Assembly: GCF_015694705.1 (NCBI RefSeq)
Contig: NZ_JADQDR010000011.1
Location: forward strand, 1 to 64,000
Source of the DNA: Pontibacter rufus
Lineage (GTDB): Bacteria; Bacteroidota; Bacteroidia; Cytophagales; Hymenobacteraceae
Reading direction: 5' to 3'
Length of the DNA: 64,000 nt
Position numbers and translations under genes: made by a program. This document shows, piece after piece, positions 1-64,000 of this stretch. The notes beneath the pieces were generated by a model. It was not told the DNA's origin, made no database searches, and saw only the letters and a program-made list of their open reading frames with translations. Position 1 is the first letter of the stretch. Every line of letters starts with the position of its first letter.

Positions 1-323
1 AGCAGGCTTGTTGAAAGCAAATTTGCATTCTCTTCGCTTATGGTAAAGATATGAGGTTCGATATTTCACTCCTTCGGTCTACTACAATGAAAAGCCGCTT
101 CACATCAAATGGAGCGGCTTTTTTGTTTTCAGAGTAACAGAAAAAAAATTTCTTCTATTGCTGTCCCTTGTTACCCCTTAAGCTCTGTTCAACTTAGTTG
201 CATTAAAAGCTCATCCCTTTATTAAACTGTATATTGATGTATGACGGGCTATTTTTAACAAAGGCCTTTAATTAGTCTAATATGTCTACTTATTAATCTT
301 AGCTATAAAATATCAAACATAGC
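1..323. other. Intergenic region at window edge
   Basis: No convincing gene was found. The first 85 bases may be the tail of something outside the window, but I cannot assign it. The only clear structure is the hairpin listed separately at 90-126. The rest, up to the stop codon of the QorB-like gene, is AT-rich and shows no conserved motif that I recognise. Confidence 0.5.
90..126 (+). terminator. Rho-independent terminator
   Basis: The arms AAAAGCCGCT and AGCGGCTTTT pair perfectly over 10 bp around a 13-base loop, and the right arm runs into TTTTTTGTTTT. This would end a transcript entering the window from the left on the plus strand. The A-rich left side also allows it to act on minus-strand transcripts. 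Confidence 0.8.
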
Positions 324-1178
324 CTATACCACTCCTTTTAACGTTTCATCTACAGTGTCAGACAATGGCGTGGTTGGCCGCCTGATCAGTTTAGAAAGCT
401 GTCGGCTGTCATTATGCAAAGCACCCTCCGAAGCAGAAACATCCCAGCCGGCAATGGCCTGAGCCAAGCCTTCCGGTAGTCCGAAGCCTGCCAGTGCACT
501 TGCATACTCTGTTTCCGGCAGGTTCTTATAAGGAATGTCTTTGCCGGTCTGGCGGGAAATCTCGGCTGCCAGATCACTCAACGTATACGCTTCGTCTCCA
601 GCCAGTTCGTATACTTTGCCTTCGTGACCTTCTCCGGTCAGTACCGCAACTGCTGCATCAGCAAAATCTTCTCTGGATGCAGATGAAATCTTGCCTTCTC
701 CGGCACTACCCATAAAGGCGCCACCTGCAAGCGCTCCTTGTATCGAGCCGGTATAATTCTCAGTGTACCAGCCATTTCGCATAATGGTGTAAGGTATACC
801 TGCTTCTTTCAGCATAGCTTCTGTTGCGCGGTGCTCATCAGCAAGGCTAAGGGTTGAAGTGTCTGCATGGAGCAGGCTGGTATAAACGATGTGTTTTATA
901 CCACTTATTTTGGCAGCTTCAATCACGTTCTTATGCTGAGTAGCACGCAGCCCCACCTCGCTGGATGAGATCAAAAGCAGGGTATCTATGCCCTGCAAAG
1001 CGCTGTTCAGCGTTTCCGGTTGGGTATAATCCGCTTTCCGGACTTCTACGCCCAATGCTTCCGCTTTTTGCGGCGTACGTACCAGCGCTACAATTTTATC
1101 CGGGTCTACCTTTGCTTTTAGTTTTGCAACAACTAGCCTTCCTAACTGGCCTGTTGCTCCTGTGATACCTATTTTCAT
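324..1178 (-). CDS. NmrA/QorB-like NAD(P)H:quinone oxidoreductase
   Basis: The 284-residue product has the size of E. coli QorB (about 286) and the atypical short-chain dehydrogenase fold of the NmrA family. The N-terminus MKIGITGATGQLG holds the GxxGxxG Rossmann loop at residues 7-13. There is no Tyr-x3-Lys catalytic pair of classical SDRs, as expected for NmrA-like reductases. The expected role is cytosolic two-electron reduction of quinones or a redox-sensing NAD(P)H-binding function. It is the last gene of a minus-strand run of redox and stress genes (324-5398), about 100 bases after the carboxylesterase. The ATG at 1178 fits the family start exactly. Confidence 0.8.
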   Translation of the reverse strand: MKIGITGATGQLGRLVVAKLKAKVDPDKIVALVRTPQKAEALGVEVRKADYTQPETLNSALQGIDTLLLISSSEVGLRATQHKNVIEAAKISGIKHIVYTSLLHADTSTLSLADEHRATEAMLKEAGIPYTIMRNGWYTENYTGSIQGALAGGAFMGSAGEGKISSASREDFADAAVAVLTGEGHEGKVYELAGDEAYTLSDLAAEISRQTGKDIPYKNLPETEYASALAGFGLPEGLAQAIAGWDVSASEGALHNDSRQLSKLIRRPTTPLSDTVDETLKGVV

Positions 1179-1282
1179 AATTATTATTTGTAGTTTATAC
1201 TTTAGTTTTACTATTTAAGCAAAGTACTTATACCTGCTATTGTCAGTTGTTACTGAACTCAAGGGAAAGTAACCGACCACAC

Positions 1283-1954
1283 TTAAGTTAGGTTCTTCAG
1301 CCAGTCACGTACATCTACTATTAACTCTCCTGTGATCTGATGTCCCATATTTAATTCATGGTAATCAGGTGTAATCCCTTTACCTTCTAAAAACACTTTT
1401 GCTTCGCGGGCATAGTGTACAGGCAGGGTGCCATCTTGCGTGCCATGCGCTATCAACACATTCAGGTTCTTCAGTTTATCCGTATCTGTAACCAAAGGTC
1501 TTATTTCCTCAAGTATTCTTCCACTGAAAGCGATTACTCCGCTCACCAGTTCAGGCTGTGTCAGGCCAATCGTGTAACTCATGATGGCGCCTTGGCTGAA
1601 TCCGCCCAGGTATACTTCATCTAAGTTATACTTCGCTTTTACCTGCGCTACAAACTCCTGAATAATGTTCCGGCTCTGCGATTCCTGTGCAGCGTTTATC
1701 TCCGGCTTACCCGTTGAAAAACCGACCTGATACCAGGCAAAACGTTTTTCTCCCAGTACAAAGGGACCACGCGGCGAAATTACCGTAAAATTTTCAGGTA
1801 TGTAGGGTGCCAGGCTCATCAGATCCTGCTCGTTGCTTCCCACCCCGTGCAGCAGGATCAGCGCTTTTTGCTTTTCAACACCTGCAACTGCGGGGCGCAC
1901 TAGGTATTTTAGCACCAGGTCCGATTCAGCTACATTAGTTTGTTGGCTTTCCAT
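1283..1954 (-). CDS. Phospholipase/carboxylesterase family alpha/beta hydrolase
   Basis: The 223-residue protein is a compact alpha/beta hydrolase of the phospholipase/carboxylesterase (YpfH/EstB) family. LHGVGSN at 35-41 is the oxyanion-hole region. GFSQG at 118-122 carries the nucleophile Ser120, HGTQDG supplies Asp174, and MGHQI supplies His205. No signal peptide is visible, so it should be cytosolic and hydrolyse short-chain esters; the natural substrate cannot be read from the sequence. Only 27 bases separate it from the upstream YgiD-like gene, so the two are probably co-transcribed. Confidence 0.8.
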   Translation of the reverse strand: MESQQTNVAESDLVLKYLVRPAVAGVEKQKALILLHGVGSNEQDLMSLAPYIPENFTVISPRGPFVLGEKRFAWYQVGFSTGKPEINAAQESQSRNIIQEFVAQVKAKYNLDEVYLGGFSQGAIMSYTIGLTQPELVSGVIAFSGRILEEIRPLVTDTDKLKNLNVLIAHGTQDGTLPVHYAREAKVFLEGKGITPDYHELNMGHQITGELIVDVRDWLKNLT

Positions 1955-1981
1955 ATTCTGATATTTTATACTTTATCATTA

Positions 1982-2863
1982 TTATCCGATCTTCACCGAC
2001 GTCATAGTCAGTGAGCCGCCCACTACTTTGTCGTTAAAGAAAGTAACATCGTCCATCGCACCTTTCAACCCTAGGGTATACATCAGCGGCCAGTAGTGCT
2101 CCGGCGTTGGGATAGCGAGTGCGGCTTCTTTGCCAAGGCTATCATATTTTATCAGCTTGTCGTGGTGGCCGTTGCTGATGAGATCTTTAAATGTCGAATT
2201 TATCTGCTTCGCCCAATCATAGCCGTATTCCGGCTCATTCATTTTGTCCCAGGCCACCATGCGCAGGTTGTGCACCATGTTGCCGCTTCCCATGATAAGC
2301 ACTCCTTTTTTTCGAAGGCTTGTCAGTTCTTTCGACAGATCGTAATGGTACTGCGGACCTTTGGTGTAATCTATACTTAGCTGCAATACCGGAATATTGG
2401 CTTCCGGGTACATGTGCCGGATAATGGTCCAGGCACCGTGGTCCAGTCCCCAGTCATGGTCCAGCGCTACATCAGCCGATTTGATAATAGAAGCTGTTTC
2501 CCTGGCCAGCTCCGGGTTGCCCGGCGCCTTATACTGCACATCAAACAGCTCCTGCGGAAAGCCGCCAAAGTCGTGGATGGTTTGCGGAAAATCCATGGCC
2601 GTAATGCGGGTGCCTTTGCTCAGCCAGTGTGCCGAAACTACAAGCACCGCCTTGGGTGTAGGCATCTCCTTAGCCAGCTTTTTCCAGTACTGGCTGAAAA
2701 CGTTGTCTTCTATGCCGTTCATAGGTGAGCCGTGTCCGACAAAAAGAACTGGCATCAGCTGCTCCTGCTCGCTTAAGTTATCTGTAAATCTGTTAAATGC
2801 TGCTATCGTTGTCATACCTGCTACTCCTGTAATTAATGTTTTAATGAACTGATTCCTTTTCAT
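1982..2863 (-). CDS. ygiD: YgiD-like 4,5-DOPA dioxygenase extradiol family protein
   Basis: This is a class III extradiol ring-cleavage dioxygenase fold protein (LigB superfamily) resembling E. coli YgiD. GHGSPMN holds His44, VVSAHW holds His79, and PTPEHYW near residue 259 gives the third metal-binding His. The family opens DOPA or related catechols with a divalent metal, but many members have no known substrate. The first 23 residues form a hydrophobic leader (MKRNQFIKTLITGVAGMTTI) that E. coli YgiD lacks, so this protein may be exported or membrane-anchored. The stop lies 27 bases before the carboxylesterase start, suggesting an operon. Confidence 0.75.
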   Translation of the reverse strand: MKRNQFIKTLITGVAGMTTIAAFNRFTDNLSEQEQLMPVLFVGHGSPMNGIEDNVFSQYWKKLAKEMPTPKAVLVVSAHWLSKGTRITAMDFPQTIHDFGGFPQELFDVQYKAPGNPELARETASIIKSADVALDHDWGLDHGAWTIIRHMYPEANIPVLQLSIDYTKGPQYHYDLSKELTSLRKKGVLIMGSGNMVHNLRMVAWDKMNEPEYGYDWAKQINSTFKDLISNGHHDKLIKYDSLGKEAALAIPTPEHYWPLMYTLGLKGAMDDVTFFNDKVVGGSLTMTSVKIG

Positions 2864-2930
2864 AAAAGCTCAGTGTGTTTAATATGAAGTAAAGAAAACC
2901 TCCTCTTCCTGCTGAAATGCTCACAAAGAA

Positions 2931-3383
2931 TTATTCCATAGAAAGCCTTCTGACATAAACCGCCTCCGATAACTTTTGCTGCAACAAATGGTCAAGAGCG
3001 TATTTACCGCTACCCATAAATAAGAGTGTTATGTAAGGCAACAGGTAAAGTATAGCTAGCTCTTTCTGAGCAAACGGATCTGCGCCGTGCACAAAAAATG
3101 CAGCCACCAGCATGGTAATGATCAGTGGAATAACGGCCAGCCTTGTTCCCAGTCCGACCAGGATCAGTACAGAGCAAGCCACTTCGGCAAAAACGGCCAG
3201 GGTAAGAGAGCTTGCTGCGCTTAGTCCAAAAACAGCCGGAAACTGTAACGCATCACCGGAGAAAAGCATCTCCAACTTAGGTAAGCCGTGGGCCAGCATC
3301 AGGCCGGCCACACTTACTCTTACTATCAGCAGCGCCACATGTTTATTACCGCTGCCCAGATAAAAATTTATGAACTTTCCCAT
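2931..3383 (-). CDS. DoxX family membrane protein
   Basis: The 150-residue protein has four predicted membrane segments and the DoxX signatures RVSVAGLMLAHGLPKL near the N-terminus and HGADPFAQKELAILYLL near the C-terminus. DoxX-type proteins sit in the inner membrane; characterised relatives are quinone-linked or contribute to redox-stress complexes, but most are undefined. The gene lies 19 bases downstream of the YceI gene. DoxX and YceI pairs are common in Bacteroidota, so co-transcription is likely. Confidence 0.8.
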   Translation of the reverse strand: MGKFINFYLGSGNKHVALLIVRVSVAGLMLAHGLPKLEMLFSGDALQFPAVFGLSAASSLTLAVFAEVACSVLILVGLGTRLAVIPLIITMLVAAFFVHGADPFAQKELAILYLLPYITLLFMGSGKYALDHLLQQKLSEAVYVRRLSME

Positions 3384-3402
3384 AGTTGGTTTCTACTATT
3401 AC

Positions 3403-3975
3403 TTATTGAATGAATTCGCCATCGGCCTTGATGCGTACTTCGTCGCTGATCATTGGAGCCGGGAAGCCACTGCCCAGGTTAAAGTCGGAGCGCTTGATCG
3501 TGCCTGTTACCTGGAAACCTGCTGTTTGTTTTTTGTTCATCGGGTTTTCAACTGTGCCCCTGTATACCATGTCCATTGTAACGGGCTTGGTAATACCGTT
3601 CATGGTTAGGTTGCCAGTGATTTTGTAGTTGTCCTTGCCCTGCTTTTTAACAGAAGTACTCTTATAGGTCAGGGTTGGGTATTTTTCTGCGTGAAAGAAA
3701 TCTGCGCTCTTCAGGTGTGTATCCCTGTCTTCTACTTTGGTATCGATAGATGCTGTTTTTGCTGTCAGTTCAACTACTGCGTCACTGAAATCCGGTTTAG
3801 CAGAAGTGATCTTCACATCGAAGTCGTTGAAGGTACCGGTCACATCGGCAATACCCAGGTGAGAAACCGTAAAGCCAAGCCGCGAATGAGCGTCATCATT
3901 CGTCCAGGTACCGTTCAGGATCGTGAAGGCCGAAAGAGAAAAGAAAGCGAATACTATAACTAATAACTTTTTCAT
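3403..3975 (-). CDS. YceI family periplasmic lipocalin-like protein
   Basis: The 190-residue precursor has a signal peptide over about residues 1-20 (MKKLLVIVFAFFSLSAFTIL). The YceI beta-barrel follows: DDAHSRLGFTVSHLG, ASIDTKVEDRDTHLKSADF, and a C-terminal EVRIKADGEF. YceI proteins bind isoprenoid or quinone-like lipids in the periplasm and are often induced by stress. The gene is next to doxX in the same orientation (19-base gap). No catalytic residues are expected; the ligand is unknown. Confidence 0.85.
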   Translation of the reverse strand: MKKLLVIVFAFFSLSAFTILNGTWTNDDAHSRLGFTVSHLGIADVTGTFNDFDVKITSAKPDFSDAVVELTAKTASIDTKVEDRDTHLKSADFFHAEKYPTLTYKSTSVKKQGKDNYKITGNLTMNGITKPVTMDMVYRGTVENPMNKKQTAGFQVTGTIKRSDFNLGSGFPAPMISDEVRIKADGEFIQ

Positions 3976-4048
3976 TTTGATTTAAATGTTTGTGGTTGAA
4001 TAAATGGTGTGAAGGTGTAACCCAATGGATTACTGAATTCTGATGGCC

Positions 4049-4711
4049 TTACCGGTGTAAGATCTTCCAGCCTGCCAGCCAGTTGTAATCATACTTCATG
4101 TTTAACTGAATGAGCAGCAACTGCATACGCTCCAACGTACCGCTCACAGCCAGATCACCCGCTATGACGGGATTAAAACCGGCGGTGCTTACCAATTCAG
4201 AAACGGTCTGCAAGGCCTCCCCGTCATTGCCTGCTATAAAGGCATCTGCCTGCTTGCCATCTATCACCGGTGTGGAGAAATCAGCGGCAAAAGTGGTGTT
4301 GAAAGCCTTTATTACTTTTGAATTTGGCAACAACTTCTGCAATTCTTCAGCGGCGCTGGTATCAGGCGCTGTTACTAATCCATCATAAGTGTCGTTCAGT
4401 GGGTTGGCAATGCTGATAACGATCTTCTGGTTGGCTACTTCCCGTATCTTTTGGGCTACTTTTTCTTCAGCAGCATAAGGAACAGCTGCGATGATGATGT
4501 CGGCTTCCCAGGAAGCATCCACAGCGCAATCTACTGTTTCTACCGTGGCGGCTGGCTTACTTTTTTTAATTTCATCTGCAACAGCCTGCACTTTGTCTTG
4601 CTCACTGGCGCAAAGAAGTAATCTGTAATTGCCCTTTGCCAGGCTTTTTGAAATGGCAGCCCCCATGTTTCCGGAGGCTCCAATAATGGCGATTGTTTGT
4701 ATTGTCTTCAT
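4049..4711 (-). CDS. NADPH-dependent F420 reductase-like NAD(P)-binding protein
   Basis: The 220-residue protein is a single Rossmann domain. IIGASGNMGAAI (residues 9-20) is the dinucleotide loop, and VIKAFNTTFAADF matches the VxKAFNT signature of the F420-dependent NADP reductase family. In organisms without F420 these are general NADP(H) oxidoreductases of unknown substrate. It lies between yceI (73-base gap) and the Crp/Fnr regulator (105-base gap), all on the minus strand. Its presence fits the redox theme of the cluster. Confidence 0.75.
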   Translation of the reverse strand: MKTIQTIAIIGASGNMGAAISKSLAKGNYRLLLCASEQDKVQAVADEIKKSKPAATVETVDCAVDASWEADIIIAAVPYAAEEKVAQKIREVANQKIVISIANPLNDTYDGLVTAPDTSAAEELQKLLPNSKVIKAFNTTFAADFSTPVIDGKQADAFIAGNDGEALQTVSELVSTAGFNPVIAGDLAVSGTLERMQLLLIQLNMKYDYNWLAGWKILHR

Positions 4712-4816
4712 AATTATTATCTTTTAACAATACAAAGGTACGGCCACGAAAAGCCCTGCGCATTGCGCCTTGTCAAGAAAAACCCTTGACTTTTGTCAAT
4801 GAAACAGAAGGGGGCT

Positions 4817-5398
4817 TTATTTACGGTCGGCCATTTTCTTTCTTACCCGGCTCAGGGTTTCGGGCGTCAGGCCGATGTAGGAGGCGATCATGTGCTGCGG
4901 CACGCGCTGGGCAATGTCCGGGTACGTTTCGGTGAAGCGGGTGTAGCGTTCATCTGCAGGCAAACTGATGTTAGAGGTCAGGCGCCGTTGCAGGGCAATG
5001 TAAGCACCTGTAATAAGCAGTCGTATGTATTTTTCGTATTTTGGCTGAGTTCTGAGGAGTTCTTCGTGCGCAGTGCGGGTAATCAGCAGTAGTTCGGCAT
5101 CTTCCAGGGCATCGATGTTATAAGTGGCAGGTTCAGCAGTCAGGAAGCTGAAAAGGTCCGAAATCGTCCAGCCTTCTATAGCAAACTGAATGATGTGCTC
5201 ATTACTGTTTTCGTCGACAGTGTAGGCGCGAAGTGCCCCTTTCTCTACAAAGGAGATGGCTTTGCACACATCCCCTTCCTGTAAGATGTATTGTCTTTTC
5301 CGTAATTTCTTAGGAGTAAGGTATTCTTTTATCTGCTCCTGCTCTTCGGAAGTAAGCGGAACCTTCTCATTAAATTTCTGAAAGAAAAGCTCGTTCAT
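4817..5398 (-). CDS. Crp/Fnr family transcriptional regulator
   Basis: I chose the ATG at 5398 (MNELFFQKFNEKV), because the 17 residues upstream do not belong to the family; this gives 193 residues. Residues 1-120 form the cyclic-nucleotide-binding-like barrel (RQYILQEGDVCKAISFVEKG). The C-terminus has a helix-turn-helix (HMIASYIGLTPETLSRVRKK). No Fe-S cysteine cluster is visible, so it is not an oxygen-sensing Fnr. Bacteroidota proteins of this type often regulate an adjacent gene, so the neighbouring reductase/YceI/DoxX run is the natural candidate target. That link is inference. Confidence 0.8.
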   Translation of the reverse strand: MNELFFQKFNEKVPLTSEEQEQIKEYLTPKKLRKRQYILQEGDVCKAISFVEKGALRAYTVDENSNEHIIQFAIEGWTISDLFSFLTAEPATYNIDALEDAELLLITRTAHEELLRTQPKYEKYIRLLITGAYIALQRRLTSNISLPADERYTRFTETYPDIAQRVPQHMIASYIGLTPETLSRVRKKMADRK

Positions 5399-5590
5399 TG
5401 ATTGTTTGAGTATAGAGAATTTTAAATCTGCAGCCCATCTGGCACACAAGTATAATTCATAATTATAAGCAGATATCCTACAACTTCAGTTTCACATAGA
5501 GGCTAATAAACAAGATTCCTTTTAAATCTGCAATTATCCTTACTATCTCATAATATTCTATACATATCATATGGCACAAAACTTACTAAA

Positions 5591-5815
5591 ATGAAAAATC
5601 AGAACACTGTAAGCTAGCTAGTAATAGCTACATGCGGTATACTTCTTCTCTCCTGCTACAGCGAACAAGCTGATCAACAAACAGCGTCTATACAGAGCTC
5701 CAGGAACCAGAATACAGGTTCACAGACAACCACAGAAAATCAGCAACCCGTTGAAGAGTGCTTACACAGCTTATGCTCCCTGGACTTTCAGTTCTACAAC
5801 AACCAGGATTGGGAT
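5591..5815 (+). pseudogene. Remnant of a SnoaL-like lipoprotein, truncated
   Basis: The ATG at 5591 opens a frame reading MKNQNTVS, an in-frame TAG at 5615-5617, then a lipoprotein-type leader (LVIATCGILLLSC). A Gln/Thr-rich linker and DFQFYNNQDWDAF follow, the last resembling the first helix of SnoaL/NTF2-like proteins. Without any further frame break the reading continues straight into the signal peptide of a hydroxyisourate hydrolase. The simplest reading is a deletion that removed the rest of the SnoaL-like domain and the start of the next gene. The SnoaL assignment rests on one short segment and is tentative. Confidence 0.4.
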
Positions 5816-6219
5816 GCTTTTTTAGTTTTATCCCTGTTGTTTCTTCTGGCAACAAGCGTAGCCTTTGCACAGACCAACCCCTACCAGTTATCAAGTCATA
5901 TTCTGGATATTTCTACCGGTACACCTGCCAAAGGAGTTCCGGTGAGGTTAGAAAAGCTGGATGAGAAGACCCAAGTATGGAAGCAGCTGGATGAGAAAGT
6001 AACAGACGAAAACGGCGCATCAAGGAGTTCCTATCCACCAAAAAAGATAACAAAGGCGTTTATCGACTCCGTTTTTTAATGGCTGATTATTTCAAAAGCC
6101 AACATACCGAAAGCTTCTATCCGTTTATTGAGGTAGTTTTCCAAATCAAAGACAGCGAGCATTACCATGTTCCTATCACAATGCCTCCTTACGGTTACGC
6201 TACTTACAGAGGAAACTAA
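5816..6219 (+). pseudogene. 5-hydroxyisourate hydrolase, frameshifted and missing its own start
   Basis: The frame carries a signal-peptide core (LVLSLLFLLATSVAFAQ) followed by NPYQLSSHILDISTGTPAKG, the first HIUase/transthyretin motif. After DENG at about 6017 one base is missing. The next frame (IKEFLSTKKDNKGVYRLRF) continues through FYPFIEVVFQI to HYHVPITMPPYGYATYRGN and a stop at 6217. The ending YRGN is the HIUase C-terminal signature (usually YRGS). The enzyme hydrolyses 5-hydroxyisourate in urate degradation, here in a periplasmic version. No start codon of its own remains, because the leader is fused to the upstream remnant. No other urate genes are nearby. Confidence 0.8.
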
Positions 6220-6674
6220 TACTACTTCAATAAGAGCCATCACACGGGTTACTTCTTTAGCCCGTGCCACGCCCCGGCTAATTCCTTCTTATTCTTTTCA
6301 AGCTCATGCCTCGCTCCCTTCCTGAAGCAGGCATGGGCCTGCTTTTTACAAACTAAACTTGACTTGTAGCTTTTCTGATTTCCGGGAGCTAACATTCGAG
6401 GCTGTTTTAAGGCTTATAGTTCACCTGGTCTGAAAAATCAAAAAGGCGTGGGTAAAGTTCCTTGGTGAAAAGGCAGCTAAGGAAACAAAGCAGGTAGAAT
6501 AAAAGCCGTCCTATAAATTTATGGCCCGGACTGATAGTATAAATATACGGTATGCAGCCGGCATTGGGCTGCTGTTTAACGTATTTATGATTGTAGTACA
6601 ATCCCGATGAGCAGCCCGAAAGATGCGATTGCATTATCCGATTATAATTTTCCGATCAAATTAACCTTACATGT
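6220..6674. other. 455-base gene-free stretch
   Basis: This lies between the HIUase remnant and the broken M20 gene. It contains a CACGGG/CCCGTG hairpin at 6243-6266 and a terminator-like hairpin at 6325-6347, listed separately. The rest has no recognisable coding similarity in any frame. The last 100 bases are AT-rich and probably held the promoter of the M20 gene. Confidence 0.5.
6325..6347 (+). terminator. Rho-independent terminator
   Basis: AAGCAGGC and GCCTGCTT pair over 8 bp around a 4-base loop and run into TTTTT. It lies about 105 bases after the hydroxyisourate hydrolase stop codon, on the same strand, and probably ended that transcript when the gene was intact. Confidence 0.6.
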
Positions 6675-7929
6675 ATGGACATTCCTCAAATAATAGCTTT
6701 CAATACTAAGCTGGACAGCTTTATAGATCAGCTGCTGCCCGAACTCGAAGCGATCTATAAAGATATTCATCAGAACCCGGAGTTGTTTCCGGACATCCAG
6801 GATTGCTGCAGATTATTTAACCCGATACCAGTTCAAAGTGACAGCGGGTATCGGGGTGACCGGTGTAGTAGGTATAATGAGGAATGGAGACGGGCCTGTG
6901 GTGATGCTTCGGGCGGATATGGATGCGCTTCCTGTTACAGAAGACACGGGGCTGCCTTATGCCAGTACGAAGGTAGCCAGAGATCCGGAAGGAGTTGAAG
7001 AAGGCGTGTCGCATGTATGCGGACACGACCTGCATGTTACCTGGCTGATGGGTGCAGCCAGGTTATTTTCGGAACATAAGGACCTTTGGCAGGGAACGTT
7101 GATGGCCGTCTTCCAGCCCGGCGAAGAAGTTGGCCGTGGGGCGCAAAGTATGATTGATGATGGCATGATGGATCGCTTCCCCAAGCCGGATATTATTCTG
7201 GGGCAGCACGTCATGGTGGGCGAAGCTGGTACAGTTGGTCATCGCAGCGGTGCTATTTTATCTGCCGGAAACAGTCTTAAAGTGAAACTTTTTGGCCGCG
7301 GCGCACATGGTTCCCAGCCACAAACCTCTGTTGACCCCGTGGTGATGGCGGCAGCTACCACCATGCGTTTGCAAACCATTATTTCGCGTGAGGTAGCGCC
7401 CATAGAAAATGCCGTACTAACCGTTGGCGCCTTACAGGCAGGTACCAAAGAAAATATTATCCCCGAAGAGGCCACACTGAAGTTAAATATCCGCACCTTT
7501 AATGATGTCGTACGTGACCATATCCTTTCAGCAGTTAAGCGAATATGTTGTGCGGAATGTGCTGCCTCCAATGCACCCAGAGACCCGGAATTTACGGAAC
7601 TGGACAGTTATCCGCTTACGGAGAATGATGCCATGGCCACCGCAAAAGTAGCTGAAGCCTTTGAAGCACAGTTTGGGGATAGATCTTATGAGACCAAACC
7701 AGCTTCTGCCAGCGAAGACTTCAGTGTTTTTGGGCGGAACTGGAAAGTGCCATATGTTTTCTGGTTTGTAGGTGGAACCGATCCCCAAACATACCTGGAG
7801 GCAAAAAAAGCAAATAAAATAAATTCCATACCTAGCAATCATTCGCCTAAATTTGCGCCTGTACTAAACCCGACCTTAAAAACCGGCTTGCTAACGATGA
7901 TGACAGCCGCTGCAGCCTGGTTCAATTAA
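6675..7929 (+). pseudogene. M20 family amidohydrolase, broken near the N-terminus
   Basis: The start region (MDIPQIIAFNTKLDSFIDQL to KDIHQNPEL) is in one frame. The expected SGH motif is in a second frame (about 6788-6796). IAADYL (from 6802) and the rest of the protein are in a third frame, running to 7929. Besides the frame changes, about five residues between SGH and IAADYL are missing. The remainder is intact: RADMDALP, CGHDLH, PGEEVGRGA, GQHVMVGEAGT, HGSQPQTSVDP, SEDFSVFG and NHSPKF, all metal-ligand or dimerisation motifs of N-acyl-amino-acid (hippurate/IAA-type) hydrolases. An internal GTG at 6838 could give a truncated product, but it would lack the first helices. Probable pseudogene; assembly error is the alternative. 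Confidence 0.8.
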
Positions 7930-7948
7930 CGGGGCTTGGATTATCAGG

Positions 7949-8590
7949 ATGAAAGAACTACACTCTTTATATTATGTACTCGAACTGGCAGGCACTTTTG
8001 CTTTTGCCATAAGCGGGGCAACGGCCGCAAGAAAACGCAACCTTGACCTCTTTGGAATCTGCGCGATAGCCTTTACAGTGGCCTGCGGCGGCGGTATTAT
8101 CCGCGACCTTTGTATCGGGGCTATTCCACCGGCCGGATTAACGAACTGGCATTATCTGGTTGTGGCCATTATTGCTGCCGGGCTAACCATCAGATTATAT
8201 CCTGTTGTGCAGCGGCTTAACCGCCCGGTACTGTTCTTCGATGCCGTAGGCTTATCATTGTTCGCTGTAACAGGTGCAGAAAAAGCGCTGACATATGAAC
8301 ATAACGGAGAAGTTGCCATTCTGCTGGGCATCACTACAGCTGTTGGAGGCGGCGTAATACGTGATGTTTTACTCACCCGGATCCCTGTGATTATGGAAAA
8401 AGAGATTTATGCATCGGCTGCGCTACTAGGTGCTGTAATTGTAGTTTTAGGAAATTATCTGAATTGGATACCAAGCGATTGGGTAGCGATCATTGCTTTA
8501 ACCGCCTCTTTTACCTTACGAATGTTGGCGCTCCATTTTCATTGGAACCTGCCTACTCCTTCAAATGATAAAACCGGGGCGGATAAATAA
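7949..8590 (+). CDS. TRIC/YicG (UPF0126) family cation channel-like membrane protein
   Basis: The 213-residue protein consists of two tandem UPF0126 repeats, each with a glycine-rich signature: ACGGGIIRDLCIG in the first and AVGGGVIRDVLL in the second. It has about seven hydrophobic segments. Bacterial members are structurally related to trimeric intracellular cation channels and form trimers in the inner membrane; their physiological cargo is unsettled. It starts 19 bases after the M20 gene stop, so it may be read from the same promoter. The gene is complete, unlike its upstream neighbours. Confidence 0.85.
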   Translation: MKELHSLYYVLELAGTFAFAISGATAARKRNLDLFGICAIAFTVACGGGIIRDLCIGAIPPAGLTNWHYLVVAIIAAGLTIRLYPVVQRLNRPVLFFDAVGLSLFAVTGAEKALTYEHNGEVAILLGITTAVGGGVIRDVLLTRIPVIMEKEIYASAALLGAVIVVLGNYLNWIPSDWVAIIALTASFTLRMLALHFHWNLPTPSNDKTGADK

Positions 8591-8928
8591 AATATCAGGT
8601 AATGTATTATAAAGTATAAACCACTTTCCCATTCCGCACAATACTATATGATAATTCAGGTAATGGCTTGTTGCTAAAAGCAAAACTATTTAACCTTGAA
8701 GTAAGCCATTAATCTCACCAAAACTTGATAGAAAAGGTCCGATAATTCTATCTGACGGGCTACCAATAGGGAGAAGCCAGTTTCACGACTGCTTTTCCCT
8801 CTTTCTATTTGCCCCGTTTTATGCGAAATAATGTTGTTCCTTAAATCAGCCTTATTTATAGTTGTTGGGTTTTCTGGTGTATACCGGCCTCGTACAGGTA
8901 ATAGGTAAAGCTCTGGCGGTTTGCTGTT
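8591..8928. other. 338-base gene-free stretch with possible gene debris
   Basis: On the minus strand, 8611-8700 reads an open stretch ending SYSIVRNGKVVYTL plus a stop, which resembles the C-terminus of metal-dependent amidohydrolases. It has no start and no upstream domain. At 8768-8800 there is an imperfect hairpin (AGGGAGAAGC against GCTTTTCCCT). A GTTGGGT at 8864-8870 resembles an integron R' box, but I found no partner. Nothing else was recognised. Confidence 0.35.
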
Positions 8929-9462
8929 CTATGACTTACGTTTGTAATGCAGCTGCGTTAATCCTGTATCAAATGTTTTTGCCTGCACAAGTTCAAGTAG
9001 TTGTTCAGGTCTTCCGTCTTTGAATAGCCTTGTTCCATTACCAACCAATATGGGAATGACGGAGATAATAAATTCATCAATTAAATCATTTTTTAAAAGT
9101 TCATTTATTATTTCCGCTCCCCCGTCACAGTAAATATTTTTCCCGTTTTCTGATTTTAGTTGTTGCACCAGTTCATATATGTCACCTGTGTAGAACTGCG
9201 TTTTCCCAACACCAGGCCTGTCTTTTCTTGTTATGACGTATACATTTCTTTCTCCGTTGTCGTAGTGAGATGGACCTATTTCTTTTGTCACCCAATCGTA
9301 TGTTTTTCTGCCAAGTATGATGGTATCTATCGTATCGGTAAATTCTTTGTATCCATAGTCTTCTCCTTCTTTTTCCATTAATTTCAGAAAACTAAGGTCA
9401 TCATTGGGTTTTGCAATGTAGCCATCTAAACTTGTCGCTATAAAAATTGATAATTTTCTCAT
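8929..9462 (-). CDS. Dihydrofolate reductase/RibD C-terminal family protein
   Basis: The 177-residue protein shows the RibD C-terminal (DHFR-fold) pattern: RKLSIFIATSLDGYIAKPNDD at the N-terminus, DTIILGRKTYDWV, IYCDGGAEIINELLKNDLIDEF, and SVIPILVGNGTRLF. These proteins bind NADPH; stand-alone members are general reductases of unknown substrate, not true folate enzymes. The gene is AT-rich compared with the surrounding chromosome and sits 81 bases downstream of an AraC regulator, suggesting a transferred two-gene unit. Confidence 0.85.
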   Translation of the reverse strand: MRKLSIFIATSLDGYIAKPNDDLSFLKLMEKEGEDYGYKEFTDTIDTIILGRKTYDWVTKEIGPSHYDNGERNVYVITRKDRPGVGKTQFYTGDIYELVQQLKSENGKNIYCDGGAEIINELLKNDLIDEFIISVIPILVGNGTRLFKDGRPEQLLELVQAKTFDTGLTQLHYKRKS

Positions 9463-9543
9463 TTTCCTTTAATTGGTTTGTTTATGTTCCTCGCTGCAAA
9501 GTGAAGAGGAGGCACTCCTTTTTACTTTGGAAAAAACGACAAA

Positions 9544-10278
9544 TTAAAGTTGCGATGGTGAAAGTCCGGTGTTGCGTTTGATTTCGTTTGTAAGATGCGA
9601 ATGGTCATAAAAACCACACTCAAAAGCAATATCTAATAAACTTTTATTATTGTCTAAGTTTTTAATTCTAGTCAAAGCATTCTGAAAACGGACAATATTT
9701 GCATACGCTTTAGGTGTAATTCCAACGTGAGTTTTGAAATTTCGCTCCAGCTGTCTTATTGATGTGAAATTTCTTTTGGCAATTTCGTTTATGCTTAATT
9801 GCCCGTTCGAGTGGTGAATATCGTCAATAACCGTTTGTAACAGTCTCTTTTTGCTCTGTAATCTGTCAATAAAAAAGCTATTCAGATAGTGAACTGGGTT
9901 TTTAGTGGTTTTATCAACGTCGAACGAATATGTGTTTTCAAGCTGAACAGTTTTGTCTGTGAGTTCATTTTGCGGAGCATAATTATAAAAGTTGGAGAAC
10001 GCTCCGGGCTTAAGGCAGACACCAAACAGATGTGTGTCGCTTTCAATGAAACTGTCTTTAAATGATGTCATTGCTCCTGCAACATACGTCTTACCAAAAT
10101 TCATTACAACTGTACCGTTGTCAGTAATACAAGTACTTCCTGCATTGAGAACCAAACCGGAACATCCATCAGGGAAATTTCGCTCCCAATATCTGTCATT
10201 TTCATCACCTTTCAACTCCCAAAAAGAATGAATGTATGGCTCTAATGCAGTACAGGGTTTTATTTCATTATATTCCAT
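9544..10278 (-). CDS. AraC family transcriptional regulator
   Basis: The 244-residue protein has a DUF6597-type N-terminal sensor (MEYNEIKPCTALEPYIHSFWEL) and a C-terminal pair of helix-turn-helices from about residue 155 (INEIAKRNFTSIRQLERNF and LLDIAFECGFYDHSHL). It is AT-rich like its neighbours. It probably regulates the downstream RibD-like gene (same strand, 81-base gap). An attC-like palindrome begins 29 bases upstream of the start codon. Confidence 0.85.
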   Translation of the reverse strand: MEYNEIKPCTALEPYIHSFWELKGDENDRYWERNFPDGCSGLVLNAGSTCITDNGTVVMNFGKTYVAGAMTSFKDSFIESDTHLFGVCLKPGAFSNFYNYAPQNELTDKTVQLENTYSFDVDKTTKNPVHYLNSFFIDRLQSKKRLLQTVIDDIHHSNGQLSINEIAKRNFTSIRQLERNFKTHVGITPKAYANIVRFQNALTRIKNLDNNKSLLDIAFECGFYDHSHLTNEIKRNTGLSPSQL

Positions 10279-10306
10279 AGATTATAGAATCTCGTTTTAC
10301 AATTTC

Positions 10307-10361
10307 GGTCAACGTTCTTGGCTAAACGACGGCGAGGGCCGCCGTATAGGTGTGGTTAGGC
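10307..10361. repeat. attC-like imperfect palindrome, site A
   Basis: The left end GGTCAAC and the right end GTTAGGC are related inverted boxes; the right one matches the integron R' consensus GTTRRRY. Between them lies a perfect hairpin, ACGGCG and CGCCGT around a short loop (10329-10345). It is the boundary between the AraC gene and the 109-residue membrane protein gene. This looks like an integron attC site or a related Bacteroidota cassette boundary. A plain hairpin terminator is the alternative. Confidence 0.55.
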
Positions 10362-10399
10362 AAAGGAAGTTTTTTAAACACTTATTGTAAAATCTTAAC

Positions 10400-10729
10400 T
10401 CATTTTAAAATTACAACCAGTATTGAACAGCCAACTAATATATATCCCCAATATTCCATGGGAATAAAAAATAATTCATGTTTGGTTTTAAAGGTAACTT
10501 CTTGCCTTGTTTCCTTGTCAATAAATACTTTTCCTTTCTTATTATTAAGACCTTTACCAATTAAACCTATTATTATTCCTGCTATAAAAAATGCTACTAC
10601 CATTGGACTTTTATTTTCCTGATAGTAGTTTTCATCATTAGTTAACGATTCGCTAATAAGTTCACCTGCAAGTAGTGCCAAAAATGTAATGACTACTACT
10701 AAAAAGCCCATGCCTCTCCAAATTATCAT
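10400..10729 (-). CDS. Hypothetical small membrane protein
   Basis: The 109-residue protein is not recognised. It has hydrophobic segments at about residues 5-24, 43-60 and 90-108, with a charged loop between the second and third (KGLNNKKGKVFIDKETRQEV). The gene is AT-rich and is framed exactly by two attC-like palindromes (10307-10361 and 10754-10820), so it looks like a single mobile cassette. No function can be given. Confidence 0.6.
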   Translation of the reverse strand: MIIWRGMGFLVVVITFLALLAGELISESLTNDENYYQENKSPMVVAFFIAGIIIGLIGKGLNNKKGKVFIDKETRQEVTFKTKHELFFIPMEYWGYILVGCSILVVILK

Positions 10730-10753
10730 ATATTTAAATTTTTACATTATTTT

Positions 10754-10820
10754 GCCTAGCGTGTTTGTGCATAATGTGGGCAAGGCGTAGCCAAAGCCTA
10801 AATTATGCACCTTGTTGGGC
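10754..10820. repeat. attC-like imperfect palindrome, site B
   Basis: The 67-base element starts with GCCTAGC and ends with GTTGGGC, which fits GTTRRRY. The inner arms GTGCATAAT and ATTATGCAC pair perfectly, with further pairing of GGGC/GCCT and GGC/GCC and a short central loop. Bases left unpaired on one arm are the pattern expected of attC extrahelical bases. It separates the 109-residue gene from the 137-residue gene. No integron integrase is seen nearby. Confidence 0.65.
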
Positions 10821-10919
10821 TATCGTTTTTATACTATTAACTTAGTGACTCATGCTACTCTAAATCCAAGGGAAGAAACTAATATGTTTCACATGCTTAT
10901 TTATATACTTATTTAATAA

Positions 10920-11333
10920 ATGACAAATAAGAGGCAAAGATTGAATGTACTCGACTTAATTGTCGCTTCTCTCTACCTATACTACCGAAAGAGAGAAGAC
11001 CATTTTTTAAGCGCATTTTGGGCTAAGTTTTTTTTGGCAGTCATTTCTACTTTATTCATCTTTATTCCAATTAGAGTCATAACTCAGTATGTTCCTATAA
11101 ATTGGCGATGTAGTTTTGATAATTACCTGTTGATAGTGTTTTTCCTCCTATGGGGAGTAATGTATGTAGTATTAAGTATAGGTACTATCCCGTTTTCGGA
11201 CCTTGCCAGTATTGAGCTACAAGCCGATGAGTACAAGAGAGGTAATCGTTTAGCTACCGTATGTACAGTAATATGTTTTGTTATGTTTGTGTCAGTAATG
11301 TTTTTAATGGGGCCAAGCGGAGCAGGATGCTGA
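10920..11333 (+). CDS. Hypothetical membrane protein
   Basis: The 137-residue protein is not recognised. It has three hydrophobic segments, at about residues 35-55, 66-90 and 113-132, and a short basic N-terminus (MTNKRQRLNVLDL). It is AT-rich, opposite in strand to the preceding cassette gene, and begins 100 bases after attC-like site B. The coding call rests on length, hydrophobic pattern and location; the exact start is uncertain. Confidence 0.5.
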   Translation: MTNKRQRLNVLDLIVASLYLYYRKREDHFLSAFWAKFFLAVISTLFIFIPIRVITQYVPINWRCSFDNYLLIVFFLLWGVMYVVLSIGTIPFSDLASIELQADEYKRGNRLATVCTVICFVMFVSVMFLMGPSGAGC

Positions 11334-11595
11334 CATAATTTAGGTAAGCCTCCAAATGCAAGTATAATAAAGTCAGCTCTTCTATCCGTTCGTCTCAAAA
11401 CCTCTCAGCAGTTATTTGTGCTGGAAATCAACACTCCTATGATTTGAATGCAGCCCAACTATAGTGTATAAGGAGGACTTCCGGTTATTGGCCCTTTAGC
11501 TGGAATGCTCGGAGCCTGCTTTTTACAATCTTCAGGCTTCAGATAAGGCACCGACTTCATGCTTGTATACATTTTAAAATAAAGATATAACACTT

Positions 11596-11865
11596 CTATA
11601 CATTATCAAGCGGGCTTACAATACTTTTCAGTCCGTGGCTGGTGATGTGGTTGTAAATCTATGTGGTCTTGCTGCTCTTGTACCCCAGCAGCGACTGAAT
11701 GTAGCGTAGGTTTATGCCCTGCTCCAACAAATGCGTGGCAAAGGAACGCCTGAGCGTGTGCGGCATGGCTTTTGTCTTTACCCCCATCTTTTCCTTACAG
11801 GCATGAAAGACGCTCCTTAGGCTCTCTGACGTGTACTGCCCGCCATGTCGTCCTTCAAAAGCCAC
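11596..11865 (-). pseudogene. Tyrosine recombinase C-terminal remnant with in-frame stop
   Basis: Homology begins abruptly at [13 protein letters not shown] and runs through [16 protein letters not shown] and [18 protein letters not shown] (11659-11661) then replaces the usual Glu. In the same frame the sequence continues IYNHITSHGLKSIVSPLDNV to a real stop at 11596. HxLR is kept and the nucleophile Tyr is present after the stop, but the usual GHKS His is Tyr. The N-terminal domain and first catalytic Arg are absent. This is the dead tail of a Bacteroidota XerC/D-like integrase, consistent with past mobility here. Confidence 0.8.
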
Positions 11866-11921
11866 TGCTTTGAGCACTGTAAGCAGGGCATGTATGGACG
11901 CGTGGGCCGGCGGCAGGGTAA

Positions 11922-12086
11922 AAGCAGCGGAGCGCCGGCACCCAGGTGGCTGTGTTGCTACACTACAGGCACTCCTATGTCTTTATTAAACTGAAAGCTA
12001 AGTTGTACCAAAGCTTTGCCATCCTACCCGAAGAGAAGGTGCTCGTCGTAAATCACCAGCCTTTTACGGAGCAGAAACTCAGGTAA
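11922..12086 (+). pseudogene. Unrecognised open fragment without a start codon
   Basis: A 54-codon open stretch reads [20 protein letters not shown] and then LPEEKVLVVNHQPFTEQKLR before a TAA at 12084. It has a protein-like composition but no initiation codon and no match that I recognise. It lies opposite the integrase remnant and in front of the gyrB terminator. It is probably the tail of a lost gene, but this is weakly supported. Confidence 0.3.
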
Positions 12087-12095
12087 AAGCACCAC

Positions 12096-12141
12096 AAAAA
12101 GCAGCGGCTGTACCTCAGGAGAAGTACAGCCGCTGCTTTTT
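12096..12141. terminator. Bidirectional terminator after gyrB
   Basis: The 18-base arms (12096-12113 and 12124-12141) pair perfectly; the core is GCAGCGGCTGTAC, flanked by AAAAA on one side and TTTTT on the other. It lies 21 bases past the gyrB stop codon, so it ends the gyrB transcript on the minus strand and can act on either strand. Confidence 0.9.
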
Positions 12142-12162
12142 AAAGTATGAGAGCCGAAAAAT

Positions 12163-14447
<2,285 letters not shown>

Positions 14448-15083
14448 TTAATCTAGCCGGGCTTTCACTCTTACCCGTGCCACCATTCTCCGGTTAAAAT
14501 CATAATATTCGGGACCATAGGGCGTGGTATTATCCAACTCCTCTATGCTGACAATCTCATACGTGCGGTTTTTGCCTGACAGGAAGGTAAGCTTTGCTTT
14601 TGCGTCGCTGAGCGCCTGCTGCAGCATCTGCTGCTGCAATTGCTTTTCGCGGTCCGGCTCCAGGTACGAACCGGTAATGTTGATGCTGAACGGAAAACTG
14701 CGCTGCAACAGGTCCGCGGAAATCCGGCTATACAACGCGCTGTCTTTTACAGATAGCAGGTAGGTGACACTGGTCTGGTACATGTCTTTGCTGATTCCGT
14801 GGCCCGTTTGCCCGGGCATGTAGTTCACGTAAATACTTTCGTTGGTTTTCACCATGCCGGGCACTTTCTGCCGCAGCGAGTCGGCCCAGGCTACAAACTG
14901 GTCGCGTGTATCCAGGGGGCCATTATACGACAGGTTCAGGCGGTAGCCTGTTTCGGGCATTTGCTGTTCGTGCTGTCCGATTACCTCCACGTAATTCTCA
15001 TTGCCGGTTTCCCGCAATTCGCAGCTGCTCAGGGCAAGCCATCCGGCAGCGAGCGCCAGTGTGGTCAGGTGCATTCTTTTCAT
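14448..15083 (-). CDS. Putative SIMPL-like lipoprotein
   Basis: The 211-residue protein has a lipoprotein signal peptide (LALSSC, Cys at residue 21). The mature part fits the SIMPL (DUF541) layout: VEVIGQHEQQMPETGYRLNL as the first strand, a central YQTSVTYLLSVKDSALY region, and a C-terminal helix with QQALSDAKAKLTFLSG resembling the SIMPL ALxDAxAKA motif. SIMPL proteins are envelope proteins without a settled biochemical role. The identification is from pattern only. It is divergent from the DUF486 gene across a 142-base region. Confidence 0.5.
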   Translation of the reverse strand: MKRMHLTTLALAAGWLALSSCELRETGNENYVEVIGQHEQQMPETGYRLNLSYNGPLDTRDQFVAWADSLRQKVPGMVKTNESIYVNYMPGQTGHGISKDMYQTSVTYLLSVKDSALYSRISADLLQRSFPFSINITGSYLEPDREKQLQQQMLQQALSDAKAKLTFLSGKNRTYEIVSIEELDNTTPYGPEYYDFNRRMVARVRVKARLD

Positions 15084-15225
15084 AGTGGTACAGGCTTGGT
15101 ATATATAGCTTTTAAATAACGAAAAAATGGCCGGATGATTTTATTTCCCGCGCTTAAAATTTCAGGAAAAGAGATGCCCCAGTTCAGCTGTTTTTTGCGG
15201 AGATTTGTGCATTAAACCCAATATT

Positions 15226-15555
15226 ATGCGAACCGTTCTGCTGCTGCTTGTTTCCAACATCTTTATGACTTTTGCCTGGTACGGCCACCTGCGCTTCAGG
15301 GAAGTAGCGCTTTGGAAAGTAATACTGGTGAGCTGGCTTATCGCTTTTTTCGAATACTGCTTTCAGGTGCCGGCCAACCGTATTGGCTACGGGCAGTTTT
15401 CCGCTTTTCAGCTCAAAACCATACAGGAGGTCATCACACTCACGGTATTTATCGGTTTCTCGGTTTTATACCTGCGCGAAGAACTGAAATGGAACTACAT
15501 TGTTGGTTTTGTGCTGATACTTGCGGCTGTCTTTTTCGTTTTTAAAAAGTGGTAA
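15226..15555 (+). CDS. DUF486/DMT family small membrane protein
   Basis: From the ATG at 15226 (MRTVLLLLVSNIFMTFAWYG) the product is about 109 residues. The DUF486 motif SWLIAFFEYCFQVPANRIGY lies in the middle, and FKLKTIQE-type sequence (QLKTIQEVITL) before the third segment. It has four membrane segments ending in FVFKKW. Related to the drug/metabolite transporter superfamily by topology; the substrate is unknown. The upstream TTG/GTG codons in frame lack support, so the ATG is preferred. Confidence 0.85.
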   Translation: MRTVLLLLVSNIFMTFAWYGHLRFREVALWKVILVSWLIAFFEYCFQVPANRIGYGQFSAFQLKTIQEVITLTVFIGFSVLYLREELKWNYIVGFVLILAAVFFVFKKW

Positions 15556-15586
15556 GTATAGGCTTGTGTGCGTGCTTCGAAAGCCT

Positions 15587-15625
15587 GCAGGTATTATCAG
15601 CTACCTGGCAGTTGATAATACCTGC
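15587..15625. repeat. Perfect 13-bp inverted repeat, possible terminator
   Basis: GCAGGTATTATCA (15587-15599) and TGATAATACCTGC (15613-15625) are exact inverted copies around a 13-base loop, starting 31 bases after the DUF486 stop codon. No long T run follows directly, so it may be a terminator, a processed 3' end or a protein-binding dyad. Confidence 0.55.
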
Positions 15626-15678
15626 TTGCAGTAAAACTTTTTACAAATTTATAATTTAATTCTGCTATATTTCTATTA

Positions 15679-15756
15679 ATAATAATGCATCTCCAGCTTT
15701 TTGGAAGCCTCGGCTTCTCCCTACATAATGCAGAAAAGCGTAGGTTCACGTTAAGT
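15679..15756 (+). repeat. Candidate attC-like element, site D
   Basis: The stretch contains a perfect GAAGCC/GGCTTC hairpin (15704-15717). AATGCAT and ATAATGCAG occur on its two sides, and it ends in GTTAAGT, which fits the GTTRRRY core box. It lies 43 bases upstream of the Sll1717-type ATPase gene and mirrors the element downstream of that gene. The pairing of the outer arms is poor, so the call is tentative. Confidence 0.35.
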
Positions 15757-15799
15757 TATAAGCAATATTAAAAGACAAACCCGACAAATAAAATAAGAT

Positions 15800-17290
15800 A
15801 TGATAGACATCAAAGAATGGTTACCTGAATTTGAAGTTTCAGCAGAAACTGATACCGAACTTCAAGAATATTTTCTATTGACACCCGAATTAGAAAAAAT
15901 AATAAACAGTAAATATTGGTTGCTTCTAGGCAGAAAAGGAACGGGAAAGACGGCAATTTATAAATATCTGGAAAAATCAAATCCCTCAACGATAAATAGC
16001 AATATTGTTGTGTCGTTAAATTTCAAAGACTATCCATGGCCAGCCCATAAGTTATATAAAGAATCTATTGCAGGTGAGTTAAGTGCATATCAAAAAAGCT
16101 GGCGTTTTTTATTTTTTGTAAAACTTATCTCACGTTTAGTTGAAGTTAAAGAAAACAATTCTGAAAGTCTTTCCAAAGAATTAAAGTGGGCAAAAAAATA
16201 CATTGAAAAAGTTTTCGGAAATCCTGACCCAAGTATTATGGAAGTGTTATTTTCAAAACTTGCTAGGATTAAAAAACTTGCTGGTCCAGGAATGGAACTT
16301 GATGAAACAAGTTTCAATGTAGGTGAGGTTTCATTTGACGATGTTGCTGATAATAAAGAACTACAAAGCACATTAAGGTCAAACGCTTTTACTCTGCTGT
16401 CATTTTTCGAGACAATATTTAAAAATAATGTAGGAGACAAGAAGTTCCTAATCATACTTGACCAATTGGACGAAAATTGGTTAAATGGTGAAATAGATGA
16501 ATATAGCAAAGTCTTAATCAACTTAATAAATGTTTGTAGAAATATTGGAATCGATGACACCCTGAAAAAGAATCTCAAAGTAATCCCATTTTTAAGGACA
16601 GATATTTATGAAACTTTACGATTCAACGACAAGAACAAATTGTATCAAGACAGTGCAATTGTACTTGCATGGGACAATGATTCTTTAGACACAATGTTCT
16701 TAGAACGAGTTAAAAAATACAAACCCGAAGAAGTTGAGCTTGAATTAAACAAAAAATGTGATTCTTTATTTGAAGCATCTTATGTTAGACAAGGGACACC
16801 ACCATTTAAATATATTACGAGGCGTTCGTTCTTCAGACCTAGAGATGTTATTATTTACTTTAATAACATTAGAAAAAAGCATACGCCTAACAAAACAGGA
16901 CTTTATACAACAACGGAATTATATGACGCAGCAGTTGATGCATCAGTTAGTGTTTACAATGAAATAATTGATGAATGGTCTAATCAGTTTCCTGATATTG
17001 AAAAGTTATTTTCAGTATTACAGATAATTCAAGTAGAAACATTTACTTATTCAGAATTTGAGAATAAATATAAATTAGAGTTTCCTGATGCGACAGAAGG
17101 CAATTTGCGTAAGCACATCAATTTTCTGTTTGACAATTCAATAATAGGACAGAAAAAACAAGGACGTTGGGAATATCTATCAAGTCTACCAAATTTAAAA
17201 ATGAATATTGAAAAACCATTTAGAACGCATCAATCATTGAAATATCGTTTGCAACTGACTGAAAGTAGACCGGGACAAAATGACGAATGA
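15800..17290 (+). CDS. P-loop ATPase of the Sll1717 family
   Basis: The 496-residue protein opens with a short helical region and a Walker A loop GRKGTGKT at residues 44-51. Walker B is KFLIILDQLDENW at about 215-227. A later region, RRSFFRPRDVIIYFNNIRKK, resembles the arginine-containing end of KAP/STAND-like NTPase cores, and a winged-helix-like C-terminus follows. No transmembrane segment is visible. The family is widespread but uncharacterised, and members often occur in accessory DNA, so a role in phage defence or stress sensing is a hypothesis. The gene is strikingly AT-rich, stands alone, and lies between attC-like elements. Confidence 0.75.
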   Translation: MIDIKEWLPEFEVSAETDTELQEYFLLTPELEKIINSKYWLLLGRKGTGKTAIYKYLEKSNPSTINSNIVVSLNFKDYPWPAHKLYKESIAGELSAYQKSWRFLFFVKLISRLVEVKENNSESLSKELKWAKKYIEKVFGNPDPSIMEVLFSKLARIKKLAGPGMELDETSFNVGEVSFDDVADNKELQSTLRSNAFTLLSFFETIFKNNVGDKKFLIILDQLDENWLNGEIDEYSKVLINLINVCRNIGIDDTLKKNLKVIPFLRTDIYETLRFNDKNKLYQDSAIVLAWDNDSLDTMFLERVKKYKPEEVELELNKKCDSLFEASYVRQGTPPFKYITRRSFFRPRDVIIYFNNIRKKHTPNKTGLYTTTELYDAAVDASVSVYNEIIDEWSNQFPDIEKLFSVLQIIQVETFTYSEFENKYKLEFPDATEGNLRKHINFLFDNSIIGQKKQGRWEYLSSLPNLKMNIEKPFRTHQSLKYRLQLTESRPGQNDE

Positions 17291-17305
17291 AAGAACTACT
17301 GCTCA

Positions 17306-17434
17306 TGACAGGCGTTTGGCAAAAAAGCGAGTTCAGTGCTTAAATGAAGCTTTGTGCTTCGTATCAAGTTCAGTGCTGGCAGAAAGTTTAGTGCTTCGAA
17401 ATCCACTTCTTCGCCAAGCGCCAAACTGTTAGCG
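17306..17434 (+). repeat. attC-like element with four 18-bp tandem repeats, site C
   Basis: The outer arms (TGACAGGCGTTTGGC at the left and GCCAAACTGTTA at the right) are related inverted sequences, ending in GTTAGCG. The middle holds four imperfect units of 18-19 bases starting at 17331, 17349, 17368 and 17386: GTTCAGTGCT, GCTTTGTGCT, GTTCAGTGCT, GTTTAGTGCT, each followed by a variable tail. It begins 16 bases after the ATPase stop codon, where an integron cassette would carry its attC site. The repeats are too short and have no spacers for a CRISPR array. Confidence 0.55.
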
Positions 17435-17489
17435 GCAGCCCTAAAAGATGCTGCCAAACCGACAATATCTTCTGACCAACATTTTCCGG

Positions 17490-18269
17490 CTACTCCAAGG
17501 CTAAACGAATTGCCTGTTCAACCGGAGCATAGCCGGCACCCGAATCTGCAATGGTTAATTCATCCCGAAGCAACAAAGGAGGCTGCGCCATAAATTTAGG
17601 CGTGCTACCTTTGTGGGCCTGGGCTGCATGCACCAGAAAAGGATGACACAAGTAAACTGTACCGGCCTTACCGGTTGCATAAACTTCTTCGCGAGCAGGA
17701 AGTTCATGCAGCTTACTTGCCAGCGCCATAAAAGAAAGACCGGCATCACCCTCTTTATACAAGAGCTTTGCAACATCGATGTGTGATTTCTTGTAAATAA
17801 CTGTGGGGGCATCATTTTCACTGACATCTGAATACAAAACCAACATCAACAAGGCTCTGCCTTTTGATTTGACGTTAACACGCCATTCGAAATAATTGGC
17901 AGGGTCATGGCCCGGGAAACTTGCATCGACATGTTTCCCGGTGTCGTTTGGTTGCTGTCGGGATGGAAATCTAACGGGAAAGGTGCCCACACTTTGGCAA
18001 GGCATCCATTTACCAGCACCAATCAACTGATCAAAAGCTGCATGTAATTTTGGTGTATTCACTGAATCTGTAAAGGAGCGTTGCGTGTACATTCCCAGGC
18101 GAATGACAGGCTCCGTCCACGAACCAGGATCTGTTCTTTCGAAGGGAATGTCTTTCCATAAAATATCCACAACCTCTTCAGCCATTTGTAAAGGAAAAGC
18201 ATTATCAATGCGGATAAAACCATCGGCAATAAACTGCTCAATATCTTTTTTACTTAATCTGCCTGCCAT
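17490..18269 (-). CDS. Phytanoyl-CoA dioxygenase (PhyH) family protein
   Basis: The 259-residue protein is an Fe(II)/2-oxoglutarate dioxygenase of the PhyH group. The N-terminus LSKKDIEQFIADGFIRIDNA is the typical opening. The iron ligands are His and Asp in GKHVDASFPG, and the distal His lies in HPFLVHAAQAHKG. The substrate is unknown; members hydroxylate small molecules or natural-product intermediates. It is a single gene with normal base composition, divergent from the SCO operon. Confidence 0.85.
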   Translation of the reverse strand: MAGRLSKKDIEQFIADGFIRIDNAFPLQMAEEVVDILWKDIPFERTDPGSWTEPVIRLGMYTQRSFTDSVNTPKLHAAFDQLIGAGKWMPCQSVGTFPVRFPSRQQPNDTGKHVDASFPGHDPANYFEWRVNVKSKGRALLMLVLYSDVSENDAPTVIYKKSHIDVAKLLYKEGDAGLSFMALASKLHELPAREEVYATGKAGTVYLCHPFLVHAAQAHKGSTPKFMAQPPLLLRDELTIADSGAGYAPVEQAIRLALE

Positions 18270-18540
18270 AATATTCAGGTTTTTAGACTATGAAGCAAAG
18301 CGAACCTACATCGGGCAACATGACTTTATTCAATAAACAAATTGACCATACCTGGACAATAACAGAGAAGGAATCAGAAAAGATTAGTAAGCCACGGCTC
18401 AGGAGCTAAGCCCGGAAGGAATAGTACAGCCTTACCGTCATTTTAACAGCACAAATATAAAATAATCTTCAAACTGTCAATAAGTATAAGCAGTCCCTCA
18501 TAAACTTGCACTTGCCAACCTGCGGCTATACCTTTGCAGT

Positions 18541-18924
18541 ATGTGGCGAAGCTACGCAACCGGCCTGAGTTTTTTAATCATCTACCTGCTGATGACGTTC
18601 CGTTATCTGGCTCCGGTAGTGCATTACCAGCTCAACTATACTTATATGGCCACTGAGCTCTGTGTAAACCGCGACAAACCCATTGCCATGTGCAACGGCA
18701 AATGCGCCCTTAAAAAAGAATTGCGGCAGCTACATACCGGCAGCAATGCCAAAGATGCACTACTACACTTCGTCAGCACCTATCATATGGCAGAAGCATT
18801 GCCCAATGCGGCCATTGCACTCCATCTGCCTTTTATGCCGCCGCAGCTACCCCCACAGGACGGCTATACCTCAAAGCGGCAATGTGTATCTGTGCTGCCG
18901 CCTTACCACCCGCCACAGGTATAA
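18541..18924 (+). CDS. Small membrane protein with CNGKC motif
   Basis: The 127-residue protein has one N-terminal hydrophobic segment (LSFLIIYLLMTFRYLAPVV). An exported segment follows with ELCVNRDKPIAMCNGKCALK, giving three cysteines including CNGKC, and then a Pro-rich tail (LPFMPPQLPPQD). I recall similar short proteins next to copper- or SCO-related genes in Bacteroidota; the cysteines suggest metal binding, but this is inference. It is the first gene of a plus-strand run with a lipoprotein, SCO and cytochrome c. Confidence 0.6.
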   Translation: MWRSYATGLSFLIIYLLMTFRYLAPVVHYQLNYTYMATELCVNRDKPIAMCNGKCALKKELRQLHTGSNAKDALLHFVSTYHMAEALPNAAIALHLPFMPPQLPPQDGYTSKRQCVSVLPPYHPPQV

Positions 18925-19136
18925 ACTGGCTTACCCTGCCGCCGCAAAGTATATAGGCAAAATCAAACACGCATGCTGTTTGTTGTTATTTTGATGCGTG
19001 AAAAAGACCAGGCACAGTTCTTTTGATGAACCGGCGCCTGATTCCGTATGAACTGTAAACTTTTCAATTTGCACGCGGCGCATGTCCTTGATATTCTTTT
19101 ATTGATTTACTTTTATTGATTCTATACTTCGCAAGT

Positions 19137-19577
19137 ATGCTAACTATAAAAAAGCTATTAATACTGCTTGCTGTGCCCTGTGTGCTCCTGACTGGTTGCA
19201 ACAGCGGGCCATCTGCACAGGAACAAAAGGCAGCACTGGAGGGGCAGGTAATGCAGGTACACGACGAGGCAATGGCCAAAATGAGCCAGACCTACCACCT
19301 GCGCCGCGATTTGCGCGCCCTGCGCGACACGCTGGAGGCACAGCAGGCCGACTCGGTTGCCCTGCAGCAGTTGCAGCAACACCTGCAGCAGCTCAGCAAG
19401 GCCGATGAAGCCATGATGGACTGGATGCACCAGTACCACGCCCCGGACAGTATGGCACACCAGCAAGCCATGGATTACCTGCGCCTGGAGCAGGAAAAGA
19501 TAAATAACGTGAATGCCAAAATGGACAGCGCCATCAGCGCCGCCCGCAAAACCTATACTGCTTATGAACAGAAATAA
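19137..19577 (+). CDS. Helical lipoprotein of the SCO/cytochrome operon
   Basis: I start at the ATG at 19137 (MLTIKKLLILLAVPCVLLTGC), which gives 146 residues and a clean lipobox LTGC. The mature part is almost entirely helical and Gln/Ala-rich (VALQQLQQHLQQL) with coiled-coil character. No enzyme motif is visible. Its stop codon overlaps the SCO start by 14 bases, so the two are translationally coupled and probably function together in the envelope. Confidence 0.7.
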   Translation: MLTIKKLLILLAVPCVLLTGCNSGPSAQEQKAALEGQVMQVHDEAMAKMSQTYHLRRDLRALRDTLEAQQADSVALQQLQQHLQQLSKADEAMMDWMHQYHAPDSMAHQQAMDYLRLEQEKINNVNAKMDSAISAARKTYTAYEQK

Positions 19578-20250
19578 CAATAAACCTATCTTTGAGCGTC
19601 TGATAGCTGTGCTGGCCCTCTCTGCCCTGCTGCTTTATGGCTGCGACAGCAAAACCGGCAACACGGAGCAGACACTGCCCATACTTGGGGAGCGGCAAAT
19701 AGTGGAGCGCCAGGTAAACGGTCAGACCGTGGAAGACACAGCCTACTTCACCATTCCCCGGTTTGCCTTTGTAGACCAGGACAGCCAGCAGGTTACCAAC
19801 CAGACTTTCGACAACAAAGTATATGTTACTGATTTCTTCTTTACGACCTGCCCCTCCATTTGTCCTAAAATGAAAACGCAGATGCTGCGCGTGTACGACA
19901 AGTATAAAGACAATCCCGATGTGCTGCTGCTTTCTCATACCATCGATCCGGAGCATGATTCGGTAGCGGTGCTGAAGGATTTTGCGGAGCGGCTGGGTGT
20001 ATCTTCGGATAAATGGCACTTTGTAACCGGCGACAGAGACAGCATTTATGCCATAGCGGAGAAGTACCTGGTGCCGGTGCAGGAAGATGCGGGCGCGCCG
20101 GGCAATTTTACGCATGGCGGCCATTTTATGCTGATAGACGGCAACCGCCACATACGGGGCGTATACGACGGCACCGATCCCGCCGAAGTAGATCAGCTCA
20201 TGAATGACATCCCCTTGTTGCTGAAAGAGACACGGCATGAGAAAAAGTAG
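19564..20250 (+). CDS. SCO1/SenC family copper-binding lipoprotein
   Basis: The ATG at 19564 gives 228 residues with a lipobox (LLLYGC). The thioredoxin-fold core has TTCPSICPKM, the CxxxC copper site, and NFTHGGHF, whose His is the third ligand. HTIDPEHDS is also family-typical. SCO proteins deliver copper to the CuA site of cytochrome c oxidase or act as thiol reductases in the periplasm. The gene overlaps the upstream lipoprotein and the downstream cytochrome c gene by 14 bases each, so this is a tightly packed operon. Confidence 0.92.
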   Translation: MNRNNNKPIFERLIAVLALSALLLYGCDSKTGNTEQTLPILGERQIVERQVNGQTVEDTAYFTIPRFAFVDQDSQQVTNQTFDNKVYVTDFFFTTCPSICPKMKTQMLRVYDKYKDNPDVLLLSHTIDPEHDSVAVLKDFAERLGVSSDKWHFVTGDRDSIYAIAEKYLVPVQEDAGAPGNFTHGGHFMLIDGNRHIRGVYDGTDPAEVDQLMNDIPLLLKETRHEKK

Positions 20251-20647
20251 ACTGGCAGCGGTGATGCTGGGCCTTGGCGCCCTCATCACCCTGACCCAAT
20301 GCTTCACTGACAAGCAGAACGAAGGGGAGCGCGTATACGCCGCCAATTGCGCCAGTTGCCACATGGACGATGGCAGCGGCCTGCGCGGTGTTATTCCGCC
20401 GCTGGCCAACTCCGATTACCTGGCCTCGCACCGCAAACAGCTGCCCTGCCTGGTGCGCCAGGGCTTAAACGGCGAAATAACCGTCAACGGCATCCACTAC
20501 AACAGGCCCATGCCTGCCTCCGAAAAGCTGCGCCCCGACGAAATTACAAACCTGCTCAACTACATCCAGACCAACTTCGGCAATCAAAACGAACGCTATA
20601 CCATGCAGGAAGTAAAGAAATATCTTCAATATTGCCCGCAATACTAA
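20237..20647 (+). CDS. Monohaem cytochrome c lipoprotein
   Basis: The 136-residue precursor has a lipobox (LITLTQC) and a class I cytochrome c domain. CASCH is the haem-binding motif at about residues 38-42, and MPASEKLRPDEITNLLNYI carries the candidate axial Met. The product should be an envelope-anchored electron carrier. Its start overlaps the SCO stop by 14 bases. Together with SCO it suggests a small copper/electron-transfer unit, but no oxidase subunits are in the window. Confidence 0.9.
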   Translation: MRKSRLAAVMLGLGALITLTQCFTDKQNEGERVYAANCASCHMDDGSGLRGVIPPLANSDYLASHRKQLPCLVRQGLNGEITVNGIHYNRPMPASEKLRPDEITNLLNYIQTNFGNQNERYTMQEVKKYLQYCPQY

Positions 20648-20752
20648 GTATAAGGCAGCTTGCGCTATATAAAACAGACCGGTTTCTGGTAATTAAAACT
20701 ATCACTGTTCTCTCCAGGGAGCTCACCCTAAGAAAAAATAAAAGTGTATGGT

Positions 20753-20769
20753 GCTGGTGCCAGCTTTTT
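20753..20769 (+). terminator. Possible terminator of the SCO operon
   Basis: GCTGG and CCAGC pair around TG and are followed directly by TTTTT, about 105 bases past the cytochrome c stop. The stem is short, so the call is weak. Confidence 0.35.
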
Positions 20770-20859
20770 AAGGTTACCTGTATCTAATCAGTCTTTTAGA
20801 GGCTGAGGATAGGTTATTTTTCTTCAGCGAAAGTAAATAGCACTCTGGCTTAAGTATGA

Positions 20860-21819
20860 TTAAAGATTCCGTTCAGGAAGGCCCTGCATCACCTCCTCCA
20901 GTTGATGGCCTGGCGCAGCATTGTACCAGTCGCGGATCAGGCGATACGAAATAGATACCTGCGGCGGCAACAGGAAAGTACCCTGCTGCAGTCCGTCTGC
21001 AATTTCCTGTCGTGTAAACCAGCGGGCATCTTCCATCTCGTTGTAATTTACGGCCAGGCTGCGGCTGCTGGCCGTGGCCATAAAGCCTGCCATAACAGAA
21101 GCCGGAAAAGGCCAGGGCTGCGAGGAATGGTACGTTATACTGGCCAGCTGCACTCCTGTTTCTTCCATGGCTTCGCGCGCTACCGCCTGTTCCAGCGTTT
21201 CACCGGGCTCCAGGAAACCGGCCAGCGTGGCGTAGCGCGACTTAGGCCAGGTGGCCTGCCGCGCCAGCAAACAGGCATCGCCTTCGGAAATCAGCATTAT
21301 CACAGCTGTGTCGGTTCTAGGGAAGTGAAGTTTGCCGCAATCCGCATTAGAGCACTGCCGCACATGGCCTGCTTCAATATTGTAGGTTGGCGCACCGCAG
21401 TTGGCACAGAAGTGGTGGCCCAAGTGCCAGTGTACCATGGCACGGGCATAGGCAAGTATGGCGCTCTGCTCCTGCGGCAGCTGCAGGGCTACATCTTTTA
21501 AGTCCCGGAACAGGTATGACGCAGTTTTCGGATACTTTGCTAATACATCCGGATGCTTTTCAAAACCGAGCGCAAAATAGGGCACCTCATCTGCAACACC
21601 CAGAAATACTTTTGCTTTGGCCACCGGCTCCAGCACTTCGGCCTCCTCACGCGGGAGCAGTACGGCCGTTATACTATCCTCCTGCTGCACAAAAAGGTTC
21701 AGGCTGTCATGTATAAGTATAATCCGGGCCTGCGGGTGGTTCCAGAGATGCGTTTGCTGTGCCGCGTCAGTCCGTGCTTCAAAATCGCGGTTCAGCGGGT
21801 TATGCGAAAAGTAATTCAT
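20860..21819 (-). CDS. nudC: NAD+ diphosphatase NudC
   Basis: I place the start at the ATG at 21819 (MNYFSHNPLNRDFEART), giving 319 residues; an in-frame codon 30 bases upstream is less likely. A zinc ribbon CANC...CSNADC precedes the Nudix box GFLEPGETLEQAVAREAMEE, and the NudC-specific SQPWPFP follows. The enzyme hydrolyses NAD(H) to NMN(H) and AMP, and in E. coli removes NAD caps from RNA. It is on the minus strand just after the HNOB gene; the stop of that gene lies 31 bases upstream. Confidence 0.93.
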   Translation of the reverse strand: MNYFSHNPLNRDFEARTDAAQQTHLWNHPQARIILIHDSLNLFVQQEDSITAVLLPREEAEVLEPVAKAKVFLGVADEVPYFALGFEKHPDVLAKYPKTASYLFRDLKDVALQLPQEQSAILAYARAMVHWHLGHHFCANCGAPTYNIEAGHVRQCSNADCGKLHFPRTDTAVIMLISEGDACLLARQATWPKSRYATLAGFLEPGETLEQAVAREAMEETGVQLASITYHSSQPWPFPASVMAGFMATASSRSLAVNYNEMEDARWFTRQEIADGLQQGTFLLPPQVSISYRLIRDWYNAAPGHQLEEVMQGLPERNL

Positions 21820-21850
21820 GTTTTGAACAGCTTTAAATACCGGAGACAAA

Positions 21851-22423
21851 TCAGGTCAGAAAATCTACCTTTATCTGTACTCTTTCCTCGTCGGCGGCTG
21901 TAAGGCGGGTAACGGCTATTTTGTCGCTTTCGTTGTAATACCGGGCAATACCCATGATGATGCCAACAGCAACGCCGGACATCCTGCGCTTAGAATAATA
22001 ATCAACGATTAGCTGCCTGCTGCCTTTTTTGGTTACCAGCAGCATGGGCGGATTTGTGCGGCTGTCCTGCTTCTTTACGGCACCATGCATACTCCTTTCC
22101 GTATTCAGCAGCATCTCGTAGGTGCGCCAGTCGGGGTGTATGTATTTGTTGTAAATTAAAAGCAGGTCTGGTACCAGGAACTCACCAAACTGCTCCATAA
22201 GTTCATAAGCAGAGATGCCGGTTGTTTCAGAAGCTTTGCTGATAATGGCAAACAAGTCCCTGGTCGGGTACATTTCGTGCATCTGGTACAAAGAATTCTC
22301 ATGGCCTGTTGACTCGAGTAGTTTTACCCAGGTACTGTAATCATACAAGCCCTCAATAAATCGTTTTAGCAATACGAAGATAGAACCATGCATCCTGTCT
22401 TCACTGTCTATATTTTTCTCCAT
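21851..22423 (-). CDS. Haem NO-binding (HNOB/H-NOX-like) domain protein
   Basis: The ATG at 22423 (MEKNIDSEDRMHGSIFVLL) gives 190 residues. MHGSIFVLLKRFIEGLY is the HNOB opening, and FGEFLVPDLLLIYNKYI precedes ERSMHGAV, which offers the proximal His. YYSKR matches the H-NOX YxSxR haem-propionate motif. No output domain is attached, so like other stand-alone H-NOX proteins it probably signals through a partner. The SpoIIAA-like gene 88 bases upstream on the same strand is the obvious candidate. Ligand binding is inferred from the motif only. Confidence 0.75.
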   Translation of the reverse strand: MEKNIDSEDRMHGSIFVLLKRFIEGLYDYSTWVKLLESTGHENSLYQMHEMYPTRDLFAIISKASETTGISAYELMEQFGEFLVPDLLLIYNKYIHPDWRTYEMLLNTERSMHGAVKKQDSRTNPPMLLVTKKGSRQLIVDYYSKRRMSGVAVGIIMGIARYYNESDKIAVTRLTAADEERVQIKVDFLT

Positions 22424-22511
22424 CGGGTTGTCAGCGCTAAGTATACAGTGAATACTATGGTGCAAAGTTAACCCTGAAAAGAAGATATTAAAGAATTTAT
22501 TGACCTTTAAC

Positions 22512-22925
22512 TTACATGCTGCCCGTCAGCCACGCGACGGCGTCTGCTTTGCACGTAAAGTTTTTTATCAGAAAAGGGAGCAGTTGCGATTCCTCAATAT
22601 GCCTGACATTGTTCTGGGCTGCTTCCTCTAAAGTGGAATTATATGATTCCAGGCGCGCAACTTTCTGCACACGGGTTTTCATAACACCCATCGCCAGGTA
22701 CATGGCTATCTCCCGGCTTTCTTCCTCGCTTACAGAAATAACGGTTCTCGTAGAATCCAGTATAAGCCTTTTAACATCATAGCTTTTAATGATATCCACG
22801 ATGATGTCGATGTTATGCTTTATTTCGAGAAGCAAATAACCATGCAAATCCGGGTACTCAATCTCTAAAATGTCAGTAGCAGGGTTGTAGTCTAATTTTA
22901 CAATACTGTTCTGAAAAAGGACCAT
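22512..22925 (-). CDS. SpoIIAA/STAS-like protein
   Basis: The 137-residue protein has alternating strands and helices (IVKLDYNPATDILEIEYPDL, KRLILDSTRTVISVSEEESR) and the C-terminal KADAVAWLTG found in SpoIIAA-like proteins. Such proteins can act as phospho-switch or lipid-binding regulators. No classical Ser phosphorylation motif is obvious. It is probably co-transcribed with the HNOB gene. Its function is unknown. Confidence 0.6.
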   Translation of the reverse strand: MVLFQNSIVKLDYNPATDILEIEYPDLHGYLLLEIKHNIDIIVDIIKSYDVKRLILDSTRTVISVSEEESREIAMYLAMGVMKTRVQKVARLESYNSTLEEAAQNNVRHIEESQLLPFLIKNFTCKADAVAWLTGSM

Positions 22926-23085
22926 CTAAATAGTTTAAAGTATAATGTAAATATAGGAGTTTTTATTTTGGATGCCTTATGCTTATCTCAGAGATTATTT
23001 GAAAGATAAAAGTATGAAACAGTTCGTTGTAAGCAATCCGGTTATAGCTCCGCATCTGTTTCAATTAATTTCGTTTAAAAACTTT

Positions 23086-23093
23086 TAATTTTG
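23086..23093 (+). promoter_or_regulatory. Bacteroidota -7 promoter element of uxaA
   Basis: TAATTTTG fits TAnnTTTG, the -7 box of Bacteroidota housekeeping promoters. It lies 60 bases before the uxaA start codon and 24 bases before the candidate operator, so the operator would sit just past the transcription start. No clear -33 TTTG is seen. Confidence 0.45.
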
Positions 23094-23116
23094 CATTTTT
23101 TCGTTCATCTTGCATA

Positions 23117-23132
23117 TGCGCAATCGATTGTA
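23117..23132 (+). promoter_or_regulatory. Candidate LacI-family operator before uxaA
   Basis: TGCGCAATCGATTGTA contains the palindrome CAATCGATTG with the central CG typical of LacI-family operators. It shares its layout with sites at 47135-47150, 47340-47355 and 49476-49491. It lies between the promoter box and the ATG at 23153, a position where bound repressor would block transcription. Confidence 0.7.
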
Positions 23133-23152
23133 CAAATTTTATTTTTATACGT

Positions 23153-24799
23153 ATGTCGCACAAGTTTTTAAAAATACATCCCGACGATAATGTACTCGTA
23201 GCCCTGACCGATTTACCGGCAGGCGAGCAGGTGAGGTATGGGGATTTTACCATCACCCTGGTGGACGGGGTACCGGCGAAGCACAAGTTTGCCGTGCAGG
23301 ACATGCTGCCGGAGCAGGAGCTTATTATGTATGGCGGCCTGGTGGGCAAAGCAGTACGTTTTATACCTGCCGGCGGCATCATCAGCACAGAGAATGTAAA
23401 GCACCAGGCCTCCTCCTTCAGTGGTAAAACAGCTACTACCGGCTGGCAGGCGCCGGATGTGTCGAAGTGGCAGAACAGGACTTTTATGGGCTACCACCGC
23501 GCAGACGGGCAGGTAGGCACCGCTAATTTCTGGCTCGTGATCCCGATGGTATTCTGCGAGAACCGCAACGTAGACACCATCAAGCAGGCGTTTATAGAAG
23601 AATTGGGCTTTGGCCACGTGGATGCCTACAAACATTATGTGCAGCAGATGGTGGAGCTGTTCCGCGCCGGCAAAACAGACGAAATCGCAACGCTCACGTT
23701 CCAGGACGGCTCCGCAAACGGTCACAAGCGTGTATTCGACAACATTGACGGCATTAAGTTTCTGACGCATGAAGGAGGCTGCGGCGGCACCCGCCACGAT
23801 GCAAACATGCTGTGCGCGCTTCTGGCAGATTATATTCATCATCCCAATGTGGCAGGCGCTACTATTCTGAGCCTCGGTTGCCAGAATGCGCAGGTGAGCA
23901 TCCTGGAGCAAAAAATAAAGGCACTCGACCCGAACTTCTCCAAGCCGTTGATTATACTGGAGCAGCAAAAAGAAGGAACTGAGCAGGTGTTGCTTTCGCA
24001 GGCTATCCGCAGAACGTTTCTGGCGATGGTAGAGGCCAACAAACTGCAACGGGCGCCTGCTCCATTAAGCAAACTGGTGGTTGGGCTTGAGTGCGGCGGG
24101 TCTGATGGTTTCTCAGGCATATCGGCTAACCCTACGCTGGGCCAGGTGTCTGACCTGCTGGTGGCTTTGGGTGGTAAATCCGTGTTATCTGAGTTCCCGG
24201 AGCTATGCGGTGTGGAGCAGGATTTGATAAACCGCTGCACTAACAACGAAATTGCTGAGAAGTTTGTGCACCTGATGCGTTCCTATGCCCGTGCGGCAGA
24301 GGCAGCCGGTTCGGGCTTCGACATGAACCCCAGCCCCGGTAACATCAAAGACGGCCTGATAACGGATGCGATTAAATCGGCCGGCGCTGCCAAAAAAGGC
24401 GGCACTTCTCCGGTGGTAGATGTGCTGGATTATCCCGGCTATGTTACCAAACCCGGCTTGAACTTGTTGTGCACGCCAGGCAACGACGTGGAGTGTACTA
24501 CGGCACTTGCCGGCTCCGGCGCCAACATCATCCTGTTTACCACCGGCCTGGGCACCCCAACCGGCAATCCTATATCTCCTGTTATCAAAGTATCGTCCAA
24601 CACCAAACTGGCGCAGCGCATGCCCGACATTATTGACATCGACACCGGCCCTGTGATTTCGGGAGAAAAGACGATTGAGGAAATGGGCGAAGACCTGCTG
24701 AACTACATCATCGAGGTGGCTAGCGGCAACATCATCGTCAAAGCCATGCAGCTTGGCCAGGACGACTTTATACCCTGGAAAAGAGACGTGTCACTGTAA
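23153..24799 (+). CDS. uxaA: Altronate dehydratase
   Basis: UxaA converts D-altronate to 2-keto-3-deoxygluconate (KDG) in galacturonate catabolism. The 548-residue protein has the N-terminal SAF-like domain (KIHPDDNVLVALTDLPAGE) and the large dehydratase domain (FMGYHRADGQVGTANFW, THEGGCGGTRHDA, GLECGGSDGFSGISANP). Cysteines in GGCGG and ECGGSD may be iron ligands. It is a lone gene, 26 kb from the uxaB/uxaC operon, but carries the same LacI-type operator. A terminator follows at 24825. Galactarate dehydratases are the alternative in this family; the pathway context favours altronate. Confidence 0.9.
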   Translation: MSHKFLKIHPDDNVLVALTDLPAGEQVRYGDFTITLVDGVPAKHKFAVQDMLPEQELIMYGGLVGKAVRFIPAGGIISTENVKHQASSFSGKTATTGWQAPDVSKWQNRTFMGYHRADGQVGTANFWLVIPMVFCENRNVDTIKQAFIEELGFGHVDAYKHYVQQMVELFRAGKTDEIATLTFQDGSANGHKRVFDNIDGIKFLTHEGGCGGTRHDANMLCALLADYIHHPNVAGATILSLGCQNAQVSILEQKIKALDPNFSKPLIILEQQKEGTEQVLLSQAIRRTFLAMVEANKLQRAPAPLSKLVVGLECGGSDGFSGISANPTLGQVSDLLVALGGKSVLSEFPELCGVEQDLINRCTNNEIAEKFVHLMRSYARAAEAAGSGFDMNPSPGNIKDGLITDAIKSAGAAKKGGTSPVVDVLDYPGYVTKPGLNLLCTPGNDVECTTALAGSGANIILFTTGLGTPTGNPISPVIKVSSNTKLAQRMPDIIDIDTGPVISGEKTIEEMGEDLLNYIIEVASGNIIVKAMQLGQDDFIPWKRDVSL

Positions 24800-24824
24800 C
24801 CAAATTATTGGCGCATTTATACTT

Positions 24825-24867
24825 AAAACGGGTTGAGCTTCGGATGGAACTTAGCCCGTTTTGTTTT
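24825..24867 (+). terminator. Rho-independent terminator of uxaA
   Basis: AAAACGGG and CCCGTTTT pair around a 22-base loop containing a TTCG turn, and the right arm runs into TTTTGTTTTT. It lies 26 bases past the uxaA stop codon. Confidence 0.8.
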
Positions 24868-24912
24868 TCAGGCCCGCGAAGCATTGATTAACTGCTGATT
24901 GTTTTTCATAAA

Positions 24913-25305
24913 CTAATATGCCGCCAGCATTGGCACGCTCCTTTTGCAAAGCTGCAGGGCCAGGCCCCAGGGGTCGCGGAGCATCACCAGGTGCGAGCCA
25001 TCAGGCAAATGCTGGTCGGTTACCAGGCTGGCACCGGCAGCTATGAGCCGGGTTTTATCTGCCTCCGGATCTTCGGATACAAAAGCCAGGTGCACCAGCA
25101 ACGGATTCATGGTGCGGTAGGGCGGCACCTCGTCTGCCGGGTTCCTGTAAATCTCGACCATGATGTTGCCGCTATCATCAACCATAAAAGTAGTATAGGG
25201 CGCTTCGGGCATCTGCCTGACAATGCGCAAGCCCAGGTGCGCCACATACCAGGTAGCCGTGGCAAGCGGGTCTTCTACATTGAGAGCAAAGTATTCCAGT
25301 TTCAT
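24913..25305 (-). CDS. VOC family (glyoxalase-like) protein
   Basis: The 130-residue protein is a single vicinal-oxygen-chelate domain: MKLEYFALNVEDPLATATWY opens the first module and LRDPWGLALQL closes the second. Metal ligand candidates are a Glu in IMVEIYRN and a His in LLVHLAF. Such domains act as lyases, dioxygenases or binding proteins; the substrate here is unknown. It sits at the downstream end of the minus-strand pectin arm, 43 bases after the esterase gene, and may simply be carried along. Confidence 0.85.
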   Translation of the reverse strand: MKLEYFALNVEDPLATATWYVAHLGLRIVRQMPEAPYTTFMVDDSGNIMVEIYRNPADEVPPYRTMNPLLVHLAFVSEDPEADKTRLIAAGASLVTDQHLPDGSHLVMLRDPWGLALQLCKRSVPMLAAY

Positions 25306-25348
25306 AAGTCGTAAGTATTATAAGTAAGTATAGCGGCTGTTTTTATAC

Positions 25349-26587
25349 TTATTTCAACCATTTCTCCAGCCAGGCGAAAGCATCTTCCTGCATCTGGATG
25401 TTCATAGAGTGGGGCACATCGTAGTAGCGGCATGAGAACTTTTCAGGCACTTTCATTTTATTGTAAACAGTAGCTAGTTTCTGCTCAGCCGCCTGCATGC
25501 CTTCTCTGCTAAAAAGCTTGTCCTGCAGGCAGTTCATCACCAGCAACGGGCGCGGGGCGTTCAGCGAGGCCACATCCGGCAAATCCAGGAACTGGTACTG
25601 GCGTGGCACATACATCATCCAGGTATGGTGGGCATGCTGCTGCAGCATCTGCGCATACGTGGTAGAAAAAGCCGCCACAACGCCCACTTTTATTCTTTCA
25701 TCCAGCCCGAAAAGGTACGTACTGCGCAGCCCGCCCAACGACAACCCGATACAACCAATTCTGTTGGGGTCTACCTCCGGCCTGGAGAGCAGGAAATCGA
25801 TGGCTACCCTGTCGCCCTGCATGATGATGCCCAGCCAGGTGGTGCCGGCGGTCAGAATCGTTTTCTCCATCTGTACTTCGTGTGCACCCGCCAGCTTGTT
25901 AAAAGCTTTGATACGGCCACTTTCGTCCAGGCCATCCAGCTGTTTATAGTAGGCTTCTGTGTCGTGGGGCGTAAGCAATTCGGGCAGCAGCTTTTGGGAA
26001 CCGAAATAGTTGACATCAGGACAAAGCACCACAAAGCCGCGTTTGGCCAGCTCGTCAGCATAATACCTGCCATCATACAGGTTCTGGATGTAGTCTACCA
26101 AAATGGGCGGCGGATTGTCGGTTAAAGTATGTTTTTCCTTTCCGAAGAAATAAAAGCCGCCATGGTCGTGAAGGGCAATTATAGCTGGCGCCGGCTTTTT
26201 CAGGTTGTCCGGAATGAGCAGGTAAGCTTCGGTTTGCTGCAAAGCATTCAGGTTATACCGCACCAGGTACTGCGTATAGCCGTGCCGTTTGGTTGTTTTC
26301 AGGATTTGTGTGTTGAGCGGCGCAGGCCCGGGATGGTACGCCAGCAACTCATTCAGCTGCGCTCTGGCAGTGCGTCGCCACTTCTTGTCGCTTTTCCAGT
26401 CTTTGGCCAGGTACGACAGGCTGCTGTTGTGCTTGCCGGCATACGCATCCAGCAAAGGATAAAAATTACCAACATCGGATGTGGGTTGCTGCGCAAAAGC
26501 CGAAAAGCTGCACAGGTAAAGTATACACCCGAAGCAAAAGGCGCTTATACGTTTATACTTGTTTGTACGAAGGTTGTGGTTCATCAT
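25349..26587 (-). CDS. Exported dienelactone hydrolase-like esterase
   Basis: The 412-residue precursor has a signal peptide (CFGCILYLCSFSAFAQ). The alpha/beta hydrolase core has ALHDHGG for the oxyanion region, GLSLGG with the nucleophile Ser, and VPHSMN with the catalytic His. Such large dienelactone-hydrolase/acetylxylan-esterase-like proteins occur in polysaccharide loci and may remove acetyl or other ester groups from pectin. Activity is inferred from context. It ends the left arm, separated from the CE12 gene by a repeat-containing 198-base gap. Confidence 0.7.
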   Translation of the reverse strand: MMNHNLRTNKYKRISAFCFGCILYLCSFSAFAQQPTSDVGNFYPLLDAYAGKHNSSLSYLAKDWKSDKKWRRTARAQLNELLAYHPGPAPLNTQILKTTKRHGYTQYLVRYNLNALQQTEAYLLIPDNLKKPAPAIIALHDHGGFYFFGKEKHTLTDNPPPILVDYIQNLYDGRYYADELAKRGFVVLCPDVNYFGSQKLLPELLTPHDTEAYYKQLDGLDESGRIKAFNKLAGAHEVQMEKTILTAGTTWLGIIMQGDRVAIDFLLSRPEVDPNRIGCIGLSLGGLRSTYLFGLDERIKVGVVAAFSTTYAQMLQQHAHHTWMMYVPRQYQFLDLPDVASLNAPRPLLVMNCLQDKLFSREGMQAAEQKLATVYNKMKVPEKFSCRYYDVPHSMNIQMQEDAFAWLEKWLK

Positions 26588-26600
26588 TAATTCTTTTTTT

Positions 26601-26780
26601 CTCGTAGGGACAAGTCGCGACCTATCCGCGCATAGGCCGGGCTATAAAACACCCCAGCAGGTATAGCAAATGGCCGCCATCTAAAGTATAGAAATCCTGT
26701 TAATCCATACATCCTGAAAATTCTGATTTAGATAAAAATCCGGTGCACGATTCGGACAGGTCGCGACCTGTCCCTACGAG
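26601..26780. repeat. Inverted-repeat element with GTCGCGAC palindromes
   Basis: CTCGTAGGGACAAGTCGCGA (26601-26620) recurs inverted at 26761-26780 (TCGCGACCTGTCCCTACGAG). The second copy contains the perfect 20-bp palindrome GGACAGGTCGCGACCTGTCC at 26754-26773. Between the copies lies a phrase AAATCCTGTTAATCC, which I recall as a dispersed intergenic repeat in Bacteroidota. No open reading frame is inside. This looks like a REP- or MITE-type non-coding mobile repeat between two genes of the locus. Confidence 0.7.
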
Positions 26781-26785
26781 GATTG

Positions 26786-27604
26786 TTATTTTCGGGCGGA
26801 TGCTTTCTCTACTTTCAGGTTCTTCATCCCCTCAAACACCAGTTGCGCTACGGCTCTGGCACCTTCCGGCTGGAAATGCGTATTATCGTTTTCTCCTTCA
26901 GGATATGCGGTATACTTGCCGGCGGGCAGGTTCATGAAATAATGGGCCGTTACGTAGTCTTTGCCTTTGGCCATAAAGGCGTCGATGGACAGCTGGGTGA
27001 GGTCGATGAGAGGCACATGCAGTTCCCGGGCTACATCTTTTACGGCCTGCGGATAATCGCCATGCACGTTGCTGAGCTGCCCGTCCTTCCAGGGATAGTT
27101 GCGGTTAACGGGGGTAATGAGAATAGGTATAGCGCCTTTCTCCCGTGTCTGATTCACATACAGCCGCAAATATTCTTTGTAGCCCTGCACGTTCACATAG
27201 CGCTCTGGCTTATTAGCAGCAGCATCGTTGTGCCCGAACTGAATCATCACGACATCATTCTTTTTGAGCGCCTTATATACTTCTGCCCAGCGGCCTTCCT
27301 CAAAAAAGGTGCGGGTACTGCGGCCTCCACGGGCCTTATCCAACACAAGCACACTGTCTGCTTTAATGATATTCCTGATTTGTGCGAGGCTGTCGGAACT
27401 CAGAAAGGGCTGGAAGACCTGTCCCCAGCCGGTAATCGGATAGCGCTCGGTCATGTAATCCTTGTCGTCATAGTTACCGGTATAATCTGCCATGGTAGAA
27501 TCGCCCACCAGGTAGACCTTTACGATCTTTTTCTGGAAAGCAGTAAAGGACATAAGTACCAGCCCAAAGCACAGGAAACCAAGTATAAAAAGTCTTTTTG
27601 TCAT
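26786..27604 (-). CDS. Rhamnogalacturonan acetylesterase, CE12 (copy 1)
   Basis: CE12 enzymes remove acetyl groups from rhamnogalacturonan I or homogalacturonan. The 272-residue precursor has a hydrophobic leader (LFILGFLCFGLVLMSF). The SGNH blocks are VYLVGDST (Ser), GGRSTRTFFEEGRW (Gly), QFGHND (Asn) and NDNTHFQPEGA (Asp/His). It is 197 bases downstream of the second CE12 gene on the same strand. A long insert (DYTGNYDDKDYMTERYP) after the Ser block distinguishes it from copy 2. Confidence 0.88.
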   Translation of the reverse strand: MTKRLFILGFLCFGLVLMSFTAFQKKIVKVYLVGDSTMADYTGNYDDKDYMTERYPITGWGQVFQPFLSSDSLAQIRNIIKADSVLVLDKARGGRSTRTFFEEGRWAEVYKALKKNDVVMIQFGHNDAAANKPERYVNVQGYKEYLRLYVNQTREKGAIPILITPVNRNYPWKDGQLSNVHGDYPQAVKDVARELHVPLIDLTQLSIDAFMAKGKDYVTAHYFMNLPAGKYTAYPEGENDNTHFQPEGARAVAQLVFEGMKNLKVEKASARK

Positions 27605-27725
27605 GAGATTTCTTCTGTAAAATAATCAGGTATAAAATAGTACTGTAATCGGGTGGCTGCCACAATATAGAGCAGCAACGTAAGTAGTGCCGGGATAGAA
27701 ATAAACATGTATTATGCTTCTACTT

Positions 27726-27752
27726 TGCTGTCATCCTTCCAGGATGACAGCA
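27726..27752. repeat. REP-like perfect palindrome
   Basis: TGCTGTCATCC and GGATGACAGCA are exact 11-bp inverted arms around a 5-base loop, in the gap between the two CE12 genes. There is no T run on either side. The GTCATCC...GGATGAC pattern is typical of scattered bacterial REP elements; it could also stabilise a processed transcript. Confidence 0.55.
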
Positions 27753-27801
27753 TGTAATAAAGACCTATTTACTTCAGCATAAACATACTTCTCAACCATA
27801 C

Positions 27802-28557
27802 TTACTCTTTCAGATACTTTGCCAATTCCGGCAGGGCTGTTCTGATTTCGTCGGCTACCAGGTCGGCCACCCGGAAAGCGCCATAGGCGGACAGGTGCGT
27901 ATCATCGTTGCGGCCTTCGGGCAGGGACTCGTATTCGCCGGGCGTGAGATGTAAGTATAGCGCTTTAGACCTTTCCTCGCCGTAGCGGCTTACCAGTTCT
28001 TCGGTTCGCTTCTGCAGGTCCAGCAGGGGAACGTTTAGCCGTGCGGCTACGTCGCGGACCACTTCCGGGTATTTGCCGTGGGTAGCTACCAATTCTCCGT
28101 TTTCAAACTTCCGCCGGACGATGGGCGTTGCCAGTACAGGAATGGCTCCTTTCGCCCGTGTTTCAGCAACAAAACGCTCCAGGTTGTGACGGTAGTCTGT
28201 TTCCGGGGCGGCGTAGCGTTTCGGGTCTTCGCTTTTCTCGTCGTTGTGTCCGAATTCGATGATAACGTAATCGCCTTTCTTGACCTCCTGCATCACCTTG
28301 TCCCAGCGGCCTTCGTCGCGGAAGCTTTTGGTGCTGCGCCCGTTCACAGCGTAGTTTTTTACCTCTACGCCATCTTTCAGGTATAGCGGAAACACCTGCC
28401 CCCAGCCCTTCTCCGGGTTGCCATTGCCGTAGGGCTTGTCGGCCACCGTAGAGTCGGCCACCAGAAAGATAATAATCGGTTTCTTATCCTGCTTCTGCAC
28501 GTAGCTCATCAGCGGCAAAAGCAGGAGCATCAGGCTAAGTATACTTATACTTCTCAT
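27802..28557 (-). CDS. Rhamnogalacturonan acetylesterase, CE12 (copy 2)
   Basis: The 251-residue precursor has a signal peptide (ISILSLMLLLLPLMSYVQ). The SGNH blocks are FLVADST (Ser; the usual GDS is ADS), NGRSTKSFRDEGRW, EFGHND and RNDDTHLSAYGA. Its role is deacetylation of pectin, as for the other copies. It lies 95 bases downstream of GH28. Two divergent CE12 copies side by side suggest different acetyl positions or substrates, which the sequence alone cannot show. Confidence 0.87.
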   Translation of the reverse strand: MRSISILSLMLLLLPLMSYVQKQDKKPIIIFLVADSTVADKPYGNGNPEKGWGQVFPLYLKDGVEVKNYAVNGRSTKSFRDEGRWDKVMQEVKKGDYVIIEFGHNDEKSEDPKRYAAPETDYRHNLERFVAETRAKGAIPVLATPIVRRKFENGELVATHGKYPEVVRDVAARLNVPLLDLQKRTEELVSRYGEERSKALYLHLTPGEYESLPEGRNDDTHLSAYGAFRVADLVADEIRTALPELAKYLKE

Positions 28558-28652
28558 AAGTTAATGTGCTAATTTATAATGTGCTATTTATCAGCTGGAT
28601 GAAGTATAGCTGCCAGCTTTTTGCATTTTTCCACCGGAGCTGCTATGAACCA

Positions 28653-30401
28653 TTAGTCCAGCTGCACGGCTTTTTCGGGTACTTCGGGGCCGATGAGCAA
28701 CTGCGCCGCCGGGCTGTTAAAGTCTTCTTTATCAAAGCTGATGTCCTGCGAGAGCTTGCCCATTACCTTTGCTTCCGCTCCCTTGCCCGCCGGGAAAGAG
28801 AAGTTCTGCACCGTAATGTCTTTGCTGTTATACAGTATAAGCGCAGGGCCATTTTCCTGAATCACTTTTACATTCAGCAGTTTCACCCCAGCGGCGTCCA
28901 CCAGGGTGATGCCTTTAGCTGCTTTCAGAATTGCGTTTTCCAGGCGCACGTTTTGCAGGTTCATCTCCGGCAAGCCCTGAAAAGCGGCAGCCTGACTGGC
29001 TCCTGCCACCGTAATATTTTTCATGTAGATGTTCCGGAATGATGGCGTTTCTTCAGTTACCGGCACCAGCGTTTCATCCCGGGCTTCGGTGACTGCCTGC
29101 TGATCTTCTTCCAGGATAGGTGAGTTGCCGCCATAGAACAGGTTAAAACTAATGGCTTCGGAGGGAATATCGAGCATGTTGATGTTGGAAATGTAGATAT
29201 TTTCTACCACGCCACCCCTACCCCGCGTGCTCTTAAAGCGCAGGCCAATGTCGGTACCGATAAACGTACAATCAGACACATGCACATTTTTAACACCACC
29301 CGACATCTCGCTACCTACCACAAAACCCCCATGCCCGTGGTACACCACATTGTTCCTGATAATCACGTTTTCGGTGGGTATACCACGGTCGCGGCCGTCT
29401 TTATCTTTCCCGGATTTAATGCAAATGGCATCGTCTCCCACATCAAAGGAATTGTTATAGATAACGGCATTTTTGCAGGACTCCAGGTCCAGGCCATCGC
29501 CATTCTGGGAATACCAGGGATTGCGGACGGTCAGGTTACGGAGCGTTATATCCTCGCACATAAGCGGGTGCAGGTTCCAGGCTGGTGAGTTCTGGAAAGC
29601 AGGGCCGTCCAGCAGTACTTTTTTGCAGTTCACCAGGCTCACCATCACCGGACGCAGGTAATCCTTCACGCTTTCAAACTGCTCTTTTGTCGTGAAATTG
29701 GGCACGTTGAAGTTATCGTTGCTGTCGCCGCGTTTCGAATTTTCTGAGGGGTACCAGGTCTTCTTATCATCGCTCAGCACACCGCCAGATTTTACCAGGT
29801 CTTTCCACTGCGAATCGGTCATTTTGCTTTTCTTTACCGGCCGCCAGGCGTCTCCCGAACCATCAATCACGCCCTGGCCAGTTATAGCCACATTTTCCAG
29901 CCCATTACCGCTAATCGGCGATTGACAGCGGTACGTGTTCAGGCCCTCGAAGCTGGTCTGAATAAGCGGGTAATCATCAAAATCAGCGCTGAAAATGATA
30001 GTAGAACCAGCCTCGGTATGTAAGTTGATGTTGCTTTTGAGCACAATGGGGCCTGTTAGCCAGATGCCGGGCGGCACCACAACCATGCCGCCACCTTTGG
30101 CAGCCACCGCGTTAATGGCCTTGGCAAAGGCTTCAGTATTCTTGGTAATGCCATCTCCTTTTGCACCAAAATCAACTATACTCACGCTGTTATTGGCAAA
30201 AGTTGGCTCCTGCACCCTCGGCATGTCGAACTCGATGCCCTGGTACAGCGCTGCATTTATATCTGCCTGTGCAGCGGCGACGGGCGCTGTGGAAGTAGTA
30301 GCCACCGGTTTAGAGGGCTGTTGCTGGCAGGAGAAAAGAAAAACAGCTGCTATACTTCCGTAGAAGCCTAATCGCTTTTTATAACCCTTTTGAAGTATCA
30401 T
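28653..30401 (-). CDS. Polygalacturonase, GH28 lipoprotein
   Basis: GH28 enzymes hydrolyse galacturonan or rhamnogalacturonan by inversion. The 582-residue protein has a lipobox (VFLFSC) and a right-handed beta-helix. The catalytic set is visible as NGDGLD, VGDDAICIKSG, GHGGFVVGSEMSGG and GLRFKSTRGRGG. The residues after Cys (QQQPSK) are not acidic, so surface export is not suggested. Its start overlaps the GH43 stop by 23 bases, implying translational coupling. It supplies saturated galacturonate for the uxaCBA pathway. Confidence 0.93.
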   Translation of the reverse strand: MILQKGYKKRLGFYGSIAAVFLFSCQQQPSKPVATTSTAPVAAAQADINAALYQGIEFDMPRVQEPTFANNSVSIVDFGAKGDGITKNTEAFAKAINAVAAKGGGMVVVPPGIWLTGPIVLKSNINLHTEAGSTIIFSADFDDYPLIQTSFEGLNTYRCQSPISGNGLENVAITGQGVIDGSGDAWRPVKKSKMTDSQWKDLVKSGGVLSDDKKTWYPSENSKRGDSNDNFNVPNFTTKEQFESVKDYLRPVMVSLVNCKKVLLDGPAFQNSPAWNLHPLMCEDITLRNLTVRNPWYSQNGDGLDLESCKNAVIYNNSFDVGDDAICIKSGKDKDGRDRGIPTENVIIRNNVVYHGHGGFVVGSEMSGGVKNVHVSDCTFIGTDIGLRFKSTRGRGGVVENIYISNINMLDIPSEAISFNLFYGGNSPILEEDQQAVTEARDETLVPVTEETPSFRNIYMKNITVAGASQAAAFQGLPEMNLQNVRLENAILKAAKGITLVDAAGVKLLNVKVIQENGPALILYNSKDITVQNFSFPAGKGAEAKVMGKLSQDISFDKEDFNSPAAQLLIGPEVPEKAVQLD

Positions 30402-32109
30402 TTTTTATACTTTGTTGATTCGATTGAAAATTCTGATTGTTTGGCGTGATGCGGAACCAGTCGTAATCGGCATAGCCGGAATCATTTGTTTTATCGAGGC
30501 GGGTAGCGAAAAGGCCAACTTTGGCCCCTATCCACCGGCCCGGCACGGCCGTAAAGGTGTCGGCAACGGGCGTATACTTGTCCCCATCCTCGCTGTAACT
30601 GAACCGGCATACAGCATCTTTCCCGACCGCCACCCGGAAGTATACGTCGTTGCCGTTCAGCTTCCCCAGCAACTGCTCCTGTTCCGGCTTGCCCTTGTCA
30701 GCAGCTTCGGCGGTAGTGTAGGCCACATAAATCCCGTCTTTTTTGCTCACCAACGAAATATAGGCATAGCTTTCGCCCATCACGATCAGGCCGGTGCGCT
30801 CGTTCTGCAGTTTGGGGTTTGGTGTAAAGTGGAGTTTGGTGGTGGCAGTAAACGTCTCGGCCGGGAACTTCTGCAATAACAAATTAGGCACGTCCCAGTA
30901 GTTCTTAAAGTCTTCGGGCACCTGGTCGGTAAACAGGCGCAGCTGCCCTTTGCCTGCTGCCGGAAAAGCCCAGGTAGCTTTCGGGTTGGCGTGCCACTGC
31001 CACTGCAGGCCCAGCGTGTTGCCCTCAAATTCATCCGATTCGGCCGGCGTAGTAACAGGGTATGTTTTGCCAACGTCCGGCTTTTTATAGCTCAGTACCG
31101 GCTGGCCTTTGCCGTCGCCATCTTTATCCTCGCCAATCACCGGCCAGTCGTTCACCCATTTCATCGGCTGCAAATGCACCACCCGGCCATACGCCTCTTT
31201 GTCCTGGAAATGCAGAAACCAGTCCTCCCCATTTTCCAACTCTACCCACGCGCCTTGGTGCGGACCGTTTATACTTGTGGCACCCTGATCCATCACTACT
31301 TTTTGCTCGTAAGGGCCATAGATGTTTTTAGCGCGCAGGGCCAGCTGCCAGCCGGTGGCCACCCCGCCTGCCGGGGCGAAAATGTAATAATAGCCGTTGC
31401 GCTTGTAGAACTTAGGCCCTTCCACGGTCGGGTTGTTGTCGTGACCATCAAATACCAGCACGCCTTCGTCCAGCACTTTGGTACCTTCAGGGTTCATTTT
31501 GTTTATGGCCAGCACGCTTTTTATACCTGCCCGGCTACCGGCAAAGCCATGCACCAGGTAGGCCTTTCCATCCTCATCCCAAAGCGGACACGAGTCTATC
31601 AACCCTTTGCCCTCCATTACCAGCACAGGGTCTTCCCAATCGCCTGCAGGGTCTTTGGTCTTCACCATGTAGATGCCATAATCAGGGTCGCCCCAGTAAA
31701 TGTAAAACTCGCCGTTGTGGTGCCGGATAGACGGTGCCCACACGCCATTGCCATGCTGCGGCTTCGCGAAATGGTCGTAAGGCGGCAACCTGTCCAGGGC
31801 ATAACCCACAATTTCCCAGTTCACCAGGTCTTTGGAGTGTAATATCTGCAGACCGGGAATGGAATTAAAACTGGAGGAGGTCATGTAAAAATCATCGCCC
31901 ACACGGCACACGTCCGGGTCTGAGTAATCAGCGTGCAGCACGGGATTTTTATACATGCCATTGCCCTGGTCAGCCACCCATACTTCTGAAACGCCGGCAG
32001 CCGGTGCAGCCACTTTTGCAACCTTCGACTGGGCTGAACCTGAGGAGCCGGCACAGCTGCTCAGCAGGGCAACAAGGATAGTAGCGTATATAAAGTTCTT
32101 GTGCAGCAT
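30379..32109 (-). CDS. Glycoside hydrolase family 43 lipoprotein
   Basis: The 576-residue protein has a lipobox (ALLSSC). The five-bladed GH43 propeller carries ADYSDPDV (base Asp), IDSCPLWDEDGKAYL (Asp that tunes the acid) and TVEGPKFYKRNGYYYI (acid Glu). From about residue 365 there is a beta-sandwich domain (SDEFEGNTLGLQWQW) of the GH43 C2/concanavalin type. Activities in the family include beta-xylosidase and alpha-L-arabinofuranosidase, so removal of side chains from pectin is likely. The exact specificity cannot be read. It overlaps GH28 by 23 bases. Confidence 0.9.
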   Translation of the reverse strand: MLHKNFIYATILVALLSSCAGSSGSAQSKVAKVAAPAAGVSEVWVADQGNGMYKNPVLHADYSDPDVCRVGDDFYMTSSSFNSIPGLQILHSKDLVNWEIVGYALDRLPPYDHFAKPQHGNGVWAPSIRHHNGEFYIYWGDPDYGIYMVKTKDPAGDWEDPVLVMEGKGLIDSCPLWDEDGKAYLVHGFAGSRAGIKSVLAINKMNPEGTKVLDEGVLVFDGHDNNPTVEGPKFYKRNGYYYIFAPAGGVATGWQLALRAKNIYGPYEQKVVMDQGATSINGPHQGAWVELENGEDWFLHFQDKEAYGRVVHLQPMKWVNDWPVIGEDKDGDGKGQPVLSYKKPDVGKTYPVTTPAESDEFEGNTLGLQWQWHANPKATWAFPAAGKGQLRLFTDQVPEDFKNYWDVPNLLLQKFPAETFTATTKLHFTPNPKLQNERTGLIVMGESYAYISLVSKKDGIYVAYTTAEAADKGKPEQEQLLGKLNGNDVYFRVAVGKDAVCRFSYSEDGDKYTPVADTFTAVPGRWIGAKVGLFATRLDKTNDSGYADYDWFRITPNNQNFQSNQQSIKNDTSKGL

Positions 32110-32148
32110 GGTATAAAATGTATTAAGATGATTAAAGAGGAAGCCTTA

Positions 32149-33882
32149 TTATTTTTGCAGTGCCAGCCGTTGTACCACCCGCTCCTGCCCTACCTGCAGC
32201 GATGTAAAGTATAAACCGCAGGACAGTAAGTGCTTTTGCCTGCCGGTGCCGTCCCACTGCAGCTCATACTCACCTGGTGGCAGGGGCTTGTCCAGCAGCG
32301 TGGCGACCTGTTTGCCGGTTGTATCAAATATGGACAGCGTCACCTGCGCTGCCTGCCTCGTCAAAAACCTAAAAGTAGCGCTTTCAGAGAAAGGATTCGG
32401 ATACACAAAGGCGCTGCTTCCGGCCGACACATCCTCCTTCAGGCCGGTAACTTCCGCCTGCGGCAAACTTCCGTTCAGGTATTCTTCGAGGTTGGTATAG
32501 CCGTTGCTGTTGTTGTCGTTGTTGCGGTCGGCGGCATTGTTGGGGTTCAGCGCATACTTTTGTTCCCAGCTATCCGGCATGCCATCGTGGTCGGCATCAG
32601 CAGGGGCGGGTGCCGAGGTTAAATCCGGCCAGCCTCCTACATCATTCTGACTATCGATGATACCGTTGGTGCTTCCGTTTGAGCCTGTTGCCGTGAACGT
32701 ATTACTCCGCACACCACTAACCACACGTTCATCTACCGCATCCCGGTGCAGAGATGCACCGGCATTTTGCAACACCTTTTCGTAAGCTTCCTGTGCGGTA
32801 TGGGTCGTCACGTTATTTGCAACAGGATGCGGCTGCGTTATGCGCATGGCTTCTTTTTCGGCATCCGGTATGGTTCCATAGCTGCTGTGAAACTGGTTGT
32901 ACACGCCATAGGTCCAGTTGTCAGCTGTAGCCCGGGTACTTCCTTCTACAAAGTTGCCGTCAATAAAAAACTTACCCCAGATGCCGTATACCTCCGTGCC
33001 TTCTATTTTATTTTTATCAATGGAAAGGATGCGTTCTTTTCTGGTGGTAACTGGCCCCGGCTTGTAGTAATTATTTACGATATTCACGTTCATCGCTTCG
33101 CCGCCATAGGCACTGTTGCCGCCCCAGTTAAAAATAACATTATTGCGGACGTCTACCAGGTCTGCCAGCGCAAAGGCTTTGCCGGCTTCTTCGCCTAGCC
33201 TGGGGTTGCGGCTGTCGTGGTTTGCCAGCAGGTTATGATGGAAAGAAGCATTCTTACCGCCCCAGATGCCTCCGTAGCCGTGAGCACCTTTAGAATGAAC
33301 CGAGTTGCGCAGGCTCTCCGAAATGATGCACCACTGCATGGTAAAATTCTCGTTTGCGTAAAAAGAGGCCGTTTCATCTATCGACCAGCTAAAAGAACAA
33401 TGGTCAATCATCGTATTTTTAATACCTCTCCCCCATATTGCATCCAGTTCCCTTTGGCCAATGTCGCCCGGACGGATGCGCAGGTAACGAATAATCACAT
33501 TATCAGCATCCACCACTATACCCGACCTTTTAAGACAGATACCGTCGCCGGGGGCCGTTTGCCCGGCAATGGTCAGGTTGCCGTTGCGAATAAGTAAATC
33601 TGTTTCCAACTGTATCGTACCGGATACCCGAAATACAATCGTTCTGGCCCCGGTTTTATTCACGGCATCGCGCAGGCTGCCCGCGCCCGAATCGTTCAAG
33701 TTGGTGACCTCGTACACGGCACCGCCCCTGCCGCCCGACGTATAGCGGCCAAAGCCCTCCGCTCCCGGAAAAGCCAGTTGCTGTGCCGTAGCTGCCTGAG
33801 AACCGCAAAGCAGCAGAACTATAGTCAAGGCAAAGCGCCACAGGTGCCGGAGTGCAGGTATAAAAGTAGAAGGTAGTGCCAT
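32149..33882 (-). CDS. Pectate lyase PL1 with T9SS C-terminal domain
   Basis: This lyase cleaves homogalacturonan by beta-elimination. After a signal peptide, the PL1 beta-helix starts at LAFPGAEGFGRYTSGGRGG. It has MIDHCSFSWSIDE (Ca/substrate region), GAHGYGGIWGGKNASFHHN and SRNPRL (the Arg region). A calcium-binding type 3 repeat follows (DADHDGMPDSWEQKYALNPN). The last 80 residues (VYPNPFSESATFRFL to VVQRLALQK) are a type IX secretion sorting domain, so the enzyme should be secreted or attached to the cell surface. The second PL1 in the locus is lipidated instead. Confidence 0.93.
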   Translation of the reverse strand: MALPSTFIPALRHLWRFALTIVLLLCGSQAATAQQLAFPGAEGFGRYTSGGRGGAVYEVTNLNDSGAGSLRDAVNKTGARTIVFRVSGTIQLETDLLIRNGNLTIAGQTAPGDGICLKRSGIVVDADNVIIRYLRIRPGDIGQRELDAIWGRGIKNTMIDHCSFSWSIDETASFYANENFTMQWCIISESLRNSVHSKGAHGYGGIWGGKNASFHHNLLANHDSRNPRLGEEAGKAFALADLVDVRNNVIFNWGGNSAYGGEAMNVNIVNNYYKPGPVTTRKERILSIDKNKIEGTEVYGIWGKFFIDGNFVEGSTRATADNWTYGVYNQFHSSYGTIPDAEKEAMRITQPHPVANNVTTHTAQEAYEKVLQNAGASLHRDAVDERVVSGVRSNTFTATGSNGSTNGIIDSQNDVGGWPDLTSAPAPADADHDGMPDSWEQKYALNPNNAADRNNDNNSNGYTNLEEYLNGSLPQAEVTGLKEDVSAGSSAFVYPNPFSESATFRFLTRQAAQVTLSIFDTTGKQVATLLDKPLPPGEYELQWDGTGRQKHLLSCGLYFTSLQVGQERVVQRLALQK

Positions 33883-33912
33883 AGGTGCTGGTTTGAACTA
33901 TAAATCCGGACT

Positions 33913-34902
33913 TTATTTCTTTGTCTCGAAGGGCGGCCCAAAAGGCACCCAATCGCCGAAAATGTTTTCTAAGGTATAAGTGGCGGCCTGTTGCGTGGTG
34001 AGCAGGTGTGCCCAGTTAACGCGGGCTGCCGGCGCTGCGCCCGGACCTGTAGAGCCATACTCGGCATAAAAAGTCAGTTTCTCCGCCTCCGGTTTGTTCC
34101 AGTTGTTCCAGCCTTCGGGCTTTATCTGGTTGCCCATGTAGCAGTTGAGGTATACCGTTTTGGCATTCGGGCGCCAGGGCCGGCCCAGGTAAAACATGTG
34201 CTTTTCGGCATTACCCGTCAGGCGGCAGTTGCGGAACACAAAGCCGTAGGGCTGCCCCGCCTCCGTAGAAGCCGCCGTTACGTAGCCCCCACCTTGTTTG
34301 CAGTAAATCTCGCAGTCGTCAAACACAGCCGTAGACCAGCCGAAGATAAAATCCACGGTGCCCTCTATGTAGCAGTTTTTATAGTACTGGCGGCTCTTTT
34401 CGCCGTGCGGGTACAGCGTGTCCTGGAAACCCAGAAAGCGGCAGTTACGGAACGCCGCCTTATCGCCATCAACGCGCACGGCCACCGCCTGCCCTACCGG
34501 ACCGGCCGCATTCTCGAAAGTGATGTTCTCGGCTGTAAATCCTTCCCCGAAAATATAAAAACTGGTAGAGCCCGTCGTGCCCATTTCCTCCCCAAACCTG
34601 TTCTTTTTAGAGGCATAATCATCGTAGGTCAGGATGGTGCTCTTTACATCTTCGCCCACCAGCGTAACAAATGTTTTGGTAGCCGGTAGCGTCAGCTTCT
34701 CTTTATAGGTGCCGTTTTTGATGAAGATGGTGGTGGTGCTTTTCCGGAAATCCGGCACGGCGTCAATCGCTGCCTGCACCGTTTTAAAATCGCCGCTGCC
34801 GTCTTTTGCCACCACAAAATCATACTGCTGCGCGTGCAGGTTGGCAACGCAGCTGCAAAGCAAAAAGGCAAGTATAAAAAGGAAGCGGTTGCTATACATC
34901 AT
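33913..34902 (-). CDS. Pectinesterase, CE8 (copy 1)
   Basis: CE8 enzymes remove methyl esters from homogalacturonan, preparing it for PL1 and GH28. The 329-residue precursor has a signal peptide (FLFILAFLLCSCVANLHAQ). The beta-helix signatures are DGSGDFKTVQAAIDAVPDF, GQAVAVRVDGD, FLGFQDTLY, GTVDFIFGWSTAVF and YLGRPWRP, covering the catalytic Gln, Asp pair and Arg. It lies 30 bases before PL1 and 7 bases after GH105 in one operon. Confidence 0.94.
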   Translation of the reverse strand: MMYSNRFLFILAFLLCSCVANLHAQQYDFVVAKDGSGDFKTVQAAIDAVPDFRKSTTTIFIKNGTYKEKLTLPATKTFVTLVGEDVKSTILTYDDYASKKNRFGEEMGTTGSTSFYIFGEGFTAENITFENAAGPVGQAVAVRVDGDKAAFRNCRFLGFQDTLYPHGEKSRQYYKNCYIEGTVDFIFGWSTAVFDDCEIYCKQGGGYVTAASTEAGQPYGFVFRNCRLTGNAEKHMFYLGRPWRPNAKTVYLNCYMGNQIKPEGWNNWNKPEAEKLTFYAEYGSTGPGAAPAARVNWAHLLTTQQAATYTLENIFGDWVPFGPPFETKK

Positions 34903-34909
34903 AGTTTTT

Positions 34910-36139
34910 TTAGTTAGTGGCGGTGGTATCCGGCAAATCTTCGAGCTGGAGCGAGGCCATGATGAAAGGCGCTACAGCTTTGGGGTCGTTTTCACGGCGG
35001 GGCTCATTGATGTAGTAGGCGTAGGAGCCATCGCGGTAAGGATTGCCGCCCAAACCTGCCACAGCACAAACGTTGGTGATGCTGATGCTGCCATCGGGCT
35101 CTTCGCGGATAAAGTTCTTCAGGATGCCTGCATAGCCTTTTTTGGCCGCTTGCAGGTAGCTTTTGTCGATATACCCTTTCTTAGCGGCTTTGGCGAGGAA
35201 GTATACGAACATGGTGGAAGCCGACGATTCCAGGTAATTGCCTTCGCGGCCGCCCTGGTCTACTACCTGCCACCACACGCCGCTATCTTCGTCCTGGTAG
35301 CGCGTGATGGCTTTCGCCATTTTCCGGGTTAAGGCGATAATTTCATCCCGCTTCGGGTGATTTTCCGGCAGGTAATCCAGTACATCTACCAGCGCCATGG
35401 CATACCAGCCCATCGCGCGGCCCCACACGTTCGGCGACTGCCCGGTTTCCGGGTCCGCCCATTTCTGTTCGCGGCTCTCGTCCCAGCCGTGGCGCCACAG
35501 GCCTTTTTCCTCGTCCCAGGTATGCTTGTCTGCCAGAATAAGCTGTTTGGCTACATCGTCGTAAAGCGCTGGCTCGTGAAACACCGTAGCATACTGCGCC
35601 AGGAACGGCGAAGCCATGTACAAGCCATCGAGCCACATCTGGTGCGGGTATACCTTTTTGTGCCAGAAGCCCCCTTCTGAGGTGCGGGGCTGCGTGCGCA
35701 TCTGGTCGCGGAGCTGTTCTATGGCCAGTTTATACTTGGGCGCACCTGTTTCTTTGTAAAGCGCAAACAGGAACTTGCCGGAGTTCACGCGGTCGATGTT
35801 GTAGTCTGCTTTTTTGTAGGTTTTGATAGTGCCATCGTCCGTAATCATGGTATCGGCGAACGCTTTGACATAGGTGTAGTATTTCTCATCGCCGGTGCGC
35901 TTCCATACCCGCTCCAGGGCGCTGGCAAAAAGGCCCTGGGTATAATCCCACTTCGGCTTCTCCTTAAAGTCTATCATCCAGCCCTCGGGGCTCCGCTTCA
36001 TCTCAGAATTAGCCATCCAAACAGCGTAGGATTTTCCGTTTGCCGGGCGCACCGCAGCGGTTGCAGCAACGGGCTCCGCCGGCTTACAAGCAACCGTGAG
36101 CAGTACCAGCAAGAGTATGGCGTAAGTCGTTATTTTCAT
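34910..36139 (-). CDS. Unsaturated rhamnogalacturonyl hydrolase, GH105 lipoprotein (copy 1)
   Basis: GH105 enzymes remove the 4,5-unsaturated uronate left at the non-reducing end by pectin lyases, through hydration. The 409-residue protein has a lipobox (LLTVAC) and an alpha/alpha barrel. KWDYTQGLFASALERVW, YPHQMWLDGLYMASPFLAQY (catalytic Asp region) and WGRAMGWYAMALVDVLDYLP are conserved. The Cys is followed by KPAEP, so no surface-export signal. It is 7 bases before CE8 copy 1 and 58 after CE8 copy 2. Confidence 0.92.
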   Translation of the reverse strand: MKITTYAILLLVLLTVACKPAEPVAATAAVRPANGKSYAVWMANSEMKRSPEGWMIDFKEKPKWDYTQGLFASALERVWKRTGDEKYYTYVKAFADTMITDDGTIKTYKKADYNIDRVNSGKFLFALYKETGAPKYKLAIEQLRDQMRTQPRTSEGGFWHKKVYPHQMWLDGLYMASPFLAQYATVFHEPALYDDVAKQLILADKHTWDEEKGLWRHGWDESREQKWADPETGQSPNVWGRAMGWYAMALVDVLDYLPENHPKRDEIIALTRKMAKAITRYQDEDSGVWWQVVDQGGREGNYLESSASTMFVYFLAKAAKKGYIDKSYLQAAKKGYAGILKNFIREEPDGSISITNVCAVAGLGGNPYRDGSYAYYINEPRRENDPKAVAPFIMASLQLEDLPDTTATN

Positions 36140-36197
36140 CCTGATAAATTTTATACCTGCGGCGCTGCTTTGCTATACTTGCCACCGGTTGTTTTAA

Positions 36198-37139
36198 TTA
36201 TGGTTTAGGCTGCCAGTTATCGGCACCCGCCAGCACCGTAGCCGGTGTATATTTCTTAGCCTCTTTCCGGGTCAGCTGCTTCGACCAGCCCACCCGTGTT
36301 TTGGGCGAGGCACCCGGCCCTGTCGATTTGTACTCGGCATAGAAGGTAGTTTTTTCGGCCTCCGGTTTGTTCCAGTTATGCCAGCCCTCGGGCCGGATGT
36401 TTCCGCTGAGTTTGGTATGGAGGAACACCGTTTGCGCGTAAGGTCGCCAGGGGCGGCCCAGGTATACTTTGGTGGCGTCGTTGCTGGTGGTGATGGTGCA
36501 ATTCAGGAAAACGAAGCCAAAAGGCTGCCCCTGTGGGGTGGAAGCCGCCGTGATGTAGGAGTTCTTTTTGCAGTGGATGGTGCAGTTCTCGAAAACAGCC
36601 GTGGCGGGCCCGAAAATAAAATCCGTCGTGCCCTCGATGTAGCAATTTATGTAGTATTGGCGGCTGTTATCCACCCCGGCGTACAGGGTATCCTGGTTTC
36701 CAATGATGCGGCAGTTCTTAAATACGCAGCGGTCGGCCTCCACGTGCAGCGCCACGGCCTGCCCCACCGGCCCGGCCGTGTTCTCGAACGTAATATCCTC
36801 CGCCCTGAACCCATTGCCCTGCACCAGCACCGTGTAAGAAGTAAAGGTGTTGATGTCGCCTTTGCCGGAGTAATCGCCCCAGCTGATGATGGTGTTCTCC
36901 TTGTTCTCGCCGCGGAGCGTGATATCGGTTTTCCAGGAGGGGATGATGAGCTTTTCGTGGTAGGTGCCGGGCTTCACCAGTATCTCTACCCGCTCCAGCG
37001 GAAAAGCCCGCACGGCATCTACCGCTGCCTGAATGGTGGTATAGTCGCCGCTGCCATCCTGCGCCACCACCAGCTTTTGGGCCTGGGCGGGCACGTATAA
37101 AAAAGAAAGCAAAAGGACGATAACTGAAAGAAGGCGCAT
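36198..37139 (-). CDS. Pectinesterase, CE8 (copy 2)
   Basis: The 313-residue precursor has a signal peptide (LLSVIVLLLSFLYVPAQAQ). It shows the same CE8 signatures as copy 1: DGSGDYTTIQAAVDAVRAF, GQAVALHVEAD, IGNQDTLYAG, GTTDFIFGPATAVF, YLGRPWRP and PEGWHNWNKPEAEKTTFYAE. It lies 8 bases downstream of the lipidated PL1. The two copies are clearly diverged, so this is not a recent tandem duplication; different preference for the ester pattern is possible. Confidence 0.94.
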   Translation of the reverse strand: MRLLSVIVLLLSFLYVPAQAQKLVVAQDGSGDYTTIQAAVDAVRAFPLERVEILVKPGTYHEKLIIPSWKTDITLRGENKENTIISWGDYSGKGDINTFTSYTVLVQGNGFRAEDITFENTAGPVGQAVALHVEADRCVFKNCRIIGNQDTLYAGVDNSRQYYINCYIEGTTDFIFGPATAVFENCTIHCKKNSYITAASTPQGQPFGFVFLNCTITTSNDATKVYLGRPWRPYAQTVFLHTKLSGNIRPEGWHNWNKPEAEKTTFYAEYKSTGPGASPKTRVGWSKQLTRKEAKKYTPATVLAGADNWQPKP

Positions 37140-37147
37140 AAGTGAGG

Positions 37148-38581
37148 TTATTTTACAGGCTGCTCCGCCGCTACGATGCTGTTTAAGTATACTTCGAGGT
37201 TGGTGTATTGCTTGCTGAGTTTATACTGGGTGGCATCAGCTGCATTGCCGGGATTCAGCCCGTGCGTTTGCTCCCAGGCATCCGGCATGCCGTCCTGGTC
37301 GCTGTCTTCGGGCGACGTGCCGGAGGCCAGCTCGGGCCATCCGCCCACGTCTTTCTGCGAGTCGATGATGCCGTCGTTCTTCTGGCCATAAGGTGCTTTC
37401 CCGGTCCTGACTTCCTGCACAATGCGTTCATCCACTTTGTCGCGTCGGTAGCTGGCACCGGCTCTGGCCAGTACCTGCTCGTAAGCCTCCTGCGCCGGGT
37501 GCTGCGTAATTGCCTCCACCGGAAAAGCAGTTGCCACCACGACAGAATCCACGTGCTCCGCCTCTATGCCCAGCTTGTTGTTTTGCGTAACGGCAGGGCT
37601 GCCGTCCATGTAGTTCCCGCTTACATAAAAAGCACCAAAAGGCCTGTAGGGCTCCAGTATTCTCTCTTCTTTCGATGCGATGGTGGCAGGGCCGGGCTTG
37701 TAATAGTTGTTCACCATGTTGTAGCGGCCTCTCTCGCCACCGTAGGTGCTGTTGTGTCGCCAGTTAAAAATCACGTTATTCCGGAAATCCACCAGTTCAT
37801 CGGGGGTATTCGGGGTGCTGCTGGAGCCACTGAAACGCGGGTTGCGGCTGGTGTTGCTGGCCAGCAGGTTATGGTGAAAGGTAGCGCCCTTGCCGCCCCA
37901 GATGCCGCCATACCCATGTGCTCCTTTTTCATGCACCGACTGGTTCAGGCTCTCCGCGATGATGGACCACTGTAAGGTAAAATTCTTGTTCCGGTAAAAA
38001 GAGGCACATTCGTCGGTGGCCCAGCTCATAGAGCAATGGTCAACTATAATGTTTTCGCGCCCCTTGTTGGCTCCCAGCGCATCTGCCTGCTCCATATCCG
38101 TATCGCCCATTCGGAAGCGCATGTACCGCACAATCACATTATCCGCTTTTATACTTACCGGATGGTTGCGGAGGGTAATGCCCTCGCCCGGAGCCGACTG
38201 GCCGGCAATGGTAATATCGCCGTTGTTGATATCCAGTGGCGACTCCAGCGGAATAGTGCCTGCCACCGCAAAGACAACCGTACGCGGACCATGCTTTTGG
38301 ATGGCATCGCGCAAACTGCCCGGCCCGCTATCGTTCAGATTTGTCACTATCACTACCTGGCCGCCTCTGCCGCCGGTGGTATACTTGCCAAACCCTTCCG
38401 CTCCTGGGAAAGCCAGCGCCCGCTGCGTTTCCGGCGCCGGTACGGTAGCAACAGTTACAGTCGCGGTATCCGCAGCCGGAGTAGCGGCCGTCGTTGCTAC
38501 CTTCTGCGAACAGCCCGCCAATGCCAGTTGAAACATGGAGCCAACGAAAGCAATGTGGGTTATCTTGTTTTTAAACTTCAT
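37148..38581 (-). CDS. Pectate lyase PL1, lipoprotein (copy 2)
   Basis: The 477-residue protein has a lipobox (LALAGC) and a Thr/Ala/Val-rich linker. The PL1 helix starts at LAFPGAEGFGKYTTGGRGG and keeps IVDHCSMSWATDECASFY, GAHGYGGIWGGKGATFHHN and TSRNPRFSG. It ends with the same calcium-binding repeat as copy 1 (DSDQDGMPDAWEQTHGLNPG) but has no T9SS domain. A lipid-anchored lyase beside a T9SS lyase suggests that homogalacturonan is cleaved in two cellular places. Confidence 0.93.
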   Translation of the reverse strand: MKFKNKITHIAFVGSMFQLALAGCSQKVATTAATPAADTATVTVATVPAPETQRALAFPGAEGFGKYTTGGRGGQVVIVTNLNDSGPGSLRDAIQKHGPRTVVFAVAGTIPLESPLDINNGDITIAGQSAPGEGITLRNHPVSIKADNVIVRYMRFRMGDTDMEQADALGANKGRENIIVDHCSMSWATDECASFYRNKNFTLQWSIIAESLNQSVHEKGAHGYGGIWGGKGATFHHNLLASNTSRNPRFSGSSSTPNTPDELVDFRNNVIFNWRHNSTYGGERGRYNMVNNYYKPGPATIASKEERILEPYRPFGAFYVSGNYMDGSPAVTQNNKLGIEAEHVDSVVVATAFPVEAITQHPAQEAYEQVLARAGASYRRDKVDERIVQEVRTGKAPYGQKNDGIIDSQKDVGGWPELASGTSPEDSDQDGMPDAWEQTHGLNPGNAADATQYKLSKQYTNLEVYLNSIVAAEQPVK

Positions 38582-38674
38582 CCTGATCTCTTTGTGTGGA
38601 GCCTCTCTTATACTTGAAGAAGGCTTCTGTTTATTTTCTTACCTCAGCTATTCCGGCTATACTTTGGTTTGGCG

Positions 38675-39958
38675 TTACTTGCTGCTATTGACATGCACCT
38701 GAACAGGTGCCGCCAGCTCCTGCGCGGTTTTGTTGAGGTATTCCAGGAACTGTTCCTCGGTTTTAATGCCCTGCGGTTCCAATTCCCAGGCAGCCAGGAA
38801 ATAGTAGTCGAGCTTGCCGTTGGTTGGCTTTAGCTTCACCACGTGGCTATTGGCATCTTCTGTAAATGCCATAAAGTCCTGCGGGCGGAAAAGTACGGCA
38901 ATGCCCAGTTTGTCTTTGTTCAGGCTCTGCGCTCCGTAGGTAGCCAGGTAGCCCCACTGTTTGTCATTCCCTTTACTTTTGAAGAGCCGGGCAGTTTTGT
39001 CTTTGTTGAGGCCGGTAACCAGGTTTTCCGGTGTGCCGCCTGTTACCTGTACCTGGTGGTGCGTCAGGCGCGTGCCGGCATGTATACTTAGCAGCGACTG
39101 CACATCCAGGTCCTGGCCCGCTACCTGCCAGCCATAGTAGTTGGTGAGAATGGACGAGTATACAGGCCCGTTCTCGGTTATTTTGCTGATGATGCTGTCT
39201 GTTTTTTCTATCCGCTGTGCATGGTCCTCTACAAACATACCCAGCGTGCCCACACCCAGCGATTTGCCCACTTTCAGCACATCCATGCCCCAGGGCTGCA
39301 GTTCGTGGTATGAGTCAAAGCCATCCAGGCCCACCTGCTGCAAGACCATATCCGGGGTTGTTTTGCCGAACACATCCGTACCGTTGCGCCAGTCCAGGTA
39401 AAAGCGGTAGCCCACCTTATCCGACTCCCAGCCGGGGCCTTCGTAGCGGATAAAGAAGGAGTGGTCGGTATGCTCGTCGGGCACCCGCAGCGAATCTACG
39501 TTCCGGAACTCCCCGCCAATGTATTTCTTGTTTTCGAAGTGGCCGCCAAACTTGTTGGAAAGCTCTGCCTGCGTGCGTTTGGCATACTTGTGCTGATAGG
39601 TGCCCTTCTCATTGTAGCGAATGGTGAGCGTACGCGCTGCTTTTGGCGCCATTTGGTCCAGCACCAGTATGATGCCCGCTTGCAGGTTATCCTTGCTGTT
39701 ATACTGGCTGGGGATCTCTTTCTTACCATCAAGCACCACAAAAGCATCCGGGTTAAAAGCCGGTATCGCATTCCGGATTTCTGTGGCAGGTATAAAAGCG
39801 GCTACATCGCTGCGCGGCTGCGCCAGCGGGTTGGTCACGCTCACCGTAAACGTTTCACGAAATACCTGCTTCAGGTTCTGGGCGTTTACTTCGCCCACAT
39901 GCAAGGTATAAAACAGTAAGAATGCGCAGATGGTCCGGAACTTTACCTGGTGGATCAT
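38675..39958 (-). CDS. DUF4861 family exported protein (copy 1)
   Basis: The 427-residue precursor has a cleavable leader (ICAFLLFYTLHVGEVNAQ). The DUF4861 core shows GPGWESDKVGYRFYLDWRNG, QPWGMDVLKVGKSLGVGTLG and a C-terminal YYFLAAWELEPQGIKTEEQF. The family has no assigned activity that I know; it recurs in pectin and rhamnogalacturonan loci. The paralogue at 55956 lies in the other arm. It may be the first gene of the enzyme operon, since 200 bases separate it from the SusCD unit. Confidence 0.8.
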   Translation of the reverse strand: MIHQVKFRTICAFLLFYTLHVGEVNAQNLKQVFRETFTVSVTNPLAQPRSDVAAFIPATEIRNAIPAFNPDAFVVLDGKKEIPSQYNSKDNLQAGIILVLDQMAPKAARTLTIRYNEKGTYQHKYAKRTQAELSNKFGGHFENKKYIGGEFRNVDSLRVPDEHTDHSFFIRYEGPGWESDKVGYRFYLDWRNGTDVFGKTTPDMVLQQVGLDGFDSYHELQPWGMDVLKVGKSLGVGTLGMFVEDHAQRIEKTDSIISKITENGPVYSSILTNYYGWQVAGQDLDVQSLLSIHAGTRLTHHQVQVTGGTPENLVTGLNKDKTARLFKSKGNDKQWGYLATYGAQSLNKDKLGIAVLFRPQDFMAFTEDANSHVVKLKPTNGKLDYYFLAAWELEPQGIKTEEQFLEYLNKTAQELAAPVQVHVNSSK

Positions 39959-40116
39959 AGGGTGCTATTTTAAGAGAATCTAAAGGAATGAACTGCCGGA
40001 AACGGTAAAGTTCCGCTCCATCTTTCATCAAAGGGATTGCTTATACTTTGCCTGCTGGTCTTTAAGTATAAATTATACTTGTAGCATGAACTCAGTCCAC
40101 TAAAACATATTAGCTA

Positions 40117-40145
40117 CCAGTTGCAGTTTGTATGGCTGCAACTGG
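40117..40145 (-). terminator. Possible terminator of the SusCD unit
   Basis: CCAGTTGCAG and CTGCAACTGG pair perfectly over 10 bp around a 9-base loop, 15 bases past the stop of the beta-helix lipoprotein gene. A T-rich tract is not adjacent, so it may only slow or process the transcript. Confidence 0.45.
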
Positions 40146-40159
40146 CAGGTTAAAATAAA

Positions 40160-41749
40160 CTATGGTCTCCATCTCGGATCTCCGGCACTGTTATAGCCAC
40201 CGAAAGTTCTATCGACAAGGGTAAAGTTTCCGTTAGCCGGATCTGCAAATAAGTAAGTAGATGCCTTGTCATAAGAAATCAGATTGGGTAATGGATCTGA
40301 GATATTACTATAATCTGAAGTGCTGTAAGTACCCTTTAAATCTATACTTGTGCTGGCACCTGCTACAATCCCTTTAACGCCTGTACTTGTTTCTCCGGGT
40401 TTGGCCCAGCCCGGGCCTATGATGCAGTTATAGATTTTAATCAGCGAGGCAACATCATTGCTATTGTAGTTCACAAAGTAATTGCCGCTCAGCGGAGCTT
40501 CGTTGAAAGTGCAATTCTCAATCAGCACAGAATTTGAAGCAGACTTGCTTACTAATACATTTTGCGCCTTGTAAATGGTACTGTTGCGGATTGTAATGTT
40601 CTCTACCATGGCAGCTGTATTATCAACGTTAAGCACGCCGTATCCATTTATACTATCAATCACACAGTTCTGGTAGGTAAAATCTGAAATCAGAACCGGA
40701 GAAGATGATTTGATTCTGGCTACTCCCCTGAAACTCTGGATCTGGCAGGCATTAAAGATCACCTTGCCGACAGTACCTCCCTTTGATATGTTCATGACAT
40801 AGCCCCCTCCAAAATCACCGCGCATCGAAACATTACTGAACTTTACAGAGTCAATAGCAGCGCCTTCTGACAGGTCAAAATTGCTGCTAAACTTAATACT
40901 GGCAATGTCATCAAAGCCAAGCCCGCTTAAAATTGTAACAGAACCGTTTAAACTTGTTGTAGAAGGAATGTTGTATGTCAGGCCTCTTTCCAGGATAATA
41001 ACGCTCCCCGATGGTGCCGTTTGCAGGGCTTCATACAATGCTTCCGGATTGTCTTTTATTCCTCTCAGGTCAATTATATTACTATTTGGGAATACGAGCG
41101 GTACTTTTGTGGTGTAATTTTCCCAGCCTCTCATGGTCTCACCGCTATACAGGTAAATAATGTATCCGGTAGCGCCCGTTAGCCCGGTAACTACTTTTTG
41201 CTGGGCGGCAATATCATCTGCGGTAAGCGCTACTTCGCTCACTAGAGAGCTATCTGCGGCATTCAGTACCTTAATTGAGGTTACCGCATCTCCGCTGTTG
41301 GTCCAACGCACGATGGCGGCAACATCGGTTACATCATTTGAGGTGGGCGTAACCAGGATGGTAGGAAACTTTGCAGTTTTCATCTCACCCAGAAATGATA
41401 AGCCGGAATTTTTAGACGGATCCTGAGCCAGCGCCTGTACCTGAATCTGGTATAACTGATCCCACAGCAGGTCTTCAAATACAATGGCGTTGGTATCAAC
41501 CTCTACTGAATAATCAATCGTTTTGAAGGTATCCCGGCTAATTTCAACCTTGTAGGCAACAGCGCCCTTGTTCTTTTGCCAGGATGCTGAAATCCAGTTT
41601 CCCTGCGACTCCATCAGCCCTTTTTGTACAGGTCTGAAAAGCCGGTCGGGGCCTGTTAACTCTTCTTCTTTCTCGCAGGCTGTCAGGAGAAGGAGGGCTG
41701 AGATCAGGCCCAGAAAAATATACTTTATATTGAAATACGTGCTGTCCAT
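40160..41749 (-). CDS. Fibronectin III/beta-helix surface lipoprotein (DUF5123/DUF4957-like)
   Basis: The 529-residue protein has a lipobox (LLLLTAC) followed by EKEEE, an acidic stretch resembling Bacteroidota surface-export signals. Residues 30-130 and 130-220 look like fibronectin type III modules (GNWISASWQKNKGAVAYKVE; DVTDVAAIVRWTNSGDAVTS). The remainder is a parallel beta-helix (VENITIRNSTIYKAQ, VLIENCTFNEAPL). It occupies the SusE/SusF position, 18 bases after susD, so it is probably a surface pectin-binding protein. A lyase-like activity cannot be excluded. Confidence 0.75.
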   Translation of the reverse strand: MDSTYFNIKYIFLGLISALLLLTACEKEEELTGPDRLFRPVQKGLMESQGNWISASWQKNKGAVAYKVEISRDTFKTIDYSVEVDTNAIVFEDLLWDQLYQIQVQALAQDPSKNSGLSFLGEMKTAKFPTILVTPTSNDVTDVAAIVRWTNSGDAVTSIKVLNAADSSLVSEVALTADDIAAQQKVVTGLTGATGYIIYLYSGETMRGWENYTTKVPLVFPNSNIIDLRGIKDNPEALYEALQTAPSGSVIILERGLTYNIPSTTSLNGSVTILSGLGFDDIASIKFSSNFDLSEGAAIDSVKFSNVSMRGDFGGGYVMNISKGGTVGKVIFNACQIQSFRGVARIKSSSPVLISDFTYQNCVIDSINGYGVLNVDNTAAMVENITIRNSTIYKAQNVLVSKSASNSVLIENCTFNEAPLSGNYFVNYNSNDVASLIKIYNCIIGPGWAKPGETSTGVKGIVAGASTSIDLKGTYSTSDYSNISDPLPNLISYDKASTYLFADPANGNFTLVDRTFGGYNSAGDPRWRP

Positions 41750-41767
41750 AATATTTAGTTTTTTTGT

Positions 41768-43609
41768 TTAAAACCCGTATCCGTCATTTTTTAACACTCC
41801 CAGGCTGCCGGTAACTGTTTCGCTCGGGATTGGCAGGATGTATCTAACCGGCGACATGCCGGAGTCGTCCTGATAACCTCTCCAGTTTCTAAGTATATAA
41901 TCAGCAGGCCCCATGGTGGTGGTATTAATCAGGCCCCGCAACCAGGTAGTGCTGTAGTAGCCATCCGGATTATCGCCTTTGTTTGGCGAATCTACTACAG
42001 GCGGCACAACAGCAGGTCTTCTGAATTTATTCAGATAGGTTATGGTGCCATCAGCGTTCCGCTTGTAATAAAGGTAATCAGGGTACTTCGCGTATTCGCC
42101 GGCATTGTTGTAAGCATCCAGCCCCATTTGAATAAGTGTCCGCCTGGTCTCAGCCACTTTTTCACCGTACAGGCCCCAGCGGATGAGATCATACTTGCGC
42201 AACCCTTCACCGCCAAACTCCCAGGCCCTTTCATCTACTATAGCATTAAAAAACGCCTCCTTTCCTGAAACCGCGCTAATGTATTCGTCCACCTTGGCTG
42301 GCCAGGCGGATTGCGGGAAAGCGCGCTGGCGTACTTGCCTGAGTGCCTCTTTGGCCTCGCCTGTAGGCCCGCCGGAAATTTCATTCTCTGTCTCGGCCAG
42401 CATTAGCAGCACATCAGAATAGCGCATCACCGGCCAGTTAACACCGGTGCCTTTGGCAGAAGCTGCCCCCGGAGGTGTTTGCAGCCACAACCTGTTCCAT
42501 TTGCCCGGCGCAATAGAAGTAACATCGACCGGTTGCTGCAATAAATTCTTGTCGTAGTAAACCAATGAGCATGTTACCCCCTGGCGTGTATCCAGTGTAT
42601 CAAAAGAATAAAAATAACTTACTGGGAGGCTTATGTAGTTAGAGCCGGATCCATATGGATGCGTTCCGGCATCCACCCTGACACCGTTATTCCAGGCCAC
42701 ATCACCGAAGCCAGGATGAAAAGCAACTTCAAAAAGCACATCGCTATTCTCAGGAGAGATATATTCAACCTCATTGCGGAACACTTCTCCAAAATCAGGG
42801 TTAAGGCTATGGGGCTTTGTATTTACCAGCTTTTTAGTGTAGGTGTTGGCAATCTGGTAATACTCCAGGTAGTCGTCGCTTCTTTTTACCGACATGTCAG
42901 GATAAAGGGCATAGCCGCCACGCGTTAACGACAGGCGCGCAATCATACCCATCACAAACTCCCTGTTGATGCGCTCTATACCAAAATCCAGTTGATCTGC
43001 CCACATCATTTTCGGCTCTATCTCGATCAAATCCTGGATAAGCTGCGTAAGGATTTCATTTCTGTCAGTCCTTGGCAGGTAAAACTCATCTCCCGCTTTG
43101 GTAGGTGTTGTTTTAAAGGGCACATCACCCCAAAGGTTTACCAGATAATAATACCAGTAAGCGCGCAGCGTTAAAGCTTCTCCCAATAATTGATTCATCG
43201 TTGGGTTGCCCTGTTGGTATAAGGCGCTGTTTTCAATCCCTTCAATAGCCTCGTTCGCTCTGTTGATGGCGTTGTAGGCATTGTTCCAGACAACTCTTAC
43301 ATCACTATTGCTTGCTGTGGCCTCAAAAGACCAGACATCACGCCGGGCATTGTCGGGTGAACCACTCACGCCCCCGGCTTCAATGTCGGTGTTACCCATA
43401 AAGTTGCTGGAAAGCCTGGACGTGTATGCATCCTGATTGAAAAGCGCGTAGATTCCATAAACGGCCTTGGCTGCATCCGCTTCGCTGCTGAAGATATAAT
43501 CCTGGGTAAAAGACGAGGGAGAATTTGTGTCCAGATAATCTTCGCATGAAGTGAAGAGCAGTGCCACTGTCACAACGCTGTATATAAATATGTTTTTCAT
43601 CTTGCGCAT
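41768..43609 (-). CDS. susD: SusD/RagB family nutrient-binding lipoprotein
   Basis: I start at the ATG at 43609 (MRKMKNIFIYSVVTVALL), 25 bases after the susC stop, giving 613 residues. The lipobox is LLFTSC with EDYLDTNSPSSFT after it, an acidic surface-type start. SusD hallmarks are present: tetratricopeptide-like helices (VVWNNAYNAINRANEAIEGI, LLGEALTLRAYWYYYLVNLW) and the C-terminal YILPIPSETVTGS. It forms the lid over the SusC transporter that captures glycans, here presumably pectic oligosaccharides. Confidence 0.93.
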   Translation of the reverse strand: MRKMKNIFIYSVVTVALLFTSCEDYLDTNSPSSFTQDYIFSSEADAAKAVYGIYALFNQDAYTSRLSSNFMGNTDIEAGGVSGSPDNARRDVWSFEATASNSDVRVVWNNAYNAINRANEAIEGIENSALYQQGNPTMNQLLGEALTLRAYWYYYLVNLWGDVPFKTTPTKAGDEFYLPRTDRNEILTQLIQDLIEIEPKMMWADQLDFGIERINREFVMGMIARLSLTRGGYALYPDMSVKRSDDYLEYYQIANTYTKKLVNTKPHSLNPDFGEVFRNEVEYISPENSDVLFEVAFHPGFGDVAWNNGVRVDAGTHPYGSGSNYISLPVSYFYSFDTLDTRQGVTCSLVYYDKNLLQQPVDVTSIAPGKWNRLWLQTPPGAASAKGTGVNWPVMRYSDVLLMLAETENEISGGPTGEAKEALRQVRQRAFPQSAWPAKVDEYISAVSGKEAFFNAIVDERAWEFGGEGLRKYDLIRWGLYGEKVAETRRTLIQMGLDAYNNAGEYAKYPDYLYYKRNADGTITYLNKFRRPAVVPPVVDSPNKGDNPDGYYSTTWLRGLINTTTMGPADYILRNWRGYQDDSGMSPVRYILPIPSETVTGSLGVLKNDGYGF

Positions 43610-43634
43610 GATTGATATACTTAGTGAATTGGTA

Positions 43635-46600
43635 TTAGAAAGTAACATTAACGCCCAGGGTGAATGTGCGGCTTTTTGGATAGGCTGAGTAGTCTACCCC
43701 GGGAGTAAGCGCTGCGTAAGAACTGCTTCTGGTGGCGCTTACCTCCGGATCATATCCTGAATAATTTGTCCATAGCCACGCATTATACACAGTGCCATAC
43801 ACCCTGAGCTGGTTCAGACCAATTTTGGATATTAAGTTTTCAGGTAGCGAGTATCCCAATGTAACATTGCTCAACCGCAGGAAAGAACCATCTTCAATAG
43901 CCCAGGAGTGAATTACCGGCGAGGCCGTTCCCATAGAGAAGGGCGACCAGATGGTAGCATTCTGATTCAGCTCCCGTAACGCCTCCAGGTCTGTAACCAA
44001 CTCACCGTTTGCATCGATGTATTTGAACCTGTTGTCAGAATTCATTGTGTTCAGCATGTTGCCATAATAGGTTCTGTGGAGCATGTTGAATGATATCTTG
44101 CCGGTATTGTACACGTCGTTGCCGTACACCCAGTTAAAGAAAGCGGAGAAATCAAAGCCTTTATAGGTAGCATTCAAACCAAAGCCACCACTATGCTTTG
44201 GCAGGGCGCTGCCAATAATCTGACGGTCACCTCCCGGCGTTATCACCCCATCTCCATCTAAATCTTTAAGCTTTAACACGCCGGGCCTTAGCGTAATACC
44301 ACCAAGGTAAGAGCCGATATCAGCAACTCCTTCTTTCAGAGTATACCTGTTTGTATTAGGGTCGTATGCCTGAAAATCATCAACAGTATAATATCCGTCT
44401 GTAACATAGCCATACATCAGGCCAACAGTTTCACCAACATTTACTCTGTAATCATCCCGCTCCTTCAGGTCTGTACCAGCCCAGTTTGAATAAAACACCT
44501 TGCTGTCTACACCATCCAACTCATCAATTTTAAAGCGGTTTATGCCTATATTGAAGTTTGCTGTAAGTGTAAAATCTTCTGTCTGTACAATACTGCCATT
44601 CAGGCCCAGTTCTACTCCTCTGTTAGACGTTTGTCCGATGTTACGCAACTGTTTTGTATAGCCCAGATAAGGCGGGATGTCTGACTCTACCAACAGATCT
44701 TTGGTGATATTCCAGTAAGCATCAAAAGTACCATACAGGCGATCGTTGAATAAGCCGAAGTCAAGACCGGCATTTCTGGTTACAGTGGTTTCCCATTTCA
44801 GCGCAGGATTTACCAGCACGTCTGATGCGGCCACATAGTATGGCTGCGCAACATCGCCGAAACCAATTGGTCTGTTGTCAGAGATGGCATACGTGCGTCT
44901 GAATGCATTATCCCCGATGCGGTTATTCCCGGCTTCACCATAGCTAAGACGCAACTTCAGGTCCGTTACCACGGGAAACTGATCCATAAAGTCTTCTTCA
45001 GAAATTCGCCATGCAGCTGCAGCCGCCGGGAAGATGCCCCATTGGTTACCAGGAGCAAATTTGCTGGACCCATCCGCACGAACGGTTAAGGTAAACAGAT
45101 ATTTGTTCATCAGCTGGTAGTTGGCGCGGCCAAAGAAAGATAAAAGATGGTCCGGAATATCTACATAGGTCGACTGCCTGTCAGGAGTACCCAAAGCCAT
45201 GTTGGCGAAAAGCACTTCAGGTTCCAGGTTCTCGGCAAAATATTTAGCTCTCTGAAATCTGGAGAAACCTGTACTCTGAATCAACTCCTGCCCTACCAGC
45301 AGGTTCAGGTCATGAATATCGTTCCGTTTTAAAGTATAATTAAGGGTGTTGGCCCAGCGATATTTTTGCCCCTGTGAATTCGTAATTTCTCCTAAGGGCA
45401 GGTTACCGCCCACGTTCCTGGATTCGCCGGTTAAAGGGCCGTAGTAGCGTTTATTTTCACCAAAGTTAAAATCAGCGCCAAACTCAGAACGATACATCAG
45501 GTCTTTTGTAATAAACCACGAAAGAGCAGCGCTCATGTTGAGCGTTTTGTTCACTCTGTTTCTGTAGTCCTGCGCAGCAAGCTCCGGCGGACTGATCATA
45601 CTTCTCAGAAAATCTTCATAATCATTGCTGGCATCCGCTTCAGACGGATCAATTTCTATGGCATCAGCTATACCGTTTACAGGGCGTGTCGTTATTCCAT
45701 CGGATATCCTTATGCTGGAACTGCCTGAAGTACCGGCGCCATCTATGTTGGTATTTGAAAACCGCGTAGCCAAATCAATTTTCAGTGATTTGGAAATCTC
45801 ATGGTTCAGCTTAAAGTTAAGGTAGGTTCTTTCGTAAGCAGAACCTATCATCAAGCCTTCATCTTTGTTATTGGTAACACTAAAGCTCATTTTTGTCTTG
45901 TCCGTTCCTCCTGTAATACTCAGGTTATGAAACTGCGACAAGGCCGCATCCCCAAATAGTTCTTCCTGCCAATCGGTTCCGCGCTGTCTTTTATAGAGTT
46001 CCAGGTCGTCGTACACGCCAAAGTACCTGGTAAAATTTTCTACATCGGTTGTACCTCTCAATTTGGCATATTCATACTGCGCCAGCACAAACTCGTAAGG
46101 AGATAATACTTCTAACTTTCTTGGCAAAGCCCTGGCCTGCACATAGCCATTATAAGAAACAGAGGTTTTGCCGCTCTTGGCACTTTTAGTGGTAATAATA
46201 ACAACACCATTTGCACCTCGGGCGCCATAAATAGCTGCTGAAGCTGCATCTTTAAGAATGTCTATGCTTGCAATGTCGGATGGCGCTATATCATTTATGC
46301 TTCCCACCGGAAAGCCGTCGACGATGTATAAGGGAGAATTATCCTGTGTAACAGAACCGCCGCCGCGCACACGGACTACGATTTCTGCACCCGGGGCACC
46401 ATCGGTAGTCGTTACCTGCACGCCAGGCATTCTGCCGGTCATGGCCTCAGCTACGCTGGAAACAGGTATCTTTTTCAGTTCAGCGCCCGACATGGATGAC
46501 ACCGCTCCGGTTAAGTTCTCTCTCTTAATTGTTCCATAACCGATAGACACAATTTCTACCTCCTCCAGGGCTTCTGCATCGGGCGAAAGAGACACATTAA

Positions 46601-46889
46601 TGGTTGACTGCCCATTTACGGGCACCTCCTGCGGCTCATAACCTATAAAGGAGAATACCAGTGTGCCATCTCCATCTGCCAGGGGCAAGGTATAACTGCC
46701 ATCCACGCCTGTAGCAGTGCCTTGCGTTGTCCCTTTCAGGAGCACCGTCACGCCTGGCAAACCTTCCCCTTTTTCATCAGTCACTTTCCCTTTTACAGAG
46801 AAGCCCTGCGCCAGAGCCGCTGTCATGGCTGTAAGGAAAAGCGGTATCACAAACAGATACCTAACCTTTCTGAGTATAGCGTTTTGCAT
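43635..46889 (-). CDS. susC: SusC/RagA family TonB-linked outer membrane transporter
   Basis: The 1084-residue protein has a signal peptide, a CarboxypepD-like domain (VKGKVTDEKGEGLPGVTVLL), the plug with GANGVVIITTKS and a TonB-box-like EEVEIVSIGYGT. A 22-strand barrel follows, with the C-terminal TFTLGVNVTF. It lacks an N-terminal STN domain, so it is a transporter, not a sigma/anti-sigma signalling receptor. Together with SusD it imports pectic oligosaccharides. Its leader is preceded by a candidate LacI operator (47135-47150). Confidence 0.95.
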   Translation of the reverse strand: MQNAILRKVRYLFVIPLFLTAMTAALAQGFSVKGKVTDEKGEGLPGVTVLLKGTTQGTATGVDGSYTLPLADGDGTLVFSFIGYEPQEVPVNGQSTINVSLSPDAEALEEVEIVSIGYGTIKRENLTGAVSSMSGAELKKIPVSSVAEAMTGRMPGVQVTTTDGAPGAEIVVRVRGGGSVTQDNSPLYIVDGFPVGSINDIAPSDIASIDILKDAASAAIYGARGANGVVIITTKSAKSGKTSVSYNGYVQARALPRKLEVLSPYEFVLAQYEYAKLRGTTDVENFTRYFGVYDDLELYKRQRGTDWQEELFGDAALSQFHNLSITGGTDKTKMSFSVTNNKDEGLMIGSAYERTYLNFKLNHEISKSLKIDLATRFSNTNIDGAGTSGSSSIRISDGITTRPVNGIADAIEIDPSEADASNDYEDFLRSMISPPELAAQDYRNRVNKTLNMSAALSWFITKDLMYRSEFGADFNFGENKRYYGPLTGESRNVGGNLPLGEITNSQGQKYRWANTLNYTLKRNDIHDLNLLVGQELIQSTGFSRFQRAKYFAENLEPEVLFANMALGTPDRQSTYVDIPDHLLSFFGRANYQLMNKYLFTLTVRADGSSKFAPGNQWGIFPAAAAAWRISEEDFMDQFPVVTDLKLRLSYGEAGNNRIGDNAFRRTYAISDNRPIGFGDVAQPYYVAASDVLVNPALKWETTVTRNAGLDFGLFNDRLYGTFDAYWNITKDLLVESDIPPYLGYTKQLRNIGQTSNRGVELGLNGSIVQTEDFTLTANFNIGINRFKIDELDGVDSKVFYSNWAGTDLKERDDYRVNVGETVGLMYGYVTDGYYTVDDFQAYDPNTNRYTLKEGVADIGSYLGGITLRPGVLKLKDLDGDGVITPGGDRQIIGSALPKHSGGFGLNATYKGFDFSAFFNWVYGNDVYNTGKISFNMLHRTYYGNMLNTMNSDNRFKYIDANGELVTDLEALRELNQNATIWSPFSMGTASPVIHSWAIEDGSFLRLSNVTLGYSLPENLISKIGLNQLRVYGTVYNAWLWTNYSGYDPEVSATRSSSYAALTPGVDYSAYPKSRTFTLGVNVTF

Positions 46890-47134
46890 AGGTAAAATTT
46901 AGTTATTGTTAAATTGTTTGATTATTATCTTAAATGCTTTAAACCCTAATCTCCGGCATCCAAAGGAATTTACAGGGAGGCCAACGGCTTAAGCTTATTC
47001 CGGCAGATAAAACAAGCTTGCCCAGCTATCTTCTAGGCTGCGGCAGCTTATACCCGAACGCCAGACTGCATATAAAACCAACGCTCCATGAGGTCTGATA
47101 CTGACTAATCACTTACTGTCAGCAGTTGATTGCT

Positions 47135-47150
47135 TGCGCAAACGATTGCA
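47135..47150. promoter_or_regulatory. Candidate LacI-family operator before susC
   Basis: TGCGCAAACGATTGCA differs from the kduI site at only two positions. It has the half-sites GCAAA and TTGC around a central CG. It lies about 245 bases upstream of the susC start codon; that distance implies a long leader or action as an upstream site. Confidence 0.7.
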
Positions 47151-47339
47151 TTTTATGAAAATCAATTTAGATATACAAATTTTATTGCCACAACTTGTAA
47201 ATATTATTTAAAAACCTCGTTTAAAATCAAAAATGGCCTGTTCAATAAATAGCAGTACTTACTCACTATTTTCCCTACGCTATTTAATTTTTAATTTTTT
47301 GAAGCATATTACAACATTTAATCAAAATCTATTATAAAT

Positions 47340-47355
47340 TGCGCAAACGGTTACA
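47340..47355 (+). promoter_or_regulatory. Candidate LacI-family operator before kduI
   Basis: TGCGCAAACGGTTACA lies 19 bases before the kduI ATG at 47375, so bound regulator would block transcription or initiation. It matches the site at 47135 in 14 of 16 positions. Confidence 0.75.
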
Positions 47356-47374
47356 CAAGTTAAAGTATAAATCA

Positions 47375-48214
47375 ATGAGTATACACTACACCACCAGGCA
47401 CGCCAGCCACCCCCTCGATGCCAAAGCTTATGACACCACTAAACTGCGCGAGCACTTCCTGATTGAGGATCTTTTCCAAGATGACAAGATACAGGTGGTG
47501 TATACTTTATATGACAGGTTGATTGTAGGTGGCGCCACCCCGGTAAACACGCCTTTGAAGCTGGAAACTTTTCCGACGCTCAAATCAGAGAACTTCCTGG
47601 ACAGACGGGAACTGGGCATCATCAACATCGGGCCGGAAAGCACTGTCGTGGTAGACGGAGAAACATTTACCCTCGCCACCAAAGAGGCTTTGTATGTAGG
47701 AAAAGGCACAAAAAAGGTTATCTTCCAGCCTGCCAGAGCGGGTAATGCTGCATTTTACTTCAACTCTGCCCCTGCGCACCACCCTTATCCTACCAAAAAA
47801 GTATCGCTGGAACAGGCAGAAACAGTTGAGACGGGGTCGCTGGAAAACTCTAACCACCGTACTATCCGCAAACTGCTTATCAACTCCGTAGTAGAAACCT
47901 GCCAGTTGCAGATGGGCCTTACCGATCTGATGCCCGGCAGCGTATGGAACACAATGCCCGCCCATACTCACGACCGGCGAATGGAGGCTTATTTATACTT
48001 TAACCTGCCGGAAGACCAGGTGGTATGCCATTTTATGGGCGAGCCATCCGAAACGCGCCACCTGTGGGTAAAAAACCAGCAGGCGGTCATTTCGCCGCCC
48101 TGGTCTATCCATAGCGGTGCCGGTACTTCCAATTATACTTTTATCTGGGGCATGGCCGGAGAAAACCTGGACTATAACGACATGGACAAAGTAGCACCGG
48201 CCGATCTCAAGTAG
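47375..48214 (+). CDS. kduI: 5-dehydro-4-deoxy-D-glucuronate isomerase
   Basis: KduI isomerises 5-keto-4-deoxyuronate (from unsaturated uronates released by GH105) to 2,5-diketo-3-deoxygluconate. The ATG at 47375 (MSIHYTTRHASHPLD) gives 279 residues, the family length. The metal site is visible as PAHTHDRRMEAYLYF (His, His, Glu) and PPWSIHSGAGTSNYTF (His). It is the first gene of the plus-strand catabolic arm. KduD, the usual next enzyme, is not in the window. Confidence 0.95.
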   Translation: MSIHYTTRHASHPLDAKAYDTTKLREHFLIEDLFQDDKIQVVYTLYDRLIVGGATPVNTPLKLETFPTLKSENFLDRRELGIINIGPESTVVVDGETFTLATKEALYVGKGTKKVIFQPARAGNAAFYFNSAPAHHPYPTKKVSLEQAETVETGSLENSNHRTIRKLLINSVVETCQLQMGLTDLMPGSVWNTMPAHTHDRRMEAYLYFNLPEDQVVCHFMGEPSETRHLWVKNQQAVISPPWSIHSGAGTSNYTFIWGMAGENLDYNDMDKVAPADLK

Positions 48215-48217
48215 CTG

Positions 48218-48385
48218 ATGACGGTTCTGTTCAATGTACCGGGCAGCATCGCGGCGGTTATAGGAGGCGCCCACAAGCCGGAAATGGCTTTGAGCCGCGC
48301 CATACTTGTGAGCAAGGGCAACACGCCCGCTACAATGGATGCAATACTGGCTGATTACAAAGCATCCGCAGGCATATATAACTGA
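48218..48385 (+). pseudogene. 55-residue gene remnant between kduI and the LacI gene
   Basis: A short open stretch starts at ATG 48218, three bases after the kduI stop, and ends one base before the LacI start. It reads VPGSIAAVIGGAHKPEMALS and then NTPATMDAILADYKASAGIY. The order of a VIxGAxxPE loop followed by a helix ending near the C-terminus recalls aldo/keto reductases of the fucose-dehydrogenase type. It is therefore probably the tail of a deleted reductase gene. Retention as a small protein is possible but unsupported. Confidence 0.45.
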
Positions 48386-48386
48386 A

Positions 48387-49421
48387 ATGGCAAACAAACC
48401 AAAGGTAACGATACAAGACATTGCTGCGAAGCTGAACATAACGGCTTCCACTGTGTCGCGCGCCTTAAACAATAATCCCAGGATCAGCGAAGCAACCCGC
48501 AAAGCTGTACTCAAGACCGCCAAACAGCTGGACTACCAGCCAAACAACATCGCGGCGGCGCTGCGCAATGGCAAAAGCTACATTATCGGCGTAATTGTAC
48601 CCACAGCCGACCGAAGCTTTTTCGCCTCGGTGGTGCGGGGCATTGAGGAGATTGCAAACAACCTGAACTATAAAGTTATCATCTGCCAGTCTTACGACCT
48701 CTATGAAAAAGAGGTGCAGACTGTTGATGCGCTGCTGAGTGCCCGTGTAGACGGCATTATTGCTTCCATCGCAAAGACAACAAACAACTTCGACCACTTC
48801 AAAAAGGCTATCACCCAGGGAATGCCGCTGGTGCTCTTCGACAGAACAACCGATTTGCTGGAAGTGAGCCAGGTAGTAATTGATGACTATTTAGGCGCAT
48901 ACAAAATAGTGGACCACCTGATCCAGCAGGGTTGCCGCCGCATTGCTCACTTTACCAGCCCAAGCCAGATAAGCATTTACAAAGAGCGTTTCCGGGGATA
49001 CACGGATGCGCTGAAAGCCCATGATATTCCTTTTGAAGAAGAACTGGTAGTGAAAAGCAACATGCAGCTGGAGGACGGCCGCGAAAGTATGCTGCAGCTC
49101 CTGAAGCTGAAGCAACTGCCGGACGCCGTTTTCTCTGCCAGCGACTACGGTGCCATGGGCGCCATGCAGGTGCTAAAGGAGCGTAAAATCAGTATACCGG
49201 CTCAAATTGCCCTGGCAGGTTTTGGCAACGAGCCCTTTACCTCTTTTACTGACCCTACGCTTACCACTATAGATCAGCGTAGTATAACGATGGGCAACCT
49301 GGTGGCTGAACTATTTTTCGAAAACTACAAAGCAGCCGACAAAAAATTTGTTCCTCAGAAAACAGTGCTAAAGCCGGAATTGATTATCAGGAACTCAACA
49401 TTGCGAAACAAACGAGAGTAA
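48387..49421 (+). CDS. LacI family transcriptional regulator
   Basis: The ATG at 48387 (MANKPKVTIQDIAAKLNITA) gives 344 residues. Residues 7-55 are the LacI helix-turn-helix (IAAKLNITASTVSRALNNNP) plus the hinge region. The rest is a periplasmic-binding-protein-like sensor domain (YIIGVIVPTADRSFFASVVR, PLVLFDRTTD, DAVFSASDYGAMGAMQVL). It lies inside the catabolic operon and is the best candidate for binding the operators at uxaA, susC, kduI and uxaB. A pathway intermediate such as KDG or a uronate is the likely effector; that is inference. Confidence 0.9.
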   Translation: MANKPKVTIQDIAAKLNITASTVSRALNNNPRISEATRKAVLKTAKQLDYQPNNIAAALRNGKSYIIGVIVPTADRSFFASVVRGIEEIANNLNYKVIICQSYDLYEKEVQTVDALLSARVDGIIASIAKTTNNFDHFKKAITQGMPLVLFDRTTDLLEVSQVVIDDYLGAYKIVDHLIQQGCRRIAHFTSPSQISIYKERFRGYTDALKAHDIPFEEELVVKSNMQLEDGRESMLQLLKLKQLPDAVFSASDYGAMGAMQVLKERKISIPAQIALAGFGNEPFTSFTDPTLTTIDQRSITMGNLVAELFFENYKAADKKFVPQKTVLKPELIIRNSTLRNKRE

Positions 49422-49475
49422 GTTCTCATCCGCCTTGCCGGTGAGCTGGCATCGGCGGAAATGTTTTTACATGTG

Positions 49476-49491
49476 GTTACAATCGATCGCA
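49476..49491 (+). promoter_or_regulatory. Candidate LacI-family operator before uxaB
   Basis: GTTACAATCGATCGCA, read on the opposite strand, shares the half ATCGATTGTA with the uxaA site. It lies 71 bases before the uxaB start codon in the only sizeable gap within the catabolic arm, suggesting a second promoter there. Confidence 0.55.
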
Positions 49492-49561
49492 TGTATAGTA
49501 TAACGGTTTCACCTTACAGCGGCATCAAGTATAACAGCTAAAAAGATTTCCTTTTATCCAC

Positions 49562-51010
49562 ATGAACAAAGATAGTATACAGCCATTAAACCGGGAAACA
49601 GCGCCAGCAGCAACGCAGCGGCCCGTAAAAGTCCTTCAGTTTGGTGAAGGCAATTTCCTGCGCGGCTTTGTGGACTGGATAATTGATATTCTGAATGAAA
49701 AAGCTGCCTTTAACGGCGATGTGCAGGTGGTGCAGCCCCGCGATAGAAGCCGCAGCATTATCCAGGCCCTGCAGCAGCAGGATGGCTTGTATCATGTATT
49801 GCTGAGCGGCATTCAGGATGGCAGGCTTTTGCAGGAGAAGCGGCTGATTACCTGCATTGCAGGCGCCTCGAACCCTTATGATGATTATGACGCTTACCTG
49901 AAGTATGGCGAGAACCCCGACCTGGCATTCATCTTCTCCAACACCACCGAAGCGGGTATTGCTTACGATGAGCGGGATACAAGTATAAACGCCATCCCTG
50001 CCAGCTTTCCGGGCAAACTCACCGCTTTGCTTTACCACCGTTTCAGGCACTTCGATGGCGCAGCCGGCAGCGGCCTTACCATCATCCCGACAGAATTGAT
50101 TGAGAATAATGGCGATGCTTTGCGGCAGGTCGTGCTGCAGTACGCGCAGACCTGGAACCTGCCGGCAGAATTTTCTGGCTGGGTACAGGAGCACCTTATT
50201 TTCTGCAACACGCTCGTGGACCGCATTGTACCCGGTTTTCCGAAAGAGAATATCATTGAAATTCAGCAGCAGTTGGGCTACGAAGACAAGCTGGTGGTGC
50301 AGGCAGAACCTTATCACCTGCTCGTGCTGGAGGCGCCGGCGTCAGTGCAGCAGGCCTTCCCTGCCGGGGAAGCGGGCCTGCAGGTTAAACTTGTAGAAGA
50401 CCTTACGCCTTACCGCACCCGCAAAGTTCGCATCCTGAACGGTGCGCATACCGTCCTGGTGCCGGTAGCTTATCTGCTGGGCCTGCGCACCGTGCGCGAG
50501 GCGGTGGAAGATGAGCAGGCAGGCACGTTTGTCCGTGAGGCTATTTTCCGGGAGATTATCCCGACGTTGGATTTACCTGAAGCTGAGTTGGAGCAGTTTG
50601 CCCGTGATGTGCTCGATCGCTTCCGCAATCCTTTTATCCGTCACGAACTGATTTCGATTGCGCTGAATGCCGTTGCCAAGTATAAAGTGCGGGTGTTGCC
50701 ATCGGTGCTCGAGTATAAAAAACGCACCGGCCGCCTGCCCGACAAGCTGCTGCATGCCCTGGCTGCCCTCATCCTTTTTTATAAAGGAGTGTGGAATGGC
50801 GAGGCCATACCACTGAACGATACCCCGGAAGTACTCCATTTCTTTGCACAGGCATGGGAAAACGGGTCTGCCGCTGAAGTGGTAGGCCGGGTGCTCGCCA
50901 ACAAAGATTTCTGGGATACAGATTTAACTCAGGTAGCAGGATTGCCGGACATGGTAACAGCACACCTGCAGCAACTGCTGCTTACTGAAAAGCAAATGAA
51001 TAAAGCTTAA
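49562..51010 (+). CDS. uxaB: Tagaturonate reductase
   Basis: UxaB reduces D-tagaturonate to D-altronate with NADH. The 482-residue protein belongs to the mannitol dehydrogenase family: VLQFGEGNFLRGFVDWIIDI is the nucleotide-binding start, IFSNTTEAGI follows, TLVDRIVPGFP lies in the middle, and YRTRKVRILNGAHTVLVPVA carries the catalytic Lys/Asn/His region. Followed by uxaC after 65 bases. Fructuronate reductase (UxuB) is the alternative, but no mannonate dehydratase is present, so galacturonate use is favoured. Confidence 0.92.
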   Translation: MNKDSIQPLNRETAPAATQRPVKVLQFGEGNFLRGFVDWIIDILNEKAAFNGDVQVVQPRDRSRSIIQALQQQDGLYHVLLSGIQDGRLLQEKRLITCIAGASNPYDDYDAYLKYGENPDLAFIFSNTTEAGIAYDERDTSINAIPASFPGKLTALLYHRFRHFDGAAGSGLTIIPTELIENNGDALRQVVLQYAQTWNLPAEFSGWVQEHLIFCNTLVDRIVPGFPKENIIEIQQQLGYEDKLVVQAEPYHLLVLEAPASVQQAFPAGEAGLQVKLVEDLTPYRTRKVRILNGAHTVLVPVAYLLGLRTVREAVEDEQAGTFVREAIFREIIPTLDLPEAELEQFARDVLDRFRNPFIRHELISIALNAVAKYKVRVLPSVLEYKKRTGRLPDKLLHALAALILFYKGVWNGEAIPLNDTPEVLHFFAQAWENGSAAEVVGRVLANKDFWDTDLTQVAGLPDMVTAHLQQLLLTEKQMNKA

Positions 51011-51075
51011 GCGGGTACCTGTGTGAACACAGCAGTCCTGTGAAGAATTATCACTGAACCTATACTAACATACAG

Positions 51076-52476
51076 ATGTCATTCATTGACGAGAACTTTC
51101 TTTTAGAAACAAAAACTGCCCAACAGTTATACCACGGGCATGTCCAAAACATGCCCATCATTGATTACCATTGCCACCTGTCGCCTGAAGCAATTGCCAA
51201 CGACAGAAAGTTTGACAACCTGACACAGATTTGGCTGGAAGGCGATCATTATAAGTGGCGTGCCATGCGCACCAATGGTATTCCGGAGAGGTATTGCACC
51301 GGCGATGCGGACGACTTTGAGAAGTTTGAGAAGTGGGCTGAAACAGTGCCCTATACCATGCGTAACCCACTTTATCACTGGACACACCTCGAGCTTAAAA
51401 GGTACTTTGGAGTAAACAAGATCCTGAAGCCTGAAACAGCCAGGGAAATTTATGAAACCTGTTCGGCACTGCTGCAAACAGATGCCTACAGTGTTCGCAA
51501 TATCCTGCTGAAGATGAATGTTGCCGTGGTCTGCACCACTGATGACCCTGTTGATACCCTGGAACACCATCAGAAAATCAAAGCAGATAATTTTGCGGTA
51601 CAGGTGCTTCCCGCTTTCAGGGCAGACAAAGCCATGGCTATCGAAGACCAGACAGGCTTCTTATCTTACCTTCAGAAACTGGAGCAGGCATCCGGCATTT
51701 CTATCGGCAGTTTCCGGCAGTTGCTCGGTGCCCTGGAGCAACGCCATAACTTTTTCCATGCCAACGGCTGCCGCCTCTCCGATCATGGCCTGGAAACCAT
51801 GTATGCCGCCGCTTATACCGACACGGAAATTGAAGATATCCTGCAGAAAGCACTGCAGAAAAAACCGCTGAACCAGCAGGAAGTGCTGCAGTTTAAGTCA
51901 GCCATGCTGGTGCACCTGGCCCTGCTGGACCACGCCAAAGGCTGGACACAGCAGTTCCACCTCGGAGCTTTGCGCAATAACAACACCCGCATGATGCGTG
52001 AGCTGGGCGCCGACACCGGTTTTGATTCCATCGGCGATTTTGATGTAGCCCGCCCTTTGTCCAGGTTCATGGACAGGCTCGATAATTCAAACCAGCTGGC
52101 CAAGACCATACTTTACAACCTGAACCCGGCACAGAACGAACTGTATGCCACGATGATTGGCAACTTTAATGATGGCAGCACACCGGGTAAAATACAGTAT
52201 GGGTCCGCCTGGTGGTTTCTGGACCAGAAGGACGGCATGGAAAAGCAACTGAATGCGCTTTCTAACATGGGCCTGCTGAGCCGCTTTGTAGGTATGCTGA
52301 CCGACTCCAGGAGCTTTATGTCTTTTCCGCGGCACGAATATTTCAGAAGGATACTTTGCAACCTGCTTGGCAATGATGTGGAGCAGGGTGAATTGCCTGC
52401 CAGCGAAATGGAATGGCTAGGCCAGATGGTGGAGAACATCAGCTATTATAACGCAAAATCATACTTTAACTTTTAA
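51076..52476 (+). CDS. uxaC: Glucuronate/galacturonate isomerase
   Basis: UxaC isomerises D-galacturonate to D-tagaturonate (and glucuronate to fructuronate). The 466-residue protein starts with NFLLETKTAQQLYHGHVQNM and MPIIDYHCHLSPEAIA, whose DYHCH is the metal-binding motif. Further family motifs are VVCTTDDPVDTLEHH and the C-terminal MLTDSRSFMSFPRHEYFRRI. It lies between uxaB and kdgK, 9 bases before the latter. Confidence 0.95.
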   Translation: MSFIDENFLLETKTAQQLYHGHVQNMPIIDYHCHLSPEAIANDRKFDNLTQIWLEGDHYKWRAMRTNGIPERYCTGDADDFEKFEKWAETVPYTMRNPLYHWTHLELKRYFGVNKILKPETAREIYETCSALLQTDAYSVRNILLKMNVAVVCTTDDPVDTLEHHQKIKADNFAVQVLPAFRADKAMAIEDQTGFLSYLQKLEQASGISIGSFRQLLGALEQRHNFFHANGCRLSDHGLETMYAAAYTDTEIEDILQKALQKKPLNQQEVLQFKSAMLVHLALLDHAKGWTQQFHLGALRNNNTRMMRELGADTGFDSIGDFDVARPLSRFMDRLDNSNQLAKTILYNLNPAQNELYATMIGNFNDGSTPGKIQYGSAWWFLDQKDGMEKQLNALSNMGLLSRFVGMLTDSRSFMSFPRHEYFRRILCNLLGNDVEQGELPASEMEWLGQMVENISYYNAKSYFNF

Positions 52477-52485
52477 GCAGCTTGT

Positions 52486-53505
52486 ATGGGAAAAGTGCTT
52501 TCGTTCGGCGAGCTTTTGCTTCGGATTTGTCCAGATGAAAACGGGCAATGGCTGGAGGAAAACAGCCTTCCTTTTTACGTGGGCGGCGCCGAGGCCAACG
52601 TGGCCACGGCTTTAGCCCGATGGGGCATTCCGTCAGCCTACCTCACAGCGCTGCCCGACAACTATATCTCCGGTGAGCTGGTCACTTACCTGCAGAACCA
52701 GCAGGTACAGATGCGCGATACCTTTTATCATGGTGATCGCCTCGGCCTGTACTATCTTGCCAAAGGGAAAGACCTTAAAAATACAGGCGTCATTTACGAC
52801 AGGAGCGGCTCAGCTTTTGCCACCCTCAGGCCCGGCATGATAAACTGGGATGCTGTTTTTGAAGGTGTCAGCTGGTTTCATTTCAGCGCCATCTGTCCCG
52901 CTATTACGCAGGCAGTGGCCGATGTATGTGCAGAAGCCCTGCAGATAGCCACACAGAAAGGAATCACTGTTTCGCTCGACTTGAACTACCGCGCCAAGCT
53001 GTGGAAGTATGGCAAAGCCCCGGAGGAAGTAATGCCGGCGCTGGCGCAACACTGTGACTTGATAATGGGCAACATCTGGGCGGCACACACCATGCTGGGC
53101 ATTGCTTTAGATGAAAGCCTGACAGAAGCCAAGCACAAAGACAAGCTGGCGCAACATGCCCGCATCACATCAGAGGCCATCATTAGGCGGTTCCCCAGAT
53201 GCCGTATTGTTGCCAACACCTTCCGCTTCGACCAGCAGGAACAGGGAATCCGCTACTTTACGGCCTTGTATACAGACGGCGCTCTTTCGATTTCAACAGA
53301 ATACAACACCGACAAGATACTGGATAAGGTAGGCAGCGGCGACTGCTTTATGGCCGGCCTTATTTATGGCTTCTACAACAACCTGGCGCCTGCCCATACT
53401 TTGGAACTGGCAACGCTGGCTGCCTACAAAAAGCTGTTTATTCCCGGCGATGCAACCACCACGCCCATAGCAGAACTCAAAAACACCGTACCTTATGCAA
53501 ACTAA
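52486..53505 (+). CDS. kdgK: 2-dehydro-3-deoxygluconokinase (PfkB family)
   Basis: This kinase phosphorylates KDG to KDPG with ATP. The 339-residue protein has the PfkB substrate motif GGAEANVATALARWG at about residues 31-45 and the ATP/anion-hole motif DKVGSGDCFMAGLIYG near residue 280, with Asp as the catalytic base. It joins uxaC (9-base gap) and overlaps eda by 11 bases, so coupled translation is likely. Confidence 0.93.
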   Translation: MGKVLSFGELLLRICPDENGQWLEENSLPFYVGGAEANVATALARWGIPSAYLTALPDNYISGELVTYLQNQQVQMRDTFYHGDRLGLYYLAKGKDLKNTGVIYDRSGSAFATLRPGMINWDAVFEGVSWFHFSAICPAITQAVADVCAEALQIATQKGITVSLDLNYRAKLWKYGKAPEEVMPALAQHCDLIMGNIWAAHTMLGIALDESLTEAKHKDKLAQHARITSEAIIRRFPRCRIVANTFRFDQQEQGIRYFTALYTDGALSISTEYNTDKILDKVGSGDCFMAGLIYGFYNNLAPAHTLELATLAAYKKLFIPGDATTTPIAELKNTVPYAN

Positions 53506-54157
53506 AGAAAATGCCTTGGCGGCCATCCTCAGCCAGGGGCTGCTGCCGCTGTTCTTTTACGAAGATCCGGAGGTAAGCCTCCAGGTGATAAAAGCCTTGT
53601 ATAAAGCCGGCATCCGGACGCTGGAGTATACCAACCGGGGGACGGCAGCGCTGGAGAACTTCACTTACCTGAAGCAGGAACTGAGCAACCAATATGCGGA
53701 CCTGCACCTGGGCATCGGCACCATCAAGACAACTGCGGAGGCGGAGGCTTTCATCAAAGCCGGGGCTGATTACATTGTGTGTCCGGTCGTAAACCCGGCT
53801 GTAGCAAGTATAACCCATGAAGCCGGCCTGCTGTGGATACCGGGCTGCTTTACCCCTACCGAAATTCATGTGGCACAACAGGCTGATGCTGCCCTCATCA
53901 AGCTTTTCCCGGCTAACATACTCGGACCGTCTTATGTCGCTTCTATCAGAGAGTTGTTTGCCGGGCAGCTGTTTATACCAACCGGCGGCGTGGAGATGAA
54001 CCAGCAGAACATCAGCGCCTGGTTTAAGGCAGGCGTGTGCGCCGTGGGCATGGGCAGCAAGCTCATCAGCAAAGACATACTCGAACAGCAGCAATACCAG
54101 CAGTTGCAGGAACTCACAACCCAGGCCCTGCTGCTCGTGAAAAACAGCAGAAAATAA
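53495..54157 (+). CDS. eda: KDPG aldolase
   Basis: Eda splits 2-keto-3-deoxy-6-phosphogluconate into pyruvate and glyceraldehyde 3-phosphate. The 220-residue TIM-barrel protein has GIRTLEYTNRG (catalytic Glu), LHLGIGTIKT, ADYIVCPVVNP, WIPGCFTPTE and LIKLFPANILG, whose Lys forms the Schiff base. FIPTGGVEMNQQNISAWFKA is the phosphate-binding end. Overlaps kdgK by 11 bases and precedes the transporter by 29. Confidence 0.95.
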   Translation: MQTKENALAAILSQGLLPLFFYEDPEVSLQVIKALYKAGIRTLEYTNRGTAALENFTYLKQELSNQYADLHLGIGTIKTTAEAEAFIKAGADYIVCPVVNPAVASITHEAGLLWIPGCFTPTEIHVAQQADAALIKLFPANILGPSYVASIRELFAGQLFIPTGGVEMNQQNISAWFKAGVCAVGMGSKLISKDILEQQQYQQLQELTTQALLLVKNSRK

Positions 54158-54186
54158 ACCTGTATTAACCTAAAGCTTCCGGAATT

Positions 54187-55500
54187 ATGCTCAAGACTGA
54201 AACATCAACTATCACCAACCAGCCTAAAATTGGCAATTACCGCTGGGTGGTAGTCTCCCTGCTGTTCTTTGCCACTACCATCAACTACCTCGACCGGCAG
54301 GTTATTGGTTTGCTAAAGCCTACGCTGGAACAGGAATTCAACTGGTCTGAGCAGGATTACAGTTATATTGTCATGGCATTTTCGGCTGCCTATGCGCTGG
54401 GGTTGCTTGTGTTCGGAAAGCTAATTGATAAAATAGGAACCAAACTGGGTTATACCATCTCCATTGTGATTTGGAGCGTTGCAGCTATCGGCCATGCTCT
54501 GGCTAAAAGTACTTTCGGGTTTGGGGCTGCCCGCGCCGCTTTGGGTATAGGAGAAGCAGGAAACTTTCCGGCAGCCATCAAAGCGGTTGCTGAATGGTTT
54601 CCTAAACGGGAGCGTGCCCTGGCAACCGGTATTTTTAATTCCGGGGCCAACATAGGCGCTGTAGTGGCCCCTATTATGGTGCCGGCCATACTTGGCGCCT
54701 ACGGCTGGCAGGAAGCTTTTATTATAACCGGCGCTATTGGTTTTGTATGGCTTGTCTTCTGGCTGATATTTTATGAAGTACCCTCCCGCCACAAACGGCT
54801 CACTGCTGAAGAATACGCGTTTATCCACAGCGACAGCGAGCAGGTGGTGATAGAACCGAAAGGCTCTGTTAGCTGGGCAAGATTACTAAGTATAAAACAG
54901 ACCTGGGCTTTTATTTTTGGTAAGCTCCTGACCGATCCTATCTGGTGGTTCTTCCTGTTCTGGCTGCCTTCTTATTTCTCAACTACTTTCCACCTGGATC
55001 TGACAAAACCAAGTCTGCCGCTGGTAATTGTATACACGGCTACTACCTTTGGCAGCATTGGCGGCGGTTATCTCTCTTCTTTCTTTATCCGTAAGGGCTG
55101 GCCGGTGTTTAAAGCGCGCAAAACCGCTATGCTGGTTTTTGCCTTGTGCGTAATACCCATTATGGCGGCGCGTTATGCTACAGATATCTGGATGGCAGTG
55201 GCTTTGATTAGCCTTGCGGCGGCGGCACATCAGGCCTGGAGCGCCAATATCTTCACCATTGCTTCCGATGTATTCCCGAAGCGGGCCGTTAGTTCTGTAG
55301 TAGGCATTGGTGGTATGGCAGGCGCTGTGGGAGGCTTCCTTTTTCCGGCACTGGTAGGATTTATCCTGGACATCTACAAAAATGCAGGAAATATAACTGC
55401 CGGGTATAACATCATCTTTATCATCTGTGGCTTTGCTTACCTGCTGGCCTGGTTCCTGATGTATTTGCTGGCACCCAAAATGGAACAGGTGGAAGTATAG
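54187..55500 (+). CDS. exuT: Hexuronate transporter, MFS anion:cation symporter family
   Basis: The 437-residue inner-membrane protein has twelve hydrophobic segments. The ACS-family opening is FATTINYLDRQVIGLLKPTL, with LVFGKLIDKIGTKLGY as the MFS loop motif. GEAGNFPAAIKAVAEWFPKR is the ExuT/GudP signature. It should import galacturonate or glucuronate with protons from the periplasm. Its place at the end of the kdgK-eda run supports this. Exact sugar specificity is inferred. Confidence 0.88.
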   Translation: MLKTETSTITNQPKIGNYRWVVVSLLFFATTINYLDRQVIGLLKPTLEQEFNWSEQDYSYIVMAFSAAYALGLLVFGKLIDKIGTKLGYTISIVIWSVAAIGHALAKSTFGFGAARAALGIGEAGNFPAAIKAVAEWFPKRERALATGIFNSGANIGAVVAPIMVPAILGAYGWQEAFIITGAIGFVWLVFWLIFYEVPSRHKRLTAEEYAFIHSDSEQVVIEPKGSVSWARLLSIKQTWAFIFGKLLTDPIWWFFLFWLPSYFSTTFHLDLTKPSLPLVIVYTATTFGSIGGGYLSSFFIRKGWPVFKARKTAMLVFALCVIPIMAARYATDIWMAVALISLAAAAHQAWSANIFTIASDVFPKRAVSSVVGIGGMAGAVGGFLFPALVGFILDIYKNAGNITAGYNIIFIICGFAYLLAWFLMYLLAPKMEQVEV

Positions 55501-55955
55501 TAATCAGGTAAAAGATAGTATCCAGGCGTTTTCGTTAAATCATACGGTCTTCATACTTCCGGTATCAGAAATACTTAAGCACTGCGCAGGCTTTGCAGGA
55601 GGAAGGATAGTGCTTACCAAAAGTATGCACAACGATATCCATGATTATAGGATAAAGTGAATCTTGCAGTTTTACGCGCTAATCATGATTCCGATAAGGT
55701 TCAGTTGCTCATGCCGTTAATCAGTATGCTGCTTTTGGGCAGATTATCAAACTTAAAGAAATCATTATTTTTATAAAATACAGTCGGGCATCAGGTTCCG
55801 GCTTTGGTACAGGCCGGCAACCCGCAGGGTACATATTGGCCAGCAGATAGCGGTTTCAGGTATAAACTTCGCTTGAGCAAGTAAATATTACGTTCGGCAT
55901 GCCTTAGCCAGTAACAGCCAGTTTAATTATTTAACACCATACAGAATCTTTACTG
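55501..55955. other. 455-base gene-free stretch
   Basis: It divides the monosaccharide genes from the second enzyme arm and so probably carries a promoter for the latter. GGTTCCGGC and GCCGGCAACC form an imperfect hairpin at 55793-55832. No copy of the LacI operator was seen. No coding similarity was recognised in either strand. Confidence 0.5.
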
Positions 55956-57260
55956 ATGAGAAAAAGAGGAATTATCATACTTTCCTTTGCCTGCTTATGC
56001 GGCTCGCTCCTCTCCTGCGAGTCTGGAAAACAGAGTAACACGCAGGAGCTTGTGCTAACGAACCTTTCTGCTGTTAAACTGATGGACAAAGCCATCGCTA
56101 TCAGCCGCGGAAAACTTTCTGAAATTCCGGAGGGAAATGTTTTTCCGGTGCTTCTAACAGAAACCGGCGATACGGTAGCAGCACAACTAGACGATCTGAA
56201 TGCCGATCAGCAATGGGACGAGCTCTTCTTTGTTACCGACCTTGATGCTAGAGAAAAAATGACACTGCAGCTTTATTGGGTAAATACGCAGCCAGGCTAT
56301 ACAAAACGCACCAGTGTCCGGTTTGGAAAACGTTCCGCAAAGGATGCACCTGTGCAGCCTAAAACCCGGGATACGCTGCTTGCAACCCAATTGCCTAAGA
56401 GCGCCGGTTATGGATATCAGCCATACCAAACAGACGGCCCAACCTGGGAAAATGACAAAGTTGGCTTCCGCCATTATTTTGATGGCCGCAATGCGAAAGA
56501 CCTGTTTGGGAAAAAGGTATCATATATGTCGCCGGACAGTGTAGGCATCAATGCCGAAGGCGCTGTAGAAGACAATTACCATGTAATGGCAGACTGGGGG
56601 CGCGATGTGATGGCCGTTGGCAATTCAGCGGGCATTGGAGGTCTTGAACTGATGATTGGCGATAGCATTTACCGCCTCGGCGTTTTGCCCAACGATACAA
56701 TAAATAATGTCGAAAGCACCGTTCTTGATGTTGTTACCGAAGGTCCTGTGCGCTCTATACTTCACCTGACTTATAACAACTGGCATCCGGACGGCACCAA
56801 CCGCACCTATCATTTAGAAGAGCAGCCTGCCATCTGGCCGGGCATGTATGCCTACCGCAATACAGCTACAATCTCAGGTTTGCAAGGTGATGAAATGCTG
56901 CTCATAGGGATCAACAACCTGGATCCAACCGACCCCATAAAAGAGATTCCGGTAGATGACAAATGGATAGTGCTGCTGACACACGACCGGGAGACCTACA
57001 ACAAAGAATGGATACTGGGGCTGGCGCTGATACTGCCAAAAGAGCTTTACCAGGGTTACTTGGAAGCGCCCAAACAAGGAAGGCTTTCGCAGGCCTATTT
57101 TGCTAAAATGAAAGCAAAGAACAATCAACCTGTGAACTACTTCGCTGTTGGTGGCTGGGAATTAAGCCATGAGACATTTAAGGACCCTGCCTCTTTCCGG
57201 AATTATGTATTGGATTTAACGCGCCAACTGGCCGCTGATGTGGATGTGCAGGTAAAATAA
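55956..57260 (+). CDS. DUF4861 family lipoprotein (copy 2)
   Basis: The 434-residue protein has a lipobox (GSLLSC) and shares the DUF4861 core with copy 1: GPTWENDKVGFRHYFDGRNA, DWGRDVMAVGNSAGIGGLEL and the C-terminal YFAVGGWELSHETFKDPASF. Unlike copy 1 it is lipid-anchored. It leads the rhamnogalacturonan arm (GH105, PL11, CE12), which suggests a role with rhamnogalacturonan products. The biochemical activity is unknown. Confidence 0.8.
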   Translation: MRKRGIIILSFACLCGSLLSCESGKQSNTQELVLTNLSAVKLMDKAIAISRGKLSEIPEGNVFPVLLTETGDTVAAQLDDLNADQQWDELFFVTDLDAREKMTLQLYWVNTQPGYTKRTSVRFGKRSAKDAPVQPKTRDTLLATQLPKSAGYGYQPYQTDGPTWENDKVGFRHYFDGRNAKDLFGKKVSYMSPDSVGINAEGAVEDNYHVMADWGRDVMAVGNSAGIGGLELMIGDSIYRLGVLPNDTINNVESTVLDVVTEGPVRSILHLTYNNWHPDGTNRTYHLEEQPAIWPGMYAYRNTATISGLQGDEMLLIGINNLDPTDPIKEIPVDDKWIVLLTHDRETYNKEWILGLALILPKELYQGYLEAPKQGRLSQAYFAKMKAKNNQPVNYFAVGGWELSHETFKDPASFRNYVLDLTRQLAADVDVQVK

Positions 57261-57414
57261 TAAATCATTTTTCTACACTGAGAACGGGACAGCACAGGAT
57301 AGTATGTTGTGCGTAGCTGCCTATATTGACACCTACTCCTCGTTCTATCTCAACTATAAGAGTCAGACAAATTACCTGTAGAAGATGGGTACCTTATAAT
57401 TATAATCCCTGCTC

Positions 57415-58833
57415 ATGAAAACTACAGGAAAACAGCCGGCTCAAACAGACTCTCATAACATTGCTCAATGCCTATGCCTTGTAGCCAGGCCGGCTCTGGT
57501 AGCTGTAGCTTTGTCATTTTGTATTAGCCCGTATGCCGGAGCACAAACAGCCCCACAAGGCACCGATTCCACAACGCCGCTACACCTGCTGCAGCCTGAT
57601 TATCCAACACCTTATGGTAAAACCACGGTAGACGATATTACAAAAGTACTGCAACGGGTATATACCTACTTAGAGGCTACTACTCCTCCTGAATTAGTAG
57701 ATAAGCAAACAGGACAGGAAATAAAGAATTATAAAAATCCCGGCGACAACGCCATTCTGAAGCCCGGCGATTACAGGCTTATCAGTTACGAGTGGGGTGT
57801 AACCTATGCTGGTATGTTGTCGGCAGGAGAGGCGACCGGCGATTCGCGCTTTACAGAATATACAGCCCGCAGACTCAAATTTATTGCCAGTCTGGCCCCC
57901 TACTACTGGGCACGAATGAAAGTTAAAGCGCTGGCCGAATCGCCGCTCCGCTCCGTGCTGGAGCCGCACGCCCTCGATGATGCCGGCGCTATGTGCGCTG
58001 CCATGATCAAAGCCGAGCGTGCCGGCGTTAAAGCAAATCTAGAACCACTCATCAACAACTACATCGACTATATCAGCAATAAACAACTGCGCTTATCCGG
58101 CGGCACCCTCGCCCGTAATCGTCCGCTGCCAAATACGCTTTGGCTCGATGACCTTTTCATGAGCGTACCGGCACTGGCCCAGATGGGAAAGCTGACAGGT
58201 GAGCGCCGCTACTATGATGACGCCGTGAAACAGGTGCTGCAATTTTCGGAGCGCATGTTCAATAAGGAAAAAGGCCTTTACATGCACGGCTGGGTGCAGG
58301 GCATGGAGCCGCACCCACAGTTTCACTGGGCCCGCGCCAATGGTTGGGCCGTGATGACGATGGTAGAATTGCTGGATGTGCTGCCGAAAGATCATCCGGG
58401 TTATAACAAAGTGATGACGCAGTTGCAGGCGCATGTGAAGGGATTGGCCGCTTACCAATCTGGCGAAGGCTTCTGGCACCAGCTGGTTGATCGGAACGAT
58501 ACCTATCTTGAAACATCCGCCACGGCTATTTATACTTACGCCATTACCCGTGCCATAAACCGGGGCTGGCTGGACAAGCAAGCTTATGGCCCAATGGCGC
58601 TGCTGGCCTGGAATGCAGTGGCCACAAAAGTAAACGACAAAGGCCAGGTAGAAGGGACCTGCGTGGGAACAGGAATGGGCTTTGATCCTGCCTTTTACTT
58701 CTACCGCCCGGTGAATGTGTACGCCGCCCATAGCTATGGCCCGGTGCTGCTGGCAGGTGCCGAAATGATTAACCTGCTGAAAGGAAACAAGTATAAAATT
58801 AACGACAGCTCTGTTCAGTTTCCGTCACGTTAG
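57415..58833 (+). CDS. Unsaturated rhamnogalacturonyl hydrolase, GH105 (copy 2)
   Basis: The 472-residue precursor has a long N-terminus before its signal peptide core (ALVAVALSFCISPYAGAQ). The barrel shows LISYEWGVTYAGMLSAGEAT, NTLWLDDLFMSVPALAQM (catalytic Asp region), WARANGWAVMTMVELLDVLP and FWHQLVDRNDTYLETSATAI. An insertion around residues 160-210 (ESPLRSVLEPHALDDAGAMC) sets it apart from copy 1. With PL11 next to it, the target is probably the unsaturated disaccharide from rhamnogalacturonan I. Confidence 0.9.
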   Translation: MKTTGKQPAQTDSHNIAQCLCLVARPALVAVALSFCISPYAGAQTAPQGTDSTTPLHLLQPDYPTPYGKTTVDDITKVLQRVYTYLEATTPPELVDKQTGQEIKNYKNPGDNAILKPGDYRLISYEWGVTYAGMLSAGEATGDSRFTEYTARRLKFIASLAPYYWARMKVKALAESPLRSVLEPHALDDAGAMCAAMIKAERAGVKANLEPLINNYIDYISNKQLRLSGGTLARNRPLPNTLWLDDLFMSVPALAQMGKLTGERRYYDDAVKQVLQFSERMFNKEKGLYMHGWVQGMEPHPQFHWARANGWAVMTMVELLDVLPKDHPGYNKVMTQLQAHVKGLAAYQSGEGFWHQLVDRNDTYLETSATAIYTYAITRAINRGWLDKQAYGPMALLAWNAVATKVNDKGQVEGTCVGTGMGFDPAFYFYRPVNVYAAHSYGPVLLAGAEMINLLKGNKYKINDSSVQFPSR

Positions 58834-59107
58834 GACTTCTGCTTATGCCACTCTTCAGGCCTTTCTCCTATACCTGACTCTTAGCTCTGCCGTTGGTTTT
58901 TAGTATGAAGGTGGCAAGCATGGCACAGGGGAAACGCAGCTATAAATTTTTCGGTTTCCTTCTGAATACCTGCGGAACAATGTGCAGCCCTTCAGCCCGG
59001 TACACCCAAACCCTCTCGGAAACTGGCTGCTGCCATGAGAATTACAGTGTAACGCCCAGAGCAGCACCAACATTTTGAAATTTAAGAATGCAACATCAAT
59101 CTAAAGC

Positions 59108-60994
59108 GTGATGAGAAAACCAGCCGCTTATACTATACTTCTTACAGGAGTTTTATTTCTCCTGAGTCATGTATCAGCTATAGCTCAACGGCAAATGGAG
59201 TACCTTGACCGTGGCGTGGTAGCCGTGCATACAGGAGGAAATTCTGTGTATGTAGGCTGGCGTATGCTCGGAACAGAACCGGACGGAATAGCCTTCAACC
59301 TGTACCGGAAAACGGGCAATAAAAAGCCTGTAAAGCTCAATCATAAGCCTGTCATCGGGAGCACAAACTTTGTAGATGCCAAAGCGGATCTAAGCCAGCC
59401 CACAATCTATTTTGTAAAGCCTGTGCTGCAGGGAAAAGAGCAGCGCGCTTCTAAACCGGCGCAAGTATGGGAACAGAATTATCTTTCTATCCCCCTGCAG
59501 ACACCTGAAGGTTACACCCCAAACGACGCCTCAGTGGGTGATCTGGATGGTGATGGTGCCTATGAAATTATTGTGCATATGACCGGGCAAAGCCGTGATA
59601 CACCTTCCAATGGCTTTACGGATGCACCTATTTTTCATGCCTATAAAATGGACGGAACATTACTCTGGCAAATTAACTTGGGCAAAAACATCCGCGAGGG
59701 AGCCCATTACACCCAATTTGTTGTCATCGATATGGACGGTGATGGCATAGCAGAGTTTGCCTGCAAAACCGCTGACGGTACTATAGACGGCAAAGGCATG
59801 GTAATTGGCGATACTCTAAAAGACTGGCGCAACGGCAACGGCAAAATTCTGGAGGGGCCGGAATACTTTACTGTATTTAATGGGGAAACGGGCGAAGCGA
59901 TGGCCACAGCACCTTACATCCCTGCCAGAGGCGATCTGTGCGGCTGGGGTGGCGTGGGAGGCAATGGCGGCAACGACTGCAGCGGCAACCGGGTGGATCG
60001 CTTTCTGGCCGGTGCCGCCTACCTGGATGGCAAATTGCCCAGCGTGCTGATGTGCCGTGGATATTATGGCCGTACCGTCGTTGCTGCATGGGACTGGCGC
60101 GACAACAAGCTTACCTCCCGCTGGGTGTTCGACTCTAAAAACGGGGAAAATCTTTACTCGGGTATGGGCAACCATAGCCTCAGCATCAGCGATGTGGATA
60201 ATGATGGCAAAGATGAGGTTGTGTATGGCGCTATGGTGGTGGATGATGATGGCACAGGGCTCTTCTCCACCGGCCTTCGCCACGGCGATGCTTTACATGT
60301 CAGTCACTTTGACCCGTCGAGCCCGGATATGCTGGCGTTTGGCATACACGAAAATGAAACCAATACAACGGGGTATGGAGTTGCTCTTTACGATGCCCGT
60401 ACAGGCAAGGTGCTTTGGGGTGCCGAAGAAGGAAAGGATATTGGCCGTGGCATGGCCGCCGACATTAACCCTCATAGTCCCGGGGCAGAAATGTGGTGGA
60501 ACGGGAGCGATGGTCTCTATAATGTGAAAGGCGAGCGCATCAGCAAGGGTCCTTCCTCCACCAACTTTGGCATCTGGTGGGATGGCGACCTGTTGCGGGA
60601 GCTCCTCGACAAAAACCACATCAATAAATGGGATTATACGAACGAAACAGAAGTCCGCTTGTTTACAGCAGAAGACTGCACCTCCAACAACGGCACAAAA
60701 GCTACACCTGCTTTAAGCGCGGATCTTTTCGGCGACTGGCGTGAGGAGGTCGTCTTCCGGACGAAAGACAATAAGAACCTGCGCATCTATACTACTACCA
60801 TCCCTACCAAACACCGCGTTTATACTTTAATGCATAACCCGCAATATAGGCTGAGTATTGCCTGGCAGAATGTAGGCTATAACCAGCCACCACATACCAG
60901 CTTCTTCTTTGGTGAAGGTATGCAGCAACCCCCACGGCCAAACATCACGCTTGTTCAAAATCATCAGAATGATAAAGTAAAGGTTAATCAGTAG
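59108..60994 (+). CDS. Rhamnogalacturonan lyase, PL11
   Basis: PL11 enzymes cleave the rhamnose-galacturonate backbone of rhamnogalacturonan I by elimination. The 628-residue precursor has a signal peptide (LLTGVLFLLSHVSAIAQ). The mature enzyme starts RQMEYLDRGVVAVHTGGNSV, and its eight-bladed propeller carries calcium loops DLDGDGAYE, DMDGDGIAE and DVDNDGKDE. LFGDWREEVVFR near the C-terminus is family-typical. Homologous to Bacillus YesW/YesX. The CE12 copy 3 gene follows after 23 bases. Confidence 0.95.
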   Translation: MMRKPAAYTILLTGVLFLLSHVSAIAQRQMEYLDRGVVAVHTGGNSVYVGWRMLGTEPDGIAFNLYRKTGNKKPVKLNHKPVIGSTNFVDAKADLSQPTIYFVKPVLQGKEQRASKPAQVWEQNYLSIPLQTPEGYTPNDASVGDLDGDGAYEIIVHMTGQSRDTPSNGFTDAPIFHAYKMDGTLLWQINLGKNIREGAHYTQFVVIDMDGDGIAEFACKTADGTIDGKGMVIGDTLKDWRNGNGKILEGPEYFTVFNGETGEAMATAPYIPARGDLCGWGGVGGNGGNDCSGNRVDRFLAGAAYLDGKLPSVLMCRGYYGRTVVAAWDWRDNKLTSRWVFDSKNGENLYSGMGNHSLSISDVDNDGKDEVVYGAMVVDDDGTGLFSTGLRHGDALHVSHFDPSSPDMLAFGIHENETNTTGYGVALYDARTGKVLWGAEEGKDIGRGMAADINPHSPGAEMWWNGSDGLYNVKGERISKGPSSTNFGIWWDGDLLRELLDKNHINKWDYTNETEVRLFTAEDCTSNNGTKATPALSADLFGDWREEVVFRTKDNKNLRIYTTTIPTKHRVYTLMHNPQYRLSIAWQNVGYNQPPHTSFFFGEGMQQPPRPNITLVQNHQNDKVKVNQ

Positions 60995-61017
60995 TAACTC
61001 TTTTAAAGATAAATTCT

Positions 61018-61896
61018 ATGGCAACATCAAATTCGCCAGCAAAAGGCAGCAACCAGCCTTTGCTCTCTAAATTCAGAAAGAAGCATGCAATGAGCCTTTT
61101 GTGCCTTTTCCTGCTTTCCTGCCTGGCTGTTAGCAGCTTTACCAGCTACCACAAACCAGACAAAGCCACGCTATACATTATCGGGGACTCAACTGTGAAG
61201 AACGGGAGTGGCACAGGCGAGGGCGGCCTGTGGGGATGGGGCGACTTTATCTCGGCTTATTTCGATTCAACAAAACTTAACGTGGAAAACCATGCCATTG
61301 GAGGCCGCAGCAGCCGTACCTTCCTCACCGAAGGACGCTGGGACAAAGTACTGGATAAGCTACAACCGGGAGATTTCGTGCTGATGCAGTTTGGCCATAA
61401 CGACGGTGGCCCCATGGCCACCGGCAGAGCCAGAGCCTCCATAAAAGGAAATGGCGATGAAACGCAGGAAGTAACCTTAGAGGCAACAGGCAAAAAAGAG
61501 GTTGTGCATTCTTACGGCTGGTACATGCGCAAGTATGTGCGGGAAGCCAGGGCAAAGGGCGCCATTCCGATTGTGCTTTCCCCGGTTCCAAGAAACATCT
61601 GGAAGGATAGCAAAGTAGTTCGTGCCGCCGAAGACTATGGCAAATGGGCTGCCGAAGCTGCCAAAGCAGAAGGCGGTTATTTCATCGACCTGAATGAAAT
61701 TGTAGCCCAGCATTACGAAAAGCAGAAACCGGAAGAAGTAAAAGCAAACTACTTTCCCGGAGACCACACGCATACGAACCTGGCTGGCGCCGAGCTCAAT
61801 GCTGCCGCCGTGATAGAAGGTCTGCTGGCAAACAAAGAGATTCCGTTAAACGATTACCTGGTTTCTGATGCCCGGAAAAAAGTATCCGCCTTTTAA
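61018..61896 (+). CDS. Rhamnogalacturonan acetylesterase, CE12 (copy 3)
   Basis: The 292-residue precursor has an unusually long polar N-terminus before the hydrophobic leader (LLCLFLLSCLAVSSFTSY), so the ATG at 61084 or 61090 could be the real start. The SGNH blocks are LYIIGDST, GGRSSRTFLTEGRW, QFGHNDGG and PGDHTHTNLAGA. It is coupled to PL11 by a 23-base gap and should deacetylate rhamnogalacturonan I so that the lyase can work. Confidence 0.9.
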   Translation: MATSNSPAKGSNQPLLSKFRKKHAMSLLCLFLLSCLAVSSFTSYHKPDKATLYIIGDSTVKNGSGTGEGGLWGWGDFISAYFDSTKLNVENHAIGGRSSRTFLTEGRWDKVLDKLQPGDFVLMQFGHNDGGPMATGRARASIKGNGDETQEVTLEATGKKEVVHSYGWYMRKYVREARAKGAIPIVLSPVPRNIWKDSKVVRAAEDYGKWAAEAAKAEGGYFIDLNEIVAQHYEKQKPEEVKANYFPGDHTHTNLAGAELNAAAVIEGLLANKEIPLNDYLVSDARKKVSAF

Positions 61897-62063
61897 TCAG
61901 CTGGCGAAGCTTCTGTTTAAACGGCGACAGGCTGCTTATACCAGCGTCTTGCATTTTGCCTACGGGTGGTGAAAGAAAATACTGAAGAGAAGACAGAAGG
62001 TTAAAGCTACTCCTGCGGTGAAAAACCCTTTCTACCAGCAGGTAGATTTTACGTTACCTGATT

Positions 62064-62120
62064 AAAGTACAGCAGCAATGCCCGCACACTAAAGGACTAA
62101 CATTGCTGCTGTATACTTTT
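62064..62120. terminator. Bidirectional terminator between convergent genes
   Basis: AAAGTACAGCAGCAATG (62064-62080) and CATTGCTGCTGTATACTTTT (62101-62120) pair nearly perfectly, with A- and T-rich outer ends, between the convergent CE12 and GH105 genes. The right arm reaches into the GH105 stop codon. Confidence 0.85.
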
Positions 62121-63270
62121 ATTTCATCTTGAGAATTTCTGTACCGGCAAGCAGGAAGCAGCCAAGGCCATAATCTTCGAAATCCGGTTGGCTGTTGTAC
62201 GTTACCGGCTGCCCGTCTTTGGGTTCTTTACCCGTGCCTTGCAGGTAACCCAAAAAACCATCCGGATGCAAGGCGTCTGTTACCATGCCATTCCAGGCTT
62301 TTACAACGACAGGCTTATACTTCCCGGCATCCAGCAAGCCATTGTTTACACCCCAGGCCATACTATAAGTAAATAAAGCCGTTCCGGATGTTTCTTTGCC
62401 TCCGAAGTGGCCTGGGTCGTGTAAGCTAACATTCCAGAAACCGTCTTCCCGCTGAAGCGGCGCCAGCGCCTCCATCATCTCCAGATACGTTTTCTCGTAC
62501 TCCTCGCGGTGAGGCGCATCTTTGGGCATAATATCCAGCACCCTTGCCAGTGCTGCCGCTACCCAGCCATTGCCCCTGGACCAGTAACTGTCTTCACCAT
62601 TTGGTTCTGTATACGGGGGCACGAAATCAGCATCCCGCCACCACAAGCCATCCTCAGGATTGTATAAACCACCGCCTATCTCAGTTTTGGAAGCATGAAA
62701 GAGATCATACATCTTTTCATAATAGGCATTGTCGTTGTATAGGACGCCAAGCTTTGCATACACAGGCATCGCCATTTGCAAGGCATCTATCCAATCCCAA
62801 TCATCGGCCTTCTCGCTGTTCACCATGTTATCAATGGAGGCTTTTATCGCCTGTATCCGCTCCGGCTTTTGCTCCATATTATACAAGTCGATGTACGTCT
62901 GGCCGGCAGCCTGATTGTCGGCATTCCGGGTTTCTACACCATCGCGAAGTCCCCAGTTGTGCTTTTCGCCCCATTCCACTGCATAATCATAGTACCGCTG
63001 CTGCGGATCGGCCTCATACAGCGCCATCAGGCCTTCGTAGTAAACGGCGCGGGTCCAGATGTTGCTGGGCCGGGTTTTGTTGGTGGTGATCGCTTTGCCC
63101 GGATCAGGCCACTTCTGCATAAAGTAGTTGTTGGCCAGGGTCAGGGTTTTCAGGATTTCCTCCTTCTCCGGCAAACGGCCCTTAACCTTAGATGCCGCAC
63201 AGGAAACTCCGACGCAGGCCACGAGTCCAATCAAAAACACATTCCGAAGTAAAATTGCTCTATGTATCAT
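62119..63270 (-). CDS. Unsaturated uronyl hydrolase, GH88/GH105 type (copy 3)
   Basis: The 383-residue lipoprotein (GVSCAASK; LVAC is the alternative lipobox) has an alpha/alpha barrel. NIWTRAVYYEGLMALYEADP, DDWDWIDALQMAMPVYAKLG (catalytic Asp region) and YWSRGNGWVAAALARVLDIM match GH105 relatives. It faces the right arm of the locus and has its own promoter region to the right. GH88-type activity on unsaturated glucuronyl residues is the alternative to GH105. Confidence 0.85.
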   Translation of the reverse strand: MIHRAILLRNVFLIGLVACVGVSCAASKVKGRLPEKEEILKTLTLANNYFMQKWPDPGKAITTNKTRPSNIWTRAVYYEGLMALYEADPQQRYYDYAVEWGEKHNWGLRDGVETRNADNQAAGQTYIDLYNMEQKPERIQAIKASIDNMVNSEKADDWDWIDALQMAMPVYAKLGVLYNDNAYYEKMYDLFHASKTEIGGGLYNPEDGLWWRDADFVPPYTEPNGEDSYWSRGNGWVAAALARVLDIMPKDAPHREEYEKTYLEMMEALAPLQREDGFWNVSLHDPGHFGGKETSGTALFTYSMAWGVNNGLLDAGKYKPVVVKAWNGMVTDALHPDGFLGYLQGTGKEPKDGQPVTYNSQPDFEDYGLGCFLLAGTEILKMK

Positions 63271-63338
63271 TTTATACTTGTTGTTTAGTATGATATGCTT
63301 CTATAGGTGTTATACATGCATTTTAGTGATACCTGTTT

Positions 63339-63611
63339 TTACTTCTTCCCATACGTCCCGGGCGGCCAGGTATCGGCCTGAAAGGGTGATGCCGGCAGCC
63401 CGGCTTTGTTAAACAGGTTTGGCTCCGGTATCCACGTACGCCCGCGGGCCAGCGGCAACGGCATTGACATTGGCTTCTCTTCCTGCATACTGGTGCAAAA
63501 CAGCGGCATCGACTGCTCAATAATAGCTTCTGTCTGAAAGCCGATGATTTGTGCAAACTGCCTACCGGGTACGTCCTTATTCGCGCCTGCATCTCGCGCA
63601 AAAGATGCGGT
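63339..63611 (-). pseudogene. C-terminal remnant resembling sialate O-acetylesterase
   Basis: The clear part is the C-terminus EPNLFNKAGLPASPFQADTW, which matches the ending of SGNH-type sialate O-acetylesterases (usually NLYNKEGLPASPFRTDxW). Upstream, fragments in the same frame (FARDAGANKD, GRQFAQIIG) and in a neighbouring frame (VNAVAAGPRAYVDT) resemble the preceding part, which points to frameshifts. No catalytic domain or start is present. It is probably a decayed esterase of the pectin locus. Confidence 0.5.
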
Positions 63612-63973
63612 TTCATAACTAACGTTTAGCTGCGAAATCTCCGGCAATATCTGACACGCGCTGTCAAATAACCTGAAGGCAAAGGGAGCGCTATGATTTG
63701 ATACAAAAATCCTATAAACCCTTCTATAGAATAAATTATTGTTTAAAAATTTTAAGGAAGATAGGGAATAACAGGACACAACAGGATAGGTCTGCTCATT
63801 TCATCTTATACATTAGCATATATCAAACAAATATTTGCCATCGCTATCAAAAAAACACCTTGTTAGCACCTAATAGGAAAAGAATAAGAGTGGTATGAAT
63901 AAACCGCTAAAGGTAATAGATCACGTCGGTTTTGATTCTGATTAAATAAAATTAAAACATAAACTTAAGAGCA

Positions 63974-64000
63974 ATGAAGGACTATTTACTTAAAAAGATG
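63974..64000 (+). CDS. Possible start of a gene cut by the window edge
   Basis: An ATG at 63974 opens MKDYLLKKM and continues past the window end. The 200 bases before it are AT-rich and free of other genes, as expected for a promoter region. Nine codons are not enough to name it. Confidence 0.25.

Follow-up and report, generated by a model that had tools for sequence, protein, structure and literature searches.

A putative solitary integron-type cassette carrying an Sll1717-family ATPase gene in Pontibacter rufus and a candidate class of Bacteroidota integrons

The window, a 64,000-nucleotide stretch of one Pontibacter rufus contig, carries a gene for an Sll1717-family AAA+ ATPase that is followed by a long attC-type site (Table 1). 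The gene ends 9 bases before the R'' box of this site, in cassette orientation. The apparent cassette sits at a GTT, with a DUF486 gene on one side and an accessory PhyH-like gene on the other, and a decayed integron lies some 3.8 kb away; genes that we take to be gyrB and a lipoprotein gene stand beside this region. The ORF list of 10-24 kb contains no transposase beside the ATPase gene, and an Rfam search of window positions 10-25 kb gave no match at E ≤ 1.

Table 1. Features of the ATPase cassette and of the decayed integron in the window.
Feature	Position	Strand	Evidence and remarks
ATPase ORF, cassette cargo	15800-17290	+	496 aa, Sll1717-family AAA+ ATPase
Long (135-nt) attC-type site	17300-17435 (start 17300/17301)	+	R'' box 17300-17309, cut GTT 17428; R3 match, covariation
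Cassette start, cut GTT and half-site	15755-15764	+	8/10 bases complementary to own R'' box at 17300-17309, by eye
Whole cassette, 1673 bp	15756-17428	+	boundaries deduced from the GTT cut point at either end
Left attC of the original prediction, unsupported	15679-15756		no R1 or R2 match; fold z -0.32
Decayed C-terminal end of array recombinase, in-frame TAG	11599-11871	-	tblastn 67% identity over 91 aa, E 4e-33
attI-like site, 30-nt stretch and cut GTT at 11459	11457-11489	-	136 bp after recombinase stop
Short attC, cassette 1 of decayed integron	10754-10820	-	R2 55.1 bits, E 6.8e-11, filters off
109-aa ORF, cargo of cassette 2 of decayed integron	10400-10729	-	ORF; Pfam hit below cut-off only
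Second short attC of decayed integron	10307-10361	-	R2 29.2 bits, E 1.1e-4, filters off

The original prediction described a lone, AT-rich ATPase gene of 1.5 kb and Sll1717 type, and the family assignment bears this out. The ORF has a G+C content of 0.317, against 0.485 for the window, and its product scores 245 bits with NCBIfam NF047389 (ATPase, Sll1717 family), for which the curated cut-off is 75. By score it is also a member of phrog_13260 (135 bits). In the open-access PMC literature searched, no description of 'Sll1717' or of the function of the family was found. Comparison with the 90% relative L010 gives a dN of 0.046 and a dS of 0.92, pointing to strong purifying selection. The ATPase itself matches no PADLOC-DB 2.0.0 family at E ≤ 1, no PDB sequence at E ≤ 1 and, as a model, no BFVD fold at E ≤ 0.001; with PF24389 (ORC-CDC6-like) it reaches 17.6 bits, below the Pfam gathering score of 27.

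The AlphaFold model is of low confidence (mean pLDDT 63), and the C-terminal end (residues 445-496), where STAND sensor repeats would be sought, falls below 50. The top-ranked fold matches of the AAA+ core are to ORC/Cdc6 (Z 9-11). RdrA of RADAR matches the core at Z 9.1 and BrxC of BREX matches the ATPase with a Foldseek E of 2.5e-3; TnsC and Dark, which are unrelated AAA+ proteins, score about as high as RdrA. By fold similarity of this low-confidence model, we read the cargo as a probable ORC/Cdc6-like AAA+ ATPase.

Two models of the long site were used: R1, from 14 copies in 12 genus genomes with the window copy included, and R3, built without the window copy. R3 finds the right-hand site at 117.4 bits (E 1.1e-26), and the better of the two proposed attC sites, placed originally at 17306-17434, thereby stands with a slightly wider span. 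In the 14 copies, which carry compensatory changes, 93.9% of cells are paired, and the covariation score is 0.547 compared with 0.025-0.092 in slid controls. On three measures none of 500 shuffles reaches the observed covariation; on the other two, 16/500 and 18/500 do. Folded alone as DNA, the window copy is no stabler than its shuffles (z 0.18), and the evidence is therefore comparative; on this basis we regard the right-hand site as a real attC-type site. A blastn search with 17291-17445 gave hits at E up to 0.1 in 18 of the 50 genus genomes, among them the own. The best match outside the own copy has 74% identity over 132 bp (E 9.4e-15) and the better homologous sites stand after different genes, while several weak matches, L065-L067 among those listed, look like chance. 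Within the own genome, the search returned only the site itself and matches no better than E 0.24. The R'' box of the window copy is imperfect, with GAC in place of the AAC of the other 13 copies, and the cassette start matches it at only 8 of 10 bases, for which reason this copy may be ageing. The close relatives L010 and L011 bear other hairpins, as judged by eye, and R3 finds no site at the ATPase relative in genome G216.

The attC that had been proposed on the left side was rejected. With filters off, it matches neither R1 nor the short-site model R2; the nearest R1 scores (E 2.4 and 3.1, within 15574-15669) are at chance level, and the region 15679-15770 has no fold signal. The cassette begins instead at the GTT of 15755. 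The wider proposal, a mobile cassette in which a lone Sll1717-family gene precedes its attC, agrees with the real right-hand site and the orientation. Synteny was assessed in the 24 genus relatives that have the DUF486 gene: the 1.5-kb flanks of this gene were compared with the window by blastn. Nothing in these flanks matches window positions 15562-18500; the gyrB end has matches in 22 of the 24 relatives, the sequence to the right of 18500 in 21 and the lipoprotein gene in 11. No empty insertion site was found among these relatives, which lack the entire 15562-18500 stretch.

Sequence comparison places a decayed integron at 10.3-12.0 kb of the window, in which the recombinase is a remnant. 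Besides the features in Table 1, a further scrap of 23 recombinase residues matches weakly at 11906-11974 (E 0.033).

Intact counterparts occur elsewhere in the genus. The own genome carries cassette arrays, one of them headed by a tyrosine recombinase, with 56 model hits over the stretches fetched (summed by hand, training copies included). R2, the model of the short, 66-nt site, rests on an alignment of 18 of 19 extracted sites; three of five covariation measures lie beyond the shuffles (0/500 reach) and two do not (131/500 and 393/500 reach). A strand count took all 52 recombinase places of 50 genus genomes, the N-termini being read for part of them. Every one of the 166 short attC sites near these genes is downstream of the recombinase and shares its strand; none is upstream and none opposite. 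At least one short site is present at 40 of the 52 loci, and 11 of the remaining 12 have less than 1.7 kb of sequence left. Loci L122-L127 had been picked because recombinase and site lay close; the strand count took all 52 places instead. At one of them (L127, genome G002), an array about 6.7 kb from the recombinase runs on the opposite strand, just beyond the counted stretch.

An attI-like site stands at +133 to +148 after the recombinase stop in 22 of 30 loci, window included; five have no expected heptamer and three have it only at 647-698 bp. The 30 remained from 34 loci after four without a recognizable recombinase stop were dropped, and eight of the 40 site-bearing loci (L161, L169, L175, L178, L188, L190, L195, L197) were left out of this test. 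Cassette start and R'' box are exactly self-complementary in 81 of 97 genus cassettes at 12 loci (L104, L108 and 10 of the 52, the latter taken for their many sites); shuffles give a mean of 3.9 and a maximum of 13. Recombinase gene, attI and attC array thus occur together in the genus, the combination by which an integron platform is recognized. With R3, the recombinase loci also gave weak hits (E 0.0065-0.046; L196, L177, L198), of which at least that in L177 is upstream of the recombinase. In the phylum, R2 finds sites in 2 of 395 genomes, one being the own, in a scan that scored 13 candidates per genome, so that absence elsewhere is weak evidence. Cargo families were sought with Pfam and PADLOC in 75 ORFs of 84 cassette-like intervals, which come from the long-site arrays treated below. 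Among the first 25 of 156 PADLOC families, AbiU, SduA, CBASS 4TM and restriction genes are represented in sister cassettes, which records occurrence and not a rate; the Pfam families considered are the first 25 of 73.

R1 finds the long site at E ≤ 0.01 in 43 of 50 genus genomes, the training genomes among them, and R3 finds it in 185 of 395 phylum genomes and 103 of 171 genera. The phylum set holds no genome labelled 'same genus', so that, apart from the own genome, none is near to the training set; eight candidates were scored per genome, so that per-genome counts are lower bounds and E-values are rough. All 123 sites in the long-site arrays of 14 other genomes have the orientation of the stretch to which they belong, trivially so in L238 and L241 with one site each. 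Start and R'' box are exactly self-complementary in 72 of 98 cassettes from these genomes (shuffles: mean 5.4, maximum 14), after 5 of 103 neighbouring pairs were dropped. The 20 phylum stretches were chosen for neighbouring listed hits, and their site density is no fair sample. Opposite-strand R1 hits at strong sites (L103, L128, L129, L132, L133) were left out of the counts, since the hairpin produces them as its mirror image. A recombinase was seen by motif in only 3 of the 20 stretches, in one case divergent from its array.

The array recombinase has about 480 residues, and six full-length copies have an extra N-terminal region of about 200. This region was found in just 2 of 395 phylum genomes, the own (as a fragment) and one weak case, and the long-site arrays elsewhere would therefore use other recombinases. 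Tyrosine-recombinase motifs are present by eye, and the best NCBIfam match of the genus recombinase L126 is TIGR02249 (IntI), in both respects as in IntI. The score of 208.9 bits is, however, below the cut-off of 265, as are those of the L244 (194.8) and L250 (216) recombinases. No recombinase in the 50 genus genomes exceeds this cut-off; a search for a canonical IntI in the own genome gave partial matches, including the array recombinase and the window remnant, none of which passes. L126 also differs from IntI by its N-terminal region and by the absence of the IntI-specific insertion, with 23 residues where VchIntIA (2a3v) has 66; a second recombinase (L250) has 21 against 64. Both gaps fall at what we take to be the position of the IntI-specific domain. 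With the XerA-type family NF040815 ('site-specific tyrosine recombinase/integron integrase', cut-off 220), L250 scores 237.4 bits, its best match, whereas L126 (200.8, its second-best match) and L244 (192) stay under. To our knowledge, that family has no association with attC arrays among its traits.

Mobile solitary ATPases had been proposed as defence genes, with a survey of homologue neighbourhoods as the check, and the survey supports this in part. Eight relatives with 61-67% identity come from contigs in IMG/VR. Three of them stand after a gene that was scanned in L152 and is there a Ren-like exclusion gene, and two lie within or at the end of tail genes; a PD-T7-5-like gene adjoins one 67% relative. 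On an F-type plasmid, a 31% relative has pifC nearby, and another, distant relative stands after a gene for a phage lysin. The reading of these contexts takes account of PifA and of the gene positions in lambda and P2. On the other side, the relative on a Polaromonas plasmid has no annotated defence neighbour and, of 10 neighbour proteins compared with PADLOC, six have no match and three match regulator-type models only. Neither a predominance of housekeeping contexts nor an absence of the cassette signal was seen in the contexts examined. Since the neighbours include phage-exclusion genes, a role in phage resistance is plausible.

We interpret the locus as a single integron-type cassette inserted at a GTT rather than within an array, presumably what is termed a solitary cassette. 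One strand of the attC-type site would fold into a long hairpin, in whose arms pairing rather than sequence is conserved. A tyrosine recombinase would cut after the G of GTT and release the cassette as a circle, for which attI, another attC and, in the present case, a secondary GTT would be possible targets. In the genus, the enzyme is most likely the array-head recombinase; that it performs the reaction, that the strand folds in vivo and that insertion took a secondary site is what we infer. To this overall explanation, a solitary cassette of the array-recombinase system with an ORC/Cdc6-like ATPase as cargo, we assign a probability of roughly 0.78. The ATPase may sense an infecting phage, assemble on ATP or DNA and block replication or stop the host, and we lean slightly towards such a single-gene exclusion system.

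The cassette may be real and its ATPase serve DNA repair, replication control or maintenance of a mobile element, an alternative of appreciable weight that we hold for the less probable. The first rank of the Cdc6/ORC folds, the 'DNA repair protein' annotation of some plasmid relatives, the lack of a PADLOC family, the nine of 10 scanned neighbours without a defence system beyond regulator-type models and the Polaromonas context all fit it. The Ren-like, PifC, lysin and PD-T7-5-like neighbours speak for exclusion instead, as do, by occurrence, the defence genes in sister cassettes.

The remaining alternatives concern the mover. A canonical IntI, acquired now and then, could move the cassettes with the array-head recombinase as a passenger; passages of PMC8138268 and PMC9668308 call the insertion that the array recombinase lacks essential for integron function. 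We consider this unlikely, given that none of the 50 genus genomes has an IntI over the cut-off and that the recombinase heads arrays with an attI at fixed distance. Transport by another element such as an IS91-like transposon or a prophage, the attC being incidental, would suit the 84% relative L011, with a recombinase and what we take to be an IS91-like transposase within 2.3 kb, and genome G216, where the relative lies between direct repeats with 31 identical bases. This is very unlikely for the window gene, which abuts its attC in cassette orientation with no transposase at its side, and in L011 itself start and R'' boxes are complementary at 10 of 10 bases by eye. A transcription terminator or dispersed REP-like repeat would account for the unremarkable fold of the window copy and for the two adjoining gene ends that face the hairpin. 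Strand coherence and start/R'' self-complementarity in the family rule it out for practical purposes, together with the 135-nt length, covarying arms and AAC...GTT ends.

Beyond the locus, we think it reasonably probable that Bacteroidota have a phylum-wide integron class with 135-nt (in the genus also 66-nt) attC-type sites and a fixed attI, in which recombinases without the additional domain would recombine folded attC sites and cassettes would spread single-gene phage-defence systems, the Sll1717 ATPase among them. Passages of PMC8618304 and PMC9668308 name Bacteroidota among the phyla with integrons, and PMC9024848 states that IntegronFinder 2 found one complete integron in Bacteroidetes proper, in Salinibacter ruber. 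In the portions seen of the open-access PMC literature, which excludes bioRxiv and most subscription papers, we found no account of a class of this kind; one is possibly in print elsewhere. If true, integrons would be numerous in a phylum reported to have few, and action of the array recombinases on these sites would overturn the rule that the IntI-specific domain is required for attC recombination. Small accessory genes fill the arrays as in a catalogue, many of them lacking a known function and some being defence genes; the Sll1717 ATPase, a compact candidate made up of one gene, is open to direct functional tests.

Long attC sites are known from sedentary chromosomal integrons, the Vibrio repeats being one example. 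The system described here resembles known integrons in the order of gene and folded site, in R''/R' boxes with AAC...GTT and arms kept by pairing, and in small same-strand gene arrays, an attI by the recombinase and solitary cassettes at secondary sites. It differs in the use of one 135-nt site type across nearly half of the phylum genomes and in a recombinase that is co-directional with its array in the genus. The cargo resembles RdrA, BrxC and ORC/Cdc6 in its AAA+ core at the fold level, with an identity of only 8-15% in a low-confidence model that other AAA+ proteins match equally well; in contrast to the defence ATPases RdrA and BrxC, it stands in its cassette without a partner gene.

The ATPase gene of the window is AT-rich, as originally predicted (G+C 0.317 against 0.485 for the window), and its product scores 245 bits against the NCBIfam profile NF047389 (P-loop ATPase, Sll1717 family; cut-off 75). 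In its own genome the gene matches only itself. The nearby DUF486 gene occurs in 24 other genus genomes of the 40 searched, and these served for a synteny comparison by blastn around that gene. None of the 24 matches window 15562-18500; the gyrB end is matched in 22, the lipoprotein gene in 11 (we take both genes to be correctly so named) and the DNA right of 18500 in 21. The PhyH-like gene next to the cassette belongs to this variable stretch and is likewise accessory: one of 28 other relatives matches it. Against the 90% relative from a Prolixibacteraceae genome, dN is 0.046 and dS 0.92, indicating that the ATPase gene is maintained.

DNA resembling 17291-17445 was detected by blastn in 18 of the 50 genus genomes, our own included. 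Several weak matches look like chance; the better ones, at the loci we read, stand behind different genes and share a layout of stop codon, AAC box, arm, about 100 nt, opposite arm and GTT box. In an alignment of 14 copies (130-139 nt) the arms covary, with 93.9% of cells paired and a covariation score of 0.547, against 0.025-0.092 in slid controls. With the window copy left out of its training set, a covariance model (R3) gives the window site 117.4 bits (E 1.1e-26); it also detects, in Flavobacterium sp. 7A, two sites at 2.4-3.6 kb from the 84% ATPase relative. Since the window copy folded alone is unremarkable (z 0.18), the case for an attC rests on comparison, by which the right-hand site predicted at 17306-17434 is of attC type; comparison likewise confirms the proposed cassette, a gene followed by attC. 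The left attC proposed at 15679-15756 did not hold up: neither site model matches there with filters off, the fold of 15679-15770 is no better than shuffles, and the left flank has the look of a simple insertion point. The cassette limits follow from a GTT at the start and the complementarity of its first bases to the R'' box, the AAC-type box that opens the site directly after the gene; in the Flavobacterium relative these boxes are complementary at 10/10 positions by eye.

Features of the window and of related loci
Feature	Position	Strand	Remarks
Second short attC	window 10307-10361	-	R2, 29.2 bits, filters off
Short attC	window 10754-10820	-	R2, 55.1 bits, filters off
attI-like sequence	window, cut GTT at 11459		136 bp after recombinase stop, between remnant and short attCs
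Recombinase remnant	window 11599-11871	-	upstream of short attCs; in-frame TAG; 67% identity over 91 aa
Cassette start	window, GTT at 15755		first ten bases match reverse complement of R'' box at 8/10
ATPase cassette	window 15756-17428		1673 bp; limits inferred from GTT cut points
Sll1717-family ATPase ORF	window 15800-17290	+	496 aa; NF047389 match
PhyH-like gene	window 17490-18269	-	accessory
Own-genome cassette arrays	L104 1-10525; L108 5001-14195		many genes lipoprotein-like by eye
Direct repeats around 85% ATPase homologue	L050 (G216)		31 identical bases, 1648 bp apart
L250 recombinase	L250 16819-17775	+	divergent from long-site array

The long-site model with all 14 copies (R1) finds sites at E<=0.01 in 43 of 50 genus genomes, 12 of which supplied model copies, and ten in our own. 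In that genome, contig C13 (L104) and the end of C19 (L108) carry rows of small same-strand genes, with short sites of about 66 nt and AAC...GTT ends standing between them. For these we built a short-site model (R2) from 18 aligned sites; of five covariation measures on them, three lie above all shuffles and the remaining two do not. Both models together give 56 matches in the own-genome stretches fetched (a hand sum that includes training copies). The C19 array is headed by a tyrosine recombinase truncated by the contig end.

The organization of such arrays was examined at 52 recombinase places, comprising all IntI-model matches at E<=1e-30 in genus genomes with about 7 kb each side, contigs permitting. 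R2 at E<=0.05 yields 166 sites, every one downstream and on the recombinase strand, and none upstream or opposite (sequence scanned: 246 kb downstream, 350 kb upstream). At least one short site occurs in 40 of the 52 loci; 11 of the other 12 have less than 1.7 kb of downstream sequence. A wider view of the twelfth (L189, seen as L127) counts against the strand rule, with six opposite-strand short sites starting just past the stretch counted. This exception, at L127 11275-15845, combines the opposite-strand array with one + strand long site, 6-7 kb from the recombinase. Of 30 testable loci, 22 have the start of their first cassette 133-148 bp past the recombinase stop, and the preceding stretch resembles, by eye, a conserved inverted repeat. 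Among 97 neighbouring-site cassettes from 12 loci, 81 have a start exactly complementary to their own R'' box when the four bases past the core are compared (shuffles: mean 3.9, maximum 13). Strand and position rule, fixed spacing and self-complementarity are together the features by which the attI, attC sites and cassettes of an integron are recognized. Window 10307-11974 is a decayed integron, in which a recombinase remnant and an attI-like site are followed by two cassettes with their short attC sites. The solitary ATPase cassette begins about 3.8 kb from it, on the other strand, beyond the gyrB gene.

The array recombinase is not a canonical IntI. Among NCBIfam profiles it scores highest with the integron integrase model, whose cut-off of 265 its 208.9 bits do not reach; XerA (200.8) and XerD (190) come next. 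No recombinase in the 50 genus genomes passes the IntI cut-off, all 52 places lying below it. In an alignment to VchIntIA (2a3v) the recombinase jumps from 387 to 411 where IntI runs from 181 to 248 (23 aa against 66), a gap in which we presume the IntI-specific additional domain to lie. Passages of two papers describe that domain as necessary (PMC9668308, PMC8138268). The six full-length copies that we inspected carry an N-terminal extension of about 200 residues, for which Pfam gave no match in the two copies scanned; as a query against 395 phylum genomes, this region returned two matches, a 65-residue fragment in our own genome and one weak. The extra region is of this length in the genus loci L122-L127 and shorter in L244, a locus elsewhere in the phylum; by eye it looks like two copies of a similar repeat in the genus and one in L244.

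Six close ATPase homologues (65-90%) are spread over other families and phyla, from which we conclude that the gene is mobile; a further eight (61-67%) come from IMG/VR contigs. More than one vehicle carries this ATPase. The 85% homologue in G216 lies between direct repeats and, by eye, seems to sit where a coding sequence ends; no R3 site was found there. Near-identical ATPase genes in the 90% relative (L010 1700-1800), the 84% relative (L011 7480-7560) and the window (17291-17435) are followed by different hairpins despite a similar R'' box region (by eye), and the attC hairpins of these cassettes thus seem to have been exchanged.

The most likely reading, to which we give a probability of about 0.55, is that of a single-gene phage-exclusion ATPase; the main rival is a role in DNA maintenance. 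The defence role originally proposed is plausible from some neighbourhoods. One of the IMG/VR relatives follows a Ren-like exclusion gene (phrog_142; L152), and two more (L151, L153) have the same neighbours, judged from the printed sequence; tail genes adjoin the relative in L149 and L154, and a phage primase lies 2 kb away in L148. A PD-T7-5-like gene (68.7 bits) neighbours the homologue in Patescibacteria, a 31% plasmid homologue is near pifC and a P-loop NTPase gene, a 25% homologue is about 2.3 kb from VapBC, and a distant homologue in a Lactococcus phage immediately follows the lysin. Against this, most scanned neighbours have no PADLOC defence match: of the other nine, six match nothing and three only regulator-type models. 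The Polaromonas homologue adjoins hypothetical genes. The AlphaFold model is of low quality, with a mean pLDDT of 63. The top matches of its core are to Cdc6/ORC (four at E<=0.001, Z up to 10.9), and the core reaches Z 9.1 with RdrA, TnsC and Dark and a Foldseek E of 2.5e-3 with BrxC. Phage exclusion remains our preferred reading.

Beyond the genus, R3 at E<=0.001 matches 185 of 395 phylum genomes (our own included) in 103 of 171 genera, with up to eight candidates scored per genome and rough E-values. The phylum is identified as Bacteroidota through G204, a genome of the window's class, in whose locus 2.5 kb are identical to the Flavobacterium sp. 7A record. In 20 stretches from 14 phylum genomes, picked because neighbouring R3 matches were listed there, all 123 sites are strand-coherent within their stretch (two stretches being single sites), and 72 of the 98 testable long-site cassettes (103 in all) are self-complementary (shuffles: mean 5.4, maximum 14). 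Among the first 25 families from each of two scans of 75 cassette ORFs, Pfam names an Eco47II-type restriction enzyme, a cytosine methylase, a CBASS-type 4TM effector, a GmrSD domain, two AIPR proteins and a PemK-type toxin; PADLOC names AbiU (two), mad2 (two), SduA and HEC-06.

Passages of two reviews name Bacteroidota among phyla with integrons (PMC8618304, PMC9668308), and a passage on IntegronFinder 2 gives one complete integron in the Bacteroidota group, in Salinibacter ruber (PMC9024848). The larger result is the integron class behind the ATPase cassette. By motif, a recombinase stands close to the head of the array in three of the 20 stretches (L236, partial; L244; L250), and all three score below the IntI cut-off. 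The L250 recombinase exceeds the cut-off of NF040815 (237.4 against 220), a XerA-type model titled 'site-specific tyrosine recombinase/integron integrase', and is without the IntI-type insertion (21 aa against 64). It points away from its array, the arrangement of classical integrons, whereas recombinase and array run in the same direction in the genus of the window.
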